64,000 nucleotides of DNA from Lachnospiraceae bacterium (GCA_028724245.1 JAQYDI010000182.1:1-64000); one strand, 5' to 3'; numbered from the stretch's first letter, positions 1 to 64,000 are shown. Made by a program: numbers and translations. Notes: generated by a model from the sequence alone, not told the origin.

Positions 1-45
1 GTGTACTTACAGTATAAAGGAATCTATGTAACAGAGCCTTGCAAA

Positions 46-136
46 GTGGCTCTCAATTACCGGAATTCGTGGCTCCCATTCTCTGGAATGGTGGCTCTCA
101 AAGTCCGGACAGGTGGCTCAAAGAGCCCCGGAATAA
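46..136. repeat. Four degenerate 22-23 bp direct repeats (GTGGCTC...CCGGA), resembling the multi-repeat end of an IS21-family element
   Basis: GTGGCTC at 46, 69, 91 and 113; each repeat except the second has a CCGGA near its end (second: CTGGA). No transposase in window. Confidence 0.5.
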
Positions 137-192
137 TCAAAATGTTAGGTATACGAAAAAAATAAACATGCTGAAATAAGCGTAAACCGGCT

Positions 193-215
193 GTGCAAGG
201 AAATAATCCTTGCAC
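193..215. repeat. Perfect 9-bp inverted repeat hairpin GTGCAAGGA-AATAA-TCCTTGCAC
   Basis: Direct reading; no following T-tract. Confidence 0.6.
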
Positions 216-606
216 GGTAGCTGATCGAAACTTTGCACACCTCTCTGCGGTGAACGGCATGCAACGCCAATGGGATGGTCGCTGAGATGAAAAATAAATT
301 TAATTTGTCGCTTATTGCTTTATTTGGAGCTTGGCTGAGTTGCATGAAGTTGAAGTTCGAAACTAAAGGACATGTTAAAGACATTGAGATTGATGGAGGC
401 GCTGCCATGAACAGTCTGATTGTGACTTATATGTGGGTTCAGATGGGATTACCTACGGGTGTATGTGGGGTTCGTAGCCAAATGCTTACATGAAACAAAC
501 AGACGAGTGAAGAATAAAGCGTAAATAAACGAAACTACACCTAGAGGCCGTACCTCTGGACCCTGCTAAATATTGACAAAGTGAGTACATCAGTGCAAAT
601 TTATAA

Positions 607-1890
607 TTGAAAGGATCTGATATGTTAAATACATTAACTCTGACTCAATTGACTTTTATGAATATGTTGAAAGCTTCTATTCATGATCAGAGCTTTCTTT
701 TATGTACAGATACGAGTCTTTCAGAAATATATGATATTGCCAGGCAGCAGCATCTCTGGCCGATGGTATTTAAAGTAATTGAGCCTTTACCGGAATATCT
801 GCTTCTTCCTGAAATGCAAAGAAATGAATGGTTGGAGAAATCTATGGTGCAGATCGCACATCAGATTAATCATAATGAGGCTTTGAAAACAGTCTGCAGT
901 AATCTTTCAAAGCAGGGGATTGACTACATTATTTTGAAGGGACTAACCTGCAGGGAGGTGTATCCGGATCCGGACATGAGAATTTCCAGTGATGAAGATA
1001 TTTTGATTCGGCTTCAGGATTGCAGGAAATGCGATGAGATTTTGAAACAGCTGGGTTTTATTTCCGAGGAAGAGAAAATGCTGTCAAAAAACAAATCTTT
1101 AAATAAACTATCCGGCGTGAGAGAATTGCATTATTATTCTGACAAATGGAATTTGCTTTTGGAAGTTCATTTGAATTCGGTAGGTATGGAAAATGAACGG
1201 AATCAATCTCTGAATAAATATTTTGAAAATGCGTTTTCTCATACATCAGTTTTGCATTTAGATGACGCAGAACTTACTATGCTCGATCCTACGTGGCAGC
1301 TGATGCATGTATTTGCACATTTTTTCAGACATTTTTGTGAAGTGGGGGCAGGAATACGCCAGATGATGGATGTATTGCTGACAGCACAGAAATATCAGGA
1401 TGTGATTGACTGGCCTGTTTTTATGAAAATGCTTGCAGATGTATCTGCAGAGCAGTTTTTTAAAGGCATTATTCAGGCAGGAGAACGCTATCTGGACATT
1501 CAGATAAGGATGTTGCCGGAAGAACTTCGAGATGATACGATCAATCCTGATCCAATGATTGAAGATATGTTCGCCGGCGGCGTATATGGATGTGGAGAAT
1601 CCGGGCAGCGCGGCTGGAGTCATTTTGTAACTGCACCGGTATATAAAAAGCAGCAGAGGGTTACCGGCATTATAAAGGCTGTCCTGTTTCCGTCTCCGGG
1701 GCGTTTAAAAGACCGATATGGCTTCTTGTATGAGTACCCTGTATTAATTCCTGTATTTTATGTTGTCAGGATATTCCAACTTATATGGGAATATGCAAGA
1801 AATCCGGGAAAAATGAAAGCAGCACAGAAAAGCATCAGCCAGGGAATAGAAAGAAGTGAAATGATGCGGATGTATGGGATCGGGAGATAG
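607..1890 (+). CDS. Nucleotidyltransferase family protein (NTP_transf_5-like)
   Basis: 'DYIILKGLTCREVYPDPDMRISSDEDILI' resembles the family motif KG...YP.p..R...DiDil. Confidence 0.75.
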   Translation: MKGSDMLNTLTLTQLTFMNMLKASIHDQSFLLCTDTSLSEIYDIARQQHLWPMVFKVIEPLPEYLLLPEMQRNEWLEKSMVQIAHQINHNEALKTVCSNLSKQGIDYIILKGLTCREVYPDPDMRISSDEDILIRLQDCRKCDEILKQLGFISEEEKMLSKNKSLNKLSGVRELHYYSDKWNLLLEVHLNSVGMENERNQSLNKYFENAFSHTSVLHLDDAELTMLDPTWQLMHVFAHFFRHFCEVGAGIRQMMDVLLTAQKYQDVIDWPVFMKMLADVSAEQFFKGIIQAGERYLDIQIRMLPEELRDDTINPDPMIEDMFAGGVYGCGESGQRGWSHFVTAPVYKKQQRVTGIIKAVLFPSPGRLKDRYGFLYEYPVLIPVFYVVRIFQLIWEYARNPGKMKAAQKSISQGIERSEMMRMYGIGR

Positions 1891-2072
1891 TTGCTATTTA
1901 CTTTTGATAGCTGAGTATAAGATATGCTTAAGGAGTCGGGGGCAGATTTATTCAGCACAGCAGACACAATCAGGGCAATCTGGCAAAAGAAAGTATGGAA
2001 ATCAGCAGACGGCGGATTGAATTATTGAAGAAATATAAAATATTATAAGGTGTAGGGGGAGTGCGCTGAAAG

Positions 2073-2579
2073 ATGGACAGTAATCATTTGGGCGTCGGTA
2101 CAGATACAGAAGCTATCTGTCAGATGGAAAAGCGGAATAACGTTTTGGAGAGACTGCTGACTGAGAAGAGCGAAGAAGCTCTTTGGGCAGCTGTGGTAGA
2201 ATTTCAAGGTTATAAATTCCGTACTTATTCGGGACTGCTGTTTTCATACAGTTTGAAGAAGGGGCGAAGCGGGATGTACACGAAGGAACTGTTCATCGAC
2301 AGGAGAGAGAATAGTAAAAGTCTGGCGTGGAGTTCTGTTTTGATGGCGTTTGGGAATGTTTCTGAGATTGGTTATATGGTTGACCGGCCAAAGGCTCTGG
2401 GGGATATCCGGGGAGTAACTTACATATATGGTATGTTTTATCGTTTTGGTTTGATCAATGTGCCGGATGCTGTAAAAGCGAAGATGGGATGTGTGGAAAA
2501 GAATGATACGATTGACATCAGAAAGATAACGGAGGTCTCAGATGAAGATTACAGTGAACAACGTAGAACTGTTTTATGA
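2073..2579 (+). CDS. Hypothetical protein
   Basis: ORF with upstream purine-rich RBS (gtaggggga); no family recognised. Confidence 0.55.
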   Translation: MDSNHLGVGTDTEAICQMEKRNNVLERLLTEKSEEALWAAVVEFQGYKFRTYSGLLFSYSLKKGRSGMYTKELFIDRRENSKSLAWSSVLMAFGNVSEIGYMVDRPKALGDIRGVTYIYGMFYRFGLINVPDAVKAKMGCVEKNDTIDIRKITEVSDEDYSEQRRTVL

Positions 2580-3204
2580 GGTGGTCGGCAGCGGTGATCC
2601 GCTGGTGATGGTGCACGGTAATGGTGAGGATCATACCATTTTCGATAAGGCGGTGGAACTTCTGTCTTTGTATTTTACCTGTTATCTGCTGGACAGCCGT
2701 GGACATGGGGGCAGCCAGAAGGTGACGGAGTTTCATTATGATGATATGGCGGAGGATGTGTACCGGTTTATTCAGGCACTGCATCTGGAGCATGTGACGT
2801 ATTATGGGTTCAGTGACGGTGGGATCATCGGTCTGCTGCTGGCCTCCGCACATCCGGATCTTCTGGATAAGATGATCATCAGCGGGGCCAATACCCGTCC
2901 GGATGCGGTGCGCAGGTGGCTGGCAGTGGTATTTAAAATCATCAACCGCATCCACAGAAATCCGCTTTTTACGCTGATGCTTACCGAGCCGCATATCAGC
3001 AGAGAACAGCTGCAGGCCATTAAAACACCTGTGCTGGTGCTGGCGGGCAGCAAAGATCTGATAGTGGAAGAAGATACCCGATTTATTGCAGAAAACATTC
3101 CGGATGCGGAACTCAGAATCCTTGAAGGAGAAGGGCACGAAACCTACATTGTACATAAGACCAGAGTGGCGGAACTGATACTGGAGTATTGCGGTAAATC
3201 GTAA
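2542..3204 (+). CDS. Alpha/beta hydrolase
   Basis: 'MVHGNGED', 'LLDSRGHGGS', nucleophile elbow region 'YYGFSDGG', C-terminal 'GEGHETY'. Confidence 0.9.
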   Translation: MKITVNNVELFYEVVGSGDPLVMVHGNGEDHTIFDKAVELLSLYFTCYLLDSRGHGGSQKVTEFHYDDMAEDVYRFIQALHLEHVTYYGFSDGGIIGLLLASAHPDLLDKMIISGANTRPDAVRRWLAVVFKIINRIHRNPLFTLMLTEPHISREQLQAIKTPVLVLAGSKDLIVEEDTRFIAENIPDAELRILEGEGHETYIVHKTRVAELILEYCGKS

Positions 3205-3210
3205 AGAAAA

Positions 3211-3249
3211 GAATAAACCTGTTGACGATTATCGTCGATGGGTTTATTA
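3211..3249 (+). terminator. Hairpin AATAAACCTGTTGACGAT-T-ATCGTCGATGGGTTTATT, likely terminator
   Basis: 18-bp stem including G-U pairs only possible in + strand RNA, directly after the hydrolase stop codon. Confidence 0.6.
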
Positions 3250-3313
3250 TATACGAACAGAATACGTAAAACAGGATTAATGGTGATATAAATATTTATA
3301 TGTATATGCGAAG

Positions 3314-3342
3314 TTGTAAGCAGGTATTCTTTGTGATAAGAT
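3314..3342 (+). promoter_or_regulatory. Promoter TTGTAA-N17-TAAGAT for the helicase cassette
   Basis: -35/-10-like hexamers with 17-nt spacing ~45-80 bp upstream of the helicase ORF. Confidence 0.45.
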
Positions 3343-3387
3343 GGTAAAAAACAACTGCGCAGGAAAGCAGCAGGAACCGTAATTGGA

Positions 3388-5541
3388 ATGAGGACAATTG
3401 ATATAGGAGATGATGGTTTTAATATGATAAGTTTTGTTAATGGTGGAGTTCAGAATCTGACAGCAACGAATTCATTGAAAAGAAACCTTTTAAAGATGAA
3501 AGACCGGTATTCAGGGAGTGCACATTTTGGTTTTGCATTATCAGAAATTGATAATGAAAGGATTATTGTTGATGCTGTTATTGTTACAAAAGAGAAAGGA
3601 ATTCTTGCGATTAAGTTTGCTTCGGGAGATGAAGAATCTGATCTTGACCAGTTAGATAAAATCTATATTCTGCTCAAAAACATTCTGGTAAAAAATCAGG
3701 GTTTGCGTTTTCGGAGAGAGTTGGCCATTACAATCCAAAGTGTTATTTATTCCATAGATGATACGCAGCAGATGGATGATATAATCAGTGAACGGGATTT
3801 TATTGAGTATTATGAGAAACTTGAGTCATTTGATGAACGGTATTTTGCGCCTTTGAATGAGGCACTGGATAAAATAGTATCAGCGAAACCCAGGAAACTT
3901 CGCAGTAATGTTCAGAAAGAGGATTCATATGGTGCCAAGATCAGGAATATTGAGCGGCAGATTGCGAATATGGACTGGTGGCAGAAAACAGCTGCGTATG
4001 AAATTCCTGACAGGCCGCAGAGAATCAGAGGGTTTATCGGGTCCGGGAAAACGGTTGTATTGGCTTTAAAGGCGGCTTATTTGCATTTTATGGATCCGAA
4101 TGAAGAGATTGCAGTTACATTTTATTCCCGTTCGTTATATGAACAGTATAAAAAGTTGATTAACGAATTTTACATGCAGTATAGTGGGGGAATACAGGCA
4201 GATTTTGAAAAGATTCATTTACTGCATTCCTGGGGGACAAAATATGAACCGGGTTTGTATTCTGAGGTTGCAGCCAGAGTGAACCAGCCGATTTACACCT
4301 ATAATGAAGCTGCGATGAAATATGGGCGTGATAATTCATTTGCGGGAGTATGCAGGGAATTATTATTCATTATGGATAGTAAATCTATAGATAATATCAA
4401 AATGTATGATTACATTTTAATAGACGAAGCACAGGATTTACCGCCGGATTTTTTCAGAATCGCCATCAGGCTTTTCAAGGATCCGGGCAAAAGAAGGCTG
4501 GTATATGCATATGATGAACTGCAGACATTGAATCAAAGCACGATGCCTTCTTTAAGAGATATGTTTGGTGTTGATGCGAATGGCAATGATCTGGTTGTAA
4601 TTGGAAACGAGAATGAGGGGGAGCCTAAAACAGATATTTTACTGCCCATTTGTTATCGGAATACCAAGTGGGCACTTGGCGTTGCGCTGGCATTGGGTTT
4701 TGGCATATACAGAGATAGTACGAAGCAGCCGCTGGTACAGTTTTTCGAGGATTTAAAGGTCTGGGAGCAGATTGGTTATAAGGTTGCTGAAGGACAGCTG
4801 GAATATGGTTCCTTTGTAAGATTAGTCAGGAAGAATTCTCCCCGATATTTTGAAGAACTTTTGACTCCGGAGGAGGCTGTGCAGGTTCACGAGCCCTTTG
4901 AGAATAAAGATGAGGAATATACATGGATTGCAAAACAAATCAAAAAGAATATTGAGGAGGATGAACTGGAGCCGGATGATATTCTGGTTATTTTTCCCAA
5001 TGCATATGAAGCTAAAAAGCATTATAAACAATTTTCATGTATTCTGGATATGATTGGTATCAACAGTATTATGCCGGGAGTTAATATTGATCGGGATACT
5101 TTTTCCAAAACGGGCAGTATTACCTGCACTCATATATACCGGGCAAAAGGAAATGAAAAACCGATGGTATATCTGGCGGATGCAGAATACGGATGTCTGC
5201 AGTCGGAAATTGTTCAGGCGAGAAATATTTTATTTACAGCGATTACGCGTTCAAGAGCATGGATTCGAATCTCGGGTGTCGGCAGCGGAATGGCAGCTAT
5301 TATGCGGGAAATTCAAGTATGCAGGGATAAAAACTATGCATTAGAAATCAATATTCCTCCGGAAGAAGAAATCAAAGAATTGAATCTGCTTAATAGAGGA
5401 AATCAAAAAAACAGCGAAAACTTAAAATCAGTTGAAAGAGCAGCAGAAGATTTGATTAAACTTTTGAAAAACAGTGGTCTGGAAACAACCGATATACCCC
5501 AGCTTAATGATCTGATGAATCTCATAGGAAAAAAGGAATGA
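3388..5541 (+). CDS. SF1 (UvrD-like) helicase/ATPase with uncharacterised, possibly NERD/PD-(D/E)XK-like N-terminal domain
   Basis: Walker A 'GFIGSGKTVV', Walker B 'YILIDEAQDLP', C-terminal 'THIYRAKGNE' and 'LFTAITRSRAWIRISG'. N-terminal 'IIVDAVIVTKEKGILAIKFA' is reminiscent of a nuclease core. Start could be 3388 or 3424. Confidence 0.8.
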   Translation: MRTIDIGDDGFNMISFVNGGVQNLTATNSLKRNLLKMKDRYSGSAHFGFALSEIDNERIIVDAVIVTKEKGILAIKFASGDEESDLDQLDKIYILLKNILVKNQGLRFRRELAITIQSVIYSIDDTQQMDDIISERDFIEYYEKLESFDERYFAPLNEALDKIVSAKPRKLRSNVQKEDSYGAKIRNIERQIANMDWWQKTAAYEIPDRPQRIRGFIGSGKTVVLALKAAYLHFMDPNEEIAVTFYSRSLYEQYKKLINEFYMQYSGGIQADFEKIHLLHSWGTKYEPGLYSEVAARVNQPIYTYNEAAMKYGRDNSFAGVCRELLFIMDSKSIDNIKMYDYILIDEAQDLPPDFFRIAIRLFKDPGKRRLVYAYDELQTLNQSTMPSLRDMFGVDANGNDLVVIGNENEGEPKTDILLPICYRNTKWALGVALALGFGIYRDSTKQPLVQFFEDLKVWEQIGYKVAEGQLEYGSFVRLVRKNSPRYFEELLTPEEAVQVHEPFENKDEEYTWIAKQIKKNIEEDELEPDDILVIFPNAYEAKKHYKQFSCILDMIGINSIMPGVNIDRDTFSKTGSITCTHIYRAKGNEKPMVYLADAEYGCLQSEIVQARNILFTAITRSRAWIRISGVGSGMAAIMREIQVCRDKNYALEINIPPEEEIKELNLLNRGNQKNSENLKSVERAAEDLIKLLKNSGLETTDIPQLNDLMNLIGKKE

Positions 5542-5547
5542 TAGATC

Positions 5548-6288
5548 ATGAAAGAGTTACCAGTAGAAAAAATTGCAAGGCAGTTTTCTGTAATTACATC
5601 AGCAGATAAGGATTTCCTGATTAGAGATTATATTTCACCGGTAATTAATGGAAGAACAATTACGTTTAAAAATGATGTAAAAACCAAAGGATGTGGAAGA
5701 AGCGTAAAATCCCAGAAATTCTTTGATTATTGTAAACAGTATGTTGCTTTCTATCAGAGTAGATCATATCAGTTTCTGTTTCATGACTATTCTCTGGGAA
5801 GATTTATATATGAGTTCGATGATTCTGATCATTTGCTTTCATATAACCTTTATTGGAATCCCTGTCCGTTGAGATTGAAGTTCATTGAGGATTTAGAGGA
5901 GATTGGATGGGATTTTTCTGATTACATTGACAATATGGTTGACAATGAAACAGTCCGGCTGGATGATATTATCCTGCGGACTCCAATTCGCCTGGATTAT
6001 ATCAGGGATTATGATGGAACTAAACCGGAATTACATCCGGACTTTCATATGCATTTTCAGAATAAGAATACACGGGTAAAGTCAGAGGGGATTTTGACTT
6101 TGTACAGTTATCTGCTCTTTATAATAGAAAATTGTTATCCTGATATATATAAAGATGAAGAATATCAGAGTGAGATAGAAAATCTCAGACGTCTGGATAG
6201 AGAGGCATGTATCGGAATCAGTGTCTTATCGAAACCGGGAAAATCCATTCTGGGATATGATATACATACGTTAATTAAGTATTCATAA
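5548..6288 (+). CDS. Uncharacterised protein, partner of the helicase (possibly DUF2290-like)
   Basis: Starts 7 nt after the helicase stop; 'RTPIRLDYIRDYDGTKPELHPDFHMHFQNKNTRV' is loosely reminiscent of DUF2290 from memory only. Confidence 0.6.
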   Translation: MKELPVEKIARQFSVITSADKDFLIRDYISPVINGRTITFKNDVKTKGCGRSVKSQKFFDYCKQYVAFYQSRSYQFLFHDYSLGRFIYEFDDSDHLLSYNLYWNPCPLRLKFIEDLEEIGWDFSDYIDNMVDNETVRLDDIILRTPIRLDYIRDYDGTKPELHPDFHMHFQNKNTRVKSEGILTLYSYLLFIIENCYPDIYKDEEYQSEIENLRRLDREACIGISVLSKPGKSILGYDIHTLIKYS

Positions 6289-6290
6289 AT

Positions 6291-6323
6291 AGAATAAACC
6301 TGTTGACAACCCCCCGTCGGCAG
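6291..6323 (+). terminator. Hairpin AGAATAAACCTGTTGAC...GTCGGCAGGTTTATTCT, likely terminator
   Basis: 17-bp RNA stem with two G-U pairs, directly after the 246-aa ORF. Confidence 0.65.
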
Positions 6324-6389
6324 GTTTATTCTGAATATATTAATCCGTATAACAGAAGTTATACATATTTAAGAAATGGAGGAAAGATC

Positions 6390-6737
6390 ATGACAGTCAG
6401 CCAGAGGATTTTTCAGATTTTGAAGGAGAAGAAGATGACGCAGAAGGAGTTTTCGGACAGGACAGGGATTCCGCAGAGTACGGTCAGCGACTGGAGAAAG
6501 AAGAATACCAACCCTGCGTCGGATAAGATTTTGATCATCTGTGATACACTGGGAGTGACGCCGTATGAATTGCTGTCCGGCGTGGAGGAGGAAGGAAAGC
6601 GGAGCAACGGTGTGGATTGCTATGTGATTCCAAAAGGATCGGAGGAAGGTATTCTTCTGGAGCTGTATGGGGAACTGGATCAGGAGAGGAGGAACCGCCT
6701 GTTGGGATATCTGGAGGGGCTGAGAGGGCTCTGTTGA
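6390..6737 (+). CDS. XRE-family helix-turn-helix regulator
   Basis: 'KKMTQKEFSDRTGIPQSTVSDWRKKNTNPASDKILIICDTLGVTPYELL'; ATG at 6390 preceded by ggaggaaag. Confidence 0.9.
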   Translation: MTVSQRIFQILKEKKMTQKEFSDRTGIPQSTVSDWRKKNTNPASDKILIICDTLGVTPYELLSGVEEEGKRSNGVDCYVIPKGSEEGILLELYGELDQERRNRLLGYLEGLRGLC

Positions 6738-6752
6738 AAAATCGGCAGTTTT

Positions 6753-6780
6753 TTTACATGTTTTTACATTAATTTTTACA
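6753..6780 (+). promoter_or_regulatory. Three phased TTTACA direct repeats, candidate PhoP boxes
   Basis: TTTACA at 6753, 6763 and 6775, upstream of a secreted phosphatase-like gene. Confidence 0.4.
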
Positions 6781-6933
6781 GAGATTTGAATCATACTTTC
6801 TTTATGGATGTTACAATGCAGATGTTTTTCGATGGACAGAATTTGAATTCCCTGCTGGATAAATCAGGATAAGGGTTCTGCTGTTGGAAATAAGCTGCAA
6901 TATATTACATTATTCCATTTTAAGGAGGAAGCT

Positions 6934-8766
6934 ATGAAAGCAAACAAAGCATTAGCAGCATCTCTGGCAATGGGTCTGGTGGTATCCACCCTGTTTACAC
7001 CCGTTTTATCTGCGTCTGCAGCCGGAAGTAAGTCTTACGGCGGCGAGGTAGATGTAAGTACAAGTACATTTAAATCAGATACGGACAACAGTGCCGATTT
7101 TCAGGCCTGGAGAGATGGTATCTGGAGTACGGAGAAGGCCGATTCCGGCAAGATTGCTCTGACACCCGGTGAGACGGAAAAGGACTTGAATTTTGCATGG
7201 TACAGTGAAGAGGCTGGTACTCCGGCGGTTCGGATCTGGAAGAAGAATCAGGAGAAAAAAGCAAGTATCGTGAAAGGTACTGCAACCGAAATCAATAAAG
7301 AAAACTGGCAGGGCAATGTATATACCGCTTCCAATAAAGTATCTGTTGAGAATTACCTGAAGTCCAATACGACTTATGAATATCAGTATACGGATAATTA
7401 TACCGGTAAGAATACGGTCTGGTCGGAGGTCGAGACGTATAAAACAGGAAACTTCAATAATTTTTCAGTTATTCTGACCGGTGATCCGCAGATCGGCGCT
7501 TCCGGAAGTTCTGATGATTACACTGCATCTGACAGCAGTGCGGCAAGAGATACCTACAACTGGAATCTGACCATGGAAAGTGCTTTGGAAAAGGCACCTG
7601 ATGCTGCTTTTCTGCTGTCTGCCGGTGACCAGATCGACAAGAGCGGCGCATCAAAAGCAGAGGATCTGAAGACAAGAGAAAGTGAATATGCCGGTTATCT
7701 GTATCCGGAAGTATTCAGAAGTCTTCCGATTGCATCAACCATCGGTAATCACGATACCGCCGGTGAGGATTATTCTCTGCATTTCAACAACCCCAATTCA
7801 GAGGATGGTCTGGGCAGTACAGCAGCCGGATGTGATTATTATTTCTCATATGGCGATGTGCTGTTTATCAGTCTGAACAGCAATAACCGGAATCAGGCTG
7901 AACACCGTGAGCTGATGACAGAGGCAGTGAACAGCCATAAGGATGCCGCATGGAAGATCGTTATTTTCCACAGTGATATTTATGGTTCCGGCGAACCTCA
8001 TGCGGATACCGATGCGTCAAGCAACCGGATCATTTTCGCCCCTCTGATGGATGAATTTGACATTGATGTCTGTCTGACAGGTCATGACCACACCTATTCC
8101 AGAAGTTATCAGATTCTGAACGGCAACGTGGTTGACTATGATCTGAGCAGCGGTTCTGTAAAGAATCCGGAAGGTACCCTGTACATTACAACCGGTTCCG
8201 GTTCCGGCAGCAAATATTATAACCTGCTGAACTATACTCCCTACTATATTGCGGAGAGAACCAATGTATGTCTGCCTGCTTATTCTACCATGAAGTTCTC
8301 GAAGAATTCCTTCACCATCTGCACTTATGATTATGAAGGAAACCAGTATGCAGATGCATTTACCATTACCAAATCACAGGGGAACAATGTAAGCGCAGCC
8401 AGCCTGCTGGCAAAAGCGGAATCCATTGATGAAACTCGTTATACGGAAAGCAGTGTGAATGCGGTGAAAAAGGCAGCAGAAGCTCTGAAGACGCTGTGTG
8501 TTCTGGAAGATCCTTTTGCGCAGGCAGCAGCCGAAGCTTTCGGAACAGCAGAGGATCCTTTCAGCGGTTACGGTTCTGTGAAAAACGAATATAAATCAAA
8601 TGCGAACCGCCTTGCAGAAGGTTACTCCACGCTGATCGACAAGACTATTTATACCCAGCTGAATGGGGAGGATGTACCTGTAGTCAGCGCAGATATCTAT
8701 GAAACTGCCAAGCAGGATCTGAGCAGAGCACTGTCCGGCCTGAAAAAAGTGAAAAAGTCCAGATAA
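6934..8766 (+). CDS. Secreted metallophosphoesterase (purple acid phosphatase-like)
   Basis: Signal peptide; 'LTGDPQIG', 'SAGDQID', 'IGNHD', 'IFHSDIY', 'LTGHDHTYSRSY'. Confidence 0.88.
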   Translation: MKANKALAASLAMGLVVSTLFTPVLSASAAGSKSYGGEVDVSTSTFKSDTDNSADFQAWRDGIWSTEKADSGKIALTPGETEKDLNFAWYSEEAGTPAVRIWKKNQEKKASIVKGTATEINKENWQGNVYTASNKVSVENYLKSNTTYEYQYTDNYTGKNTVWSEVETYKTGNFNNFSVILTGDPQIGASGSSDDYTASDSSAARDTYNWNLTMESALEKAPDAAFLLSAGDQIDKSGASKAEDLKTRESEYAGYLYPEVFRSLPIASTIGNHDTAGEDYSLHFNNPNSEDGLGSTAAGCDYYFSYGDVLFISLNSNNRNQAEHRELMTEAVNSHKDAAWKIVIFHSDIYGSGEPHADTDASSNRIIFAPLMDEFDIDVCLTGHDHTYSRSYQILNGNVVDYDLSSGSVKNPEGTLYITTGSGSGSKYYNLLNYTPYYIAERTNVCLPAYSTMKFSKNSFTICTYDYEGNQYADAFTITKSQGNNVSAASLLAKAESIDETRYTESSVNAVKKAAEALKTLCVLEDPFAQAAAEAFGTAEDPFSGYGSVKNEYKSNANRLAEGYSTLIDKTIYTQLNGEDVPVVSADIYETAKQDLSRALSGLKKVKKSR

Positions 8767-8776
8767 GGAAAAGGTC

Positions 8777-8880
8777 GGGGAATAAGAGAAAGACCGGAGA
8801 ATAAAGGAAAGACCGGAGAATAAGAGAAAGGCTGGAGAATCGGGAAAAGTATGGAGAATAAGGGTAAGTTTGGAGAGCGG
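8777..8880. repeat. 19-bp tandem repeat (consensus GGAGAATAAGRGAAAGACC), about 5.5 copies
   Basis: Unit starts at 8777, 8796, 8815, 8834, 8853 and 8872 (exact 19-bp period), running into the next CDS. Confidence 0.85.
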
Positions 8881-9984
8881 ATGCTGGTGCTGGGAATCTA
8901 CGCGGCTGTGCTGCTGATCCTGGCCGGTGCGGTACTGTTTTATCAGAGGGTGGAGCGGACGCCGCTGGTACCGGATGATGGAACAGAATTTGCCAAAGCG
9001 GTTGTGCTGGAGGTGACCAGCGAGGATCCGGCGCAGGAAGGCATCGATGCAGGAAACCAGCAGCTTCGTCTGGAGATTACGTCAGGAAGCCATAAAGGAG
9101 AGATCGTTGATGGGAGCAGCATGAACGGATACCTTTACGGGGCTTACTGTGAGGAGGGGACAAAGGTGATTGTCCGTCTCAGCGAGTACGGCGATTCTCT
9201 GGCCGCCAGTGTTTATAATTATGACAGGGAACTGCCCATTCTGTTTATGGCTGTCTTTTTCCTGCTGATGATGTGGCTGGTAGGCGGAAAGCGCGGCATT
9301 CACTCCATCACGGCGCTGATCTTCACATTTGGACTGATTCTGACGCTGTATATCCCGCTGATGTACATTGGCTGTTCTCCTTTTCTGGCGGCAGTTCTGT
9401 GCGTGGCGCTGATTACTTCTCTTTCCATTTTACTGATCGGCGGTATTACGAAAAAGTCCCTGTGCGCCATCATCGGCACTGTAGCCGGGGTGGTGGCGGC
9501 CGGGGTGATCGCCCTGATCTTCGGAAATGCCGCTCATATCAGCGGTAATAATGTGGAAAGCATTGAAACACTGGTTTATATTGGCCAGAATACAAAACTC
9601 AATATCAGTGAGATGCTGTTTTCCGGTATTCTGATTTCTTCACTGGGAGCTGTTATGGATGTTGCCATGTCCGTTTCCTCGGCACTCACGGAAATCAGTG
9701 AAAAATCCCCGGGGATTTCCCGGAAAGAACTGTTCCGGTCCGGAATGCAGATCGGACGCGATATGATAGGAACCATGTCCAATACCCTGATTCTGGCTTA
9801 TGTGGGCAGCTCCGTCAATACGCTGATGATCATTTATGCATATCAGTATTCCGCCCATCAGGTATTCGGCATGTATTCCATCGGCATTGAGATCATGCAG
9901 AGCCTGTCGGGAACCCTTGGAATCATTCTGACTGTCCCTTTTGTTTCCGCAGTGAGCGCATACGCACTGTATAATAAAGAATAA
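8851..9984 (+). CDS. YibE/F family membrane protein
   Basis: Multi-TM protein; 'SPFLAAVLCVALITSLSILLIGGITKKSLCAIIGT' and 'ISSLGAVMDVAMSVSSAL' are typical of YibE/F. Confidence 0.85.
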   Translation: MENKGKFGERMLVLGIYAAVLLILAGAVLFYQRVERTPLVPDDGTEFAKAVVLEVTSEDPAQEGIDAGNQQLRLEITSGSHKGEIVDGSSMNGYLYGAYCEEGTKVIVRLSEYGDSLAASVYNYDRELPILFMAVFFLLMMWLVGGKRGIHSITALIFTFGLILTLYIPLMYIGCSPFLAAVLCVALITSLSILLIGGITKKSLCAIIGTVAGVVAAGVIALIFGNAAHISGNNVESIETLVYIGQNTKLNISEMLFSGILISSLGAVMDVAMSVSSALTEISEKSPGISRKELFRSGMQIGRDMIGTMSNTLILAYVGSSVNTLMIIYAYQYSAHQVFGMYSIGIEIMQSLSGTLGIILTVPFVSAVSAYALYNKE

Positions 9985-9994
9985 TAAAGAAACA

Positions 9995-10058
9995 GCCATG
10001 CATCGGCTCGTGGATTATGAGAAATCAAAATCCGGTAGCCGGTGCATGGCTTCTTTTT
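9995..10058 (+). terminator. Intrinsic terminator
   Basis: GCCATGCATCGGCT ... AGCCGGTGCATGGC followed by TTCTTTTT. Confidence 0.8.
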
Positions 10059-10258
10059 GATCATAAAAGACTAATAATTACGCTGTATTTTACTTAATAA
10101 TTTTAGGAATATACAAGAAATGCATTGACATGGGGCGTTTTTTGGTTTATTCTGATGCTGTTTATGCTGGATCATTTTATGATGCAGTGTGGAGTCAGGC
10201 ACTTTTGTGCAAATCTGTCTGGCTCAGAACAGTTACATATTTGAAAAGGAGAGCAGCG

Positions 10259-11731
10259 ATGGCGATAGATGAGAGAGTAGAACGCAGGCTGGGTGATGAC
10301 GATATTCTTGACCTGGGCATGCTGATCCATGATTTCTTTCGTGGGTTGAAGAAATTCTGGTGGCTGGTTGTGGTTCTGGCGGTTCTTACGCCGGCGGCGG
10401 TTCTGGCGTACAGTTATATAACTTATGAACCCATGTATCAGAGTCAGGCTTCTTTTACCGTGTCAACCAGCGATTCAGCCGGCGTGAATTATGATTACTG
10501 GTTTTATTATGATAAATCTACTGCGGCGCAGATGGCGACTACGTTTCCGTATATTCTGGAAAGTGATCTGCTGACGGATCTGGTGAAGCAGGATCTGGGA
10601 ACCGATGTGATCAATGGCAGTATTTCGGCCAGTGCGGTATCCAATTCCAATCTGTTTACATTTACGGTGACCAGTAGAGATCCGGAGGATGCGCTGGCAA
10701 TTCTGGAATCGGTGATTGCGAATTATCCGGAGGTTTCCCGTTACGTGATTGGCGATATTAAGCTGAATATGATTGAAGAACCGGTGCTGCCGGACAAACC
10801 GTACAATGCCGTTCAATACAAAAAGCGGGGTGCCAAGGGTTTTCTTATGGGAATTGCGCTGGGATTCTGTCTGATCGGTCTGTATGCACTGACCAGAAAG
10901 ACGATCCGCAAGGAAGAGGAGATTCAGAATGTTCTGAATGTACAGTGCCTCGGAATTGTGCCGCAGGTTGTATTTAAGAAGCGGAACCGACAGAACAGCC
11001 AGAAGCTGTCCATCTTCAATCCCCGTACCGGCGATTTTTTCCGGGAATCCATCCGGGGTATGGCGCTGCGTCTGGATCAGCAGATGCTTGATAAATCCCA
11101 GAAGGTGGTCATGGTGACAGGTACGCTTTCCGGGGAAGGTGTTTCTGTGATTTCGGAAAATCTGGCCGGTGCTCTGGCGGAGATGGATAAAAAGACTGTT
11201 CTCATTGATATGGAGACCGGCTTCTGGCGGCTGAAGGATACCGGCGCTGCAGAAACTGCAGGAACTGAGACCGGTATTCTGGCGGAACCGGGTAATCTGA
11301 AAAAGCTTGTGGATGAGCTCCGCGGCAGATTTGATTATATTGTGATCGACACACCGCCCTGTTCCTGCATGAGTGAGGCTTCCAAAGCGGCTGAATGTTC
11401 GGATACGCTGGTTTATGTGATCAGGCAGGATTATGCCAAAACACACCAGATCAGCGATGGGCTGGAGGATATCTGCAGTTACGGCGTATCGCTTGCCGGC
11501 TGTGTTCTGAACCAGACGCAGGTGGGAGGCCTGTCCGGATACGGATACGGCAGCTACGGCAGGTATTACGGCGGCTATGCGTATGGGCGTTACGGATATG
11601 GCCGTTACAGTTACGGACGCTATGGATATGGACGCAGCAAAAGCGGCTATTACGGTTATGCGCAGAGCAGTCCGGATGAAAACAGACAGACAGATAACAG
11701 ACAGACAGATAAAAAAGGAGCAGAAAGATGA
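10259..11731 (+). CDS. Wzz/CpsD-type bacterial tyrosine-kinase-like protein, degenerate Walker A, Tyr/Gly/Arg-rich C-terminus
   Basis: Two TM segments flanking a Wzz-like domain; P-loop position reads 'TLSGEGVSVISENLA' (no GKS/T); tail 'SGYGYGSYGRYYGGYAYGRYGYGRYSYGRYGYGRSKSGYYGYAQ'. ORF track start is 10130; ATG at 10259 follows a better RBS. Confidence 0.8.
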   Translation: MAIDERVERRLGDDDILDLGMLIHDFFRGLKKFWWLVVVLAVLTPAAVLAYSYITYEPMYQSQASFTVSTSDSAGVNYDYWFYYDKSTAAQMATTFPYILESDLLTDLVKQDLGTDVINGSISASAVSNSNLFTFTVTSRDPEDALAILESVIANYPEVSRYVIGDIKLNMIEEPVLPDKPYNAVQYKKRGAKGFLMGIALGFCLIGLYALTRKTIRKEEEIQNVLNVQCLGIVPQVVFKKRNRQNSQKLSIFNPRTGDFFRESIRGMALRLDQQMLDKSQKVVMVTGTLSGEGVSVISENLAGALAEMDKKTVLIDMETGFWRLKDTGAAETAGTETGILAEPGNLKKLVDELRGRFDYIVIDTPPCSCMSEASKAAECSDTLVYVIRQDYAKTHQISDGLEDICSYGVSLAGCVLNQTQVGGLSGYGYGSYGRYYGGYAYGRYGYGRYSYGRYGYGRSKSGYYGYAQSSPDENRQTDNRQTDKKGAER

Positions 11732-12552
11732 GATACATAAGAATTGCAGCAGTTGTAATATTTATTCTCAGTTTTGCTCTGAATGCCGGGGCATATGCAT
11801 GGGATAAAGTGACGGAGGATACGACTCCGCCGGAAATTACCTGTGAAGAGGATACACTGCAGGTGCGTGTGGATTGTGAAGAAGAAGAATTGCTGGAGGG
11901 TCTGAAAGCCCGGGATGACAGGGACGGAGATCTGACCGATCAGATCATAGTTGCGGAAATGTCCCATTTTATTGAGAAAGGTGTCTGCAGCGTCAAATAT
12001 GTGGTGTTTGATTCGGATCACAACTGGTCGGAATATACAAGAACAATTGAGTATACCGATTATGAATCTCCCAGATTTTCCATGACGCAGCCGCAGGTAT
12101 ACGTGCAGGGAGAAGATATCCGTTTTCTGGATTCGATCAAAGCCAGTGATGTGCTGGAGGGCGATATCAGCAACAAGATCCGTGTGGTATCAAGTGATGT
12201 GGACAATTATACACCCGGCACCTATCCGGTACAGCTGGAAGTAACCAACAGTCTGGGAGATACCACTTCTCTGGATATGAATGTTACGATTCTGGACCAC
12301 GAAGTCAGCGGACCGGAGATCATTCTGACCAAATATCTGGAATACGTAAATAAAGGCGGTTCATTTGACCCTGAAAAGTATATCAGTGAAGTCATTGATC
12401 TTTACGGGGAAGAGCTGGAAGACCCGGAAGTGACGATCTCCGGAAAGGTTAATACGAAGAAGCCGGGAACGTATCAGGTTGTTTATAAAGTTTCAGATGA
12501 AAATACAGAGACACAAGGGCAGACCTGTCTGACCGTTGTCGTAACAGAATAG
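11728..12552 (+). CDS. Exported protein with tandem DUF5011/Ig-like domains
   Basis: N-terminal signal/TM; repeated 'D...PP.I', 'DRDGDLTDQI', 'DVLEGDISNKI', 'PGTY.V.Y.V.D'. 4-nt overlap with upstream gene. Confidence 0.75.
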   Translation: MRYIRIAAVVIFILSFALNAGAYAWDKVTEDTTPPEITCEEDTLQVRVDCEEEELLEGLKARDDRDGDLTDQIIVAEMSHFIEKGVCSVKYVVFDSDHNWSEYTRTIEYTDYESPRFSMTQPQVYVQGEDIRFLDSIKASDVLEGDISNKIRVVSSDVDNYTPGTYPVQLEVTNSLGDTTSLDMNVTILDHEVSGPEIILTKYLEYVNKGGSFDPEKYISEVIDLYGEELEDPEVTISGKVNTKKPGTYQVVYKVSDENTETQGQTCLTVVVTE

Positions 12553-12561
12553 GAGGGCGCA

Positions 12562-13986
12562 ATGGATCAGAATACGGGCAAACAGAATATAACTGTTCAG
12601 AACGCAGGCAGAACGGTGAACAGTAAAGCAGCAGGCAGACGTCCGGCGGACGATGCATTATTTCGTCTGGATGAGATCAATATCCGTTCGGTGATTCAGG
12701 ACGTTCTGAAAAATTTCTGGGTGGTCATCCTGCTGGCCGTCAGCGCATGGATGTGTGTATCCGCGTATGCGAAGATTATTTATGTACCGGAATACACTTC
12801 AACGGTGACATTTGCAGTGAGTGCCAAAGGCAGCTCCAGTCCTTACAGCGCGCTGGATACCACCAAGGAAATGGCGGAAGTATTCGGCGAGGTATTTCAA
12901 AGCAATGTACTGAGGACAAAAGTGGCGGAAGCCATGGGAACCGACAGCATTGACGGAACCGTAACAACAGAAGTTATACCGGAAACCAACCTGTTAAAGG
13001 TCAGCGTGGTTTCAGGAAGTCCTGAATCGGCGTTTTGTGTACTGAAGCTGATATTGGAAAATTATCCGTCCATTTCGGATTATCTGTTCGGCAATGCGGT
13101 GCTGGAAATCATCAAGAATCCGCAGGTTCCCACATCGCCGTCCAACTATTTTTACGCAGGCCGCTATCAGAAGCTGGCGGCGCTTGCGGCAGCAGCGCTG
13201 GCAGTCTGTGTGATTGCTCTGATGTCCGTTCTGCGGGATACCGTACAGACGAAGCAGGCGGCAAAACGCAAGCTGGACGGACGTCTGTTCGGATACATCG
13301 GACATGAAGCGAAAAAACGTGCAGGAAAAACAGCAGCGCTGATCTGCAATTCACTGGTCAGTTATCATTTTATGGAAGCATACAAAAGCCTGTGCTCCAA
13401 GCTGGACTTCCATATGCGCAGGCGCAGTGAAAAAGTGATCCTGATCAGCAGCGCCAGTGAAAATGAAGGAAAATCCACAGTGGCAGCCAATCTGGCGCTG
13501 GCGCTGGCAGCCAACAGGAAAAAGGTTCTGCTTCTGGACTGCGACTTCAGAAAACCGGCGCTTCATAAGGTATTTGAAATCGACACATCCCGCCTGACAG
13601 ACTTCGGCTCCTATCTGACAAAGGAAACGATAACAGAGCCCGATGTGGTCTATCTGGAGAAACAGGGGATCTATGTCACCATTAATAAAAACGGCTACTC
13701 CTCCCCTCAGAGGATGATCACATCCGAACGGATGAAAGCATTTCTGGAAAAAGCCGGACAGGACGTGGATTACATCATCATCGACTCACCGCCCATGATG
13801 ATCGCCTCCGATGCAGAAGCACTGGCCCGCCTGACAGACGCCTCCCTGCTGGTCGTACGGCAGGACTGCACCGCCACAGGCGACATCAACGACTGCATGG
13901 ACATCCTGCGCCAGTCATCACCGGACTTCATCGGCTATGTACTGAATGACTTTCAGGAAGGAACGCTGAAGATACAACAGAGCTGA
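12562..13986 (+). CDS. Polysaccharide-biosynthesis-type tyrosine autokinase (Wzz + CpsD/BY-kinase), intact
   Basis: Walker A 'SASENEGKSTVAANLA', A' 'VLLLDCDFRKP', B 'VDYIIIDSPP'. Confidence 0.9.
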   Translation: MDQNTGKQNITVQNAGRTVNSKAAGRRPADDALFRLDEINIRSVIQDVLKNFWVVILLAVSAWMCVSAYAKIIYVPEYTSTVTFAVSAKGSSSPYSALDTTKEMAEVFGEVFQSNVLRTKVAEAMGTDSIDGTVTTEVIPETNLLKVSVVSGSPESAFCVLKLILENYPSISDYLFGNAVLEIIKNPQVPTSPSNYFYAGRYQKLAALAAAALAVCVIALMSVLRDTVQTKQAAKRKLDGRLFGYIGHEAKKRAGKTAALICNSLVSYHFMEAYKSLCSKLDFHMRRRSEKVILISSASENEGKSTVAANLALALAANRKKVLLLDCDFRKPALHKVFEIDTSRLTDFGSYLTKETITEPDVVYLEKQGIYVTINKNGYSSPQRMITSERMKAFLEKAGQDVDYIIIDSPPMMIASDAEALARLTDASLLVVRQDCTATGDINDCMDILRQSSPDFIGYVLNDFQEGTLKIQQS

Positions 13987-14005
13987 TAAAAAGCAAACAG
14001 CATAT

Positions 14006-14050
14006 ACGGCAGAATAGGTATCGGAAGATGCTTATTCTGCCGTTTTGAGT
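14006..14050 (+). terminator. Intrinsic terminator
   Basis: ACGGCAGAATA ... TATTCTGCCGT followed by TTTGAGTTT. Confidence 0.7.
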
Positions 14051-14070
14051 TTATTCTTTATTGAAATAAG

Positions 14071-14111
14071 TGTCCCAAACAATTGACTTTTGTCCCAAAA
14101 ACTGATATGAT
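14071..14111 (+). promoter_or_regulatory. Sigma-A-type promoter TTGACT-N17-TATGAT with two TGTCCCAAA direct repeats (candidate operator)
   Basis: -35 at 14083-14088, -10 at 14106-14111; TGTCCCAAA at 14071-14079 and 14091-14099 (20-bp spacing). Confidence 0.65.
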
Positions 14112-14122
14112 TTGGTTTAGAG

Positions 14123-15169
14123 GTGACGGAGATGAAAAAGCAAAATTTAATAAATTTAGTTAAATATCATGTTGAAAAAAAAGAGGATGCATTCAGGAGT
14201 GAAGTTGCAGCAATTGCACGTGATTTTGATGCTAATGGGGACGAGGCGGTTGCTCAGTATCTTATGGAACTGATATCCACTGCAAATTTCTATGTTCCGC
14301 AGGCAAGTTATAAGAATTTAAATTATTTAAAAAAAGTCAACTATTCTACTAATCCATTGATTTTACCGGATGCTATAGAACAGGATGTAATAGGCATTAC
14401 GAGAGCCATAAGCAACAAAGCGGGTCTGTCTAAATTTCTTTTTTACGGAAGATCAGGTACAGGGAAAACGGAATCAGCATATCAGATTGCAAGGATATTA
14501 GGCCGTGATATTTTGTCAGTTGATTTTGAACAGCTGATTGACAGCAGACTTGGAGAAACAGCAAAGAATGTTGCGAAATTATTCGATGAAATTAATCATT
14601 TGCAGTATGGAAAGGTAATTGTTGTTTTTGATGAAATTGATTCATTAGTATTAGACAGGGTTAACAGCAATGACTTAAGAGAAATGGGACGGGTTACTTC
14701 GGTTTTTTTAAGGAAATTAGAAGAGCTTAATGAAAATATTGTTCTTATCGCAACAACAAATCTGTTTGAAAAATTTGATAAAGCTGTAATAAGAAGATTT
14801 GATGCAGCAATATCATTTGATCGCTACAACAAAGAAGACCTGATTGAGATCGCTGATTCTATGCTTACTGCAAGTTTGAAAAAGGCATGCAATTCAAGAA
14901 AGGATATCAGGTTGTTTAATAAAATATTAAGAAATATTCAGGAGATTCCATATCCGGGTGATTTGAAACAGATAATTAAAACGGCAGTTGCATTCAGCGA
15001 TGAAACAAATGAATATGACTATTTGCGAAAAATGTACCTTGCATTGAATCCAAATGATGAAGAACTGCAGCTTCAAAAACTAAATGATGAAGGGTTTACG
15101 GTAAGAGAAATAGAAATTTTATCCAGAGTACCTAAAAGCAGTGTTTCGAGAAAATTGAGGAAAGAGTAA
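14123..15169 (+). CDS. AAA+ ATPase (IetA-like) with C-terminal helix-turn-helix
   Basis: Walker A 'YGRSGTGKTESA', Walker B 'VIVVFDEIDSL', sensor 'LIATTN', 'RRFDAAISF'; C-term 'LNDEGFTVREIEILSRVPKSSVSRKLRK'. ATG at 14132 is an alternative start to GTG 14123. Confidence 0.85.
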   Translation: MTEMKKQNLINLVKYHVEKKEDAFRSEVAAIARDFDANGDEAVAQYLMELISTANFYVPQASYKNLNYLKKVNYSTNPLILPDAIEQDVIGITRAISNKAGLSKFLFYGRSGTGKTESAYQIARILGRDILSVDFEQLIDSRLGETAKNVAKLFDEINHLQYGKVIVVFDEIDSLVLDRVNSNDLREMGRVTSVFLRKLEELNENIVLIATTNLFEKFDKAVIRRFDAAISFDRYNKEDLIEIADSMLTASLKKACNSRKDIRLFNKILRNIQEIPYPGDLKQIIKTAVAFSDETNEYDYLRKMYLALNPNDEELQLQKLNDEGFTVREIEILSRVPKSSVSRKLRKE

Positions 15170-17419
15170 ATGAATAAAATTTTGCAGGTTAAGATGAGAT
15201 TTTCAAACGAGAAGAATAATCAACGTCCGAAAGTAAGGAATTTAAGGGCACATGCTGAAACTACAGCAGAGAAAATTCAGAGTATCTGCGATGATTTAAG
15301 GACTGTATTACGATTTTACAGAAACTCTCCAAAGTTTTTAGAGAATATATTAGTTGATGTTAACTATAATGATATCATAGCAAAATCCAACAGAATTCAA
15401 GAACTGTTAAAACCGGCAGGCAGGAAAACAAATGATATGGTAGTCGGAGCAAGATTTTCGGAGGCTCCGGAAGGGCAGGAAAACCATATTATTACGTATT
15501 ATGTGGATAAAAAAACAGTAGAAAATACCATAGAAGATCTGGAAACAGTAAAGAAATTCCTGCAGAGGAAGTTGGATGGTAAAGCTGTTGCGGGTAATTT
15601 TAATGAACCGGATAATAAATTGGAATATGAGGGGTATGAGCTTTCCAAAAGTAAAATTCGTAATATTATAGTAGATTGTTCCGTGATTGAGTCTTTTGCA
15701 GTGCCGCATGTTTCCAAAGTCCCGGACAAAAAATCATTTTTGGTAACATTTTATAAAACGGAATTATCAGTTGCCAGGCTTTTAGAAATGCTTAAGGTGG
15801 ATGATGTAAAACACCAGTATTATTTTTATGGGGATGATACAATTTCTGTAAATAAAGAATTATATGATTTTTTAGAAATGAATGTACCATATCTTATTTC
15901 GATGGTATCATCTGATTTTTCCAAAATCACATTAACCGATATAGAGAAAACAGACGAAAAAGAGAAAATAGATATCCCTGACCCTGTAAATGAACCAACT
16001 ATAGGTGTTATTGATACGTTGTTTGATGAAAACGTATATTTTAGTAAATGGGTTGAAAATACCGATTATTTAGATGATATTGAAAAGATAATGGATGGAG
16101 ATAAAGATAGAAGTCATGGAACTTCTATTTCTTCAATAATAGTAGACGGACCAAGATTGAATCCCTGGTTGGATGATGGATGTGGGAGATTTAAAGTCAG
16201 GCATTTTGGAGTATGTGCTGAGAGAATATCAACGGTAAGATTAGTAAAGAAAATTAAAGAAATTATTGCCAATAATTCCGACATCCATGTATGGAATCTT
16301 TCTTTAGGAACAGATGATGAAGTGTCAAAAAACTTTATATCGTATGATGCGGCAGTATTAGATGAATTGCAGGCACAGAAAAATATTATTTTTGTTATTT
16401 CCGGGACTAATGATAATCGCAGTGAAAAAAAGGGGATTTTAAAAGTGGGATCTCCGGCAGATTCATTGAATTCTATTGTAGTAAATTCGGTGCGGAGAGA
16501 CGGAACTCCTGCGAGTTATACAAGAAAAGGGAATATCTTATCGTTTTTTAATAAACCTGATGTCTCATATTATGGTGGAGATTATAACGAAAGAATTAAA
16601 GTTTATACCCCACATGGGGAAATGGATGAGTACGGGACATCGTTTGCAGCTCCGTGGATCAGTAGAAAACTGTGTTATTTGATAGATGTGATCGGCTTGC
16701 CAAGGGAGGTGGCAAAGGCAATCATAATAGATTCTGCAGCAGGCTGGGAGTACAAATTAGAAACTTATAAAAATAAAGATGTTTTAGGTTATGGGATTGT
16801 TCCGATAGAAATTTCCAAAATCCTTTCTTCTGAAAGCAGAGAAATAAAGTTTACTGTGTATGGAACATCGCAATCATATAAGACCGTCAATTACGCAATC
16901 CCGGTTCCGAGGGATGAAGATAATAAATATCCATATATAGCCAGAGCAACGATGTGCTATTTCCCGGAATGCAGCAGAACTCAGGGTGTGGATTATACCA
17001 ATCGGGAATTGTCATTGAAGTTTGGACGGGTGAAGGCAAATGGTCAGATAGATGATATAAATGAAAACATTCAGGATGAAGATGGAGCATATGCAGATGA
17101 GCGGCAATCCAGAAAAGATTTTAGAAAATGGGAGAATACAAAATTTATTTCCAAGGTGTTAAAAACTAATCGTCCAATGAAATCTTATGGAGAAAGATTA
17201 TGGGGAATGTCAGTGTCTTCTAAAGAGAGATTGTCTTCACAAATGAATAAAAATTTGAATTTTGGCGCAGTTATCACTTTGAGGGAAGTAAATGGTATAA
17301 ACAGAATAGATGATTTTGTTAAAGCCTGTACTCTGCGGGGATGGATTGTATCAGAGATTGATATTCAAAATCAGATTGATATATACAATACAAATCAGGA
17401 GGAAATTATATTTGATTAA
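15170..17419 (+). CDS. S8 (subtilisin-like) serine protease (IetS-like)
   Basis: Asp 'IGVIDTLFD', His 'DRSHGTSISS', Ser 'YGTSFAAPW'; start abuts the ATPase stop. Confidence 0.88.
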   Translation: MNKILQVKMRFSNEKNNQRPKVRNLRAHAETTAEKIQSICDDLRTVLRFYRNSPKFLENILVDVNYNDIIAKSNRIQELLKPAGRKTNDMVVGARFSEAPEGQENHIITYYVDKKTVENTIEDLETVKKFLQRKLDGKAVAGNFNEPDNKLEYEGYELSKSKIRNIIVDCSVIESFAVPHVSKVPDKKSFLVTFYKTELSVARLLEMLKVDDVKHQYYFYGDDTISVNKELYDFLEMNVPYLISMVSSDFSKITLTDIEKTDEKEKIDIPDPVNEPTIGVIDTLFDENVYFSKWVENTDYLDDIEKIMDGDKDRSHGTSISSIIVDGPRLNPWLDDGCGRFKVRHFGVCAERISTVRLVKKIKEIIANNSDIHVWNLSLGTDDEVSKNFISYDAAVLDELQAQKNIIFVISGTNDNRSEKKGILKVGSPADSLNSIVVNSVRRDGTPASYTRKGNILSFFNKPDVSYYGGDYNERIKVYTPHGEMDEYGTSFAAPWISRKLCYLIDVIGLPREVAKAIIIDSAAGWEYKLETYKNKDVLGYGIVPIEISKILSSESREIKFTVYGTSQSYKTVNYAIPVPRDEDNKYPYIARATMCYFPECSRTQGVDYTNRELSLKFGRVKANGQIDDINENIQDEDGAYADERQSRKDFRKWENTKFISKVLKTNRPMKSYGERLWGMSVSSKERLSSQMNKNLNFGAVITLREVNGINRIDDFVKACTLRGWIVSEIDIQNQIDIYNTNQEEIIFD

Positions 17420-17450
17420 TTTTTTGTGTTTATAGAAAGGAGACTTACAA

Positions 17451-18686
17451 ATGGCAAAAGGGAAGTTTAATTCAGTAGCAGCAACATCCAGAAATAAAAA
17501 TTGGGAGAAGTTAACTGCACGAGAGATCGATTTATATTCAAGAGAAGATGATGTTCGCAGCCCGTTTGCTAGAGATTATACTCGAATATTACATTCATTG
17601 GCATATAGGCGGTTAAAACATAAGACACAGGTATTTTTTAATATTGATAATGATCATATTTGTACACGAATGGAACACGTTGCTCATGTAGAATCAGTAA
17701 GTCATACGATTGCAAAATCTTTAGGTCTTAATGATGAACTTACAAGAGCTATCGCTATGGGACATGATTTAGGACATGCTCCATTTGGGCATCAAGGTGA
17801 AAGTGTTATCAGTGAATTGAGTAACAAATATTTGGGGTTAAAATTCTGGCATGAAAGAAATGGATTGAGATTTGTAGATAAAATAGAATTGCTTGAAGAT
17901 AATTATAAAAGGAGTAAAAACCTTGATTTAACATATGCAGTTCGTGATGGTATTATTTCGCATTGTGGAGAAGTAGATGAAAATGGTTTAGTACCGAGAG
18001 ATGAATTGATTGACTTAGCTGATTTTACAGAAGCAGGAAAATATCAACCAGCAACATGGGAAGGCTGCGTGGTAAAAATATCAGATAAGATTGCATATGT
18101 AGGAAGAGATATAGAAGATGCTATAAATTTGGGTTTCCTTAATGATACAACGAAAAATGATTTATTAAAAATGGCAAGGGCAAATGACGAAAATGTATTG
18201 AATACAACAGTAATTATGCATAACCTGATTATTGATATTTGCGAGAATAGTTCACCGGAAAAAGGAATATGTTTAAGTCCACGTTTTTTGGAACAGATTA
18301 ATTCTATTAAAGACTTTAATTACAAACATATTTATGGGCATGAGCGTTTAATCCCATTTAAGGAGTATTCAAAATTAGTAATCAATCAAATATTTGAAGT
18401 TTTGAAGAAAACATACGACGGAAGACATTCCTGGTCATCAATAAAAGATAAGAAGAAATATTATCCGATTTTAATGAATTCATTCGATAAATGGCTGGCA
18501 CGTTATTGTTGTGTTGATATTATACCTGAAGGAGAATTATTAGTTATTGGACTAAATTGTGAAAATGAAAAAATATATGGAAAATTAGAAGATGAAAAAA
18601 TATATATTCAGGCAATACTGGATTATATTTCGGGAATGACGGATCGATTTGCTATAAAAGTGTTCAATGAATTATTGAACTATTAA
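17451..18686 (+). CDS. dGTPase-family HD hydrolase (dNTP triphosphohydrolase)
   Basis: 'SPFARDYTRILHSLAYRRLKHKTQVF', 'RMEHVAHVESVSHTIAKSLGL', 'AIAMGHDLGHAPFGHQGE'; RBS agaaaggaga; 31-nt gap after the protease. Confidence 0.9.
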   Translation: MAKGKFNSVAATSRNKNWEKLTAREIDLYSREDDVRSPFARDYTRILHSLAYRRLKHKTQVFFNIDNDHICTRMEHVAHVESVSHTIAKSLGLNDELTRAIAMGHDLGHAPFGHQGESVISELSNKYLGLKFWHERNGLRFVDKIELLEDNYKRSKNLDLTYAVRDGIISHCGEVDENGLVPRDELIDLADFTEAGKYQPATWEGCVVKISDKIAYVGRDIEDAINLGFLNDTTKNDLLKMARANDENVLNTTVIMHNLIIDICENSSPEKGICLSPRFLEQINSIKDFNYKHIYGHERLIPFKEYSKLVINQIFEVLKKTYDGRHSWSSIKDKKKYYPILMNSFDKWLARYCCVDIIPEGELLVIGLNCENEKIYGKLEDEKIYIQAILDYISGMTDRFAIKVFNELLNY

Positions 18687-18748
18687 CATTTACAGGAAAT
18701 ACCTGAATTTGATAGTATCCTGTATTTCTACCAACAAACCAGCCATAG

Positions 18749-19138
18749 CCTGCATCTACGTCGTCCCGCGGCCTCCATCTTCAAATGCGCTCCCCACCCA
18801 AGTACAGAGCCGACTTACATTGTGAAAAGGGAAAACCAGCCACAGCCAGCCGAAGAAGCAGACAACAAGTCCTGCAGAGGGGCATGGGGCACCCGCCGTG
18901 CCCGGCCCCCAAAAAGACTTCATTGCCTGCTTCTACATCGTCCCGCGGCCTCCACCCCCAAATGCGCCCCCCACCCAGGTACAGAGCCGACTTACATTGT
19001 GAAAAGGGAAAACCAGCCACAGCCAGCCGAAGAAGCAGGCAACAAGTCCTGCAGAGGGGCATGGGGCACCGCCGTGCCCGGCCCCCGGAAGGACTTCGCT
19101 GCCTGCTTCTTCGGCGTCCCGTGGACCACCCACCCTTT
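18749..19138. repeat. GC-rich ~177-bp tandem repeat, two full copies plus a partial third
   Basis: 'CCTGC(A/T)TCTAC(G/A)TCGTCCCGCGGCCTCCA' at 18749 and 18926, partial at 19102; 'TACAGAGCCGACTTACATTGTGAAAAGGGAAAACCAGCCACAGCCAGCCGAAGAAGCA' at 18803 and 18980. Confidence 0.9.
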
Positions 19139-19350
19139 TCACCGAAGTCGTCTCTGTAACAAATTATCCCTAAAAATACATCCATCTGCTTATTTTCTCT
19201 TGCGTATTTTACTTTTTTCCACTATAATAACAAAGAAAGCAGGGCATCTCCCTGCACCCCAGCCGTCCCCCGCCGCCCCATAAAACCGGAGGGAGACAGC
19301 ACAGCAGGTAAAACAATAGAACTAACAGAACAGGACAGGAGGAAACATAG

Positions 19351-19599
19351 ATGAGAGCATTTACAGAGCCGGAAATGAAAGTCATGGCAGTGAATATGAA
19401 GGAGAATATTGCGAGTAGTGGAACTGTAGAAGGTCATATAAAGAATAAGGACACAGCTATTATGATATCATATAGTGGGGACGAAAGTAAAATCATTGCT
19501 ACTGGTCCGGTGATAAATAGCATCCAAGTGGATCAAATAAGCAATGGTGATCTTAATAGTGGTAGGATTCCTAACTTATGTTGGCAATATAAATCATGA
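19351..19599 (+). CDS. Candidate RiPP precursor / small peptide with 'EPEMKVM..NMKENIASSG' leader
   Basis: Strong RBS (caggaggaaac); leader resembles the small 'xPEvxvixfxxxxxIxtSG' peptides seen beside PqqD/rSAM genes in Clostridia; stop overlaps the PqqD start (ATGA). Confidence 0.5.
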   Translation: MRAFTEPEMKVMAVNMKENIASSGTVEGHIKNKDTAIMISYSGDESKIIATGPVINSIQVDQISNGDLNSGRIPNLCWQYKS

Positions 19600-19863
19600 A
19601 ACTCAAACCCCAATTTCATCCTCCGAAAAGTAGCCACTTCCTGGATGGCGGTTCCCGTTGGTTCCCGTACAGCGGAGCTGAACGGTATCATCGCCCTCAA
19701 TGAGACGGCTGCTTTTCTGTGGGGATTTTTTCAGGAAGAGCATACCGAGGAGGAGGCTGTGCAGGCCCTTCTTCGAGAATTTGATGTGGATGAAGAAACA
19801 GCCGGACGGTCCGTGAAGAGACTTGTGGAGCAGATGGCTGCGGAAGGATTGCTGGAAGAATGA
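19596..19863 (+). pseudogene. PqqD-family RRE protein, apparently frameshifted at a CCCC run near its start
   Basis: From 19645: 'MAVPVGSRTAELNGIIALNETAAFLWGFF...'. Deleting one C at 19608-19611 restores 'MKLKPNFILRKVATSWMAVPVGSRT...', a canonical PqqD-like N-terminus. Confidence 0.75.
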
Positions 19864-20921
19864 TGGATTGTGATTTCGCCCATATGAGTATGGGCGATTT
19901 TATGAAGAATCTGGAGCAGGAGGCTTATGAGCAGGCGATTCCCGTGAAGGGGATTTTCGAACTGACACCCCGCTGCAATATGAACTGTCAGATGTGCTAT
20001 GTGCATCTGCAGCCGGACCAGATTCCGGCGGTGGGCCGGGAGCTGACGGCGGAGGAGTGGATTGCCATCGGCCGTGCGGCGCGGGATGCGGGCATGGTGG
20101 AACTGACGCTGACCGGGGGCGAGGCTCTTGTGCGGCCTGATTTCCGGGAAATTTATGAAGCGTTCAGCGAGATGGGTTTTCTGATCCAGCTGTATACCAA
20201 CGGATACGGCCTCAATGAGAAAATCATGGAATGGCTGAAGGAGCGTCCGCCCTACAGCATCCGTTTTACCATGTACGGTTTTTCCGATGAAACCTATGAA
20301 AAGGTCTGCGGCGTGAAGCACGGGTTTACCCGGGTGATCGAGGCCATGAATCTGGTGCGCAGATCGGGGATTCCCATGTATATGGTAGCCACCATTACGA
20401 AAGACAATGAGCAGGATTTTCCTTCCATCGAAGCCTTTGCAAAGGAAAATGGCCTTCCTTTTACCTATACGACGGCGCTGATTCCGCCGGTGCGCGGTGC
20501 CGTGGCGGATGTGGAGCGGTATCAGGTGGAGCGGAGAATGCCTCCGCCGGAGGTTCTGGAGGAGATGCGCAGGCCGGAGAACCGGAAGAAGCCTCATAAA
20601 AGGCATGAGAATCTGCTGGAGGTCTGCGGCAATTACAGGAAAGGCTTCTGGATCACATGGAATGGGAAGATGCAGCTTTGCACGTTTCTGACGGAACCGG
20701 GGGAACCGGTGCTGGAGTACGGGTTTCAGGAATCATGGAACCGTCTTCTTCAGGATGTGCAGAAGCTCCGTCAGCCGGAAAAATGCCTTGACTGCAGGTA
20801 TGAAGGGTACTGTTCCCGGTGTTACGGTGAGCTGTATGCGGCCAGCGGACGGTGTGATGCGGCGGCAGAATCCTGCTGCGAGCATGCCAGATTGATGTAT
20901 GAAATTTATGAAACAGAGTAA
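19860..20921 (+). CDS. Radical SAM/SPASM peptide maturase
   Basis: 'TPRCNMNCQMCYVH' (CxxxCxxC) and C-terminal Cys-rich SPASM 'CGNYRKG...CLDCRYEGYCSRCYG...CC'. Confidence 0.92.
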   Translation: MMDCDFAHMSMGDFMKNLEQEAYEQAIPVKGIFELTPRCNMNCQMCYVHLQPDQIPAVGRELTAEEWIAIGRAARDAGMVELTLTGGEALVRPDFREIYEAFSEMGFLIQLYTNGYGLNEKIMEWLKERPPYSIRFTMYGFSDETYEKVCGVKHGFTRVIEAMNLVRRSGIPMYMVATITKDNEQDFPSIEAFAKENGLPFTYTTALIPPVRGAVADVERYQVERRMPPPEVLEEMRRPENRKKPHKRHENLLEVCGNYRKGFWITWNGKMQLCTFLTEPGEPVLEYGFQESWNRLLQDVQKLRQPEKCLDCRYEGYCSRCYGELYAASGRCDAAAESCCEHARLMYEIYETE

Positions 20922-21023
20922 CATGTAACAGAGTAACTGACAGGGGCAGCTGTGCGGCGCGTTTTCCGGGGCAGATCCGGGAGGCGGGCTGCAGGCAGGC
21001 CCTTTTTTAAGGATAGACAGAAG

Positions 21024-21857
21024 ATGGAACGATATTACAGTATTGCAGGAACCGTGATCCGGGTGGTGAGCCGATCCGGGAATCCGGTGCGGATGTTCGA
21101 CGGGTTTGAGTGTAAGCCGGCGGAGGATGTGCTGCTGACGCTTCAGGTGGAGGAGAGCGGAGAATCTTCTCTGTGCAGCTGCTACGGCGTCAGCCATTTT
21201 GCATGTCCGCCCGGATATACCCATGTGCTTTTCGGCAGCTCCGGCAGGGGTGAAAACCGTCTGCTGGCAAATGAGGACTGGAGCCGTCTGCTGCTTGTGG
21301 GCGATCCGTCCCATGAAATGGCATGGATGGAACTGCTGGCGGCGGCGTTTTATTCCAGGCTGACGGTTGTGGGCGGTCTGCTGATGCATGCCTCGGCGGT
21401 AAAGTACGAAGGACGGGCGGTGGTATTTACGGCGGCTTCCGGTACCGGCAAGACGACGCAGGCGGAGCTGTGGAAGAAGTATCTGCAGGCGGAGATTCTC
21501 AACGGGGACAAGGTGTTTCTGCGGCCGGATGTACATACCGGCACGATCCATGCGTGGGGCTCTCCATGGTGCGGTTCTTCACCTTATGCGGTCAATGACA
21601 GCGCAGAAGCGGCAGCCATCGTGGTGCTGGCACAGGGCAGGAAAAATGAGATCCGCCGGCTGGATCCCATGGAGACGCTGGCGCTGTTTACGCCCCATGT
21701 ATTTTTCCCCAGCTGGGATCCGACCTGTCTGGAACGGATGATGGGCACACTGGATGCGGCAGCCGGACAGATTCCGGTGTATTATCTCAGCTGTCTGCCT
21801 GATGCGGAGGCCGTTCTGCTGACAAGGAACCGGATCTTCGGCAGCCGGGGAAACTGA
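21024..21857 (+). CDS. HPr kinase/phosphorylase-like (HprK-related) protein
   Basis: P-loop 'VFTAASGTGKTTQAELWKK', 'GDKVFLRPD', 'GSPWCGSSPYAVND'. ORF track starts at 20952 (GTG); ATG 21024 more likely. Confidence 0.8.
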   Translation: MERYYSIAGTVIRVVSRSGNPVRMFDGFECKPAEDVLLTLQVEESGESSLCSCYGVSHFACPPGYTHVLFGSSGRGENRLLANEDWSRLLLVGDPSHEMAWMELLAAAFYSRLTVVGGLLMHASAVKYEGRAVVFTAASGTGKTTQAELWKKYLQAEILNGDKVFLRPDVHTGTIHAWGSPWCGSSPYAVNDSAEAAAIVVLAQGRKNEIRRLDPMETLALFTPHVFFPSWDPTCLERMMGTLDAAAGQIPVYYLSCLPDAEAVLLTRNRIFGSRGN

Positions 21858-21928
21858 TGAGAAAACCAATGGGAAGACTGATGAGAAAACCGATGGGAAG
21901 ATTGATGAAGAAACTGGCGGGAAGGCCG
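21857..21928 (+). repeat. 24-bp in-frame tandem repeat (MRKPMGRL MRKPMGRL MKKLAGRP)
   Basis: ATGAGAAAACCAATGGGAAGACTG / ATGAGAAAACCGATGGGAAGATTG / ATGAAGAAACTGGCGGGAAGGCCG. Confidence 0.85.
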
Positions 21929-22399
21929 ACGGAGAGTTTGGGAGAAGGGCTGACAGTGTGTACCGGGGAATTTTCTGCGGAAGAACTGGTGCCTGTTATC
22001 AGGGAGGTGCTGGAGGCGGGCGGTGCATTTACGCTGAAGGTGACCGGGTACAGCATGACGCCTACGCTGAAGCATCTGCGGGATCAGGTGCAGCTGGTTT
22101 CTCCGGCTGTCCGTCCGGCGCGGACAGGTGAAATCGTGTTTTTTGAGAGGGAGGGCGGTGTTTTTGTGCTTCACCGGATCATCGGTGTGCTTCCGGAGGG
22201 GAGACTGCTGATCAACGGGGATGCACAGAACTGGACCGAGTCCATCCTGCCGGAGCAGATCATCGGCGTGGTAAACCGGATGGAGCGCCGGGGCAGATGG
22301 ATTTCCTGTGACCGGCCCTTCTACCGGATGTGGGTGAAGGTCTGGGGAACACTGCGTCCCCTGCGCCCTTTCCTGCTTCGGAAAAGGAGAAATAGATGA
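21857..22399 (+). CDS. S24/S26 (signal peptidase-like) protein
   Basis: 'VTGYSMTPTL', 'GEIVFFEREGGVFVLHRIIGV', 'LLINGDAQ'. Confidence 0.82.
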   Translation: MRKPMGRLMRKPMGRLMKKLAGRPTESLGEGLTVCTGEFSAEELVPVIREVLEAGGAFTLKVTGYSMTPTLKHLRDQVQLVSPAVRPARTGEIVFFEREGGVFVLHRIIGVLPEGRLLINGDAQNWTESILPEQIIGVVNRMERRGRWISCDRPFYRMWVKVWGTLRPLRPFLLRKRRNR

Positions 22400-24159
22400 A
22401 TTTATTGAAAAAGATCATTCGAAAGATCAAGGAGGGAATGCTGCAGGAAATCTTTCAGGAACTGCTGTGGATCTATCATTATGGTCTGCGGTATAAGATG
22501 GAGATCCTGTGGTATATTTTTCTGGGAATTTTCAGCACGGGCATGAGTCTGGGCGGAAGCGTGATCAGCAAATATATTATTGATGCGGTGACCGGATTTG
22601 ATTCGAAGGGGCTGGCTCCGGCGGCCGTTTTTTATATTCTGATGCAGCTGATGCGCATCGGCAGCAATGCGTGGACAAGACGGATATCCACCCGAATTGA
22701 GATCAAAGTGGATCAGGAGATACGGGCGGATGTGTATGACAAGATCATGGAGGCTGACTGGGAGGCCATGTCGGAATATCATTCCGGCGATCTGCTGAAC
22801 CGGGTGGACAATGATGTGAGCAGCATTTCCAGCAGCGTACTGGGCTGGGTGCCGGATTTTGTGACGCAGCTGGTGCAGTTTCTGGGTACGCTGGGGATTA
22901 TTATTTACTATGATCCGACACTGGCCGGTCTGGCGCTTTTAAGCGCGCCGGTGACACTGGTGGTTTCCCGGGTGCTGATGAAGAAAATGCGGGATTACAA
23001 TAAAAAGATGCGGGAAGCCAGCTCGGAAGTGATGATGTTCAACGAGGAATCCTTTCAGAATGTGCAGGTGATCAAGTCTTTCGGGCTGACCGGACTGTAC
23101 GGGCGCAAACTGAGGCAGGTGCAGGCCCGTTACCGGGAAATCAGGCTGGATTACAATAAATTTTCCATTCTGACCTCTTCCTTTATGTCGCTGGTGGGTA
23201 CGGTGGTGACGGTGGTCTGCTTTGGATGGGGCGTGTACCGTCTGTGGACCGGCCATATTACGTACGGTACCATGACGTTGTTTCTGGAGATGTCCGATTC
23301 CCTTTCCGCGTCATTTTCTTCTCTGGTCTATATGGTGCCCAGCGCCATATCCGCCGCCACGGCAGCAGGCCGGATCATGGCGGTGGCGGAGCTTCCCAAA
23401 GAGAACCGGGAAGGGGAGGAACAGGTGGAGCAGCTGCTTGAGGAGAACCGGAAGGGCGGCGTCAGCGTGGAGACGGAGCAGATGGCCTTCGGCTACGCAG
23501 GCGGGAAAATGGTTTTCGAGCATGTGGATTTTCTGGCGGCGCCCGGTGAGATCGTGGCGCTGGTGGGCCCCTCCGGGGAGGGCAAGACCACCATGCTCCG
23601 TGTGATCCTGGGTATTGTAAATGTGAAGGCGGGAAGTGCCCGGGTATTCGGGCGGGATACGCAGCAGAAGATTCCCATATCCGCTGCCACGCGGCGGCTT
23701 TTCGCCTATGTGCCCCAGGGCAATACCATGTTTGCCGGTACGGTGGCGGAAAATCTGCGCATGATGAAGCAGGATGCTTCCGATGAGGAACTGTATGAGG
23801 TACTGAAACTGGCCTGCGCCTATGATTTCATTGTCCGTCTGCCTGACGGGCTGAACAGCCGTATCAGGGAACGGGGCGGCGGATTTTCCGAGGGGCAGAT
23901 CCAGAGGCTTTCCATTGCCCGGGCCCTGCTTGCCGATGTCCCCGTCCTTCTGCTGGATGAAGCTACCAGTGCGCTGGACGTGGCCACCGAGCGGAAGGTG
24001 CTGCGCAATATCATGCAGTCGGAGAAAAACAGGACCTGTATCGTGACCACCCACCGGCCCAGCGTACTGGGAATCTGCAGCCGGGTGTACCGCATCGAGG
24101 GCGGCAGCATGACCTGTGTGGGAGAAGAGGAAGTACAGAAAATGATGATGGATTTCTGA
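22396..24159 (+). CDS. ABC transporter ATP-binding/permease protein
   Basis: N-terminal TM domain, Walker A 'VGPSGEGKTTM', 'FSEGQIQRLSIARALL', 'VLLLDEATSALD'. Confidence 0.93.
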   Translation: MNLLKKIIRKIKEGMLQEIFQELLWIYHYGLRYKMEILWYIFLGIFSTGMSLGGSVISKYIIDAVTGFDSKGLAPAAVFYILMQLMRIGSNAWTRRISTRIEIKVDQEIRADVYDKIMEADWEAMSEYHSGDLLNRVDNDVSSISSSVLGWVPDFVTQLVQFLGTLGIIIYYDPTLAGLALLSAPVTLVVSRVLMKKMRDYNKKMREASSEVMMFNEESFQNVQVIKSFGLTGLYGRKLRQVQARYREIRLDYNKFSILTSSFMSLVGTVVTVVCFGWGVYRLWTGHITYGTMTLFLEMSDSLSASFSSLVYMVPSAISAATAAGRIMAVAELPKENREGEEQVEQLLEENRKGGVSVETEQMAFGYAGGKMVFEHVDFLAAPGEIVALVGPSGEGKTTMLRVILGIVNVKAGSARVFGRDTQQKIPISAATRRLFAYVPQGNTMFAGTVAENLRMMKQDASDEELYEVLKLACAYDFIVRLPDGLNSRIRERGGGFSEGQIQRLSIARALLADVPVLLLDEATSALDVATERKVLRNIMQSEKNRTCIVTTHRPSVLGICSRVYRIEGGSMTCVGEEEVQKMMMDF

Positions 24160-24346
24160 TGCGCTGTAACATTTTCAGGCCGAAGCCTGAACAGCAGCCA
24201 TTTTTCAGTAATTTGTGTGGAATTTTGTGTACCATTGTTGACTTTTATTCGGTGAAAGTTTATAATCAATGTATATGTTTTGGGTACAGTATAGCCGCCT
24301 GTTTTTGGACAAATGAACAATACTGTATTATCTGGAAGGGGGATTT

Positions 24347-25216
24347 ATGGTGGATTATAGTGCAATGATTGAAAACAGAAAGTCAGTGAGGGCTTTCAAG
24401 GAGAAGAGCGTACCGAATTCAGCACTGGTGGAGATCGGCGCTTTTTATCGCAATGAATGCCGTCGTCTGGTTCCTGAAATCAGAACACAGATGCAGATCT
24501 TCGGAGTTGAGGTGAGAGAGTCTCTGGAAGGCGCTGCAGGCTACAATGATTTTCTGATCGGTGCACCGCAGTATCTTGTACTGTTCTCCGAGAAGGCTGA
24601 TCATGCCGGAGAGAACGCAGGTTACATTATGGAGGACGTTGTCCTGAAGTTGACAGAGATGGGTCTTGACAGCTGCTGGATCACATTTGCAGATCCTGCG
24701 AAAGTGAAAGAAGCGTTGAAGTTTGATACGGATCTGGAAGTTGCTGCTGTTATTGCTTTCGGTTATGGAGAGAAGAAGAGCAAAAAGATGCGTTTCAACA
24801 TTTTAAGCATGTCCAACGTTTCTGTGGAAGCAAAGAGACATTATTATGATCCCAAGGTAAGCATTCATGATATCGTTTTCATGGATAAGTGGGGATGCCG
24901 TGATGGCGTGGATGAGCATATTGGTTTCTATGAGGATATTCTCTGGAATGCGTTCCGCGCAGCGACACTTTCACCCAGCTACATGAACAGACAGCCTTAT
25001 GGTTTTGTGATTCAGGGTCACCATATCGTTCTTGTAAGCACACCTGATGAGTTTACCGATAAGATCAACGGCGATCTGAACCTGGGTATTGTGATGCTTC
25101 ATTTTGCAGGCGCTGCTTCTCAGCTTGCAGGTGAGATCAGCTGGACACTGGGTGCCGCTGAAGACAACGCAGGTCTGCCGGAAGGCTATACTGCAGTTGC
25201 AAGCTGCAATTTCTAA
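24347..25216 (+). CDS. Nitroreductase-family protein
   Basis: 'MVDYSAMIENRKSVRAFKEKSVP', 'MEDVVLKLTEMGLDSCWI', 'FRAATLSPSYMNRQPY'. Confidence 0.88.
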   Translation: MVDYSAMIENRKSVRAFKEKSVPNSALVEIGAFYRNECRRLVPEIRTQMQIFGVEVRESLEGAAGYNDFLIGAPQYLVLFSEKADHAGENAGYIMEDVVLKLTEMGLDSCWITFADPAKVKEALKFDTDLEVAAVIAFGYGEKKSKKMRFNILSMSNVSVEAKRHYYDPKVSIHDIVFMDKWGCRDGVDEHIGFYEDILWNAFRAATLSPSYMNRQPYGFVIQGHHIVLVSTPDEFTDKINGDLNLGIVMLHFAGAASQLAGEISWTLGAAEDNAGLPEGYTAVASCNF

Positions 25217-25254
25217 TGATAACACAGGATTGAACTACATAAGGTATATATAAC

Positions 25255-25285
25255 AGAAGGCAGGATATTTATCCTGCCTTCTGCT
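25255..25285 (+). terminator. Hairpin terminator AGAAGGCAGGAT-ATTT-ATCCTGCCTTCT
   Basis: Perfect 12-bp stem after the nitroreductase gene; may be bidirectional. Confidence 0.6.
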
Positions 25286-25389
25286 GCTGTGGTGAACCCG
25301 GGCGGGAAATCCGGATATCCGCTTTACAGGCCGGAACCGGTGCCGGGATTCACATATATTTGACATGTGTTGGAATTGAAGTTCAGATA

Positions 25390-26772
25390 TTATTTCATGT
25401 CCTTCAGGAATGCGCGGTATCCGCGTACGGCGTCATAAATGTCGGCCTTGCTGGAAACTTCCATGGGTGCATGCATGCAGAGCAGTGCAATGCCGCAGTC
25501 GATGACTTCCATGCCGAATTTTGCCATGATCCATGCGATGGTTCCGCCGCCGCCGAAATCAACCTTGCCGAGTTCTGCTGTCTGGAATGCGATGCCGTTG
25601 TCATCCATGACTCTGCGGATGGCAGCCATAAATTCAGGATTGGCGTCGCTGGAGCCGGATTTGCCGCGGGAACCGGTATATTTATTGAATACAAGGCCTT
25701 TGCCCAGATAAGCGGAGTTTTTCTTTTCAAATGCTTCTGCGTACAGCGGGTCGTAGCCGGCGCTTACATCGGAGGAGAGCATTTTGCTGTTCTGAAGGGT
25801 GCGGCGTACGGAAAGAGCGGAAGGATATCCGCAGAGGGCCAGAAGTTCTGCGGTCATGTTCTCGAAGAAACGGGACTGCATGCCGCTGGCACCGTAGCTG
25901 CCGATTTCTTCTTTATCCACCAGCAGGCAGCAGGCGGTTCTGTCGGGCGTATCCATGTCCAGCATGGCCATCAGGGAAGTGAAGGCACAGATGCGGTCAT
26001 CCTGTCCATAGGCAAGAAGCATGCTGCGGTCAAGGCCCAGATCTCTTGCCTTGCCGGCAGGAACGATTTCCAGTTCTGCAGAAAGGAAATCCTCCTCCTC
26101 CACCTGATAGGTATCCAGCAGAAGCTTGAGAATGTTGGCTTTAACAGCTTCTTTTTCTTCGCCTTCCAGAGGGATGCTGCCAATGAGCAGATCAAGATTT
26201 TCACCTTCGATTACTTTTCCGGCATTTTTTTCCATCTGGCTTCCGGAAAGATGAACCAGCAGATCGGTGATGGTGAATACGGGATCGGAATCCTTTTCAC
26301 CGATGGTTACGTTTACAGAGGTTCCGTCCTTACGGATAATAACGCCGTGGAGCGCCAGAGGGATCGTTACCCACTGGTATTTTTTGATTCCGCCGTAGTA
26401 GTGGGTATCAAGATAGGCGAATCCGTTGTCTTCGTAGAGAGGATTCTGCTTGACATCGATACGGGGTGAGTCGATATGAGCGCCCAGAATGTTCATGCCG
26501 TTCTCCAGAGGTTCCTTACCGATGTGATACAGAACCAGAGTTTTTTCATTATATGCGGCATAAACCTTATCACCGGCTTTCAGTGTTCTGTTCTCACGGA
26601 TGCAGTCCGCAAGCGGCACATATCCGGCTTTTTCAGCCATTTCCACCGAAACACGTACACATTCACGTTCCGTCTTGCCGGCGTCAATACAGTTTTTATA
26701 CAGGCTGCTGACCTGTTCCATTTCATCAAGCTGTTCAGGAGCATAGCTTTCCCATAATGTTTTTTTCTCCAT
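25390..26772 (-). CDS. M18 family aminopeptidase
   Basis: 'GAHIDSPRIDVKQNPLYED', 'LLVDKEEIGSYGASG', 'MHAPMEVSSKAD'; ORF track extends to 26904, ATG at 26772 more likely. Confidence 0.92.
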   Translation of the reverse strand: MEKKTLWESYAPEQLDEMEQVSSLYKNCIDAGKTERECVRVSVEMAEKAGYVPLADCIRENRTLKAGDKVYAAYNEKTLVLYHIGKEPLENGMNILGAHIDSPRIDVKQNPLYEDNGFAYLDTHYYGGIKKYQWVTIPLALHGVIIRKDGTSVNVTIGEKDSDPVFTITDLLVHLSGSQMEKNAGKVIEGENLDLLIGSIPLEGEEKEAVKANILKLLLDTYQVEEEDFLSAELEIVPAGKARDLGLDRSMLLAYGQDDRICAFTSLMAMLDMDTPDRTACCLLVDKEEIGSYGASGMQSRFFENMTAELLALCGYPSALSVRRTLQNSKMLSSDVSAGYDPLYAEAFEKKNSAYLGKGLVFNKYTGSRGKSGSSDANPEFMAAIRRVMDDNGIAFQTAELGKVDFGGGGTIAWIMAKFGMEVIDCGIALLCMHAPMEVSSKADIYDAVRGYRAFLKDMK

Positions 26773-26905
26773 GGTATATGTATTCCTTTCTGCCATAAGC
26801 TGTAACTGTTCAGACCCTGTTATATTTTGAAGAGAAATCTGAACAGTCTGAATATTATACCATAAAAGAAGCAGGGATGTCCACGGCTCAAAACGGAACA
26901 GCAAC

Positions 26906-27400
26906 TCATGTGAAATATTCGCGGAGGCTTTTCTGAAGCTGCCTCCGGATCCGGTGCATCTTCATCTTGATGGCGCTGCTGCTGGTGTGGTATTCTTCGG
27001 CAAGTTCATTGTAGTTGTAGCCTTCCTCATAGTGCCGGATGATCAGCCGGAGATCCTGAGGATTGAGCTGTTTTGCGATCTCGGGATACAGGTCAAGGAT
27101 GGTGATGCAGTCGTCTTCAAAACCTGCGCTGCCGTGAATATACTCCGGCATGGCATTGAGATCTTCGTAATAAAGATTCTCCTCCAGAGTGTGGAGCATG
27201 CGGTAACGCGCAGTCTGGTACAGCCAGCCGGCAATATTCTCATGTTTTTGAAGTTCATCGGCTTTCTGATAGGCGATCATCAGCGTGTCCTGAACCACAT
27301 CCGCTGCGAAATGTTTATTATTGCAGATTTTTTTGGCGTACTGATACAGAGGTTTGTAATATTGGTGTGAAAGCATCAGGATAAAATCTTCATTGGTCAT
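26906..27400 (-). CDS. Sigma-70 family (ECF-like) RNA polymerase sigma factor
   Basis: 'FILMLSHQYYKPLYQYAKKICNNKHFAADVVQDTLMIAYQ', 'EEGYNYNELAEEYHTSSSAIKMKMHRIRRQL'. Confidence 0.88.
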   Translation of the reverse strand: MTNEDFILMLSHQYYKPLYQYAKKICNNKHFAADVVQDTLMIAYQKADELQKHENIAGWLYQTARYRMLHTLEENLYYEDLNAMPEYIHGSAGFEDDCITILDLYPEIAKQLNPQDLRLIIRHYEEGYNYNELAEEYHTSSSAIKMKMHRIRRQLQKSLREYFT

Positions 27401-27499
27401 ATGGAACCTCCGTGACGGCAGATGTAAAATTGCAATCAATTGGTTACGTACAAAGTATATTATCTTTAAATATACTTAGCAATTAGTCCGGTTTTAATT

Positions 27500-27530
27500 A
27501 TTTTCAACGTTAATATATAACGTTGAAAAT
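27500..27530. repeat. 13-bp perfect inverted repeat ATTTTCAACGTTA-ATATA-TAACGTTGAAAAT
   Basis: Between the TetR gene end and the sigma factor start, both on minus strand; no T-run after it on the minus strand. Confidence 0.8.
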
Positions 27531-27546
27531 CTGACAGAGGGGACTT

Positions 27547-28089
27547 CTACCAGCTTCCGTTTTCCATAATGTTTTTTGAGATGCGGGACAGAATATCGAT
27601 GGATTGTTCGGTATTTACCCGCATCTTCTGCATATCCAGAAATGCGTAGAAACCGCCCTGAATGATAAAGGTCAGCTGCGCGTTTTTCTCCAGATCTTCT
27701 TTATATTCGGGATATTCCCGGAATATCATTTCCTTGATCTGCACATCCAGCTGCTGGATCAGGTAGCTTCGCCGGGAACCGGAAAAAAGGGTTGCAAGAA
27801 CCTGAGACTGGGATGTGAGCGCATGGAAAATGTCCATGGTCAGCTCGTAGGGATCAGACAGAATCTTGCCCGGCTCCCGGATGGAGCGCAGAATAGAGGC
27901 GATCATTTCATTTTCCAGACTCTCCGACAGATCATAGATATCCTTATAATGTTTGTAAAATGTAGCTTTATTGATCATCGCCAGTTCAGCCAGCTCGGTG
28001 ACGGTGATTTTCTCTATGGGCTTTCTGGAGCGCAGTTCCAGAAAGGCGTTGACAATGCTTTTTCGTGTTTTTTGAATCCTCAGATCCAT
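27547..28089 (-). CDS. TetR/AcrR family transcriptional regulator
   Basis: 'KTRKSIVNAFLELRSRKPIEKITVTELAELAMINKATFYKHYKDIYDL'. Confidence 0.92.
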   Translation of the reverse strand: MDLRIQKTRKSIVNAFLELRSRKPIEKITVTELAELAMINKATFYKHYKDIYDLSESLENEMIASILRSIREPGKILSDPYELTMDIFHALTSQSQVLATLFSGSRRSYLIQQLDVQIKEMIFREYPEYKEDLEKNAQLTFIIQGGFYAFLDMQKMRVNTEQSIDILSRISKNIMENGSW

Positions 28090-28218
28090 AAAATAATCCC
28101 CTTTCCGGCGGAATCTGTATATTTTGCAACAGTTTGATGCAACAGTTGTTTAAGTAACGTTCTCCGCACATTGCTGATTGTTTCTTGAAAGAAAATTGTT
28201 ATACTGATGATAACAAAT

Positions 28219-28257
28219 TAAACGACGGCCGTCAATTAAATATATAAATGTCGTTTA
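28219..28257. promoter_or_regulatory. 8-bp inverted repeat TAAACGAC...GTCGTTTA, candidate operator between tetR-like gene and glgB
   Basis: Arms at 28219-28226 and 28250-28257 in the divergent intergenic region. Confidence 0.35.
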
Positions 28258-28299
28258 TACTGAATGAATAAATCAGTATAGCCAATGAGGTAATACACT

Positions 28300-30099
28300 A
28301 TGGATATGTATGGATTTTATACAGGCAAAATATTTGATGCCCATGAATATCTGGGATGCCATCTGGAAAATAATGGTGCGGTTTTCCGCGTTTTTGCGCC
28401 TGCGGCCGTGAAGATTTCCCTGATCGGGGAGTTCAATTCCTGGCAGGAAATGCCCATGGAAAGAATTTATGATAAAAATTTCTGGGAATGCCGTGTGGAC
28501 GGTGTGTGGGAAGGCATGATGTACAAGTACCGGGTCTATACGCAGAGCGGCCGTGTGGTGGATCATTGTGATCCTTACGGATACGGGATGGAACTGCGCC
28601 CCCGGAACGCTTCCATTGTAAGGGATATGAAACGGTATCGGTTTCAGGATATGGAGTGGATGTACAAACGCTCCGACTGTAAAAACAAACCGTTGAATAT
28701 TTACGAGGTACACGCCGGGTCATGGAGGATGCCGGAAGGCGGGGGCTGGCTCAATTACCGGCAGCTGGCCGGGGAGCTGATTCCGTATCTGAAGGAATAT
28801 GGATATAATTATGTAGAATTTCTGCCGTTAAATGAGCATCCCTGCGATGAGTCATGGGGGTATCAGTGTACGGGATTTTTCAGCCCCACCTCCCGATACG
28901 GCACTGCAGATGATCTGAAAGCCATGGTGGATCTGTTTCACCAAAACCGGATCGGTGTGCTCCTTGATTTCGTGCCGGTGCATTTTGCGGTGGATGATTA
29001 TGCGCTGGCGGAATTTGACGGGACACCCCTGTATGAGTATCCGCATAACGATATGAGCTACAATGAGTGGGGAAGCCGGAATTTCATGCACTCCCGCGGG
29101 GAAGTCTGCAGCTTTCTCCAGTCCAGCGCCAATTACTGGCTGAACGAATACCATATCGACGGCCTGCGCATGGATGCCATCAGCAATATGATCTACTGGC
29201 AGGGAGATAAGGAACGGGGCGTGAATAAAAATGCCACGGATTTCCTCCGGTACATGAATCGGGGGCTGAAAGGGATGCACAAGGGGATCATTCTGGCCGC
29301 CGAGGATTCCACTTCTTTCCCCGATGTAACAAAACCTGCAGAATCCGGCGGTCTCGGCTTCGATTACAAATGGGATATGGGCTGGATGAATGATACGCTG
29401 GCTTATTTCAGGGAGGATCCCGAACAGAGAAAAAAAGATTATCACAAACTGACTTTTTCCATGATGTATTTCCCTGAGGAAAATTATCTTCTGCCCCTGT
29501 CCCATGATGAGGTGGTTCACGGGAAAGGAACGATTCTCGATAAAATGAACGGTGAATACGAGGATAAATTTGCCCAGGCCAGAGCCATGTATACCTATAT
29601 GTATGCTCATCCCGGCAAAAAACTGAATTTCATGGGCAATGAACTGGGGCATTTCAGGGAATGGAATGAAAAACGGGAACTGGACTGGAATCTGCCTGAT
29701 TATCCCATGCACAGCGGTTTTGCCCGTTTTATGAGAACCTTGAATAATCTGTATCTGCATCATGGCGCACTCTGGAAAAAAGATTATGAAACCGACGGCT
29801 TCTGCTGGGTCAGCTGCCATGAAGAAGACCGGGGCCTCTACAGCTTTCTCCGGACAGACGGCAGAGAATATATCCTGTGCCTGTTCAATTTCTCCGCGCA
29901 GAACCATGACAACTATGAAGTAAACCTGTCCTCCGCCCTGCCCTTTGGCGCCCGCAGCGCCCATCTGCTTATAGACAGCGCCCGCCTCGAATACGGCGGT
30001 TCCTCCGAAACACCCTCCGACTGTACGATCCCCATTCATGAAAACAAAATGAATCTGCCAGCAGAACGGTACAGCGGGAAAATGTATCTGATAAAGTAG
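28300..30099 (+). CDS. glgB: 1,4-alpha-glucan branching enzyme
   Basis: GH13 motifs 'YGYNYVEFLPLNEHPCDESWGYQCTGFFSPTSRYG', 'DGLRMDAISNMIYW', 'LAAEDSTSFP', 'LPLSHDEVVHGKGT'. Confidence 0.95.
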   Translation: MDMYGFYTGKIFDAHEYLGCHLENNGAVFRVFAPAAVKISLIGEFNSWQEMPMERIYDKNFWECRVDGVWEGMMYKYRVYTQSGRVVDHCDPYGYGMELRPRNASIVRDMKRYRFQDMEWMYKRSDCKNKPLNIYEVHAGSWRMPEGGGWLNYRQLAGELIPYLKEYGYNYVEFLPLNEHPCDESWGYQCTGFFSPTSRYGTADDLKAMVDLFHQNRIGVLLDFVPVHFAVDDYALAEFDGTPLYEYPHNDMSYNEWGSRNFMHSRGEVCSFLQSSANYWLNEYHIDGLRMDAISNMIYWQGDKERGVNKNATDFLRYMNRGLKGMHKGIILAAEDSTSFPDVTKPAESGGLGFDYKWDMGWMNDTLAYFREDPEQRKKDYHKLTFSMMYFPEENYLLPLSHDEVVHGKGTILDKMNGEYEDKFAQARAMYTYMYAHPGKKLNFMGNELGHFREWNEKRELDWNLPDYPMHSGFARFMRTLNNLYLHHGALWKKDYETDGFCWVSCHEEDRGLYSFLRTDGREYILCLFNFSAQNHDNYEVNLSSALPFGARSAHLLIDSARLEYGGSSETPSDCTIPIHENKMNLPAERYSGKMYLIK

Positions 30100-30187
30100 G
30101 AAAGAAGAAGGTGCTGTTCATGCTTCCCGCCCCAAAGTCTGAACTGCACAAAATCTTGTGCAGTTTTGATATTTTTACATCTATTGT

Positions 30188-30216
30188 TTGACGTGTTTTA
30201 TGAAATATGGTACAAT
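30188..30216 (+). promoter_or_regulatory. Promoter TTGACG-N17-TACAAT upstream of the nif-like/hyp operon
   Basis: -35 30188-30193, -10 30211-30216, exact 17-nt spacer. Confidence 0.65.
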
Positions 30217-30222
30217 AAAGTC

Positions 30223-30469
30223 AACATGATTGATACGACCTGATGGGTAAGTTCGATGCGTACCGGTTTTGTATATTCCGCGTGTTCTTCTGACCGGAAG
30301 CGAGTGTCAATGGATCAACGATATATGATACATCGGCTCTGACAGTAAGGTATTTTCCGAGCAGGAATAGTCGCGGTGCACAGAATCAGGACAGGACGTT
30401 TCATGATGGGACTCTTTTATTGTGTATCTGCCTTTGCGGGGCCGGCATACAGTAAAGGAGTTCTTTTTT
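30223..30469 (+). ncRNA. ~247-nt 5' leader, possible regulatory RNA of unknown class
   Basis: No convincing ORF between the promoter and the nifH-like ATG at 30470; several locally complementary segments. Not matched to a riboswitch class. Confidence 0.3.
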
Positions 30470-31225
30470 ATGTTAAAAATAGCGGTTTACGGTAAGGGCG
30501 GCATCGGAAAGTCAACGATTACCAGCAATCTGGCGGCGGCATTTGCCGTGCTGGGGAAAAAGGTGATTCAGATCGGCTGCGATCCCAAGGCGGATTCCAC
30601 CATCAATCTGCTGGGCGGGGTGCCTCTGAAGCCGGTTATGAATTATATGAGGGAAGTGGATGAGGAACCGGAGAAGATCGAGGATATTGCAAAGCGCGGT
30701 TTCGGCGATGTTCTGTGCATTGAGACAGGCGGTCCCACACCGGGGCTGGGCTGTGCGGGCCGGGGTATTATTGCCACCTTCAATCTGCTGGAGGATCTGG
30801 AGCTGTTTGAAACCTGCAAACCGGATGTGGTTCTGTATGATGTGCTGGGCGACGTGGTCTGCGGCGGTTTTGCAGCTCCCATCCGGGAAGGATATGCGGA
30901 AAAGGTGCTGATCGTGACTTCCGGTGAGAAGATGGCGCTTTACGCAGCCAACAATATCAACAGTGCTGTAAAGAATTTTGAGGACCGCAGCTATGCGAAG
31001 GTATTCGGAATCGTTATGAACCGGAGAAATGTGGAAAATGAAGAGGAAAAGGTCCGTGCATTTGCCGATTCGGTGGGACTTCCCATTGTGGGCGATATTC
31101 CGAGAGATCATGATATCAACCGGTTTGAGGATATGGGGAAGACGGTCATCGAAGGCAACCCGGACCTGCCCATCAGTCAGAGATTTTTTGATCTGGCCAG
31201 GATGCTGCTGGATTCGGAAGCGTAA
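30470..31225 (+). CDS. NifH-like (nitrogenase iron protein superfamily) ATPase 1
   Basis: '[10 protein letters not shown]', 'GCDPKADST', Fe-S Cys motifs '[13 protein letters not shown]' and '[11 protein letters not shown]'. ORF track start 30422; ATG 30470 aligns with the NifH N-terminus. Confidence 0.95.
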
Positions 31226-31258
31226 TGGCCGGGCGAAAAGGCAATGGAGGATTACTGA

Positions 31259-32632
31259 ATGTGTAATATAGATAAAAAACCTGACATGAACGGAACGTGC
31301 AGTATGGATGGAAAAACTGATAAAGACAGAAAACCTTACTGGATTTCGGCAGAAGATCTGGCAAACCGGGGGAAGGATCAGATCCCGCCGGAGCTGATCA
31401 GCAATACCCATCTGATCTACAGCTCCCCGGCAACGCTGGCGTTCAACTCGCCGGGCGCACAGGGATTCGGGGTTAAGAGAGCGGGGCTGGCGATTCCCGG
31501 TTCTGTTATGCTGCTGGTGGCTCCCGGCTGCTGCGGCCGGAACACAACGCTTCTGGCTGAGATGCCGGAGTATCACAATCGCTTTTTCTATCTGATGATG
31601 GATGAGACGGATATTGTAACGGGACGTCATCTGAAAAATATCCCCCAGGCGGTGGAGGAGATCTGTCAGTCTCTGCCCCAGATGCCTTCGGTGGTGATGA
31701 TCTGTCTGACCTGTGCCGATGCGCTGCTGGGAACCGATATGGAGCGTGTTTGCCGGAAAGCAATGAAAAAGGTGGATATCCCGGTGCTTCCCTGTTATAT
31801 GTATGCGCTGACAAGGGAGGGGCGCAAGCCGCCCATGGTGCATGTGCGCCAGTCCATTTATTCTCTGCTGGAGCCCATGGAAAAACGGCCCAATGCGGTA
31901 AATCTTCTAGGTTATTTTGCACATCTGATCGATGACTGCGAGATTTACGACCTGCTGCATCAGATGGGTATCAGGAAGACAAGGGAAATCTCCCGGTGCA
32001 GGGATTATGCAGAGTATAAACAGATGGCGGAAGCCAATTTCAATCTGGTGCTGAATCCCGAGGCACGGTTTGCGGCACAGGATATGCAGAAACGGCTGAA
32101 TATTCCCTCTGTAGAGCTGACCCGGCTGTATCAGCTGGATAAGATTCAGAATCAGTATCATATTTTTGCATCGGCTCTGGGTACGACCATCGAGGATCAG
32201 AAGTATTATGATGCGGCGAAAGAGGCCATTGATGTGTTTGGCAGGGCGTATCCGGGCACGGTATTTTCCGTGGGAGAGGGATGCAATGCGGATCCCTTTG
32301 AGCTGTCGCTGGCATTCCTGCGGTACGGTTTCCGGGTAAATGAAATTTTCGGAACCCCTACGGCGGATAATTTCGTATATATTAAGAAGATTGCGGCACT
32401 GAGTCCTGAGACGAAGATCTATTCCAATCTGGAGCCTACCATGCTTTATTATGACATCAGTGAAGGAGAGGCGGACGTGACCATCGGACGGGATGCGGCT
32501 TATTATCATCCCGGCTGCCCCAATGTGGAGTGGAGCGAGGATGTGCAGCCTTTCGGCTATGCCGGCGTGAAACTTCTGTTTGAGCAGCTGCTTGCGGCTT
32601 TACAGGGTGCGGGAAAGGAGAGTGCGGTATGA
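31259..32632 (+). CDS. NifD-like nitrogenase component 1-type subunit, set 1
   Basis: 'VAPGCCGRNT', 'MICLTCADALLGTD', C-terminal 'PFGYAGVKLLFEQLL'; sits between nifH-like and nifK-like genes. Confidence 0.85.
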   Translation: MCNIDKKPDMNGTCSMDGKTDKDRKPYWISAEDLANRGKDQIPPELISNTHLIYSSPATLAFNSPGAQGFGVKRAGLAIPGSVMLLVAPGCCGRNTTLLAEMPEYHNRFFYLMMDETDIVTGRHLKNIPQAVEEICQSLPQMPSVVMICLTCADALLGTDMERVCRKAMKKVDIPVLPCYMYALTREGRKPPMVHVRQSIYSLLEPMEKRPNAVNLLGYFAHLIDDCEIYDLLHQMGIRKTREISRCRDYAEYKQMAEANFNLVLNPEARFAAQDMQKRLNIPSVELTRLYQLDKIQNQYHIFASALGTTIEDQKYYDAAKEAIDVFGRAYPGTVFSVGEGCNADPFELSLAFLRYGFRVNEIFGTPTADNFVYIKKIAALSPETKIYSNLEPTMLYYDISEGEADVTIGRDAAYYHPGCPNVEWSEDVQPFGYAGVKLLFEQLLAALQGAGKESAV

Positions 32633-33684
32633 AAGGATTGAGAAAATATCTGGCACCGTTTGCTCCCGATCAGTCGGGTGCTTCCGCGGTTTTAAGCGAT
32701 ATGGGCGGAATCATCGTGATCTGTGATGCGGGCGGCTGCGCCGGCAATATCTGTGGATTTGACGAGCCCAGATGGTTTATGAAGAAAAGCGCCATTTTCA
32801 GCGCAGGACTGCGCGATATGGATGCCATATTGGGGCGGGATGACCGTCTGGTGGAAAAGCTGGCCCTTGCGGCAGGTAAAATTGACGCAGAGTTTGCGGC
32901 GATCATCGGGACGCCGGTGCCTGCGGTTATCGGGACTGATTATCAGGCGCTGAAGCGGATGGCGCAGAAAAAAATCGATCTTCCCATTATGACGGTGGAC
33001 ACTGATGGCATGGAGCTTTATGACGCAGGGGAAGAGAAAACATGGCTGGAACTGTTTCGGACATTTGCCGGGGAAAAGCTGCCTGTGGTGAAAAACAGGG
33101 TGGGGATCATCGGTGCAACGCCTCTGGAGATCCACAGCATGAATGCGCCGGCTGAGATGGAAGAGACCCTGAAAGAACAGGGAGTTGAGGAGGTTTTCTG
33201 TTACGGCATGGGCGCAGGCATTAAACAGGTTCGGGAGGCCTCGTCCGTGGAGAAGAATCTGGTGATCGCCCCCGCCGGACTTAAAGCAGCGCGTCTGCTG
33301 GAAGAAAAGTTCGGCACGCCTTATGAGGTCTGTTATCCGGGTGCAGGAAAGATCCTCCGGGATAAACTTGCCAGACAGGGATTTTCCATGGATGATCTGA
33401 CCGGGAAAAAGATTCTCATCATGCACCAGCAGGTGCTGGCCAATGAGATCAGAAAAGAAATCGGGGACAGAGCGGTATGTACGGCAGCGACCTGGTTTAT
33501 GCTGAAAAAGGAACTGAAATCGGAGGGGGATATTCATCTGACGGAGGAAGACCAGTTCACCGAGCTGATCAGCCGGGAACAGTACGATGTGATCATCGGT
33601 GATGAGATCCTGAAGAATGCGGTGCCCGGTTTTGAGGGAATTTATCTGAAACTGCCCCATTTTGCAGTATCAGGAAAGCTGTAA
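32629..33684 (+). CDS. NifK-like nitrogenase component 1-type subunit, set 1
   Basis: 'ICDAGGCAGNICGFDEPRW', 'IFSAGLRDMDAILGRDDRLV'; 4-nt overlap with upstream gene; paralogous to 40663-41799. Confidence 0.82.
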   Translation: MKGLRKYLAPFAPDQSGASAVLSDMGGIIVICDAGGCAGNICGFDEPRWFMKKSAIFSAGLRDMDAILGRDDRLVEKLALAAGKIDAEFAAIIGTPVPAVIGTDYQALKRMAQKKIDLPIMTVDTDGMELYDAGEEKTWLELFRTFAGEKLPVVKNRVGIIGATPLEIHSMNAPAEMEETLKEQGVEEVFCYGMGAGIKQVREASSVEKNLVIAPAGLKAARLLEEKFGTPYEVCYPGAGKILRDKLARQGFSMDDLTGKKILIMHQQVLANEIRKEIGDRAVCTAATWFMLKKELKSEGDIHLTEEDQFTELISREQYDVIIGDEILKNAVPGFEGIYLKLPHFAVSGKL

Positions 33685-33727
33685 ACGGCAGAACGGTTTA
33701 TCATAGAGATTTTCAGGAAAGGTATGG

Positions 33728-36187
33728 ATGCTTATGGAAGAGAAAAAGGTACTGGCCAGAGTATACGGGATCGTTCAGGGCGTGGGGTTTCGTCCGACGG
33801 TGAGCCGTCATGCCGACCGCTGCCATGTGAGGGGAAGCGTCTGCAACAAGGGGCCTTATGTGGAGATTAAGGCTCAGGGAACCGAAGAGGAGGTCAATGC
33901 CTTTCTTCATGAGGTGGAATTCAATCCGCCTGAGCGTTCCTCTATTTTGAAAATGGATGTGCATTCTCTGAATGATGAGGAGGATTTTGACAGCTTTGAG
34001 ATTATTGAAAGTGAAAAGATAAAGGGTGATATTTTTGTATCACCGGATATTGCCACCTGTCCCAAATGCAAAAAGGAACTGTTTGATAAAAATGACCGCA
34101 GATATCTGCATCCTTTTATCAATTGTACCTGCTGCGGACCAAGACTGACCATTCTGGATTCCATGCCCTATGACCGGGTCAGAACCAGTATGGGGGAGTT
34201 TCCCATGTGCCCGCAGTGCGAGTATGAATATACCCATGCCGAGACAAGGCGCTACGATGCACAGCCGGTCTGCTGCAACGACTGCGGCCCGGAGGTGTAC
34301 CTGCTTTCCGGTAAAGGGCAGGAACGGGAGCCGGTGCCGGCCATGGCAAAACGGGCGGCTGCGGAGTCTTTTTCCGGACAGAAGCTTTCCGGCCCGGTTC
34401 CGGAGCATGCGGTTCGGGGCAGGGAGGCGATCACCCGTACCCGGCAGGTGATTAAGGACGGCGGAATTGCAGCCATCAAGGGTATCGGCGGTTTCCATCT
34501 CTGCTGTGACGCGACCAACCAGCAGGCGGTGGAGCGGCTGCGGCGGCTGAAAACGAGGCCCGCCAAGCCATTTGCCGTCATGATGCGGGATATGGATGCG
34601 GTCAGGCGGGAATGCGAGGTAAAGGAAGAACAGCTGGAGGTACTGGATGGCCATCAGAAGCCCATTATCCTGCTGAAACGGAAAGGGCAGGGAACGATCT
34701 GTCAGGCTGTGGCACCGGACAATCCCAAAATCGGCGTGATGCTTCCCTATGCACCGGTCCAGATGCTGATTTTTACATACGATGACGGTCTGGAAATGCC
34801 GGATTGTCTGGTGATGACCAGCGGCAACGTTTCCGGCGCTCCCATCTGCCGTGATGATACGGATGCGCTGACCGAGCTTTCAGGTATGTGTGATGTGATC
34901 CTGTCCCACAACCGGCTGATCCGTCTGCGGGCGGATGATTCGGTCATGGACTTTTTTGAGGGAAAACCTTATATGATCCGCCGCTCCCGCGGGTATGCAC
35001 CGCTGCCTTTCATGACCTCCAATGCATTTCAGGGAGAGGTTCTGGCGGTGGGTGGAGAACTGAAAAATACCTTCTGCATCGGGAAAAATGATCTGTTTTA
35101 CCAGTCACCCTATATCGGCGACATGGGAGATCTGCGGACCGTGCGGGCGTTAAAGGAATCCATCACCCGGATGGAGGGACTTCTGGAGGCATCGCCCACG
35201 GTGGTTGCCTGCGATATGCATCCCCGCTACAATACCACCTTTGCGGCACAGGAGCTGGGGCTTCCTGTCATACCGGTCCAGCATCATTATGCACATATTG
35301 CAGCCTGCATGGCGGAGAATGACTATTCCGAACCGGTTATCGGCATTTCCTTTGACGGAACCGGATACGGAACCGACGGAACCATCTGGGGAGGAGAAAT
35401 TCTGAAGGCTGATTATGATGGATTTGAACGGCTGGGTCATATCCGCCCCTTCCTGCAGATCGGAGGAGATGCTTCCGCAAAAGAAGGCTGGCGCATCGCC
35501 GTATCCATGCTGTACGGCATTTACAAAGACAGAGAGCGGACCATGGATGTGATCCGGAAACTGGATCTGTGTGACGAAAAAACAGCAAAAGTACAGTTTG
35601 CCATGGCGGACGGTCATCTGAACAGTGTCCTGTCTACCAGTGCGGGACGCCTCTTTGACGCGGTCAGCGCCATTTTACAGGTCAGGAAGGCTTCCACTTT
35701 TGAGGGAGAAGCGTCCACTACGCTGGAATTTGCAGCGGAGGCTTATGAGGATGCCTGTCTCGGTCAGGGAAAGAGGCCGCTTGAGGGTATGCCGGATGGA
35801 TTGACCGTCTGGAACCGGCGTCTGGAGGAACGGCTGCAGCAGAATATGGCGGCGCAGGATATGGTGCTTCCCACGGAACTGCTGGTGGAAGGGCTTACGG
35901 ATGCTTTTCTTTCCGGTGCGGATGCGGGACTTCTGGCCTTCTGGTTCCATGAACGGCTGGCAGAAATGGTCCGTTTCGTATCGCTGCAGGCCAGAGAGCA
36001 GACCGGTCTGCAGGTGACGGCCCTCAGCGGCGGCGTTTACCAGAACCAGCTGCTGGTGCGGCTGAGCTGTGAGAAATTGAGAAAAGAAGGCTTTCAGGTG
36101 CTGACACACAGCCTGCTGCCGCCCAATGACGGCGGGATCGCGCTGGGTCAGGCCGTGGTAGCCATGAGAAAGATCAATAAAAAATAA
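33728..36187 (+). CDS. hypF: Carbamoyltransferase HypF
   Basis: Acylphosphatase N-terminus 'ARVYGIVQGVGFRPTV', Zn fingers 'CPKC...FINCTCCGPRLTI...CPQC...CCNDCGP', YrdC-like and Kae1-like 'VQHHYAHIAACMAEN'. Confidence 0.97.
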   Translation: MLMEEKKVLARVYGIVQGVGFRPTVSRHADRCHVRGSVCNKGPYVEIKAQGTEEEVNAFLHEVEFNPPERSSILKMDVHSLNDEEDFDSFEIIESEKIKGDIFVSPDIATCPKCKKELFDKNDRRYLHPFINCTCCGPRLTILDSMPYDRVRTSMGEFPMCPQCEYEYTHAETRRYDAQPVCCNDCGPEVYLLSGKGQEREPVPAMAKRAAAESFSGQKLSGPVPEHAVRGREAITRTRQVIKDGGIAAIKGIGGFHLCCDATNQQAVERLRRLKTRPAKPFAVMMRDMDAVRRECEVKEEQLEVLDGHQKPIILLKRKGQGTICQAVAPDNPKIGVMLPYAPVQMLIFTYDDGLEMPDCLVMTSGNVSGAPICRDDTDALTELSGMCDVILSHNRLIRLRADDSVMDFFEGKPYMIRRSRGYAPLPFMTSNAFQGEVLAVGGELKNTFCIGKNDLFYQSPYIGDMGDLRTVRALKESITRMEGLLEASPTVVACDMHPRYNTTFAAQELGLPVIPVQHHYAHIAACMAENDYSEPVIGISFDGTGYGTDGTIWGGEILKADYDGFERLGHIRPFLQIGGDASAKEGWRIAVSMLYGIYKDRERTMDVIRKLDLCDEKTAKVQFAMADGHLNSVLSTSAGRLFDAVSAILQVRKASTFEGEASTTLEFAAEAYEDACLGQGKRPLEGMPDGLTVWNRRLEERLQQNMAAQDMVLPTELLVEGLTDAFLSGADAGLLAFWFHERLAEMVRFVSLQAREQTGLQVTALSGGVYQNQLLVRLSCEKLRKEGFQVLTHSLLPPNDGGIALGQAVVAMRKINKK

Positions 36188-36279
36188 CTGCCCCAAGCTG
36201 TGCCGTGACTTTTACTTTTAGTATGGCACTGCACAGCCGGAGGGAAAGAAAGATAGAAAAACAGAAAAGGAGAGTTTGT

Positions 36280-36486
36280 ATGTGTGTAGGTTTACCGGCT
36301 AAAGTTGTTTCATTAAAAAATGGTATGGCAGTTGTGGATGCATCCGGTGCGAAGAGAGAGGTTTCCGCGGAGCTTCTTGACGAACTGGAACCCGGCGATT
36401 ATGTGATGGTTCATGCAGGAATCGCCATTGCAAAGATTACAGAAGAAGATCAGAGTGAAACCGATCGGATCATGGAGGCTTTATAA
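36280..36486 (+). CDS. hypC: Hydrogenase maturation chaperone HypC
   Basis: 'MCVGLPAKVVSL...GDYVMVHAGIAIAKI' with Cys2; ATG at 36280. Confidence 0.93.
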   Translation: MCVGLPAKVVSLKNGMAVVDASGAKREVSAELLDELEPGDYVMVHAGIAIAKITEEDQSETDRIMEAL

Positions 36487-37544
36487 TGGAAGAAACAGGT
36501 AAAAAAACGGCCCGTGAGATTCTGGAAAATTATGACGGCCCGAAGCTGCGGATCATGGAGGTCTGCGGAACCCATACCCACGAAATTTTCCGTCTGGGTA
36601 TCAGAAAAATCCTTTCTGACAAAATTGAACTGATTTCCGGCCCCGGATGCCCCGTCTGCGTGACACCGGTGGGATTTATCGATGAGGCGATCATGCTGGC
36701 TCTGGATTATCACGCAACGGTATGTACCTTTGGCGATCTGATCCGGGTGCCCGGTACGAAGAAAAGTCTGGCAGCAGCCCGCTCCGAGGGGGCAAAAGTA
36801 CAGATTGTTTATTCACCCATTGATGCGGTGGAATATGCAAAAGAACATCCCGATGAGGAAGTGGTATTTCTGGCGGTCGGTTTTGAAACGACCACACCGG
36901 CCAGTTGTCTGGCAGTAAAGAAAGCCATGGAAGCGGGGCTGAAAAATTTTTCTCTGCTGACGGCCAACAAGACCATGCCCAATGCCTATCAGGCACTGAA
37001 GGGCAGCGCCGATGCTTTTCTGTATCCCGGTCATGTAAATGCCATTACCGGAACCAGACTCTGCGAGGAACTGGCAGAACAGGGCATAAGCGGCGTGGTA
37101 ACGGGATTTACGGCAAAGGAGATCATGACGGCGCTGGCAGTTGTGGTTACAAAACTGCAGGAAGGCGGCAATTTCTTTGAAAACTGCTATCCCCGTGTGG
37201 TAACCCGTGACGGCAGCAAAGCGGCACAGAATATGGTGGCACAGTATATGGAAGCCTGTGATTCGGAATGGCGCGGTCTGGGTGTGATTCCCGGATCCGG
37301 CCTGAAACTGAAGGAAGAATACCGGGATTACGACGCCAGAATTCATTTCAGCCTGCCGCCGGTACAGGGAAAAGCCAATCCGGCCTGCCGCTGCGGCGAT
37401 GTGCTGCAGGGCAAATGCAAACCGTCGGACTGCAAAATATTTGGAAAAGGATGTACACCGCTGCACCCGGTAGGAGCCTGCATGGTATCCAGCGAGGGCG
37501 CATGTTCAGCATATTATCAGTATGGAGGAATTGAAAATGAGTAA
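36486..37544 (+). CDS. hypD: Hydrogenase maturation protein HypD
   Basis: 'MEVCGTHTHEIFRLGI', 'GPGCPVCVTP', 'GFETTTP', 'CRCGDVLQGKCKPSDCKIFGKGCTPLHPVGACMVSSEGACSAYYQY'. Confidence 0.97.
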   Translation: MEETGKKTAREILENYDGPKLRIMEVCGTHTHEIFRLGIRKILSDKIELISGPGCPVCVTPVGFIDEAIMLALDYHATVCTFGDLIRVPGTKKSLAAARSEGAKVQIVYSPIDAVEYAKEHPDEEVVFLAVGFETTTPASCLAVKKAMEAGLKNFSLLTANKTMPNAYQALKGSADAFLYPGHVNAITGTRLCEELAEQGISGVVTGFTAKEIMTALAVVVTKLQEGGNFFENCYPRVVTRDGSKAAQNMVAQYMEACDSEWRGLGVIPGSGLKLKEEYRDYDARIHFSLPPVQGKANPACRCGDVLQGKCKPSDCKIFGKGCTPLHPVGACMVSSEGACSAYYQYGGIENE

Positions 37545-38541
37545 AACAGTAACACTTGCCCACGGGGCAGGAGGCCGTCAGACTTCCGAATTAATCGATC
37601 AGGTATTCAAAAAACATTTTGCCAATCCCGATCTGACAGCGGACGATGCTGCAGTACTTTCTGTGGAAGGAGGCAAACTGGCTTTTACGACGGACGGTTT
37701 TATCGTTTCCCCTGCTGAATTCCCCGGAGGAAATATCGGCAAACTCAGCATCTGCGGTACGGTCAACGATCTGTCCTGCATGGGTGCAAAACCCCTGTAT
37801 CTTTCCTGTGCTTTCGTTATTGAAGAAGGCTTCCCCATGGAGAAACTGGAAGAAATCGCCGCAGCCATGGAAAAAACAGCCAATGAAGCCGGTGTGAAGA
37901 TCGTAGCCGGCGATACAAAGGTTGCCGGTAAGGGTCAGGTGGATGGCGTATTCATTACCACCACAGGCATCGGCAGGATTCAGGAAGATGTGGAAACCTC
38001 CGGTTTCAAGGCAAAACCCGGCGATGCAGTTATCGTTTCCGGCGATGTGGGACGCCACGGCTGCACCATCCTGCTGGCAAGAAATGAATTCGGCATTGAA
38101 GCCGATGTCACCAGCGACTGCGCACCTTTATGGGGAACAGTGAAATCCATGCTGGACACCACAAAGAATATTCACGTTATCCGCGATGCCACAAGAGGCG
38201 GCGTGGGAACCGTTTTATATGAAATCGCGGAGCAGAGCAGCGTAGGCATCCGCCTCAATGCACAGGACATCCCCGTAGCAGACGGCGTCAAAGGTGTCTG
38301 CGGCATGCTGGGACTGGAACCTCTGTATCTGGCCTGTGAAGGACGTCTTGTCATTTTCGCTCCCAAAGAAGAAGCACCGGCCCTCCTTGAAACCCTGCGC
38401 AAAGGCAAATACTCCGCCAACGCAGCCATCATCGGCGAAGTAACCGAAGAAATGCCCGGCCGCGTCATCATGAAAACAGAAATCGGAGCCGAAACCCTCC
38501 TCCCGCCCCCCGGCGGAGAATTACTGCCGCGGATCTGTTAA
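37537..38541 (+). CDS. hypE: Carbamoyl dehydratase HypE
   Basis: 'LAHGAGGRQTSELID', 'TTDGFIVSP', C-terminal 'LLPRIC' with terminal Cys. ATG 37537 overlaps hypD stop. Confidence 0.97.
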   Translation: MSKTVTLAHGAGGRQTSELIDQVFKKHFANPDLTADDAAVLSVEGGKLAFTTDGFIVSPAEFPGGNIGKLSICGTVNDLSCMGAKPLYLSCAFVIEEGFPMEKLEEIAAAMEKTANEAGVKIVAGDTKVAGKGQVDGVFITTTGIGRIQEDVETSGFKAKPGDAVIVSGDVGRHGCTILLARNEFGIEADVTSDCAPLWGTVKSMLDTTKNIHVIRDATRGGVGTVLYEIAEQSSVGIRLNAQDIPVADGVKGVCGMLGLEPLYLACEGRLVIFAPKEEAPALLETLRKGKYSANAAIIGEVTEEMPGRVIMKTEIGAETLLPPPGGELLPRIC

Positions 38542-38558
38542 TCAGGAGGATATAGTTC

Positions 38559-39332
38559 ATGATTAAAATTGCTGTTTATGGAAAGGGCGGCATCGGGAAA
38601 TCCACCACGGTCTCCAATCTGGCGGCAGCTTTCTGCGAGCAGGGTCTTAAGGTCATGCAGATCGGCTGTGATCCGAAGGCTGATTCCACCGTGAATCTCC
38701 GTCATGGAGAGCCGGTTCCCACGGTTCTGGAGCTGGTGCGGACCCGGAAAAATGATTTTACTCTGGAAGATATGGTAAAGGTGGGATTCGGCGGTGTTCT
38801 TTGTGTGGAAGCCGGAGGTCCCACGCCGGGACTTGGCTGTGCCGGAAGAGGGATTATTACGGCGCTGGATAAACTTAAGGAAAAAGGTGCCTATGACGTA
38901 TATCAGCCGGATGTGGTGATCTACGATGTACTGGGTGATGTGGTATGCGGCGGCTTTTCCATGCCCATGCGGGGCGGATATGCCGATCAGGTATTTATCA
39001 TCACTTCAGGGGAAAATATGTCGATCCACGCGGCAGCCAATATCGCCGTGGCAGTGGAAAATTTCCGGGAAAGAGGCTATGCCCGTCTTGGCGGCCTGAT
39101 TCTGAACCGGAGAAATGTAAAAAATGAAGAAGAAAAGGTGCAGGAGCTGGCGGATGATGTGCACAGTACCATCATCGGGTCCCTGAACCGCAGTGATCTG
39201 GTGCTGGAGGCTGAGGAGCGGCAGCAGACGGTGCTGGAGGCATTTCCCGACAGCAGCATGGCATCGGAATACCGCAGACTGGCCGGTCAGGTGGCCCGGG
39301 CCTGCGGTCTGGACTGGAACGGAGTGGAGTAA
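38559..39332 (+). CDS. NifH-like ATPase 2
   Basis: '[16 protein letters not shown]', '[13 protein letters not shown]', '[14 protein letters not shown]'. Confidence 0.95.
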
Positions 39333-39337
39333 AATAT

Positions 39338-40666
39338 ATGTTGAAAATGATTCATGGGAAGGTGGATCCTTCCGGTGCGGCCATGCCCGTGTCGGAAGCG
39401 GTCTTTCCCGTTCCTTTTCCGTCACAGCTGGAATATAATTCTCCGGCCCACGGAACATGGAATATTGTGCATATTGGTATGCTGATCCCTGATGCACACC
39501 AGATCTATGTATGCACCGGCAACTGCAACCGGGGCGTTGTGCTGACTGCGGCGGAAATGAATGCGTCCGACCGCTTTTCCACGATTACAGTAAAGGAAGA
39601 CAACATTCTGGAAGGGGATATGGAGGATCTGATCATCGACGGCGTGACGGATATTCTGGAAAAACTGCCGCAGAAACCACCGGCGGTCATCCTGTTTCCC
39701 AGCTGCGTCCACCGGTTTATGGGATGTGATATTCCCATGGTGTACCGGGTCCTGCGCAGCCGGTATCCGGAGATCCATTTTGTGGAAGGATACATGGACT
39801 GTATCCTGCAGAAGGCGGGGATCACGCCGGATCAGCGTCTTCGCCGGGAACTGTACTCCTGTCTGGAAGAGCGTCCGATGAACCGAAAATCGGTCAATAT
39901 CATCGGCAATACCATGAAAATCGATCCGGACTGCGAGCTTTTTGAACTGACAGAAGCGGCAGGATGCAGTCTGAAGCAGATCACGGAATGCCGGACATTT
40001 GACGAATATCTTTCCATGTCGGAAAGCTATCTGAATCTGAGTCTGCTTCCCATTGGGAAAATGCCTGCTGACGTGCTGAAGGAGAGGCTGGGCATGAAAC
40101 ACATGTATCTGCCCCAGTGTTTTGGTTATGAGGAGATTACGGATTGCCTGAACCGGCTGGCGGATGAACTGGAGACGCCCCGCATAGCGGCCGCTGAACG
40201 GATCCGCGCCTGTGAAGAGGCGCTTGAAAAGGCAAAGCAGGTCATCGGACAGACCCCAATTGCCATTGATTATACGGCGGTTCCCCGTCCGCTGGGGCTG
40301 GCAAGACTCCTTCTGGAGCATGGCTTCCATGTTTTCCGGATCTATGCGGACAGTTTTCTGCCGGAAGAGGAGCAGGACTTCAAGTGGCTCCGTGAACATG
40401 CGCCGCAGCTGATGATTTATGCGACGATCCATGTGAAAATGCGTGTGCTTTCCAGAACCTGTGATGAAAAAGTGCTGGCTATCGGTCAGAAGGCGGCATA
40501 TTTTACCGGAACGCCGTATTTTGTAAATATGGTGGAAGGCGGCGGTTTCTATGGTTTTTCGGGTATCTGCCGGATGGCAGAACTGATGACGGAAGCATTT
40601 CTGCATGAGAAAGATACGGAAAATCTGATTATCAGAAAAGGATTGGGGTGTGAGAGCTGCATATGA
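39338..40666 (+). CDS. NifD-like nitrogenase component 1-type subunit, set 2
   Basis: 'YVCTGNCNRGVVLTAAEM', 'ILFPSCVHRFMGCD'; 5 nt after nifH-like 2. Confidence 0.83.
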   Translation: MLKMIHGKVDPSGAAMPVSEAVFPVPFPSQLEYNSPAHGTWNIVHIGMLIPDAHQIYVCTGNCNRGVVLTAAEMNASDRFSTITVKEDNILEGDMEDLIIDGVTDILEKLPQKPPAVILFPSCVHRFMGCDIPMVYRVLRSRYPEIHFVEGYMDCILQKAGITPDQRLRRELYSCLEERPMNRKSVNIIGNTMKIDPDCELFELTEAAGCSLKQITECRTFDEYLSMSESYLNLSLLPIGKMPADVLKERLGMKHMYLPQCFGYEEITDCLNRLADELETPRIAAAERIRACEEALEKAKQVIGQTPIAIDYTAVPRPLGLARLLLEHGFHVFRIYADSFLPEEEQDFKWLREHAPQLMIYATIHVKMRVLSRTCDEKVLAIGQKAAYFTGTPYFVNMVEGGGFYGFSGICRMAELMTEAFLHEKDTENLIIRKGLGCESCI

Positions 40667-41799
40667 AACAGATTGCAAGGATTATTTCTACTTACACAGC
40701 GGATGTGTCGGGGGTCTGCTCGGCGTTATATGAGCTGGGCGGCATGGTGGTCATGCACGATCCCTCCGGCTGCAATTCCACCTACAATACCCATGATGAA
40801 CCGCGCTGGTATGATATGGACAGCCTGATCTTCATTTCCGGTCTGGCTGAGATCGATGCCATTATGGGAAATGATGAAAAACTGATCGATGATGTAGTGA
40901 CGGCGGCAGAACAGCTTTCCCCCGCCTTTATTGCCCTTGCCCGCACACCGGTTCCCATGCTGAACGGAACGGATTTTGATGCCATTGCATCGGTGATTAC
41001 AAAACGGACGGGAATTCCGGCTTTTTATTTTCCCACCAACGGAACACATTCCTATGTGATGGGAGCCGGGATGGCACTGGAAAAGATCGCTGATTACTAT
41101 GTAAAAGCGCCGGAGGAAGGCGGGGCCATTAATCCGGCCGGTGTTAATCTTCTTGGCGTGACGCCTCTTGATTTTTCCGTAAACGGCACAGTGGAATCCA
41201 TGAAAGCCTTTCTGAAGGACAATGATTTCGAACTGATCAGCTGTTTTGCCATGGGAAGCAGTCTGGAAGAACTGGAGAAAGCGGGAAAAGCCGGTGTCAA
41301 TCTGGTGGTTTCCTCCGTAGGACTTCCTGCAGCCCGGATACTGCGGGCAAAATTCGGTACGCCCTACGTGGTGGGTACGCCTGTGGGTTCCATGGGCAAA
41401 GTGATTGCCGAAGATCTGAAGCAGGCGGCCCGGACGGGAGAAAATATCATTTCCTGCAGAAAGCGTCCGCCGGCAGAGGAAGCGGAAATTGCAGTCATCG
41501 GAGAGGCAGTAACCTCCGCCTCTCTGGCAGCGTCTGTTTCCATGAGCCATGGAAAAGCGGTAAAGGTGATCTGTCCTCTGGAAGCGGATGACGAGCTGTT
41601 TGTTTCCGGAGATGAGCGGGCGGCTTATGAAGAGGAGCAGGAAGAGCTGCTGAAAGATATGCCCGTCATCATCGCCGATCCCATGTACCGGCCCATCTGT
41701 CCTGAAAAATCACGTTTTTACGAATTGCCTCACGAAGCATTTTCCGGCAGGATATACCGTCGGAAAATCCCGGATCTGGTAAAAAATACGCCACACTGA
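40663..41799 (+). CDS. NifK-like nitrogenase component 1-type subunit, set 2
   Basis: 'VMHDPSGCNSTYNTHDEPRWYDMDSLIFISGLAEIDAIMGNDEKL'; 4-nt overlap with upstream gene. Confidence 0.85.
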   Translation: MKQIARIISTYTADVSGVCSALYELGGMVVMHDPSGCNSTYNTHDEPRWYDMDSLIFISGLAEIDAIMGNDEKLIDDVVTAAEQLSPAFIALARTPVPMLNGTDFDAIASVITKRTGIPAFYFPTNGTHSYVMGAGMALEKIADYYVKAPEEGGAINPAGVNLLGVTPLDFSVNGTVESMKAFLKDNDFELISCFAMGSSLEELEKAGKAGVNLVVSSVGLPAARILRAKFGTPYVVGTPVGSMGKVIAEDLKQAARTGENIISCRKRPPAEEAEIAVIGEAVTSASLAASVSMSHGKAVKVICPLEADDELFVSGDERAAYEEEQEELLKDMPVIIADPMYRPICPEKSRFYELPHEAFSGRIYRRKIPDLVKNTPH

Positions 41800-41979
41800 G
41801 GAAACACACCGTGTTTTCGAGGTTGGCTCTGAATAGTTACCGAAATATTAATACTTTTTTAATAGAATTTCCTTTGTATTGCAGGAGAATCCGTGGTAGA
41901 ATACAGACGTGTTCATAAATGCAGTCAGAGCTGCAGACAGGGCGGCGGCTGTAAATCTACAAAAAGAAGGATATGGTTT

Positions 41980-43482
41980 ATGAAAAAGAAATTGTCAATT
42001 GCAAAGATTGCAGGAATTATCCTGGCAGTTGTGCAGCTTGTTTTGAGCGGTATTCTGTCCATGCAGATATTTGATATGGGATTTCTTCCTGTAAAATACT
42101 GGGCTGCGATTACGGCAGTTCTGGCAGTGCTGTTTTTTATCGCTTTTGTAACACAGTTTTTCAATAAAGCACAGTGGGTCGGAAAGATTCTTTCGGTTCT
42201 GCTCATTGCGATACTGGCATTCGGTGTACGTTATGTGGGACAGGTCGCCGATACCATGAAGGATATTTCCAAAACCGCAGGGATTGAGAAAAATCAGGTT
42301 CTGGTAGTAGTAAAGGAAGAGAGCACGGCACAGACCCTGAACGATCTGAAGGCAGGTTCATGGGGAATCCAGTATGCCGATGACGTGGAACTGATGGGAC
42401 AGGCTGCGGATGAGCTGAAGAAACGTCTTGATACGGATCTGAACCTGACGGCATTCGACGATTATGAAACTTTATATCCTGCGCTGATGAGCGGTCAGGT
42501 GGATTGTATGGTTATGAATTCCTCCTATCTGGATATGATCGATGATCTGACCATGGAAGAGGAGGGATATTATTTCTCCGATAAGATCCGTATTATCGAG
42601 ACTCTGGAATTTGAAACGAAAGCAGAGGAACCGGTACAGGCCAACGTGTCTGAGGATTTTGATATTACGAAGGATCCGTTTATCGCTTATGTCAGCGGTA
42701 TTGATACATATGGCGACATTACTACAAGAAGCCGTTCTGATGTGAATATTCTTCTGATTGCCAATCCGGAGACGAGACAGATTCTGATCGTTACCACACC
42801 ACGGGACGGATATGTGATCATCCCCGGTATTTCCGGCAGCCAGAAGGATAAGCTGACACATGCCGGTCTCTATGGCGTTAACAAGTCCATTGAGACGATC
42901 AATTCCATTTACGATATTGATATCAACTATTATGCAAGAGTAAACTTTAATTCGGTGATCAATATCGTGGATGCCCTTGGCGGTGTGGATGTTTATTCCA
43001 GATATGATTTTACCAGCGGCAGCAATCTGGGCGAGCAGTTCCATTATACGGAAGGTTACAACCACCTGAACGGCAAACAGGCACTTGCTTTCTCAAGAGA
43101 ACGTTACTCTTTTGGAGAGGGAGACAACCAGCGCGGTAAGGATCAGATGGAGGTTATTAAGGGAATCATTAAAAAGTGTACTTCCCCTGCGATCCTGACC
43201 GGATTCAGCAGTATTATGGAAGAAATCTCAGATCAGGTTCAGACGAATCTGCCTACAGATTCTATTTATGCCCTTGTGAAGATGCAGCTGGAGGATCCCA
43301 GAGAGTGGGAGATGTATTCCTATGCCATCACGGCAACAGGCAGCAGAGAGTACTGCTATTCCTACACAGGCAAGAGCCTTTATGTTGCGAATCTGTCGGA
43401 TTCTTCCATTGCACAGGCGAAAAGTCTGATGGAAGCTGTTATGAGCGGCCAGAAGATTACGGAAGCTGATGTGGCTCAGTAA
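41980..43482 (+). CDS. LytR-CpsA-Psr (LCP) family protein
   Basis: TM N-terminus; 'RSRSDVNILLIANPETRQILIVTTPRDGYVIIPG', 'LTHAGLYG', 'ALAFSRERYSFGEGDNQRGKDQ'. Confidence 0.93.
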   Translation: MKKKLSIAKIAGIILAVVQLVLSGILSMQIFDMGFLPVKYWAAITAVLAVLFFIAFVTQFFNKAQWVGKILSVLLIAILAFGVRYVGQVADTMKDISKTAGIEKNQVLVVVKEESTAQTLNDLKAGSWGIQYADDVELMGQAADELKKRLDTDLNLTAFDDYETLYPALMSGQVDCMVMNSSYLDMIDDLTMEEEGYYFSDKIRIIETLEFETKAEEPVQANVSEDFDITKDPFIAYVSGIDTYGDITTRSRSDVNILLIANPETRQILIVTTPRDGYVIIPGISGSQKDKLTHAGLYGVNKSIETINSIYDIDINYYARVNFNSVINIVDALGGVDVYSRYDFTSGSNLGEQFHYTEGYNHLNGKQALAFSRERYSFGEGDNQRGKDQMEVIKGIIKKCTSPAILTGFSSIMEEISDQVQTNLPTDSIYALVKMQLEDPREWEMYSYAITATGSREYCYSYTGKSLYVANLSDSSIAQAKSLMEAVMSGQKITEADVAQ

Positions 43483-43521
43483 CAGATTATTATATACACA
43501 GCTATAAAAACTTATCAGGAG

Positions 43522-43568
43522 CCAACCGGGTATGTCAGATGGGCACATCCGGTTGGGTTCTTTTTTTG
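43522..43568 (+). terminator. Intrinsic terminator
   Basis: CCAACCGG ... CCGGTTGG followed by GTTCTTTTTTTT. Confidence 0.85.
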
Positions 43569-43633
43569 AAAACGGCAGCTGTCAGAAAGAGGAGGAATCT
43601 GTACAGCAGCTGCCATGACAGAAAGGATAATTT

Positions 43634-45010
43634 ATGTTCAGGATATATAAGTTGCTCAAAGGGAAAATATCCGCTTCTCTGTTTTTGGTGATGATTTCCT
43701 TTTTTGTATTCTGGGGCAGTTCCTTTGATGTACTGGCTGAGGAAGAGACACCCCGGCTTTCCGATGAAGAATATGTGACGGCAGAGGACTGGCCTGAAGC
43801 CCCGGAGATCAGTGCGGGAGCAGCTGTCCTGATCGAAGCGGACAGCGGGACGGTTCTTTATGCTGAAAATGCGGACAGTAAAAGGTATCCTGCCAGTATT
43901 ACCAAGATTCTGACGGCGCTGATCACCATTGAAAACTGTGAGCTTTCCGATACCCTTGTATTTGAAGGGGAAGCGCTGGATCCTCTTCCTGAAGGATATG
44001 TATCCATTGAGCCGACGAAGGGAGAAAAAATGTCGGTGGAGGATTGTCTGAATGGTCTGCTTCTGAAATCAGCCAATGATGCGGCCAATGCGCTGGCGGT
44101 GCACAATTCCGGTACCATTGCCGCTTTTGCGGAGATTATGAATGAAAGAGCAGTTCAGGCCGGTGCGCTTCACACGCATTTTACAAATCCCAGCGGACTG
44201 GCTGACGAGAATCATTACACTACGCCATATGATATGGCCATGATCATGAGAGCCTGCATCCGGCATGAGGAATTTCTGCAGATTGCCGGTTCTACGGAAT
44301 ACACGATTCCGGCCACCAATACGCATGCGGCAAGATATCTGGAGATGCGCCATGAGATGCTGAAGCCGGGTTCAGAGTTTTATTATCCGTACTGCAGGGC
44401 AGGAAAAACCGGTTTTACCAGCGCTTCGGGCTATACACTGATCACATATGCGCAGAAAGACGGCATCAGCCTGATCGCCTGTGTGATGCAGTGTGAAAAG
44501 GGAGAGCAGTACCGTTCTACCCGGGCACTGTTTGACTATGGCTTTGAGAATTTCCGGGTTCTCACGGGAAAAGAGGCGGAAACAGACGGAAGCAGGCTGA
44601 CGACAGACAGTTTTGCGCTGAATCAGCTTCAGACCGGCAGAAGATTTGTTCTTGAGAAGGTGGACAGCAGCTCCGTCATTCTTCCGAAAGGTATGACCAT
44701 GTCGGATCTGGATACAGTTGTCACTTATCTTGACCCGGAGAAAGAAGAAGATGGCTGTTTTGCGGAGGCGGTTTACCAGTATGAAGGGATGACGCTTGGG
44801 CACACAGGGCTTCGTCTGACAGCACAGGAAATGGAAAATGATTTTGCTGAAGCTGCCAGGAGGGCTGCTTCGGATTATCTTCAGGAGCTGCAGCTGTTTT
44901 ATCTGTGTGCGGCAGGTATTGTTCTGGTGCTTGTAATCTCGCTGGTTCTGGCGATTGCCATGCTGCGCCGTTACAGAAAGGAAAAGATGGAAGATGAGCG
45001 GGAAAATTGA
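43634..45010 (+). CDS. D-alanyl-D-alanine carboxypeptidase (S11, DacA/DacF-like)
   Basis: 'RYPASITKILTAL' (SxxK), 'LLKSANDAANALA' (SxN), 'CRAGKTGFTSASGY' (KTG). Confidence 0.93.
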   Translation: MFRIYKLLKGKISASLFLVMISFFVFWGSSFDVLAEEETPRLSDEEYVTAEDWPEAPEISAGAAVLIEADSGTVLYAENADSKRYPASITKILTALITIENCELSDTLVFEGEALDPLPEGYVSIEPTKGEKMSVEDCLNGLLLKSANDAANALAVHNSGTIAAFAEIMNERAVQAGALHTHFTNPSGLADENHYTTPYDMAMIMRACIRHEEFLQIAGSTEYTIPATNTHAARYLEMRHEMLKPGSEFYYPYCRAGKTGFTSASGYTLITYAQKDGISLIACVMQCEKGEQYRSTRALFDYGFENFRVLTGKEAETDGSRLTTDSFALNQLQTGRRFVLEKVDSSSVILPKGMTMSDLDTVVTYLDPEKEEDGCFAEAVYQYEGMTLGHTGLRLTAQEMENDFAEAARRAASDYLQELQLFYLCAAGIVLVLVISLVLAIAMLRRYRKEKMEDEREN

Positions 45011-45764
45011 TTTTGTACACGCAAAACAGGTATTTGAGCAGTATCTGGATCATTATGACAGAGAAGATGATAAAGTCCGGCTGAAGATTGTTCATACGTA
45101 TTGCGTAGTGGACTGCAGCCGGGAAATCGCAGTCCGGATGGGACTTTCAGATGAGGATGTGGAACTTGCCATGATGATCGGACTTCTGCATGATATCGGC
45201 AGATTTGAACAGCTGAAGCGTTATGACAGCTTTGAACCGACAACCATGGACCATGCGGCGGAAGGCGTTCACATTCTGTTTGAGGAGGGAATGATACGGC
45301 GCTTTATGGAGGATGACCGGTACGATGATCTGATCCGTACGGCCATTGCCAGACATTCCGATTTTGAACTGAAGGGAATTGAGGATGAGCATACGCTGCT
45401 TCATGCCAGATTGATCCGGGATGCGGATAAGCTGGATAATTGCCGTGTAAAGCTGGAGGATTCCATTGAAGTTCTGCTGAATAAAACGGCAGAGGAGGTC
45501 GGTCGGGAAACGATCAGTGATAAAGTTTTTGAGACGGTCTGCGCAGGACGGTCCATTTATTCGCCGGACCGCAGAACAGCCATGGATTACTGGGTTTCCT
45601 ATATTGCGTATATTTATGATATCAATTTCAGAGAGACGCTGCAGATTATCCGGGAACAGAATTATATTCCGCGGATTATTGCACGGATTCCCTGTACGAA
45701 TGAAGATACGGCCGAAAAAATGAAGCGGATTGAATCGGATATTATGAGACTTCTTGACTTTTAA
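44994..45764 (+). CDS. HD domain-containing phosphohydrolase
   Basis: 'HTYCVVDCSREIAVRMGLSDEDVELAMMIGLLHDIGRFEQ'. Confidence 0.85.
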   Translation: MSGKIDFVHAKQVFEQYLDHYDREDDKVRLKIVHTYCVVDCSREIAVRMGLSDEDVELAMMIGLLHDIGRFEQLKRYDSFEPTTMDHAAEGVHILFEEGMIRRFMEDDRYDDLIRTAIARHSDFELKGIEDEHTLLHARLIRDADKLDNCRVKLEDSIEVLLNKTAEEVGRETISDKVFETVCAGRSIYSPDRRTAMDYWVSYIAYIYDINFRETLQIIREQNYIPRIIARIPCTNEDTAEKMKRIESDIMRLLDF

Positions 45765-45858
45765 GGTTTAAAGCGTTATAATACCACACAGAAAAGCGGT
45801 CCATCATGATTGACAGCCGTTTGCATAATAATAAAGATAAGGAAGAGAGGCAAAGTTT

Positions 45859-46902
45859 ATGAAAACAACTAAAAAAGTATTTGCTCTGGTGCTGGCATTG
45901 ATGCTGGCCATGTCCATGACAGCCTGCGGTTCTTCTGATAAAGAAGAATCAAAGGATACAGCTGAAGTTTCAACAACACCGGCAGCAGAAGAAGGCAGTA
46001 CAGCAGCAGAATCCGGTAAGAAATTCAAGATCGGTATCTGCCAGCTGGTTCAGCATGAGGCACTTGATGCAGCAACACAGGGCTTTATTGATGAAGTGAC
46101 AGCGGAACTTGGTGAAGATGCAGTTGAGTTTGATAACCAGAACGCACAGAATGATTCCAACACCTGTTCCACCATCGTGAACAATTTCGTATCCAACAAC
46201 TATGATCTGATTCTTGCCAATGCAACACCTGCTTTGCAGGCAGCTGCAGCAGCTACCAACACGATCCCGATTCTCGGTACATCCGTTACAGAATACGGCG
46301 TAGCACTTCAGCTTTCTGACTTTGATGGTACAGTGGGCGGTAATATTTCCGGTACATCCGATCTGGCTCCTCTGGAAGATCAGGCCAACATGGTAAAGGA
46401 ACTGTTCCCCGATGCAAAGAATGTGGGTCTGCTTTACTGCTCATCTGAAGCAAATTCCCAGTATCAGGTTGATACCGTGAAGTCTTATCTGGAAAATATG
46501 GGTTATACATGTAAGATGTATGCATTCTCTGATTCCAATGATATTTCTGCAGTTACTACAACTGCTTCCACAGAGTGTGAAGTAATCTACGTACCTACTG
46601 ACAATACCGTGGCTTCCAACACCGGTATCATCAGCAATATCTGCATGCCGGCAGGCGTTCCCATCATTGCAGGTGAGGAAGGTATCTGCGCAGGATGCGG
46701 CGTTGCAACTCTGTCCATCAGCTACTATGACCTTGGTGTTACAACCGGTAAGATGGCTGTACGGATCCTGAGAGATGGCGAAGATATTTCTACCATGCCC
46801 ATCGAATATGCACCGAATTTTGTTAAGAAGTATAATGAATCCGTATGCAAGGAACTGAATATTACAATTCCTGACGGTTATGAGGCAATTACGGCTGAAT
46901 AA
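45859..46902 (+). CDS. ABC transporter substrate-binding lipoprotein (ABC_sub_bind type)
   Basis: Lipobox 'MSMTACGSS'; 'KIGICQLVQHEALDAATQGFIDEV'; followed by permease and ATPase. Confidence 0.9.
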   Translation: MKTTKKVFALVLALMLAMSMTACGSSDKEESKDTAEVSTTPAAEEGSTAAESGKKFKIGICQLVQHEALDAATQGFIDEVTAELGEDAVEFDNQNAQNDSNTCSTIVNNFVSNNYDLILANATPALQAAAAATNTIPILGTSVTEYGVALQLSDFDGTVGGNISGTSDLAPLEDQANMVKELFPDAKNVGLLYCSSEANSQYQVDTVKSYLENMGYTCKMYAFSDSNDISAVTTTASTECEVIYVPTDNTVASNTGIISNICMPAGVPIIAGEEGICAGCGVATLSISYYDLGVTTGKMAVRILRDGEDISTMPIEYAPNFVKKYNESVCKELNITIPDGYEAITAE

Positions 46903-47064
46903 TCAGAATAACTGTTTGGATTAACATGTGCGGGGAGGGAAGATTCCGTAAGGGGTTCTTCTGCCCCCGCTTTTTCATATATCCATATTTTTTCAGCTGG
47001 ACATTTCAGAAGATTTGTATATAATGGGAGAGTACACAGGATTAGATGGAGGAATATACGTAAT

Positions 47065-48012
47065 ATGGAAAGTTTATTTGCCGCGTTGCCCGGAGCAGTC
47101 GCACAGGGACTGATCTGGGGTATTATGGCCATTGGTGTGTATATTACATACCGGATTCTGGATGTGGCCGATCTGACAGTGGACGGTACCATGTGTACCG
47201 GAGGCGCAGTTTGTATTATGATGCTGTTAAACGGCTATAATGTATGGGTTGCCCTGATTGCCGCTACAGCAGCGGGTATGCTGGCGGGACTGGCAACAGG
47301 TCTGTTTCATACATTTATGGGAATTCCGGCGATTCTGGCAGGAATTCTGACACAGCTGTCGCTGTATTCCGTAAACCTGAAGATTATGGGAAAGGCCAAT
47401 CAGGCCATCAATGTGGATCAGTGTGACCTGTTGGTATCACTCAGATTTATCAAGCTGTCCACAACGATTGAAAGAGCCGGAAATGCTGTCAAAGGCTTTT
47501 TCAGCAACACGATCGTAATCGTTGCTCTGATTACGGTGATCGTGATTTTTATTCTTTACTGGTTCTTTGGAACAGAACTGGGATGCTCCCTGCGTGCCAC
47601 CGGCTGCAACGGCAATATGGCCCGTGCTCAGGGTATCAACACCAATATGAACAAGGTTCTGGGTCTGATGATTTCCAACGGCCTTGTTGGTTTATCCAGC
47701 GCCCTGCTGGCGCAGTATCAGGGATTTGCCGATGTACAGATGGGCCGCGGTGCCATCGTAATCGGCCTGGCTGCCGTTATTATCGGCGAAGCAGTCTTCG
47801 GAAGGATTTTCCACAACTTCGGTTTCCGTCTTCTGGGCGTTGTTTTCGGTTCTATTTTATACTATCTGGTTCTTCAGATCGTTATCTGGCGCGGAATCGA
47901 TACAGACCTTCTGAAACTTCTGTCAGCTCTGGTTGTAGCGATTTTCCTTGCAGTTCCCTACTGGAAAGGCAAATATTTTTCAAAACCGGTTAAGAGAGGG
48001 GGCAATCAGTAA
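47065..48012 (+). CDS. ABC transporter permease
   Basis: Multi-TM; 'LGCSLRATGCNGNMARAQGINTNMNKVLGLMISNGL'. Confidence 0.9.
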   Translation: MESLFAALPGAVAQGLIWGIMAIGVYITYRILDVADLTVDGTMCTGGAVCIMMLLNGYNVWVALIAATAAGMLAGLATGLFHTFMGIPAILAGILTQLSLYSVNLKIMGKANQAINVDQCDLLVSLRFIKLSTTIERAGNAVKGFFSNTIVIVALITVIVIFILYWFFGTELGCSLRATGCNGNMARAQGINTNMNKVLGLMISNGLVGLSSALLAQYQGFADVQMGRGAIVIGLAAVIIGEAVFGRIFHNFGFRLLGVVFGSILYYLVLQIVIWRGIDTDLLKLLSALVVAIFLAVPYWKGKYFSKPVKRGGNQ

Positions 48013-48806
48013 TGCTGGAGATTAAAAATGTATACAAAACCTTCAATCCCGGAACGGTGAATGAAAAGCAGGCGCTGAGAGGTATTTCCCTGACTCTGGA
48101 AGATGGTGATTTCGTGACGGTAATCGGCGGTAACGGAGCCGGCAAATCCACCATGCTGAATGCAGTTGCAGGTGTATGGCCGGTGGATGAAGGCCAGATC
48201 ATTATCGATGGCGTTGACGTAACAAAATTATCCGAGCATAAGCGCGCGGCTTATCTGGGCCGCGTATTTCAGGATCCCATGAACGGTACGGCCGCAACCA
48301 TGGGAATTGAAGAGAATCTTGCGCTGGCATACAGACGCGGACAGCACCGCACACTCCGTCCGGGAATCCGCAGAAAAGAGCGTGAGGAATACAGAGAACT
48401 GTTAAAGATCCTTGGGCTTGGTCTGGAAGACCGTCTGACCAGCAAGGTGGGACTTCTGTCCGGCGGACAGCGTCAGGCGCTGACCCTGCTGATGGCAACC
48501 CTGAAGAAACCGAAGCTGCTTCTGCTGGACGAACATACAGCAGCGCTGGATCCCAAGACAGCAGCCAAGGTACTGGAAACTACAGAAACTATTGTAAACA
48601 GAGATCATCTTACAACTCTTATGATCACGCATAATATGCGCGATGCCATCGCTCATGGCAATCGTCTGATCATGATGATGGAAGGGAAGATCATTCTGGA
48701 TATCCGCGGGGAGGAGAAGAAGAAACTGACTGTGGAGGATCTGCTGCATCAGTTTGAAGTTGTCAGCGGAGAACAGTTTGCCAGCGATAAGGCAATACTG
48801 GGATAG
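48012..48806 (+). CDS. ABC transporter ATP-binding protein
   Basis: 'GGNGAGKSTMLNAVAG', 'LLSGGQRQALTLLMA', 'LLLLDEHTAALDP'. Confidence 0.93.
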   Translation: MLEIKNVYKTFNPGTVNEKQALRGISLTLEDGDFVTVIGGNGAGKSTMLNAVAGVWPVDEGQIIIDGVDVTKLSEHKRAAYLGRVFQDPMNGTAATMGIEENLALAYRRGQHRTLRPGIRRKEREEYRELLKILGLGLEDRLTSKVGLLSGGQRQALTLLMATLKKPKLLLLDEHTAALDPKTAAKVLETTETIVNRDHLTTLMITHNMRDAIAHGNRLIMMMEGKIILDIRGEEKKKLTVEDLLHQFEVVSGEQFASDKAILG

Positions 48807-48857
48807 AGTGATATTGGGATAGATCAATATCACGGGACTTTGATGGATATGGAATCA

Positions 48858-48907
48858 TAAAACAGCAGCCGAAACTGTGTATCATTACAGTTTTGGCTGC
48901 TGTTTTT
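48858..48907 (+). terminator. Intrinsic terminator
   Basis: AAACAGCAGCCgAAACTGT...ACAGTTTTGGCTGCTGTTTTT. Confidence 0.85.
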
Positions 48908-48936
48908 GCTGGATTATTTATATGTTGAGTTATATT

Positions 48937-50298
48937 CTACCGAGCCATACCGGCGGATGCAGTCAGTTTGTGCATGGTATGGAGATATCCGGTAAGCAGT
49001 ACGGCGACGGCTCCGGCCCACGCAATGGGCTCTGCGAAGAACAGGTTCATTTCCCCGAAAAACATGGGAATCAGGAAGGAAGAGCAGACACGCATGATCA
49101 GCTCCGCCACACCCGAGAACATGGGGATGGTGCTGTTGCCCAGCCCGGTCAGGCTGGAACGCAGGATATGGAGACTGTACAGGATCGGAAGAAACAGGCT
49201 CATGATGAACAGGTAGCGGTAGGCAACTTCCATGGTGGCGGCAACCTCCTCAGGCGTTCCTGTAATGAACAGATTCAGAATATTTTTTCCGAAAAAGATC
49301 ATGATCAGGGAGATGGATACGGAGGTGATCAGTCCGATCACGTGTGCTGTCAGTACGCCCTGATGGATCCTTTTATAAAGTCCTGCGCCCTTATTCTGTC
49401 CGGTATAGGTTGTCATGGCATAGCCGTAGGAGATGCCTGCGGTTTCGATCAGGCCATAAAGCCTGTTGGTGGCTGTAAATCCGGCGATAAAAGTGATGCC
49501 GAACTGGTTGACGATATACTGGACAATAATGCCTCCGATGGAGATAATGATGTTCTGCAGGGACATGGGTGCGCCAAGCCCCAGCAGTTTGACGCAGAAT
49601 TTCCGCTGAAGCTGCAGATCTTCCTTTGTGAAATAGATAAAATCAATGCGGAACAGACAGTACATGGAGTACACGGCCGCAAAAAGCTGGGCAATGACGG
49701 TGGCGATCACAGCTCCGGCCACACCCCAGCCAAAGGGACCTACAAACAGAAGATCCAGCAGAATATTGATGATGGAAGCAATGACCATGGCGCGCAGAGG
49801 TGCCTGGCTGTTGCCCAGCGCTCTCAGATTGCAGGCGGCAAAATTGTATGCCATCATGATGGGGCAGGCTGCATAGTAGATCCGCAGATACATCAGTGTA
49901 ACCGGCAGGATTTCTGCAGGTGTATCCAGTAAAACCAGAAGGGGCCGGAGTACAGCTTCTCCTGCCGCAAGCAGGAGGATGGACAGGATGACCGCCATGA
50001 CAGCGGCATTGCCCATATTTTTCCGCACATGGTCCTGTCTGCCTGCCCCGAAGGCCTGGGCTGCCGGTACGGAAAATCCCTGGGTAAAGCCCTGAATGGC
50101 AGATGTCATCATCCATGTGATCCAGCCGCCGGCACCGATGGCCGCCAGCGCGTGAACGCCCAGAAACTGTCCTACAATGATGGTATCCACTACCGTATAA
50201 AATTCCTGAAACAGATTGCCTGCCATAAGGGGCAGTGCAAACTGCAGCAGCAAAGCGGCAGGTTTCCCTGCCGTCATGTTTTTTGTTGTACCTTTCAT
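48937..50298 (-). CDS. MATE family efflux transporter
   Basis: 'LLLQFALPLMAGNLFQEFYTVVDTIIVGQFLGVHALAAIGAGG'. Confidence 0.93.
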   Translation of the reverse strand: MKGTTKNMTAGKPAALLLQFALPLMAGNLFQEFYTVVDTIIVGQFLGVHALAAIGAGGWITWMMTSAIQGFTQGFSVPAAQAFGAGRQDHVRKNMGNAAVMAVILSILLLAAGEAVLRPLLVLLDTPAEILPVTLMYLRIYYAACPIMMAYNFAACNLRALGNSQAPLRAMVIASIINILLDLLFVGPFGWGVAGAVIATVIAQLFAAVYSMYCLFRIDFIYFTKEDLQLQRKFCVKLLGLGAPMSLQNIIISIGGIIVQYIVNQFGITFIAGFTATNRLYGLIETAGISYGYAMTTYTGQNKGAGLYKRIHQGVLTAHVIGLITSVSISLIMIFFGKNILNLFITGTPEEVAATMEVAYRYLFIMSLFLPILYSLHILRSSLTGLGNSTIPMFSGVAELIMRVCSSFLIPMFFGEMNLFFAEPIAWAGAVAVLLTGYLHTMHKLTASAGMAR

Positions 50299-50435
50299 AA
50301 AAATCTTTCCCTCTTATTTCTGAACATTAATCACCAATGTATCGAAAAAACCGAAATTTGTCAAGAACTCTTTAAAACGGAGACGGATTGTGATACAATG
50401 CTCCCTGATATATACTCTGATGGGAGGAATTGTGT

Positions 50436-50651
50436 ATGAGTATGCAGTCAGAATGTATGCAGGATATGGATGAATTTATATTTACCGGATACTGCAAGGC
50501 AAAGAATCAGACCAATATGGTTACATGCGAGTATTCTGTTGAGAAATGTGGCCTTTGTCTGGAGCGGATCGTTGGCTGCGATTATCTGCAGTGCCAGTAC
50601 AATAAAGATTGTGATATTGTAAAAAGGGCGCTTGAAAAAGAAGATGAATAG
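50436..50651 (+). CDS. Small cysteine-rich hypothetical protein
   Basis: 'GYCKAKN...VTCEYSVEKCGLCLERIVGCDYLQCQYNKDCDIV'; upstream gggaggaatt. Confidence 0.65.
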   Translation: MSMQSECMQDMDEFIFTGYCKAKNQTNMVTCEYSVEKCGLCLERIVGCDYLQCQYNKDCDIVKRALEKEDE

Positions 50652-50685
50652 TGCAGAAAAGAATGATAATGCAGAGGTGTGATCG

Positions 50686-50955
50686 TTGAAATTTGCCAGA
50701 AAAGATTTATTTACGTTAAATTATTATAAGAAGCAGCCTTATACGGCCAGCTGCGGCGGGACGCGGATCCGGCTGAAGCGGGAAGGCGATGAGGAAGAGG
50801 GGTACCGGCTGGAACTGACCACGTGGCCGGAACCCTTTGCTTTTGATAAAACGCCGGATGATCAGAAAACCACGTATCGGTTTGATTACAGCGAGGAGGG
50901 AATCTGCGCGGTGATCAATTGGCTCAATGAGAATCTGGCAGAAAAGAAAGGATAG
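50686..50955 (+). CDS. Small hypothetical protein
   Basis: ORF (TTG start) 9 nt upstream of the next gene; no family recognised. Confidence 0.55.
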   Translation: MKFARKDLFTLNYYKKQPYTASCGGTRIRLKREGDEEEGYRLELTTWPEPFAFDKTPDDQKTTYRFDYSEEGICAVINWLNENLAEKKG

Positions 50956-50963
50956 ATGACCAA

Positions 50964-52610
50964 ATGGCAGACTGGTGGAAAGATCAGGATATGGTACAGC
51001 AGATGTATGAGGAAGCGGAGAACGGCAATACGGCGGCCCAGTGTGAGATTGCCCGTCAGCTGATGAATGACGGAAGGATGGAGGAAGCGGTCAGCTGGTA
51101 TAAGAGAGCGGCAGCAGCCGGTGAGGCGGATGCCATGTTCAATCTGGGGCTTCTCTATTCACAGGGATGGGATGGAGAAGATGCTTCGCCGGAGCAGGCA
51201 TTTTTCTGGTTTAAAAGCGCTGCGCAGGCAGGTGATTCCGAAGCCATGTATATGACCGGAAGATGCTGTCTGAACGGTTCGGGTACCGGAATTGATGTGC
51301 AGGAGGCAGCAGAATGGCTGAAAAAGGCTCTGGCATCCGGCTATGCGGCGGCGCAGGAACTGCTGTTTACCATACCCGGAATGGAGGAAGAACGCAGACA
51401 GAAACTGGATGAGATCCGTCAGACAGCCGGACAGGCTGAACGTTTTCTGGCGGAGGAGGATTATGAGATGGCTGTGCCTCTGCTGCAGCAGGCGGTGGAA
51501 GAAAGCAGCAGGAAGCTGGGAGAAACAGATGCATTTACCATCAGCCTGATGAATAATCTGGCGGTGGCTCTGGCCGGTCTGGGGCAGTATGAGAACAGTA
51601 TTCCGCTGAAGGAGCGGGTTCTGGAGCTGCGCGGTAAATGCCTGCCTTTGACGCATCCGGATTATCTGACTGCTGTAACGAATCTGACCTCGGATTATGC
51701 ACGGATCGGACGTTATCAGTCGGCACTGAATCTGTCAAAACAGGCCTATACTGCTGCCAGGGAGACGCTTCCGGTTACCCACGATGTAACGCTTCTGACG
51801 CTGAATCGTCTGGCAGCCGATTATATGAATCTGTGCCGTCATGATCTGGCTCTGGAGCAGCTGAAGCAGGTGATCGGCATGATCAGGGAAATCTGTGAAA
51901 CGGATGAGGAGATTCCGGAAGACAGCAGAAAACAGTGGCACCGTACCATGCGGCTGATGGAAATCTGTCAGGAGGCAGTCAATAATGATGACGTATATTT
52001 CGGTATGGATGAAAGCAGGCGCAATTATGCCTATATCTGTGCGGAACTGTGTGAGATGTTTGACGGCCTGCCCGATGATTACCGGCAGAAGATCGATCCG
52101 CAGGAATATGCGCATTTTAAAGAACAGGCCGGACTGGTGGGCTGCTATCATGCGCATATGAACAGCGGACAGGCGGTGGAGACAGATCCCTACACCAATG
52201 CACTGCAGATGCTGGTCAGCCTGAAGTATCTGATGCCTGCTGTGGCAGAGTGCAGGGAAGAACTGGACGGAATCAGATGCCGTGCGGTGGTGACGTGGGT
52301 ACAGAATGAACTCTGTGCGGTGATTACCGTTTACCCGGTCAAATCCACCGTGGAGCATATGGAGCATCCGCAGCCGGCTGATTTCCTGAAATCGCTCAAT
52401 GCATGTGAGGAACCTGGGGAAAAGGTAACTTCACTGGAAGCGGTGGATCTGCAGATGAAGCGTCTGGAAAGCGGAGAGATCCAGATCAGCTTCGCCTACG
52501 GTACAGGGGATGTTTACCGCATGATCCGCATGCACTATCAGGAAGAAACGAACCAGCTGGAAGGCGAATCGTATTTTATGGAGATTGGAAAAGATCATAC
52601 GGAAGCATAA
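50964..52610 (+). CDS. Sel1/TPR repeat protein
   Basis: 'DAMFNLGLLYSQGWDGEDASPEQAFFWFKSAAQAGDSEAMYMTGRCCLNG' and TPR-like repeats. Confidence 0.8.
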   Translation: MADWWKDQDMVQQMYEEAENGNTAAQCEIARQLMNDGRMEEAVSWYKRAAAAGEADAMFNLGLLYSQGWDGEDASPEQAFFWFKSAAQAGDSEAMYMTGRCCLNGSGTGIDVQEAAEWLKKALASGYAAAQELLFTIPGMEEERRQKLDEIRQTAGQAERFLAEEDYEMAVPLLQQAVEESSRKLGETDAFTISLMNNLAVALAGLGQYENSIPLKERVLELRGKCLPLTHPDYLTAVTNLTSDYARIGRYQSALNLSKQAYTAARETLPVTHDVTLLTLNRLAADYMNLCRHDLALEQLKQVIGMIREICETDEEIPEDSRKQWHRTMRLMEICQEAVNNDDVYFGMDESRRNYAYICAELCEMFDGLPDDYRQKIDPQEYAHFKEQAGLVGCYHAHMNSGQAVETDPYTNALQMLVSLKYLMPAVAECREELDGIRCRAVVTWVQNELCAVITVYPVKSTVEHMEHPQPADFLKSLNACEEPGEKVTSLEAVDLQMKRLESGEIQISFAYGTGDVYRMIRMHYQEETNQLEGESYFMEIGKDHTEA

Positions 52611-52627
52611 CGCAGTTTCCTGTTAAA

Positions 52628-52676
52628 AGAAAACGTCTGTGTCCCGATTCCGGGGCATAGGCGTTTTTCTTTTTAC
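52628..52676 (+). terminator. Intrinsic terminator
   Basis: AAAACGTCTGTGTCCC...GGGGCATAGGCGTTTTTCTTTTT. Confidence 0.75.
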
Positions 52677-52704
52677 ATATAATAATGGCAAAGGGGGCGG
52701 ACTT

Positions 52705-53625
52705 ATGAAAGAGTATCAGATGGAAGAAATTCTGCATGTGCTGCCGGTACGTCTCAGAGAGCCGGTTGGACAGGAGATGAGAAAAAAGCATCATATTCAG
52801 GAAATCCGGCTGAGATCCGGGAAGCCGGTGCAGCTGCTGGAAAATGGCCGGGAGCGGATTCTGGAAGGGGTCGGGCCTCTTTCTGCCGGGGACATGCAGG
52901 AAACAATGGAATTTGTCAGCCGTTTTTCCATGTATGCCTATGAAGAGGAAATCCGGCAGGGTTTTTTGACCATCCGGGGCGGCCACAGAGTGGGAATCGC
53001 AGGCAAAACGGTTCTTGGTGATGGGAAAATCAGGACGATCCGCAATATTTCGTTTATACATATCCGGATTGCAGGTGAATACCGCAACTGTGCCCGGGGG
53101 CTGCTTCCGTATCTGTATGAAAATGGAAGACTGCTCAGTACGTTGATCTTTTCTGCTCCCGGTCAGGGAAAAACAACCATGATGCGGGATCTGATCCGGC
53201 TGATTTCCGACGGGAATTCATCCGGCAGTCCGAGAACGGTATCGGTCGTGGATGAGCGGGGGGAACTGGCAGCCTGCGATCAGGGCGTTCCGCAGAATGA
53301 TCTGGGCGGACAGACCGATGTGCTGGACGGGTGTCCCAAAACGCTGGGGATGCGCCTCATGCTGCGAAGTATGGCGCCTTCTGTGCTGGCTGTGGATGAA
53401 ATAGCGGGTGGTGATGATGTGGAGGCTGTTTTTGAAGCAGCAGGCTGCGGCTGCGTTATGCTGGCAACTGCCCATGGGGAAAGTCTGGAACGTCTGCTGG
53501 AAAAAGAAGGATTTGGCCGGATGATGAAAGCCGGAGTATTTGACCGGTATATCCAGCTGGAAAATAATGGAAATCCGGGGCGGTGGAGTCATATCTATAA
53601 TGGAAAGGGGGAACGGATTCTGTGA
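52705..53625 (+). CDS. spoIIIAA: Stage III sporulation protein AA
   Basis: 'EIRLRSGKPVQLL', 'GGHRVGIAGKTV', P-loop 'SAPGQGKTTMMRDLIR'. Confidence 0.93.
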   Translation: MKEYQMEEILHVLPVRLREPVGQEMRKKHHIQEIRLRSGKPVQLLENGRERILEGVGPLSAGDMQETMEFVSRFSMYAYEEEIRQGFLTIRGGHRVGIAGKTVLGDGKIRTIRNISFIHIRIAGEYRNCARGLLPYLYENGRLLSTLIFSAPGQGKTTMMRDLIRLISDGNSSGSPRTVSVVDERGELAACDQGVPQNDLGGQTDVLDGCPKTLGMRLMLRSMAPSVLAVDEIAGGDDVEAVFEAAGCGCVMLATAHGESLERLLEKEGFGRMMKAGVFDRYIQLENNGNPGRWSHIYNGKGERIL

Positions 53626-54137
53626 TTCGGTTTGCAGGAATCTGTACGATCGCTGCAGCGATTCTGGCTCTTGGTTTCTGGTACAGCCTGAATACCAGAA
53701 AAAGGATCAGAAATCTCCGTCTGATGCAGACGGTACTGCATATGCTGAAAGGCGAGATCGGTTTCACGGGCAGGATTCTGGAAGAGGCCTTTGCTGATAT
53801 CAGCGGCCGCGTGCAGGAGCCGTTTCGAGGCTTTTTTGCTGAAGTCAGCGGGAGGCTGCAGAATCAGAAAGGAGACGGACTGGCACAGATATGGCGGGAA
53901 AGTGAAGATGCCTTCCATGGAAGCGGTCTGAAGGAAGAAGATCTGGAACTGTTTCGCAGGCTGGGGAATGAACTGGGATTTCTTGATGTGGATATGCAGC
54001 TTCGTACACTGGAGCTGCTGGAAGTGCAGGTCAGGGAAAATGCAGAGCGTCTGGAGAAAAACTGCGAAGCAAGCTGCAGGATGTATCAGTCTCTGGGGAT
54101 ACTGGGAGCACTGACAGTGATTGTAGTGATGATTTAG
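53622..54137 (+). CDS. spoIIIAB: Stage III sporulation protein AB
   Basis: Position and composition in spoIIIA operon. Confidence 0.88.
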   Translation: MIRFAGICTIAAAILALGFWYSLNTRKRIRNLRLMQTVLHMLKGEIGFTGRILEEAFADISGRVQEPFRGFFAEVSGRLQNQKGDGLAQIWRESEDAFHGSGLKEEDLELFRRLGNELGFLDVDMQLRTLELLEVQVRENAERLEKNCEASCRMYQSLGILGALTVIVVMI

Positions 54138-54206
54138 TGTGACTCACGGAACCGGTTGATCATTGGTATGAGGGATACCGGGAACGGGCGGGAGAAAGGA
54201 AACGGT

Positions 54207-54401
54207 ATGGAGGTTGCATTATTATTCCGTATAGCAGCGGTGGGAATACTGGTTTCGGTACTCTGTCAGGTGCTGAAGCACAGCGGCAGGGAGGAACAGG
54301 CATTTCTGACCAGCTTTGCCGGGCTTCTGCTGGTGCTGTTCTGGCTGGTTCCGTACATTTCCCAGCTGTTTGAAACGATTCAGAAGCTGTTTGAATTTTA
54401 A
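54207..54401 (+). CDS. spoIIIAC: Stage III sporulation protein AC
   Basis: 65 aa, two TM segments, operon position. Confidence 0.88.
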   Translation: MEVALLFRIAAVGILVSVLCQVLKHSGREEQAFLTSFAGLLLVLFWLVPYISQLFETIQKLFEF

Positions 54402-54418
54402 CTGGGAGGAGGCATGTT

Positions 54419-54802
54419 ATGATTCAGATCATACTGGCGGGAGCGGCAGCAGCCATGCTTGCACTGTGGGTCCGTCCCCTGAAGCCGGAGTACGGAATTT
54501 TTCTTTCTCTGGGAGCCATGCTTTTACTGATCGGAGCGGCCCTTTCCCAGCTGGATGTTATCCTGGATCTGATCCGGCAGCTGATGGACGCTACGGGGCT
54601 GGAGCCGGTTTATTTCAGGATTCTGCTGAAGATCATGGGACTGGCCTGGATCAGTCAGCTGGCCTCTGATATCTGTAAAGAAGCAGGCTGCGGCTCCATC
54701 AGCCGTCAGATCGATATTTACGGCAAGCTTTTGATTCTTTCGGTCAGTCTGCCGGTGATAACAGCGCTCATTGAAACCATTGAAACACTGTTTGCGGCAT
54801 GA
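54419..54802 (+). CDS. spoIIIAD: Stage III sporulation protein AD
   Basis: 'ILLKIMGLAWISQLASDICKEAG', operon position. Confidence 0.9.
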   Translation: MIQIILAGAAAAMLALWVRPLKPEYGIFLSLGAMLLLIGAALSQLDVILDLIRQLMDATGLEPVYFRILLKIMGLAWISQLASDICKEAGCGSISRQIDIYGKLLILSVSLPVITALIETIETLFAA

Positions 54803-54871
54803 AAATGCGGGAACAGATGGACCGGGAAACAAAACGGTATGAAACTGCATGAAATATGAAGCGCAGGGGGA

Positions 54872-55903
54872 ATGTACATGGATGATTTTACCGATTTCGG
54901 GCAGCTTCAGGAGTTGCTTGGTTCCATACTGGGCAGCAATGAAATGTCTTTTTCCGAACTGGTCAGACAGCTTCAGGCGGGGGATTTTCAGACAGTGAAA
55001 AATAATCTGGGGCAGTATCTTTATGGCTGCCTGAAGAATGGAGAACTGCTTCATCTGTCAGATTATGCCGGCGTTTTGATGCTGGTACTTCTGTCTGCAC
55101 TGCTGCGGGCCGCCGGACAGGCTTTTGAAAACCGGTCGGTTACGGTTTTTTCGGGAATCATGATCCAGATGCTGATGGTTGTACAGCTGGCAGCATTATT
55201 CCGCAGTTTTCTGGTGCAGACAGAACAGTATCTGGAAAATGGAATTTCATTTGCCGGCGCTTTGTTTCCGGTGCTGGCAGCGGCGGCGGCAGCCGGAGGT
55301 GAAACCGTCTCTGCGGTGGGAATCTATGCATCGGCCGCCAGCATCATCAGTCTGGTGAGCCGGGTCTGTCTGTATATTCTGCTGCCGGGCATCAGTATTT
55401 TCCTGATTATCACTTTGCTGGATTCCATCATGCCTGAGGCGTTGTTCTCCGGATTGTCCGGTCTGTTAAAAAAGGGGATCGGGCTTCTGATGAAGCTGTC
55501 TTTCGCCTCAGTTGCAGGACTTCAGGTGATACAGATGATGGTGCTTCCCAAGGCGGATTCCCTTCGTCGTCAGACACTTCTGAAAACGGCTTCCATGATC
55601 CCGGGAGCAGGCGGTCTGGCGGAAACGGCAGCAGCAGTTCTGTGGGAGAGCAGTTCTCTGCTGAAAGGGAGTATCGGAGCAGCAGGAATGCTGTGTATCC
55701 TGTTTATCTGCCTGCTGCCTGCGATCCGCATTGCCCTTGTTTCGGCGCTGTATCATATCATGTCTGCAGCAGTTCTGCCGGCAGCTGATAAAAAGATCAG
55801 CAGATGTCTTGCCGGATTTGCACAGAGTCTGGAATATCTGGTCAAAGTCACCTGCCTCTGTGCGGTGATTCTTCTGCTGATGACAGCCATGGCAGCCTGG
55901 TAG
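54872..55903 (+). CDS. spoIIIAE: Stage III sporulation protein AE
   Basis: Multi-TM, operon position. Confidence 0.9.
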   Translation: MYMDDFTDFGQLQELLGSILGSNEMSFSELVRQLQAGDFQTVKNNLGQYLYGCLKNGELLHLSDYAGVLMLVLLSALLRAAGQAFENRSVTVFSGIMIQMLMVVQLAALFRSFLVQTEQYLENGISFAGALFPVLAAAAAAGGETVSAVGIYASAASIISLVSRVCLYILLPGISIFLIITLLDSIMPEALFSGLSGLLKKGIGLLMKLSFASVAGLQVIQMMVLPKADSLRRQTLLKTASMIPGAGGLAETAAAVLWESSSLLKGSIGAAGMLCILFICLLPAIRIALVSALYHIMSAAVLPAADKKISRCLAGFAQSLEYLVKVTCLCAVILLLMTAMAAW

Positions 55904-55931
55904 AGGAGATGTATGAAAGGAGGTGCATTAG

Positions 55932-56474
55932 ATGGAGGCGGTATATGGCTGGATCCGGCAGATCGCCGTGTTTGCCGTAATTTCCTATCTCGTTCTGTAT
56001 CTGATGGGGGAGCAGGAAAAAGGACATGTGCTGCGCTTTTATCTGTCTCTTCTGATGATGCTCCTGATTCTGAAACCGGTGTCGTCCGTATGCAGTTTGA
56101 ATCAGGTATTTACGGAAAAGCTGACAGAACTGGAAACAGATGCGGAAATAGCTGCAGCGGGCAGTCAGATCCGGCAGATTGTGCAGGCATCGGATCAGGA
56201 GGTGATCGATTATGTTTCAGAGCAGGCCCTGTCAAGGGTACAGGAGCTGGCGGAAGATAAAAATCTGGAATTCAATCATGGAAAAGTGGATTTTGACGAT
56301 GAAAAAATGGAAAAATCCGGTGAAGTGGTAATTTGCGGCATGGAGCTTACCGTATCGGGAGGGGGAAAACAGTCTTCAGAAATCCGTCCTCTGCTGAAGG
56401 AATTCCGGGAAGATGTTGCCGGTGAATTCGGTCTGGATCAAAGCAGGATAACCATAAAAACAGGAGGTCAGTAA
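55932..56474 (+). CDS. spoIIIAF: Stage III sporulation protein AF
   Basis: Operon position; N-terminal TM pair. Confidence 0.88.
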   Translation: MEAVYGWIRQIAVFAVISYLVLYLMGEQEKGHVLRFYLSLLMMLLILKPVSSVCSLNQVFTEKLTELETDAEIAAAGSQIRQIVQASDQEVIDYVSEQALSRVQELAEDKNLEFNHGKVDFDDEKMEKSGEVVICGMELTVSGGGKQSSEIRPLLKEFREDVAGEFGLDQSRITIKTGGQ

Positions 56475-56475
56475 C

Positions 56476-57015
56476 ATGGTTTTGAAAAATCTGTCCAGAG
56501 ATAAGATTCTGCTGGCGCTGGTGGTGGGTATCCTTTTGTTTCTGCTGTCTTTTCCGCTGGAAAAACTGGGCAGTGCCGGAGATACAGGAGATCTTTCAGA
56601 AAATCAGCCCTCCGTTTCCGGAGATACCCGCTCCCAGTATCAGGCGGAGCTGGAGAAGGAACTGAAGGCGCTTCTGGAAAATGTGCAGGGAGCCGGAAAT
56701 GTGAAAGTCATGGTGGTGCTGGAGGATGGCGGGGAAAAGATCGTGGAAAAGGATGTGCAGTCGGAAAGCAGCAGCAGCCGTGACGGAGAGGAAAACGGCT
56801 CTTCCGGAGAGAATTTCAGCAGTCAGGAGAATACGGTGATGGAAAACGGACAGACGCCGTGGATTTCACGGGAAATCCTTCCCAGAGTTTCCGGGATTGC
56901 CGTTGTGGCGCAGGGAGGGGGAAACGCTGTGGTAAAATCGGAAATCAGCAGCATGCTGGAGGCATTATTCGGACTTCCTGCTCATAAGATAAAAGTATTA
57001 GAGGGTGATTTTTAA
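56476..57015 (+). CDS. spoIIIAG: Stage III sporulation protein AG
   Basis: 'ELEKELKALLENVQGAGNVKVMVVLEDGGEKIVEKD'. Confidence 0.9.
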   Translation: MVLKNLSRDKILLALVVGILLFLLSFPLEKLGSAGDTGDLSENQPSVSGDTRSQYQAELEKELKALLENVQGAGNVKVMVVLEDGGEKIVEKDVQSESSSSRDGEENGSSGENFSSQENTVMENGQTPWISREILPRVSGIAVVAQGGGNAVVKSEISSMLEALFGLPAHKIKVLEGDF

Positions 57016-57024
57016 AGGAGTGGC

Positions 57025-57729
57025 ATGTGCATGAAAAAGCTTAGAAGAAAAAATCAGCTGATTCTGACTCTGCTGGCTGTAATGATTGCCGTTGCGGGCT
57101 ATCTGACCTGGCTTCCTTCCGAAGATGAGTCGGTACCGGCCATGGGAGAACAGGATAATTCGGTGCTGATGGATATTTCCGAAGAAGATATACTGGCGGA
57201 AAATGCAGCGCTGGAGCAGGTACAGGGGACAGAAGTCAGCGAGGCAGCAGCACAGGCAGGAACTGAGGAGGCGGCAGCGCAGGCGGAAACGCAGGAGCAG
57301 GAAAGCAGTGCACAGCCGGGGGAAGCCGTACTGACTCTCTCCGAGCAGGTGGAAAATATGATGGCGGAGGCACAGCTGAGCCGTCAGCAGGTGCGCACCC
57401 GCAACGAAGAAACCCTGAACAGCATCATGAATAATGAAAATCTGAGTGAAAAACAGCGTCAGGCTGCGGCGGATAATCTGATGAATATGACTGAGAATGC
57501 GCAGAAGGAGGCCAATATTGAGGCAGCGCTGACTGCCCGAGGAATTGCTCAGACACTGGTAACCATCAGTGAAACCGGTGTGGAGGTTCTGATAGGCAGC
57601 AGCAGCATTACAGATGCTCAGAGAGCGCAGATCGAGGATACGGTGAAAAGGGAGGCGGATGTGGAAATATCCGATATCGTCATATCTCTTATGAACGAGG
57701 TGAATACGGAGGCAACGGCAGCACCGTAA
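57025..57729 (+). CDS. spoIIIAH: Stage III sporulation protein AH
   Basis: 'SRQQVRTRNEETLNSIMNNENLSEKQRQAAADNLMNMT'. Confidence 0.92.
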   Translation: MCMKKLRRKNQLILTLLAVMIAVAGYLTWLPSEDESVPAMGEQDNSVLMDISEEDILAENAALEQVQGTEVSEAAAQAGTEEAAAQAETQEQESSAQPGEAVLTLSEQVENMMAEAQLSRQQVRTRNEETLNSIMNNENLSEKQRQAAADNLMNMTENAQKEANIEAALTARGIAQTLVTISETGVEVLIGSSSITDAQRAQIEDTVKREADVEISDIVISLMNEVNTEATAAP

Positions 57730-57860
57730 AAAGTACTGAAAATTGAAACAAAAGGAGAGTTAATATCATACAAGAAAACATTTGCAGTTACAATCGTTTT
57801 TTGTTATACTATCTTCGAGTCAATGTGAATTGAAATTCGTATTGTACAGGAGGTATTGAA

Positions 57861-58241
57861 GTGTCGAACGATTTTGAAAGCAGAAGTACACATATTATAC
57901 ATGAGAACGGACAGGTGGGTTCCGTACAGATCGCGGATGAAGTCATTGCGATCATTGCAGGTCTGGCAGCAACGGAAGTGGACGGCGTGGCATCCATCGA
58001 AGACCGTTCGGCCAATGAACTGGCAGGCAGACTGGGCATGAAGACTGCACCGAAGGGTGTTAAGGTAACCGTGATGGATACCTCTGTATCCTGTGATCTG
58101 TCCCTTAATCTGAAGTACGGCTACAGCATTCCTGAGCTGGCTCTTAATGTTCAGGAACATGTGAAAAATGCCATCGAGAATATGACAGGACTGGCAGTGA
58201 TCGATGTGAATGTCAGAATTGCAGGAATTGAAGCGGAATAA
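57861..58241 (+). CDS. Asp23/Gls24 family protein
   Basis: 'VGSVQIADEVIAIIAGLAATEVDGVASIE', 'VKNAIENMTGLAVIDVNVRIAGI'. Confidence 0.93.
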   Translation: MSNDFESRSTHIIHENGQVGSVQIADEVIAIIAGLAATEVDGVASIEDRSANELAGRLGMKTAPKGVKVTVMDTSVSCDLSLNLKYGYSIPELALNVQEHVKNAIENMTGLAVIDVNVRIAGIEAE

Positions 58242-58368
58242 TCTGAGCACAGACGTATTGTAAGGATACGAAACCTTGATAATTTCAGACAATATAAAAT
58301 GGGGCCGGTGATATCTGCGCCCTTTTTTGTATCATCAGGAATGATATTTAACTACCCGGGAGGAATCT

Positions 58369-58782
58369 ATGAAACGCAGAGAATTAAGAGAACATACCTT
58401 TAAGCTGGTGTTTATGAAGGAGTTTTATGCACCGGAGCTTCTTGAGGAACAGACAAAACTGTATCTGGAGTCAGAAGAACTGGCTGATTACACCGAAGAA
58501 GAAAAAGAGATGATAAAAGCACGTGCACAGGCAGTTCTGGAGAATACGGAAGAAGCAGATACCCTGATCAACCAGTATGCGAAGGGATGGCAGACAAGAC
58601 GTATGGCCAAAGTGGATCTGAGTCTGATTCGTCTGGCGCTTTATGAGATCCGTCATGATGAGACAGTGCCGGCCAAAGTGGCCATCAACGAGGCTGTGGA
58701 GCTGGCCAAGCAGTACGGCGGTGATGATTCCCCGTCTTTTATTAACGGGATCCTTGGAAAGATTGTCAGGGCCGAAGCATAA
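58369..58782 (+). CDS. nusB: Transcription antitermination factor NusB
   Basis: '[19 protein letters not shown]', '[14 protein letters not shown]', '[27 protein letters not shown]'. Confidence 0.95.
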
Positions 58783-60005
58783 TGGCAGACAGTATTTATT
58801 CGGTGGAACAGGTTAATTCCTATATTAAAAACCTGTTTACACAGGATTTTGTCCTGCGCCGGATCCATGTGCGCGGCGAAATTTCCAACTGCAAATACCA
58901 CACATCGGGGCATATCTATTTTACGCTGAAGGATGCTTCCGGCGTGCTGAATGCAGTCATGTTCCGCTCCCAGCGGACAAATCTCAAAGTACGCCTTCAG
59001 AATGGCATGAAGGTTGTGGCAGGCGGCAGCATCAGTATCTATGAACGGGACGGCCGGTATCAGCTGTACGTGCAGACGGTGGAAGCAGACGGTGTCGGTG
59101 CCCTGTATCAGGAATACGAACGGCTGAAAGCACAGCTGGAAGAGATGGGGATGTTTGCGCAGGAATACAAGCAGCCTGTTCCCCGGTTTGGCAGAAGGAT
59201 CGGCGTGGTTACGGCACCGACCGGCGCGGCAATCAGAGATATATGCAATATAGCAGCCAGGAGGAATCCCTGTGTGACCCTGTATCTTTATCCTGCTCTG
59301 GTGCAGGGGGAGATGGCTTCGGCATCGATTGCAGCCGGTATCCGCTGTCTTGATGAGATGGGGCTGGACTGTATGATCGTCGGACGGGGAGGCGGCTCTC
59401 TGGAGGATCTGTGGGCATTCAATGAAGAGGAGACGGCTTACGCGATTTTCCATGCCGAAACGCCGGTTATTTCCGCTGTGGGACATGAAACCGATTATAC
59501 CATTGCTGATTTTGTTGCGGATCTTCGGGCGCCGACTCCCTCAGCGGCAGCGGAGCTGGCAGTATTTGATTATGCAGCTTATCTGAATACGCTGCAGGTA
59601 CACAAAAACCGGCTGGATATGGCTGTGAACATGCAGCTGGAACGGAAGAAGGCACAGGTGGAGGTTCTGAGGAGAAGACTGAATCTTCAGGATCCGGTTT
59701 ATCAGCTGGAACAGAAAAAGCAGCAGCTGGCCGGGCTGAAGCAGAGTCTTTCCTACAGTATGCAGAACCGGATCAGGGACTGCCGCCACCGGACAGCGCT
59801 CTGCGCCGGAAAACTGGAAGCTCTTTCTCCCCTGAAGCAGCTGTCAGGCGGATTTGCTTATGTCAGTGATGAGGCGGGAAATCCGGTGCAGTCTGCCCGG
59901 GTACTGGAACCGGGACAGGTGATCGGCCTTCAGTTTGCCGATGGAAAGGTCCGCGCAGAAATCCTGACCGGCGGATATCAGCAGGATGGAAATGGAGAAG
60001 CTTGA
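58782..60005 (+). CDS. xseA: Exodeoxyribonuclease VII large subunit
   Basis: 'YSVEQVNSYIKNLFTQDFVLRRIHVRGEISNCKYHTSGHIYFTLKD', 'GRGGGSLEDLWAFN'. Confidence 0.96.
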   Translation: MADSIYSVEQVNSYIKNLFTQDFVLRRIHVRGEISNCKYHTSGHIYFTLKDASGVLNAVMFRSQRTNLKVRLQNGMKVVAGGSISIYERDGRYQLYVQTVEADGVGALYQEYERLKAQLEEMGMFAQEYKQPVPRFGRRIGVVTAPTGAAIRDICNIAARRNPCVTLYLYPALVQGEMASASIAAGIRCLDEMGLDCMIVGRGGGSLEDLWAFNEEETAYAIFHAETPVISAVGHETDYTIADFVADLRAPTPSAAAELAVFDYAAYLNTLQVHKNRLDMAVNMQLERKKAQVEVLRRRLNLQDPVYQLEQKKQQLAGLKQSLSYSMQNRIRDCRHRTALCAGKLEALSPLKQLSGGFAYVSDEAGNPVQSARVLEPGQVIGLQFADGKVRAEILTGGYQQDGNGEA

Positions 60006-60252
60006 TATGAAAGAACAGAAAATGGAAGCCTGTGAGAATACACAGGATGTATCCGGTATCCCTGTTGAACAGGCACTGGAGCAGCTGGAAGAGCTGATCG
60101 CCAGACTGGAAAATAAGGAATGTACACTGGAGGAATCTTTTCATTTATATAAAGAGGGTATTGGCCTTGTCCAGTACTGCAGTCAGGCGCTGACGGAAGT
60201 GGAGCAGCAGCTGGTGATTCTGAATGAGGAGGGTGAAATCAATGGATTTTAA
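59986..60252 (+). CDS. xseB: Exodeoxyribonuclease VII small subunit
   Basis: 'VEQALEQLEELIARLENKECTLEESFHLYKEGIGLVQYC'. Confidence 0.95.
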   Translation: MEMEKLDMKEQKMEACENTQDVSGIPVEQALEQLEELIARLENKECTLEESFHLYKEGIGLVQYCSQALTEVEQQLVILNEEGEINGF

Positions 60253-61129
60253 AGAAATACTGAAACAGAGAACGGCAGAAGTTCAGGAAGTTATTGACCG
60301 TTATCTGCCGGAAGAAACGGGACATCAGAAAACGGTTCTGGAATCCATGAATTACAGCGTAAAGGCAGGCGGAAAGCGCTTAAGACCCATGCTGATGCAG
60401 GAAACCTACCGGCTGTTTGGCGGAACGGACAAAGATATAGAGCCTTTTATGGCTGCTATGGAGATGATGCATTCCGCATCGCTTGTTCATGATGATCTGC
60501 CCGCTATGGATAATGATGAATACCGCAGAGGCAGGCATACGACCTGGGTGGAATACGGCGAGGATATGGCGATTCTTGCCGGAGACGGCCTGATGGTGTA
60601 CTGTTTCGAAACTGCGTTGAAAGCAGGAAACATGACAAAGCACCCTGACAGGGTTCTTCGTGCTGTATCGATTCTGGCGCAGCGCTCCGGTATTTACGGT
60701 ATGATCGGCGGTCAGACAGTGGATGTGGAACTGACTGATAAGCCCATTCCCAGAGACAAGCTGGATTTCATTTACGCTCTGAAAACGGGAGCCCTTCTGG
60801 AGGCATCCATGCTGATCGGTGCGGTAATGGCCGGTGCATCTCCTGAAGAGGAAGAGAAGATCATCAGTATTGCCGGGGATGTGGGTCTGGCTTTCCAGAT
60901 TCAGGACGATATTCTGGATGTGGTCGGTGACGAGGCTGTACTGGGCAAACCGGTTTTAAGTGATGAGAAAAATCATAAGACAACTTATGTTACCCTGGAG
61001 GGACTTGACAAGGCGCGGGAAGATGTGAAAATGCTTTCCGAAAGGGCAATCCGGACATTACAGGAGCTGCCGTATGAGAATCCGTTCCTGGAACAGCTGA
61101 TTCTCATGCTGGTAACCCGTGAAAAATAG
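60242..61129 (+). CDS. ispA: Polyprenyl (farnesyl/geranyl) diphosphate synthase
   Basis: 'GGKRLRPML', 'LVHDDLPAMDNDEYRRGRHT', 'QIQDDILDVVGD'. Confidence 0.94.
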   Translation: MDFKEILKQRTAEVQEVIDRYLPEETGHQKTVLESMNYSVKAGGKRLRPMLMQETYRLFGGTDKDIEPFMAAMEMMHSASLVHDDLPAMDNDEYRRGRHTTWVEYGEDMAILAGDGLMVYCFETALKAGNMTKHPDRVLRAVSILAQRSGIYGMIGGQTVDVELTDKPIPRDKLDFIYALKTGALLEASMLIGAVMAGASPEEEEKIISIAGDVGLAFQIQDDILDVVGDEAVLGKPVLSDEKNHKTTYVTLEGLDKAREDVKMLSERAIRTLQELPYENPFLEQLILMLVTREK

Positions 61130-61139
61130 AGGAATAACC

Positions 61140-63008
61140 ATGATACTTGATAAAATCAATCAGGCGGGTGATATCCGGAAGCTGAAAGAGTCCGAATATG
61201 AGGAGCTTGCCCGGGAGATCCGGCGTTTTCTGATTAAAAAAATCAGCGTATCCGGCGGACATCTGGCCTCCAATCTGGGTGTAGTGGAACTTACCATGGC
61301 GCTTCATCTGGTGTTTGACCCGTCAAAAGATAAAATTGTATGGGATGTGGGTCACCAGTCCTATACGCATAAAATTCTGACCGGCAGGAGAGCCGGTTTC
61401 GATGAACTGCGCAAATACGGAGGCATGAGCGGTTTCCCAAAAAGAAAGGAGAGTCAGTGTGATCCCTTCGATACGGGACACAGTTCCACTTCCATTTCGG
61501 CAGGGATGGGTCTTGCCATGGCCAGAGACCGCAAAAAGGAAGATTATTCGGTGATTTCCGTTATCGGAGACGGTGCACTGACGGGCGGCATGGCGCTGGA
61601 GGCTCTGAATAACGTATCCAGTCTGGACAGCAATTATATTATTATTCTGAATGATAATGAGATGTCTATTTCCAGAAATACCGGCGGAATCAGTGAACAC
61701 CTTGGCAAAATCCGCAGAACATCTGCGTATTATGACCTGAAAGAGCATGTTACGGACCGGCTGGAGCAGTTTCCGGGTGTGGGCAGACCGGTGCTGAATG
61801 CACTGACCAACGTAAAGAACAACATCAAAAAAGTATTTATACCGGGCATGTTGTTTGAAAATATGGGAATTACCTACTGGGGACCTGTGGATGGGCATGA
61901 TATCAAAGGAATGGTGACGGTTCTGGAGAATGCAAAGCGCCTGAAAAAACCGGTACTGATCCATGTCCTGACGAAGAAAGGAAAAGGATACCGCCCTGCA
62001 GAGGAGCATCCGGAGCGTTTTCACGGAGTTTCCCCTTTTGATATCCGGACCGGTCAGGTTCTTGCGAAAAAAACAGAGCCGGACTGGACCGATGTGTTTT
62101 CGAAGACCATATGTGAAGCGGCGCGGGAGAATCAGGATATTGTGGCTGTTACGGCTGCCATGCCGGATGGAACCGGTCTGACTCCTTTTGCCCGTGAATT
62201 TCCGGACAGGTTTTTCGATGCGGGAATTGCCGAACAGCATGCGGTTACCTTTGCGGCAGGGATGGCGGCAGGCGGTTTGAAGCCGGTGGTTGCGGTATAT
62301 TCCTCTTTTCTGCAGAGAGCCTATGATCAGATCATTCACGATGTCTGTATTCAGAATCTTCCGGTGGTTTTTGCAGTGGACCGCGCCGGTCTGGTGGGAA
62401 GTGACGGAGAGACGCATCAGGGAATTTTTGATCTGTCCTATCTGTCGCATATTCCCAATATGACAGTGTGTGCCCCGAAAAACATATATGAATTTCAGGA
62501 TATGCTGAATTATGCATTTACTTTTCAATATCCCATCGCGATCCGCTATCCGAGAGGAACGGGATGGAAAGGACTGGCAGAGTTCAGGCAGCCCATTGCC
62601 GCCGGGGAGGCAGAATGGATTTATGAAGAATCCGGTATTGCACTTCTTGCTGTGGGCAGCATGGTGGAGACAGCGGTGGAAGTACGGAGCCGTCTGAAAG
62701 AGCTGGGATATGCCGTATCTCTGATCAACATGCGGTTTGTAAGTCCTATTGATGACCGCTGTCTGACAAAGGTTGTGAAAAATCACAGTCTTCTGGTCAC
62801 GATGGAGGAGAATGTACTGAAAGGCGGCTTTGGCGAGCACGTCTGTACCTGGCTGGAAGAAGCTGGAAGCAGGGCGGACATTCTCAATGCAGCTGTGCCC
62901 GATATTTATGTGGAGCATGGCAATGTGGATATACTGAAGAATGAGATCGGCCTTGATGCGGATTTTATTCTGAAAAGAATTCTGGAACGGATTGGAGAAC
63001 AGGAATGA
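61140..63008 (+). CDS. dxs: 1-deoxy-D-xylulose-5-phosphate synthase
   Basis: 'GHLASNLGVVELTMALH', 'GDGALTGGMALEALNN', 'DRAGLVGSDGETHQG'. Confidence 0.97.
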   Translation: MILDKINQAGDIRKLKESEYEELAREIRRFLIKKISVSGGHLASNLGVVELTMALHLVFDPSKDKIVWDVGHQSYTHKILTGRRAGFDELRKYGGMSGFPKRKESQCDPFDTGHSSTSISAGMGLAMARDRKKEDYSVISVIGDGALTGGMALEALNNVSSLDSNYIIILNDNEMSISRNTGGISEHLGKIRRTSAYYDLKEHVTDRLEQFPGVGRPVLNALTNVKNNIKKVFIPGMLFENMGITYWGPVDGHDIKGMVTVLENAKRLKKPVLIHVLTKKGKGYRPAEEHPERFHGVSPFDIRTGQVLAKKTEPDWTDVFSKTICEAARENQDIVAVTAAMPDGTGLTPFAREFPDRFFDAGIAEQHAVTFAAGMAAGGLKPVVAVYSSFLQRAYDQIIHDVCIQNLPVVFAVDRAGLVGSDGETHQGIFDLSYLSHIPNMTVCAPKNIYEFQDMLNYAFTFQYPIAIRYPRGTGWKGLAEFRQPIAAGEAEWIYEESGIALLAVGSMVETAVEVRSRLKELGYAVSLINMRFVSPIDDRCLTKVVKNHSLLVTMEENVLKGGFGEHVCTWLEEAGSRADILNAAVPDIYVEHGNVDILKNEIGLDADFILKRILERIGEQE

Positions 63009-63808
63009 AAGAACGTTTGGATATCCTGCTGGTGAATAAGGGTCTGGCGCCTTCCAGAGAGAAGGCAAAGGCGCTTATTATGTCCGGTATTGTTTATGTG
63101 GACGGGCAGAAAGAAGATAAACCGGGCTCCGTATTTGATACGGAGAAAACGATTGAAGTAAAGGGTTCCACGCTGAAATATGTCAGCAGAGGGGGTCTGA
63201 AGCTGGAAAAGGCCATGGAGACGTGGCCCATAACATTGACAGGATGCACCTGTATGGATATCGGTTCCTCCACAGGAGGATTTACGGACTGCATGCTGCA
63301 GAACGGCGCTGTGCGGGTATATGCGGTTGACAGCGGACGCGGACAGCTTGACTGGAAGCTGCGTCAGGACGAGCGGGTAGTCTGCATGGAGAAAACGAAT
63401 GCCCGCTATCTGGATCATGAGCTGATTCCGGAGCCCATTGACTTTTTTTCCGTAGATGTATCATTTATTTCTCTGAGCAAGATTCTTCCTCCGGCTTATG
63501 AACTGCTGAAGGAGGGCGGACAGGCCGTGTGTCTGATCAAGCCCCAGTTTGAAGCAGGACGTGAAAAAGTTGGGAAGAAAGGTGTTGTCAGGGACAGAAA
63601 GGTTCATGTGGAGGTCATTGATTCCGTGACTGCCTGTGCACAGGCCATGGGTTTTACCGTCCTGGGACTGGATTATTCACCGATCAAGGGACCGGAGGGC
63701 AATATCGAATATCTGGTGTGGCTCGGCAAAGGTTGTGAACGGCCGGAGGGGGCTCCGTATATTCCGACTTCGGAACAGATTACGCAGAAAGCGCATGAGG
63801 CATTGTAG
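63005..63808 (+). CDS. tlyA: TlyA family RNA methyltransferase
   Basis: S4 domain 'ERLDILLVNKGLAPSREKAKALIMSG'; 'MDIGSSTGGFTDCMLQNGA'. Confidence 0.93.
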   Translation: MKERLDILLVNKGLAPSREKAKALIMSGIVYVDGQKEDKPGSVFDTEKTIEVKGSTLKYVSRGGLKLEKAMETWPITLTGCTCMDIGSSTGGFTDCMLQNGAVRVYAVDSGRGQLDWKLRQDERVVCMEKTNARYLDHELIPEPIDFFSVDVSFISLSKILPPAYELLKEGGQAVCLIKPQFEAGREKVGKKGVVRDRKVHVEVIDSVTACAQAMGFTVLGLDYSPIKGPEGNIEYLVWLGKGCERPEGAPYIPTSEQITQKAHEAL

Positions 63809-63815
63809 GGATTCA

Positions 63816-64000
63816 TGAACAGATTTTATGTAATCAGCAATTACGGAAAAGAAGGAAGCCGTCAGATGGCACAGCGTGTCCGGGATTATCTGGTTACCAG
63901 AGGATGCCGCTGCCGGCTGGATCCCGGGGTGTATGAGCATGCGGAGGATGATCATGAGTGGTATCGTTACACAAACCCGGAAAGGGTGCCGGACGATACC
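63816..64000 (+). CDS. NAD kinase, N-terminal part (runs off window)
   Basis: 'MNRFYVISNYGKEGSRQMAQRVRDYLVTRGCRC...'; position after tlyA is typical for NAD kinase. Confidence 0.7.

Follow-up and report, generated by a model that had tools for sequence, protein, structure and literature searches.

A divergent IetAS ATPase-protease pair with phased promoter repeats, followed by an unrelated dGTPase gene, in a Lachnospiraceae bacterium

The window analyzed here is a stretch of 64,000 nucleotides from a Lachnospiraceae bacterium (GCA_028724245.1, JAQYDI010000182.1:1-64000). ORF calling in the window placed three open reading frames on one strand (+), at positions 14123-15169, 15170-17419, and 17451-18686, with junctions of 0 nt between ietA and ietS and 31 nt between ietS and the dGTPase gene. 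Their GC content is 34% (ietA), 35% (ietS), and 32% (dGTPase), compared with 49% in the remainder of the window. Upstream, an intrinsic terminator-like hairpin (14006-14043, + strand), composed of a 17-pair stem and then TTTTGAGTTTA, closes a polysaccharide-type gene group and sets it apart from ietAS. It is followed by tandem operator-like repeats, TGTCCCAA (14071-14099, + strand), that contain a conserved GTCCCAA pair, and by a putative ietA promoter, TTGACT-17 bp-TATGAT with a TG before the -10 box (14083-14111, + strand), which is a match to the consensus pattern only and is among the best such matches of the region. No terminator was predicted in the 31-bp gap between ietS and the dGTPase gene, and the region gave no Rfam match to a structured RNA. 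An empty site was not recognized in three congeners, where a flanking gene has no full counterpart.

The first gene codes for an AAA ATPase of 345 amino acids, the predicted antitoxin or sensor. Based on conservation, we assigned its start to the ATG at 14132 (MKKQN...), correcting the GTG at 14123, so that ietA spans 14132-15169 on the + strand. Numbered from this ATG, IetA carries a Walker A motif (G106-x2-G-x-GKT), a Walker B motif (D167-E168), and the arginines R221/R222, and it matches the PADLOC IetA model (5.6e-37) and Pfam AAA (1.7e-25). The second gene, ietS (15170-17419, + strand), codes for an S8 (subtilisin-like) protease of 749 amino acids, the predicted toxin, with matches to PADLOC IetS (5.4e-59) and Pfam Peptidase_S8 (7.8e-31). 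Its catalytic triad D282/H316/S491 is complete and invariant in 14 sequences. The third gene (17451-18686, + strand) codes for a 411-residue HD triphosphohydrolase that falls within the TIGR01353 dGTPase family (170 bits against a cut-off of 152), matches the PADLOC dGTPase model (4.3e-55), and has the HD/HE active site; residues H76, H105-D106, H114/E117, and D212 are invariant in its subfamily and in the housekeeping copy of the host. The reading frames, GC content, and motif residues bear out the initial annotation in its description of three same-strand AT-rich genes with short junctions and intact motifs, and the PADLOC matches and motifs show that the first two were rightly named an IetAS-like AAA ATPase/subtilisin pair.

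The NCBIfam equivalog cut-offs were not reached, with 102 bits against 510 for NF042959 and 138 bits against 900 for NF042956. We based the family call on the PADLOC models and on architecture, an adjacent, co-oriented pair with the ATPase first, which was found in 20 of 20 loci. By these sequence comparisons, the window pair is a divergent clade of the wider IetAS family and not an NCBIfam equivalog. A fold search with IetA returned generic AAA ATPases (p97, proteasome Rpt subunits, and TRIP13), and the structure prediction for IetS (mean pLDDT 65) was too uncertain for use.

The pair resembles known toxin-antitoxin systems. In family annotation, IetAS is also counted as an anti-phage system. 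The IetAS of pTiC58 was reportedly described by Yamamoto et al. in 2009. Like the window pair, which matches the IetA and IetS models, IetAS of pTiC58 and SgiAT of SGI1 (PMC5006074) combine an AAA ATPase antitoxin with an S8 protease toxin. For relatives from mycoplasma (PMC8562856) and for SgiAT (PMC5006074), experiments showed a toxic protease that the ATPase neutralizes. The Mycoplasma mycoides toxin-antitoxin system TA132/3 (PMC8562856) has the same layout as the window pair, an AAA-ATPase followed by a subtilisin-like protease in a gapless operon, with 353 and 757 residues compared with 345 and 749. A protein from Mesomycoplasma hyorhinis aligned with the window IetS over its full length (39%); this relative, which is not TA132/3 itself, differs from the window in having neither GTCCCAA repeats nor an intact C-terminal helix-turn-helix. 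The S8 proteins of Agrobacterium and other proteobacteria aligned only partially with the window IetS, at about 22-25%.

To place the three genes in context, we assembled 45 full-length IetAS loci, the window included, drawing on genomes, IMG/VR, and plasmids; for 41 of them, the sequence continued at least 1.2 kb downstream. Another 6 loci came from a phylum-wide draw, giving 51 in total. The search for the three genes together covered 299 Lachnospiraceae genomes, 392 genomes of the order, 300 of the phylum, viral contigs, and plasmids, and it turned up no conserved triad. A dGTPase gene stood beside IetAS in one of the 51 loci, the window itself, and in none of the 44 other collected loci or the 6 phylum-wide ones. 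Conversely, IetAS was found beside none of the related dGTPase genes in 11 relative loci with wide flanks. The sole consistently recurrent neighbor of ietS was ietA (20/20 loci); no recurrent third gene was seen beside ietAS in these 20 loci or beside the dGTPase in its relatives. The limits of the conserved DNA gave the same picture. The two nearest relatives with long downstream DNA come from Extibacter muris (L006) and from a Lachnospiraceae MAG (L008). Their IetS proteins are 86-87% identical to that of the window, and their nucleotide similarity to it runs from 14071, at the promoter repeats, to 17418-17419, at the ietS stop codon. Among relatives with 83-87% identical IetS, DNA homology is confined to 14071 to 17418-17421. 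Beyond ietS lies a cassette-recombinase-like gene in the former genome and a small unrelated gene in the latter. Elsewhere, IetAS relatives adjoin type I restriction-like genes (L035, named by inspection), Shedu, TIR genes, and methyltransferases.

These comparisons of gene order and DNA indicate that only ietA and ietS belong together and that the dGTPase gene is a one-off neighbor. The initial annotation had proposed a three-gene composite module, which neither the neighborhood search, nor the end of the DNA unit at the ietS stop, nor the missing recurrent third gene upholds, and no description of a three-gene IetAS-dGTPase system was found in the open literature searched. A tempting but unsupported new defense system is thereby removed. 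The same annotation had named two outcomes that would count against it: a dGTPase not conserved beside ietAS, which is what we observed, and a dGTPase that is the housekeeping copy of the host, which does not apply because the housekeeping dgt is located elsewhere, by dnaG and rpoD.

We rejected the window dGTPase as the housekeeping copy on the basis of this dgt-dnaG-rpoD locus, where a second host dGTPase gene lies directly upstream of dnaG and rpoD (neighbors named by inspection) and scores 483 bits with NF002327, over the cut-off. Both copies belong to the HD dGTPase family (PRK01286 and NF002327 for the housekeeping dgt) and have the same active-site residues, but they share 36% identity, differ in length (411 and 339 amino acids for the window and host copies), and the window copy reaches only 232 of 393 with NF002327. 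Its subfamily occurs in 11 further Lachnospiraceae genomes of the 299 searched, at 53-67% identity, the next matches being about 42% identical. These relatives are scattered in unrelated chromosomal contexts with no common neighbors, and their GC content, which ranges over 38-63%, tracks that of the DNA around them; the window copy, at 32% in 49%, is the exception. Apart from this subfamily, the six genomes G230, G293, G215, G257, G129, and G265 yielded no dGTPase type with a full family score. No copy was found in three congeners and no relatives in viral contigs, and phage and plasmid records held distant dGTPase relatives only (best about 34% identity). The low GC relative to context and the missing copy in the three congeners suggest that the dGTPase gene was acquired, so that it is probably an accessory copy outside IetAS.

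The PADLOC dGTPase match is no argument for a role in defense, since the housekeeping dgt outscores the window copy on that model (264 against 186 bits) and neither comes near the cut-off of 400 for the anti-phage dGTPase model NF041026 (126 bits for the window copy, 203 for the housekeeping one); a match in the defense library does not separate defense from housekeeping copies. The window copy shares the HD dGTPase family with defense dGTPases and with Clover, CloA/CloB (PMC12265719), but it lies below the NF041026 anti-phage cut-off, and no nucleotidyltransferase, the adjacent gene by which Clover is recognized, was identified among the neighboring genes scanned. Most likely, the window dGTPase works alone in the control of dNTP pools. 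As no terminator is predicted in the gap, read-through from ietS is possible, and the gene may be co-transcribed from the ietAS promoter. Its contiguity with ietAS and the AT-richness of both are also compatible with a joint acquisition.

A widely conserved feature outside the reading frames is the pair of promoter repeats. GTCCCAA occurs at 14072 and 14092, 20 bp apart, flanking the -35 box. A GTCCCA pair (at least 10 of 12 bases) was present in 40 of 43 loci, with a spacing of 20 bp (26 loci) or 21 bp (14 loci) and no other. The later phylum-wide sample had the pair in 6/6 loci, which brings the overall count to 46 of 49 testable loci. Strict pairs numbered 34 in 45 loci, compared with 0.001 expected from shuffled upstream regions. 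Loci with the repeats come from Lachnospiraceae, from other Bacillota, and from a Carnobacterium plasmid. The host genome has a single site with the exact pattern, at 14071. Across the family sample, a dozen exact-pattern sites lie at ietA; most of what else matched belonged to repeat families of a few genomes or consisted of single hits, about as many as the reversed-pattern control gave.

We also investigated the C-terminal end of IetA. AlphaFold2 placed helices at residues 314-319, 324-331, and 335-344, with pLDDT about 90 to residue 340, consistent with a helix-turn-helix at residues 314-344 (15071-15163, + strand). Residues T323, R325, S336, R340, and L342 are invariant in 14 sequences, and matches of the C terminus to Pfam helix-turn-helix families stayed below cut-off. 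The three loci without repeats comprise two Macrococcus plasmid loci, which have a different recognition helix, and one Mesomycoplasma locus, which has lost the helix. Because these repeat-less loci are among those with more divergent IetA, we count the co-variation as two independent cases. From the conservation of the repeats and their co-variation with the helix-turn-helix, we propose that the predicted antitoxin, IetA, binds the GTCCCAA repeats and controls its own operon.

Distant IetAS clades were examined once this idea existed, at a 20-21 bp period that the main clade had already fixed. Several of them had repeats of their own at this step: TAATAACG three times (L203), a TGTAACGG-like unit four times (L205), ATAACR about five times (L206 and L207), a AAAATGCCCA-like unit five to six times (L210), and GGAACAAA three times (L184). 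Only 0.8% of the 393 other genes that these retrieved loci contain reached a tandem score of at least 4. Similar IetA C-terminal stretches were seen by inspection in several distant clades. We do not claim that the repeats are universal, because no 20-22 bp repeat was found upstream in the distant loci L185, L186, L204, L209, L211, and L212; L185, from Agrobacterium, differs from the window in this respect.

Together, these data make it likely that the locus consists of a two-gene, self-controlling IetAS toxin-antitoxin or defense cassette followed by an unrelated accessory dGTPase gene. By analogy with characterized relatives, IetS would be a subtilisin-like protease toxin that the AAA ATPase IetA restrains. 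The C-terminal helix-turn-helix of IetA probably binds the GTCCCAA repeats around the -35 box, and bound IetA would repress, or otherwise set, transcription of ietAS. IetS would be freed when a trigger, for example a phage infection or the loss of the element, upsets the balance. The dGTPase gene would have been acquired beside ietAS in the window lineage, possibly to be read from the ietAS promoter.

The strongest competing explanation, which we regard as rather unlikely, is that the window holds a defense island in which IetAS and a solitary dGTPase are independent anti-phage genes at a hot spot with only a transcript in common. The AT-rich composition of both units, foreign to its surroundings, the absence of the dGTPase subfamily from the three congeners, and the restriction-like, Shedu, TIR, and methyltransferase genes beside IetAS relatives agree with this explanation; the chromosomal setting, local GC, and lack of common neighbors of the dGTPase relatives do not, nor does a score of 126 bits against the anti-phage cut-off of 400. 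It is also possible, and in our judgment improbable, that a host regulator and not IetA binds the tandem repeats and draws ietAS into a host regulon. The repeats overlap the promoter, where an unlinked factor could bind, and IetA binding is itself deduced from comparison; yet the same repeats recur in loci of Lachnospiraceae and other Bacillota and on a Carnobacterium plasmid, the host genome has a single exact-pattern site, and the repeat sequence shifts with the IetA clade. Finally, a composite module, in which IetA and IetS sense infection and the dGTPase acts as a second, possibly proteolytically controlled effector, could draw on the single strand, the 31-nt gap without a predicted terminator, the similarly low GC, and the ability of dGTPases to be defense effectors (PMC12265719), but is very improbable given that no second case was found among 51 IetAS loci or among the 11 widely flanked dGTPase relatives, that the conserved DNA stops at the ietS stop codon, and that several relatives yielded no dGTPase type other than the window subfamily.

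In sum, the locus holds an ordinary IetAS pair that belongs to a divergent clade and has an unrelated dGTPase gene as its neighbor; the interest of the locus lies in the phased repeats. These provide a concrete hypothesis for IetAS, a system on whose control the literature searched says little: the ATPase antitoxin would be an operator-binding self-regulator. Extended to the family, we give even chances to the proposal that IetA proteins are antitoxins doubling as regulators, whose C-terminal helix-turn-helix reads, over the ietAS promoter, two to six direct repeats at a spacing of 20-21 bp (two helical turns) and with a clade-specific sequence. If so, a single ring or spiral of the ATPase could bridge several repeats and couple control of the toxin to transcription, and common repeat types could explain the incompatibility between elements that ietAS confers. 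Neither ietA repeats nor autoregulation was found described in the open literature searched, and an earlier mention for pTiC58 is possible. LexA has been considered as a regulator for sgiAT of SGI1; in Salmonella, expression of sgiAT was found to be free of SOS regulation (PMC9927553).

Downstream of ietAS in Extibacter muris lies a gene for a large serine recombinase (L006:10423-11958). The encoded protein resembles the cassette chromosome recombinases CcrB and CcrC, and such an enzyme is a possible means of ietAS transfer. Phages or phage-like elements may also serve as vehicles of ietAS. An IetAS pair with an IetS of 66% identity was observed on an IMG/VR contig classed as viral (L085/L154), and the operator-like repeats described for the window are also present at this pair. 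A distant IetAS pair, flanked by two TIR-domain genes, lies on the Enterococcus faecium plasmid NZ_CP059824.1 (L184:242-5504); a plasmid search returned several E. faecium plasmid records with IetS matches similar to that of this locus.

Just 3' of the dGTPase gene, the window carries a GC-rich direct repeat (18744-19070) of two 150-bp copies, which are 94% identical and start 177 bp apart. The 150-bp repeat had no match in Rfam. The genes after the dGTPase (19351-24159) encode a radical SAM/SPASM protein that resembles PqqE, a product with a weak match to ScmC, a protein similar to signal peptidases, and an ABC exporter, and the group looks like a peptide-modification (RiPP) cluster. A small ORF is located at 19351 within this group.

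Finally, one of the compared genomes (G265) contains two dGTPases, both belonging to the subfamily of the window copy; one of them is a shortened form of 264 amino acids (L097:8568-9362).
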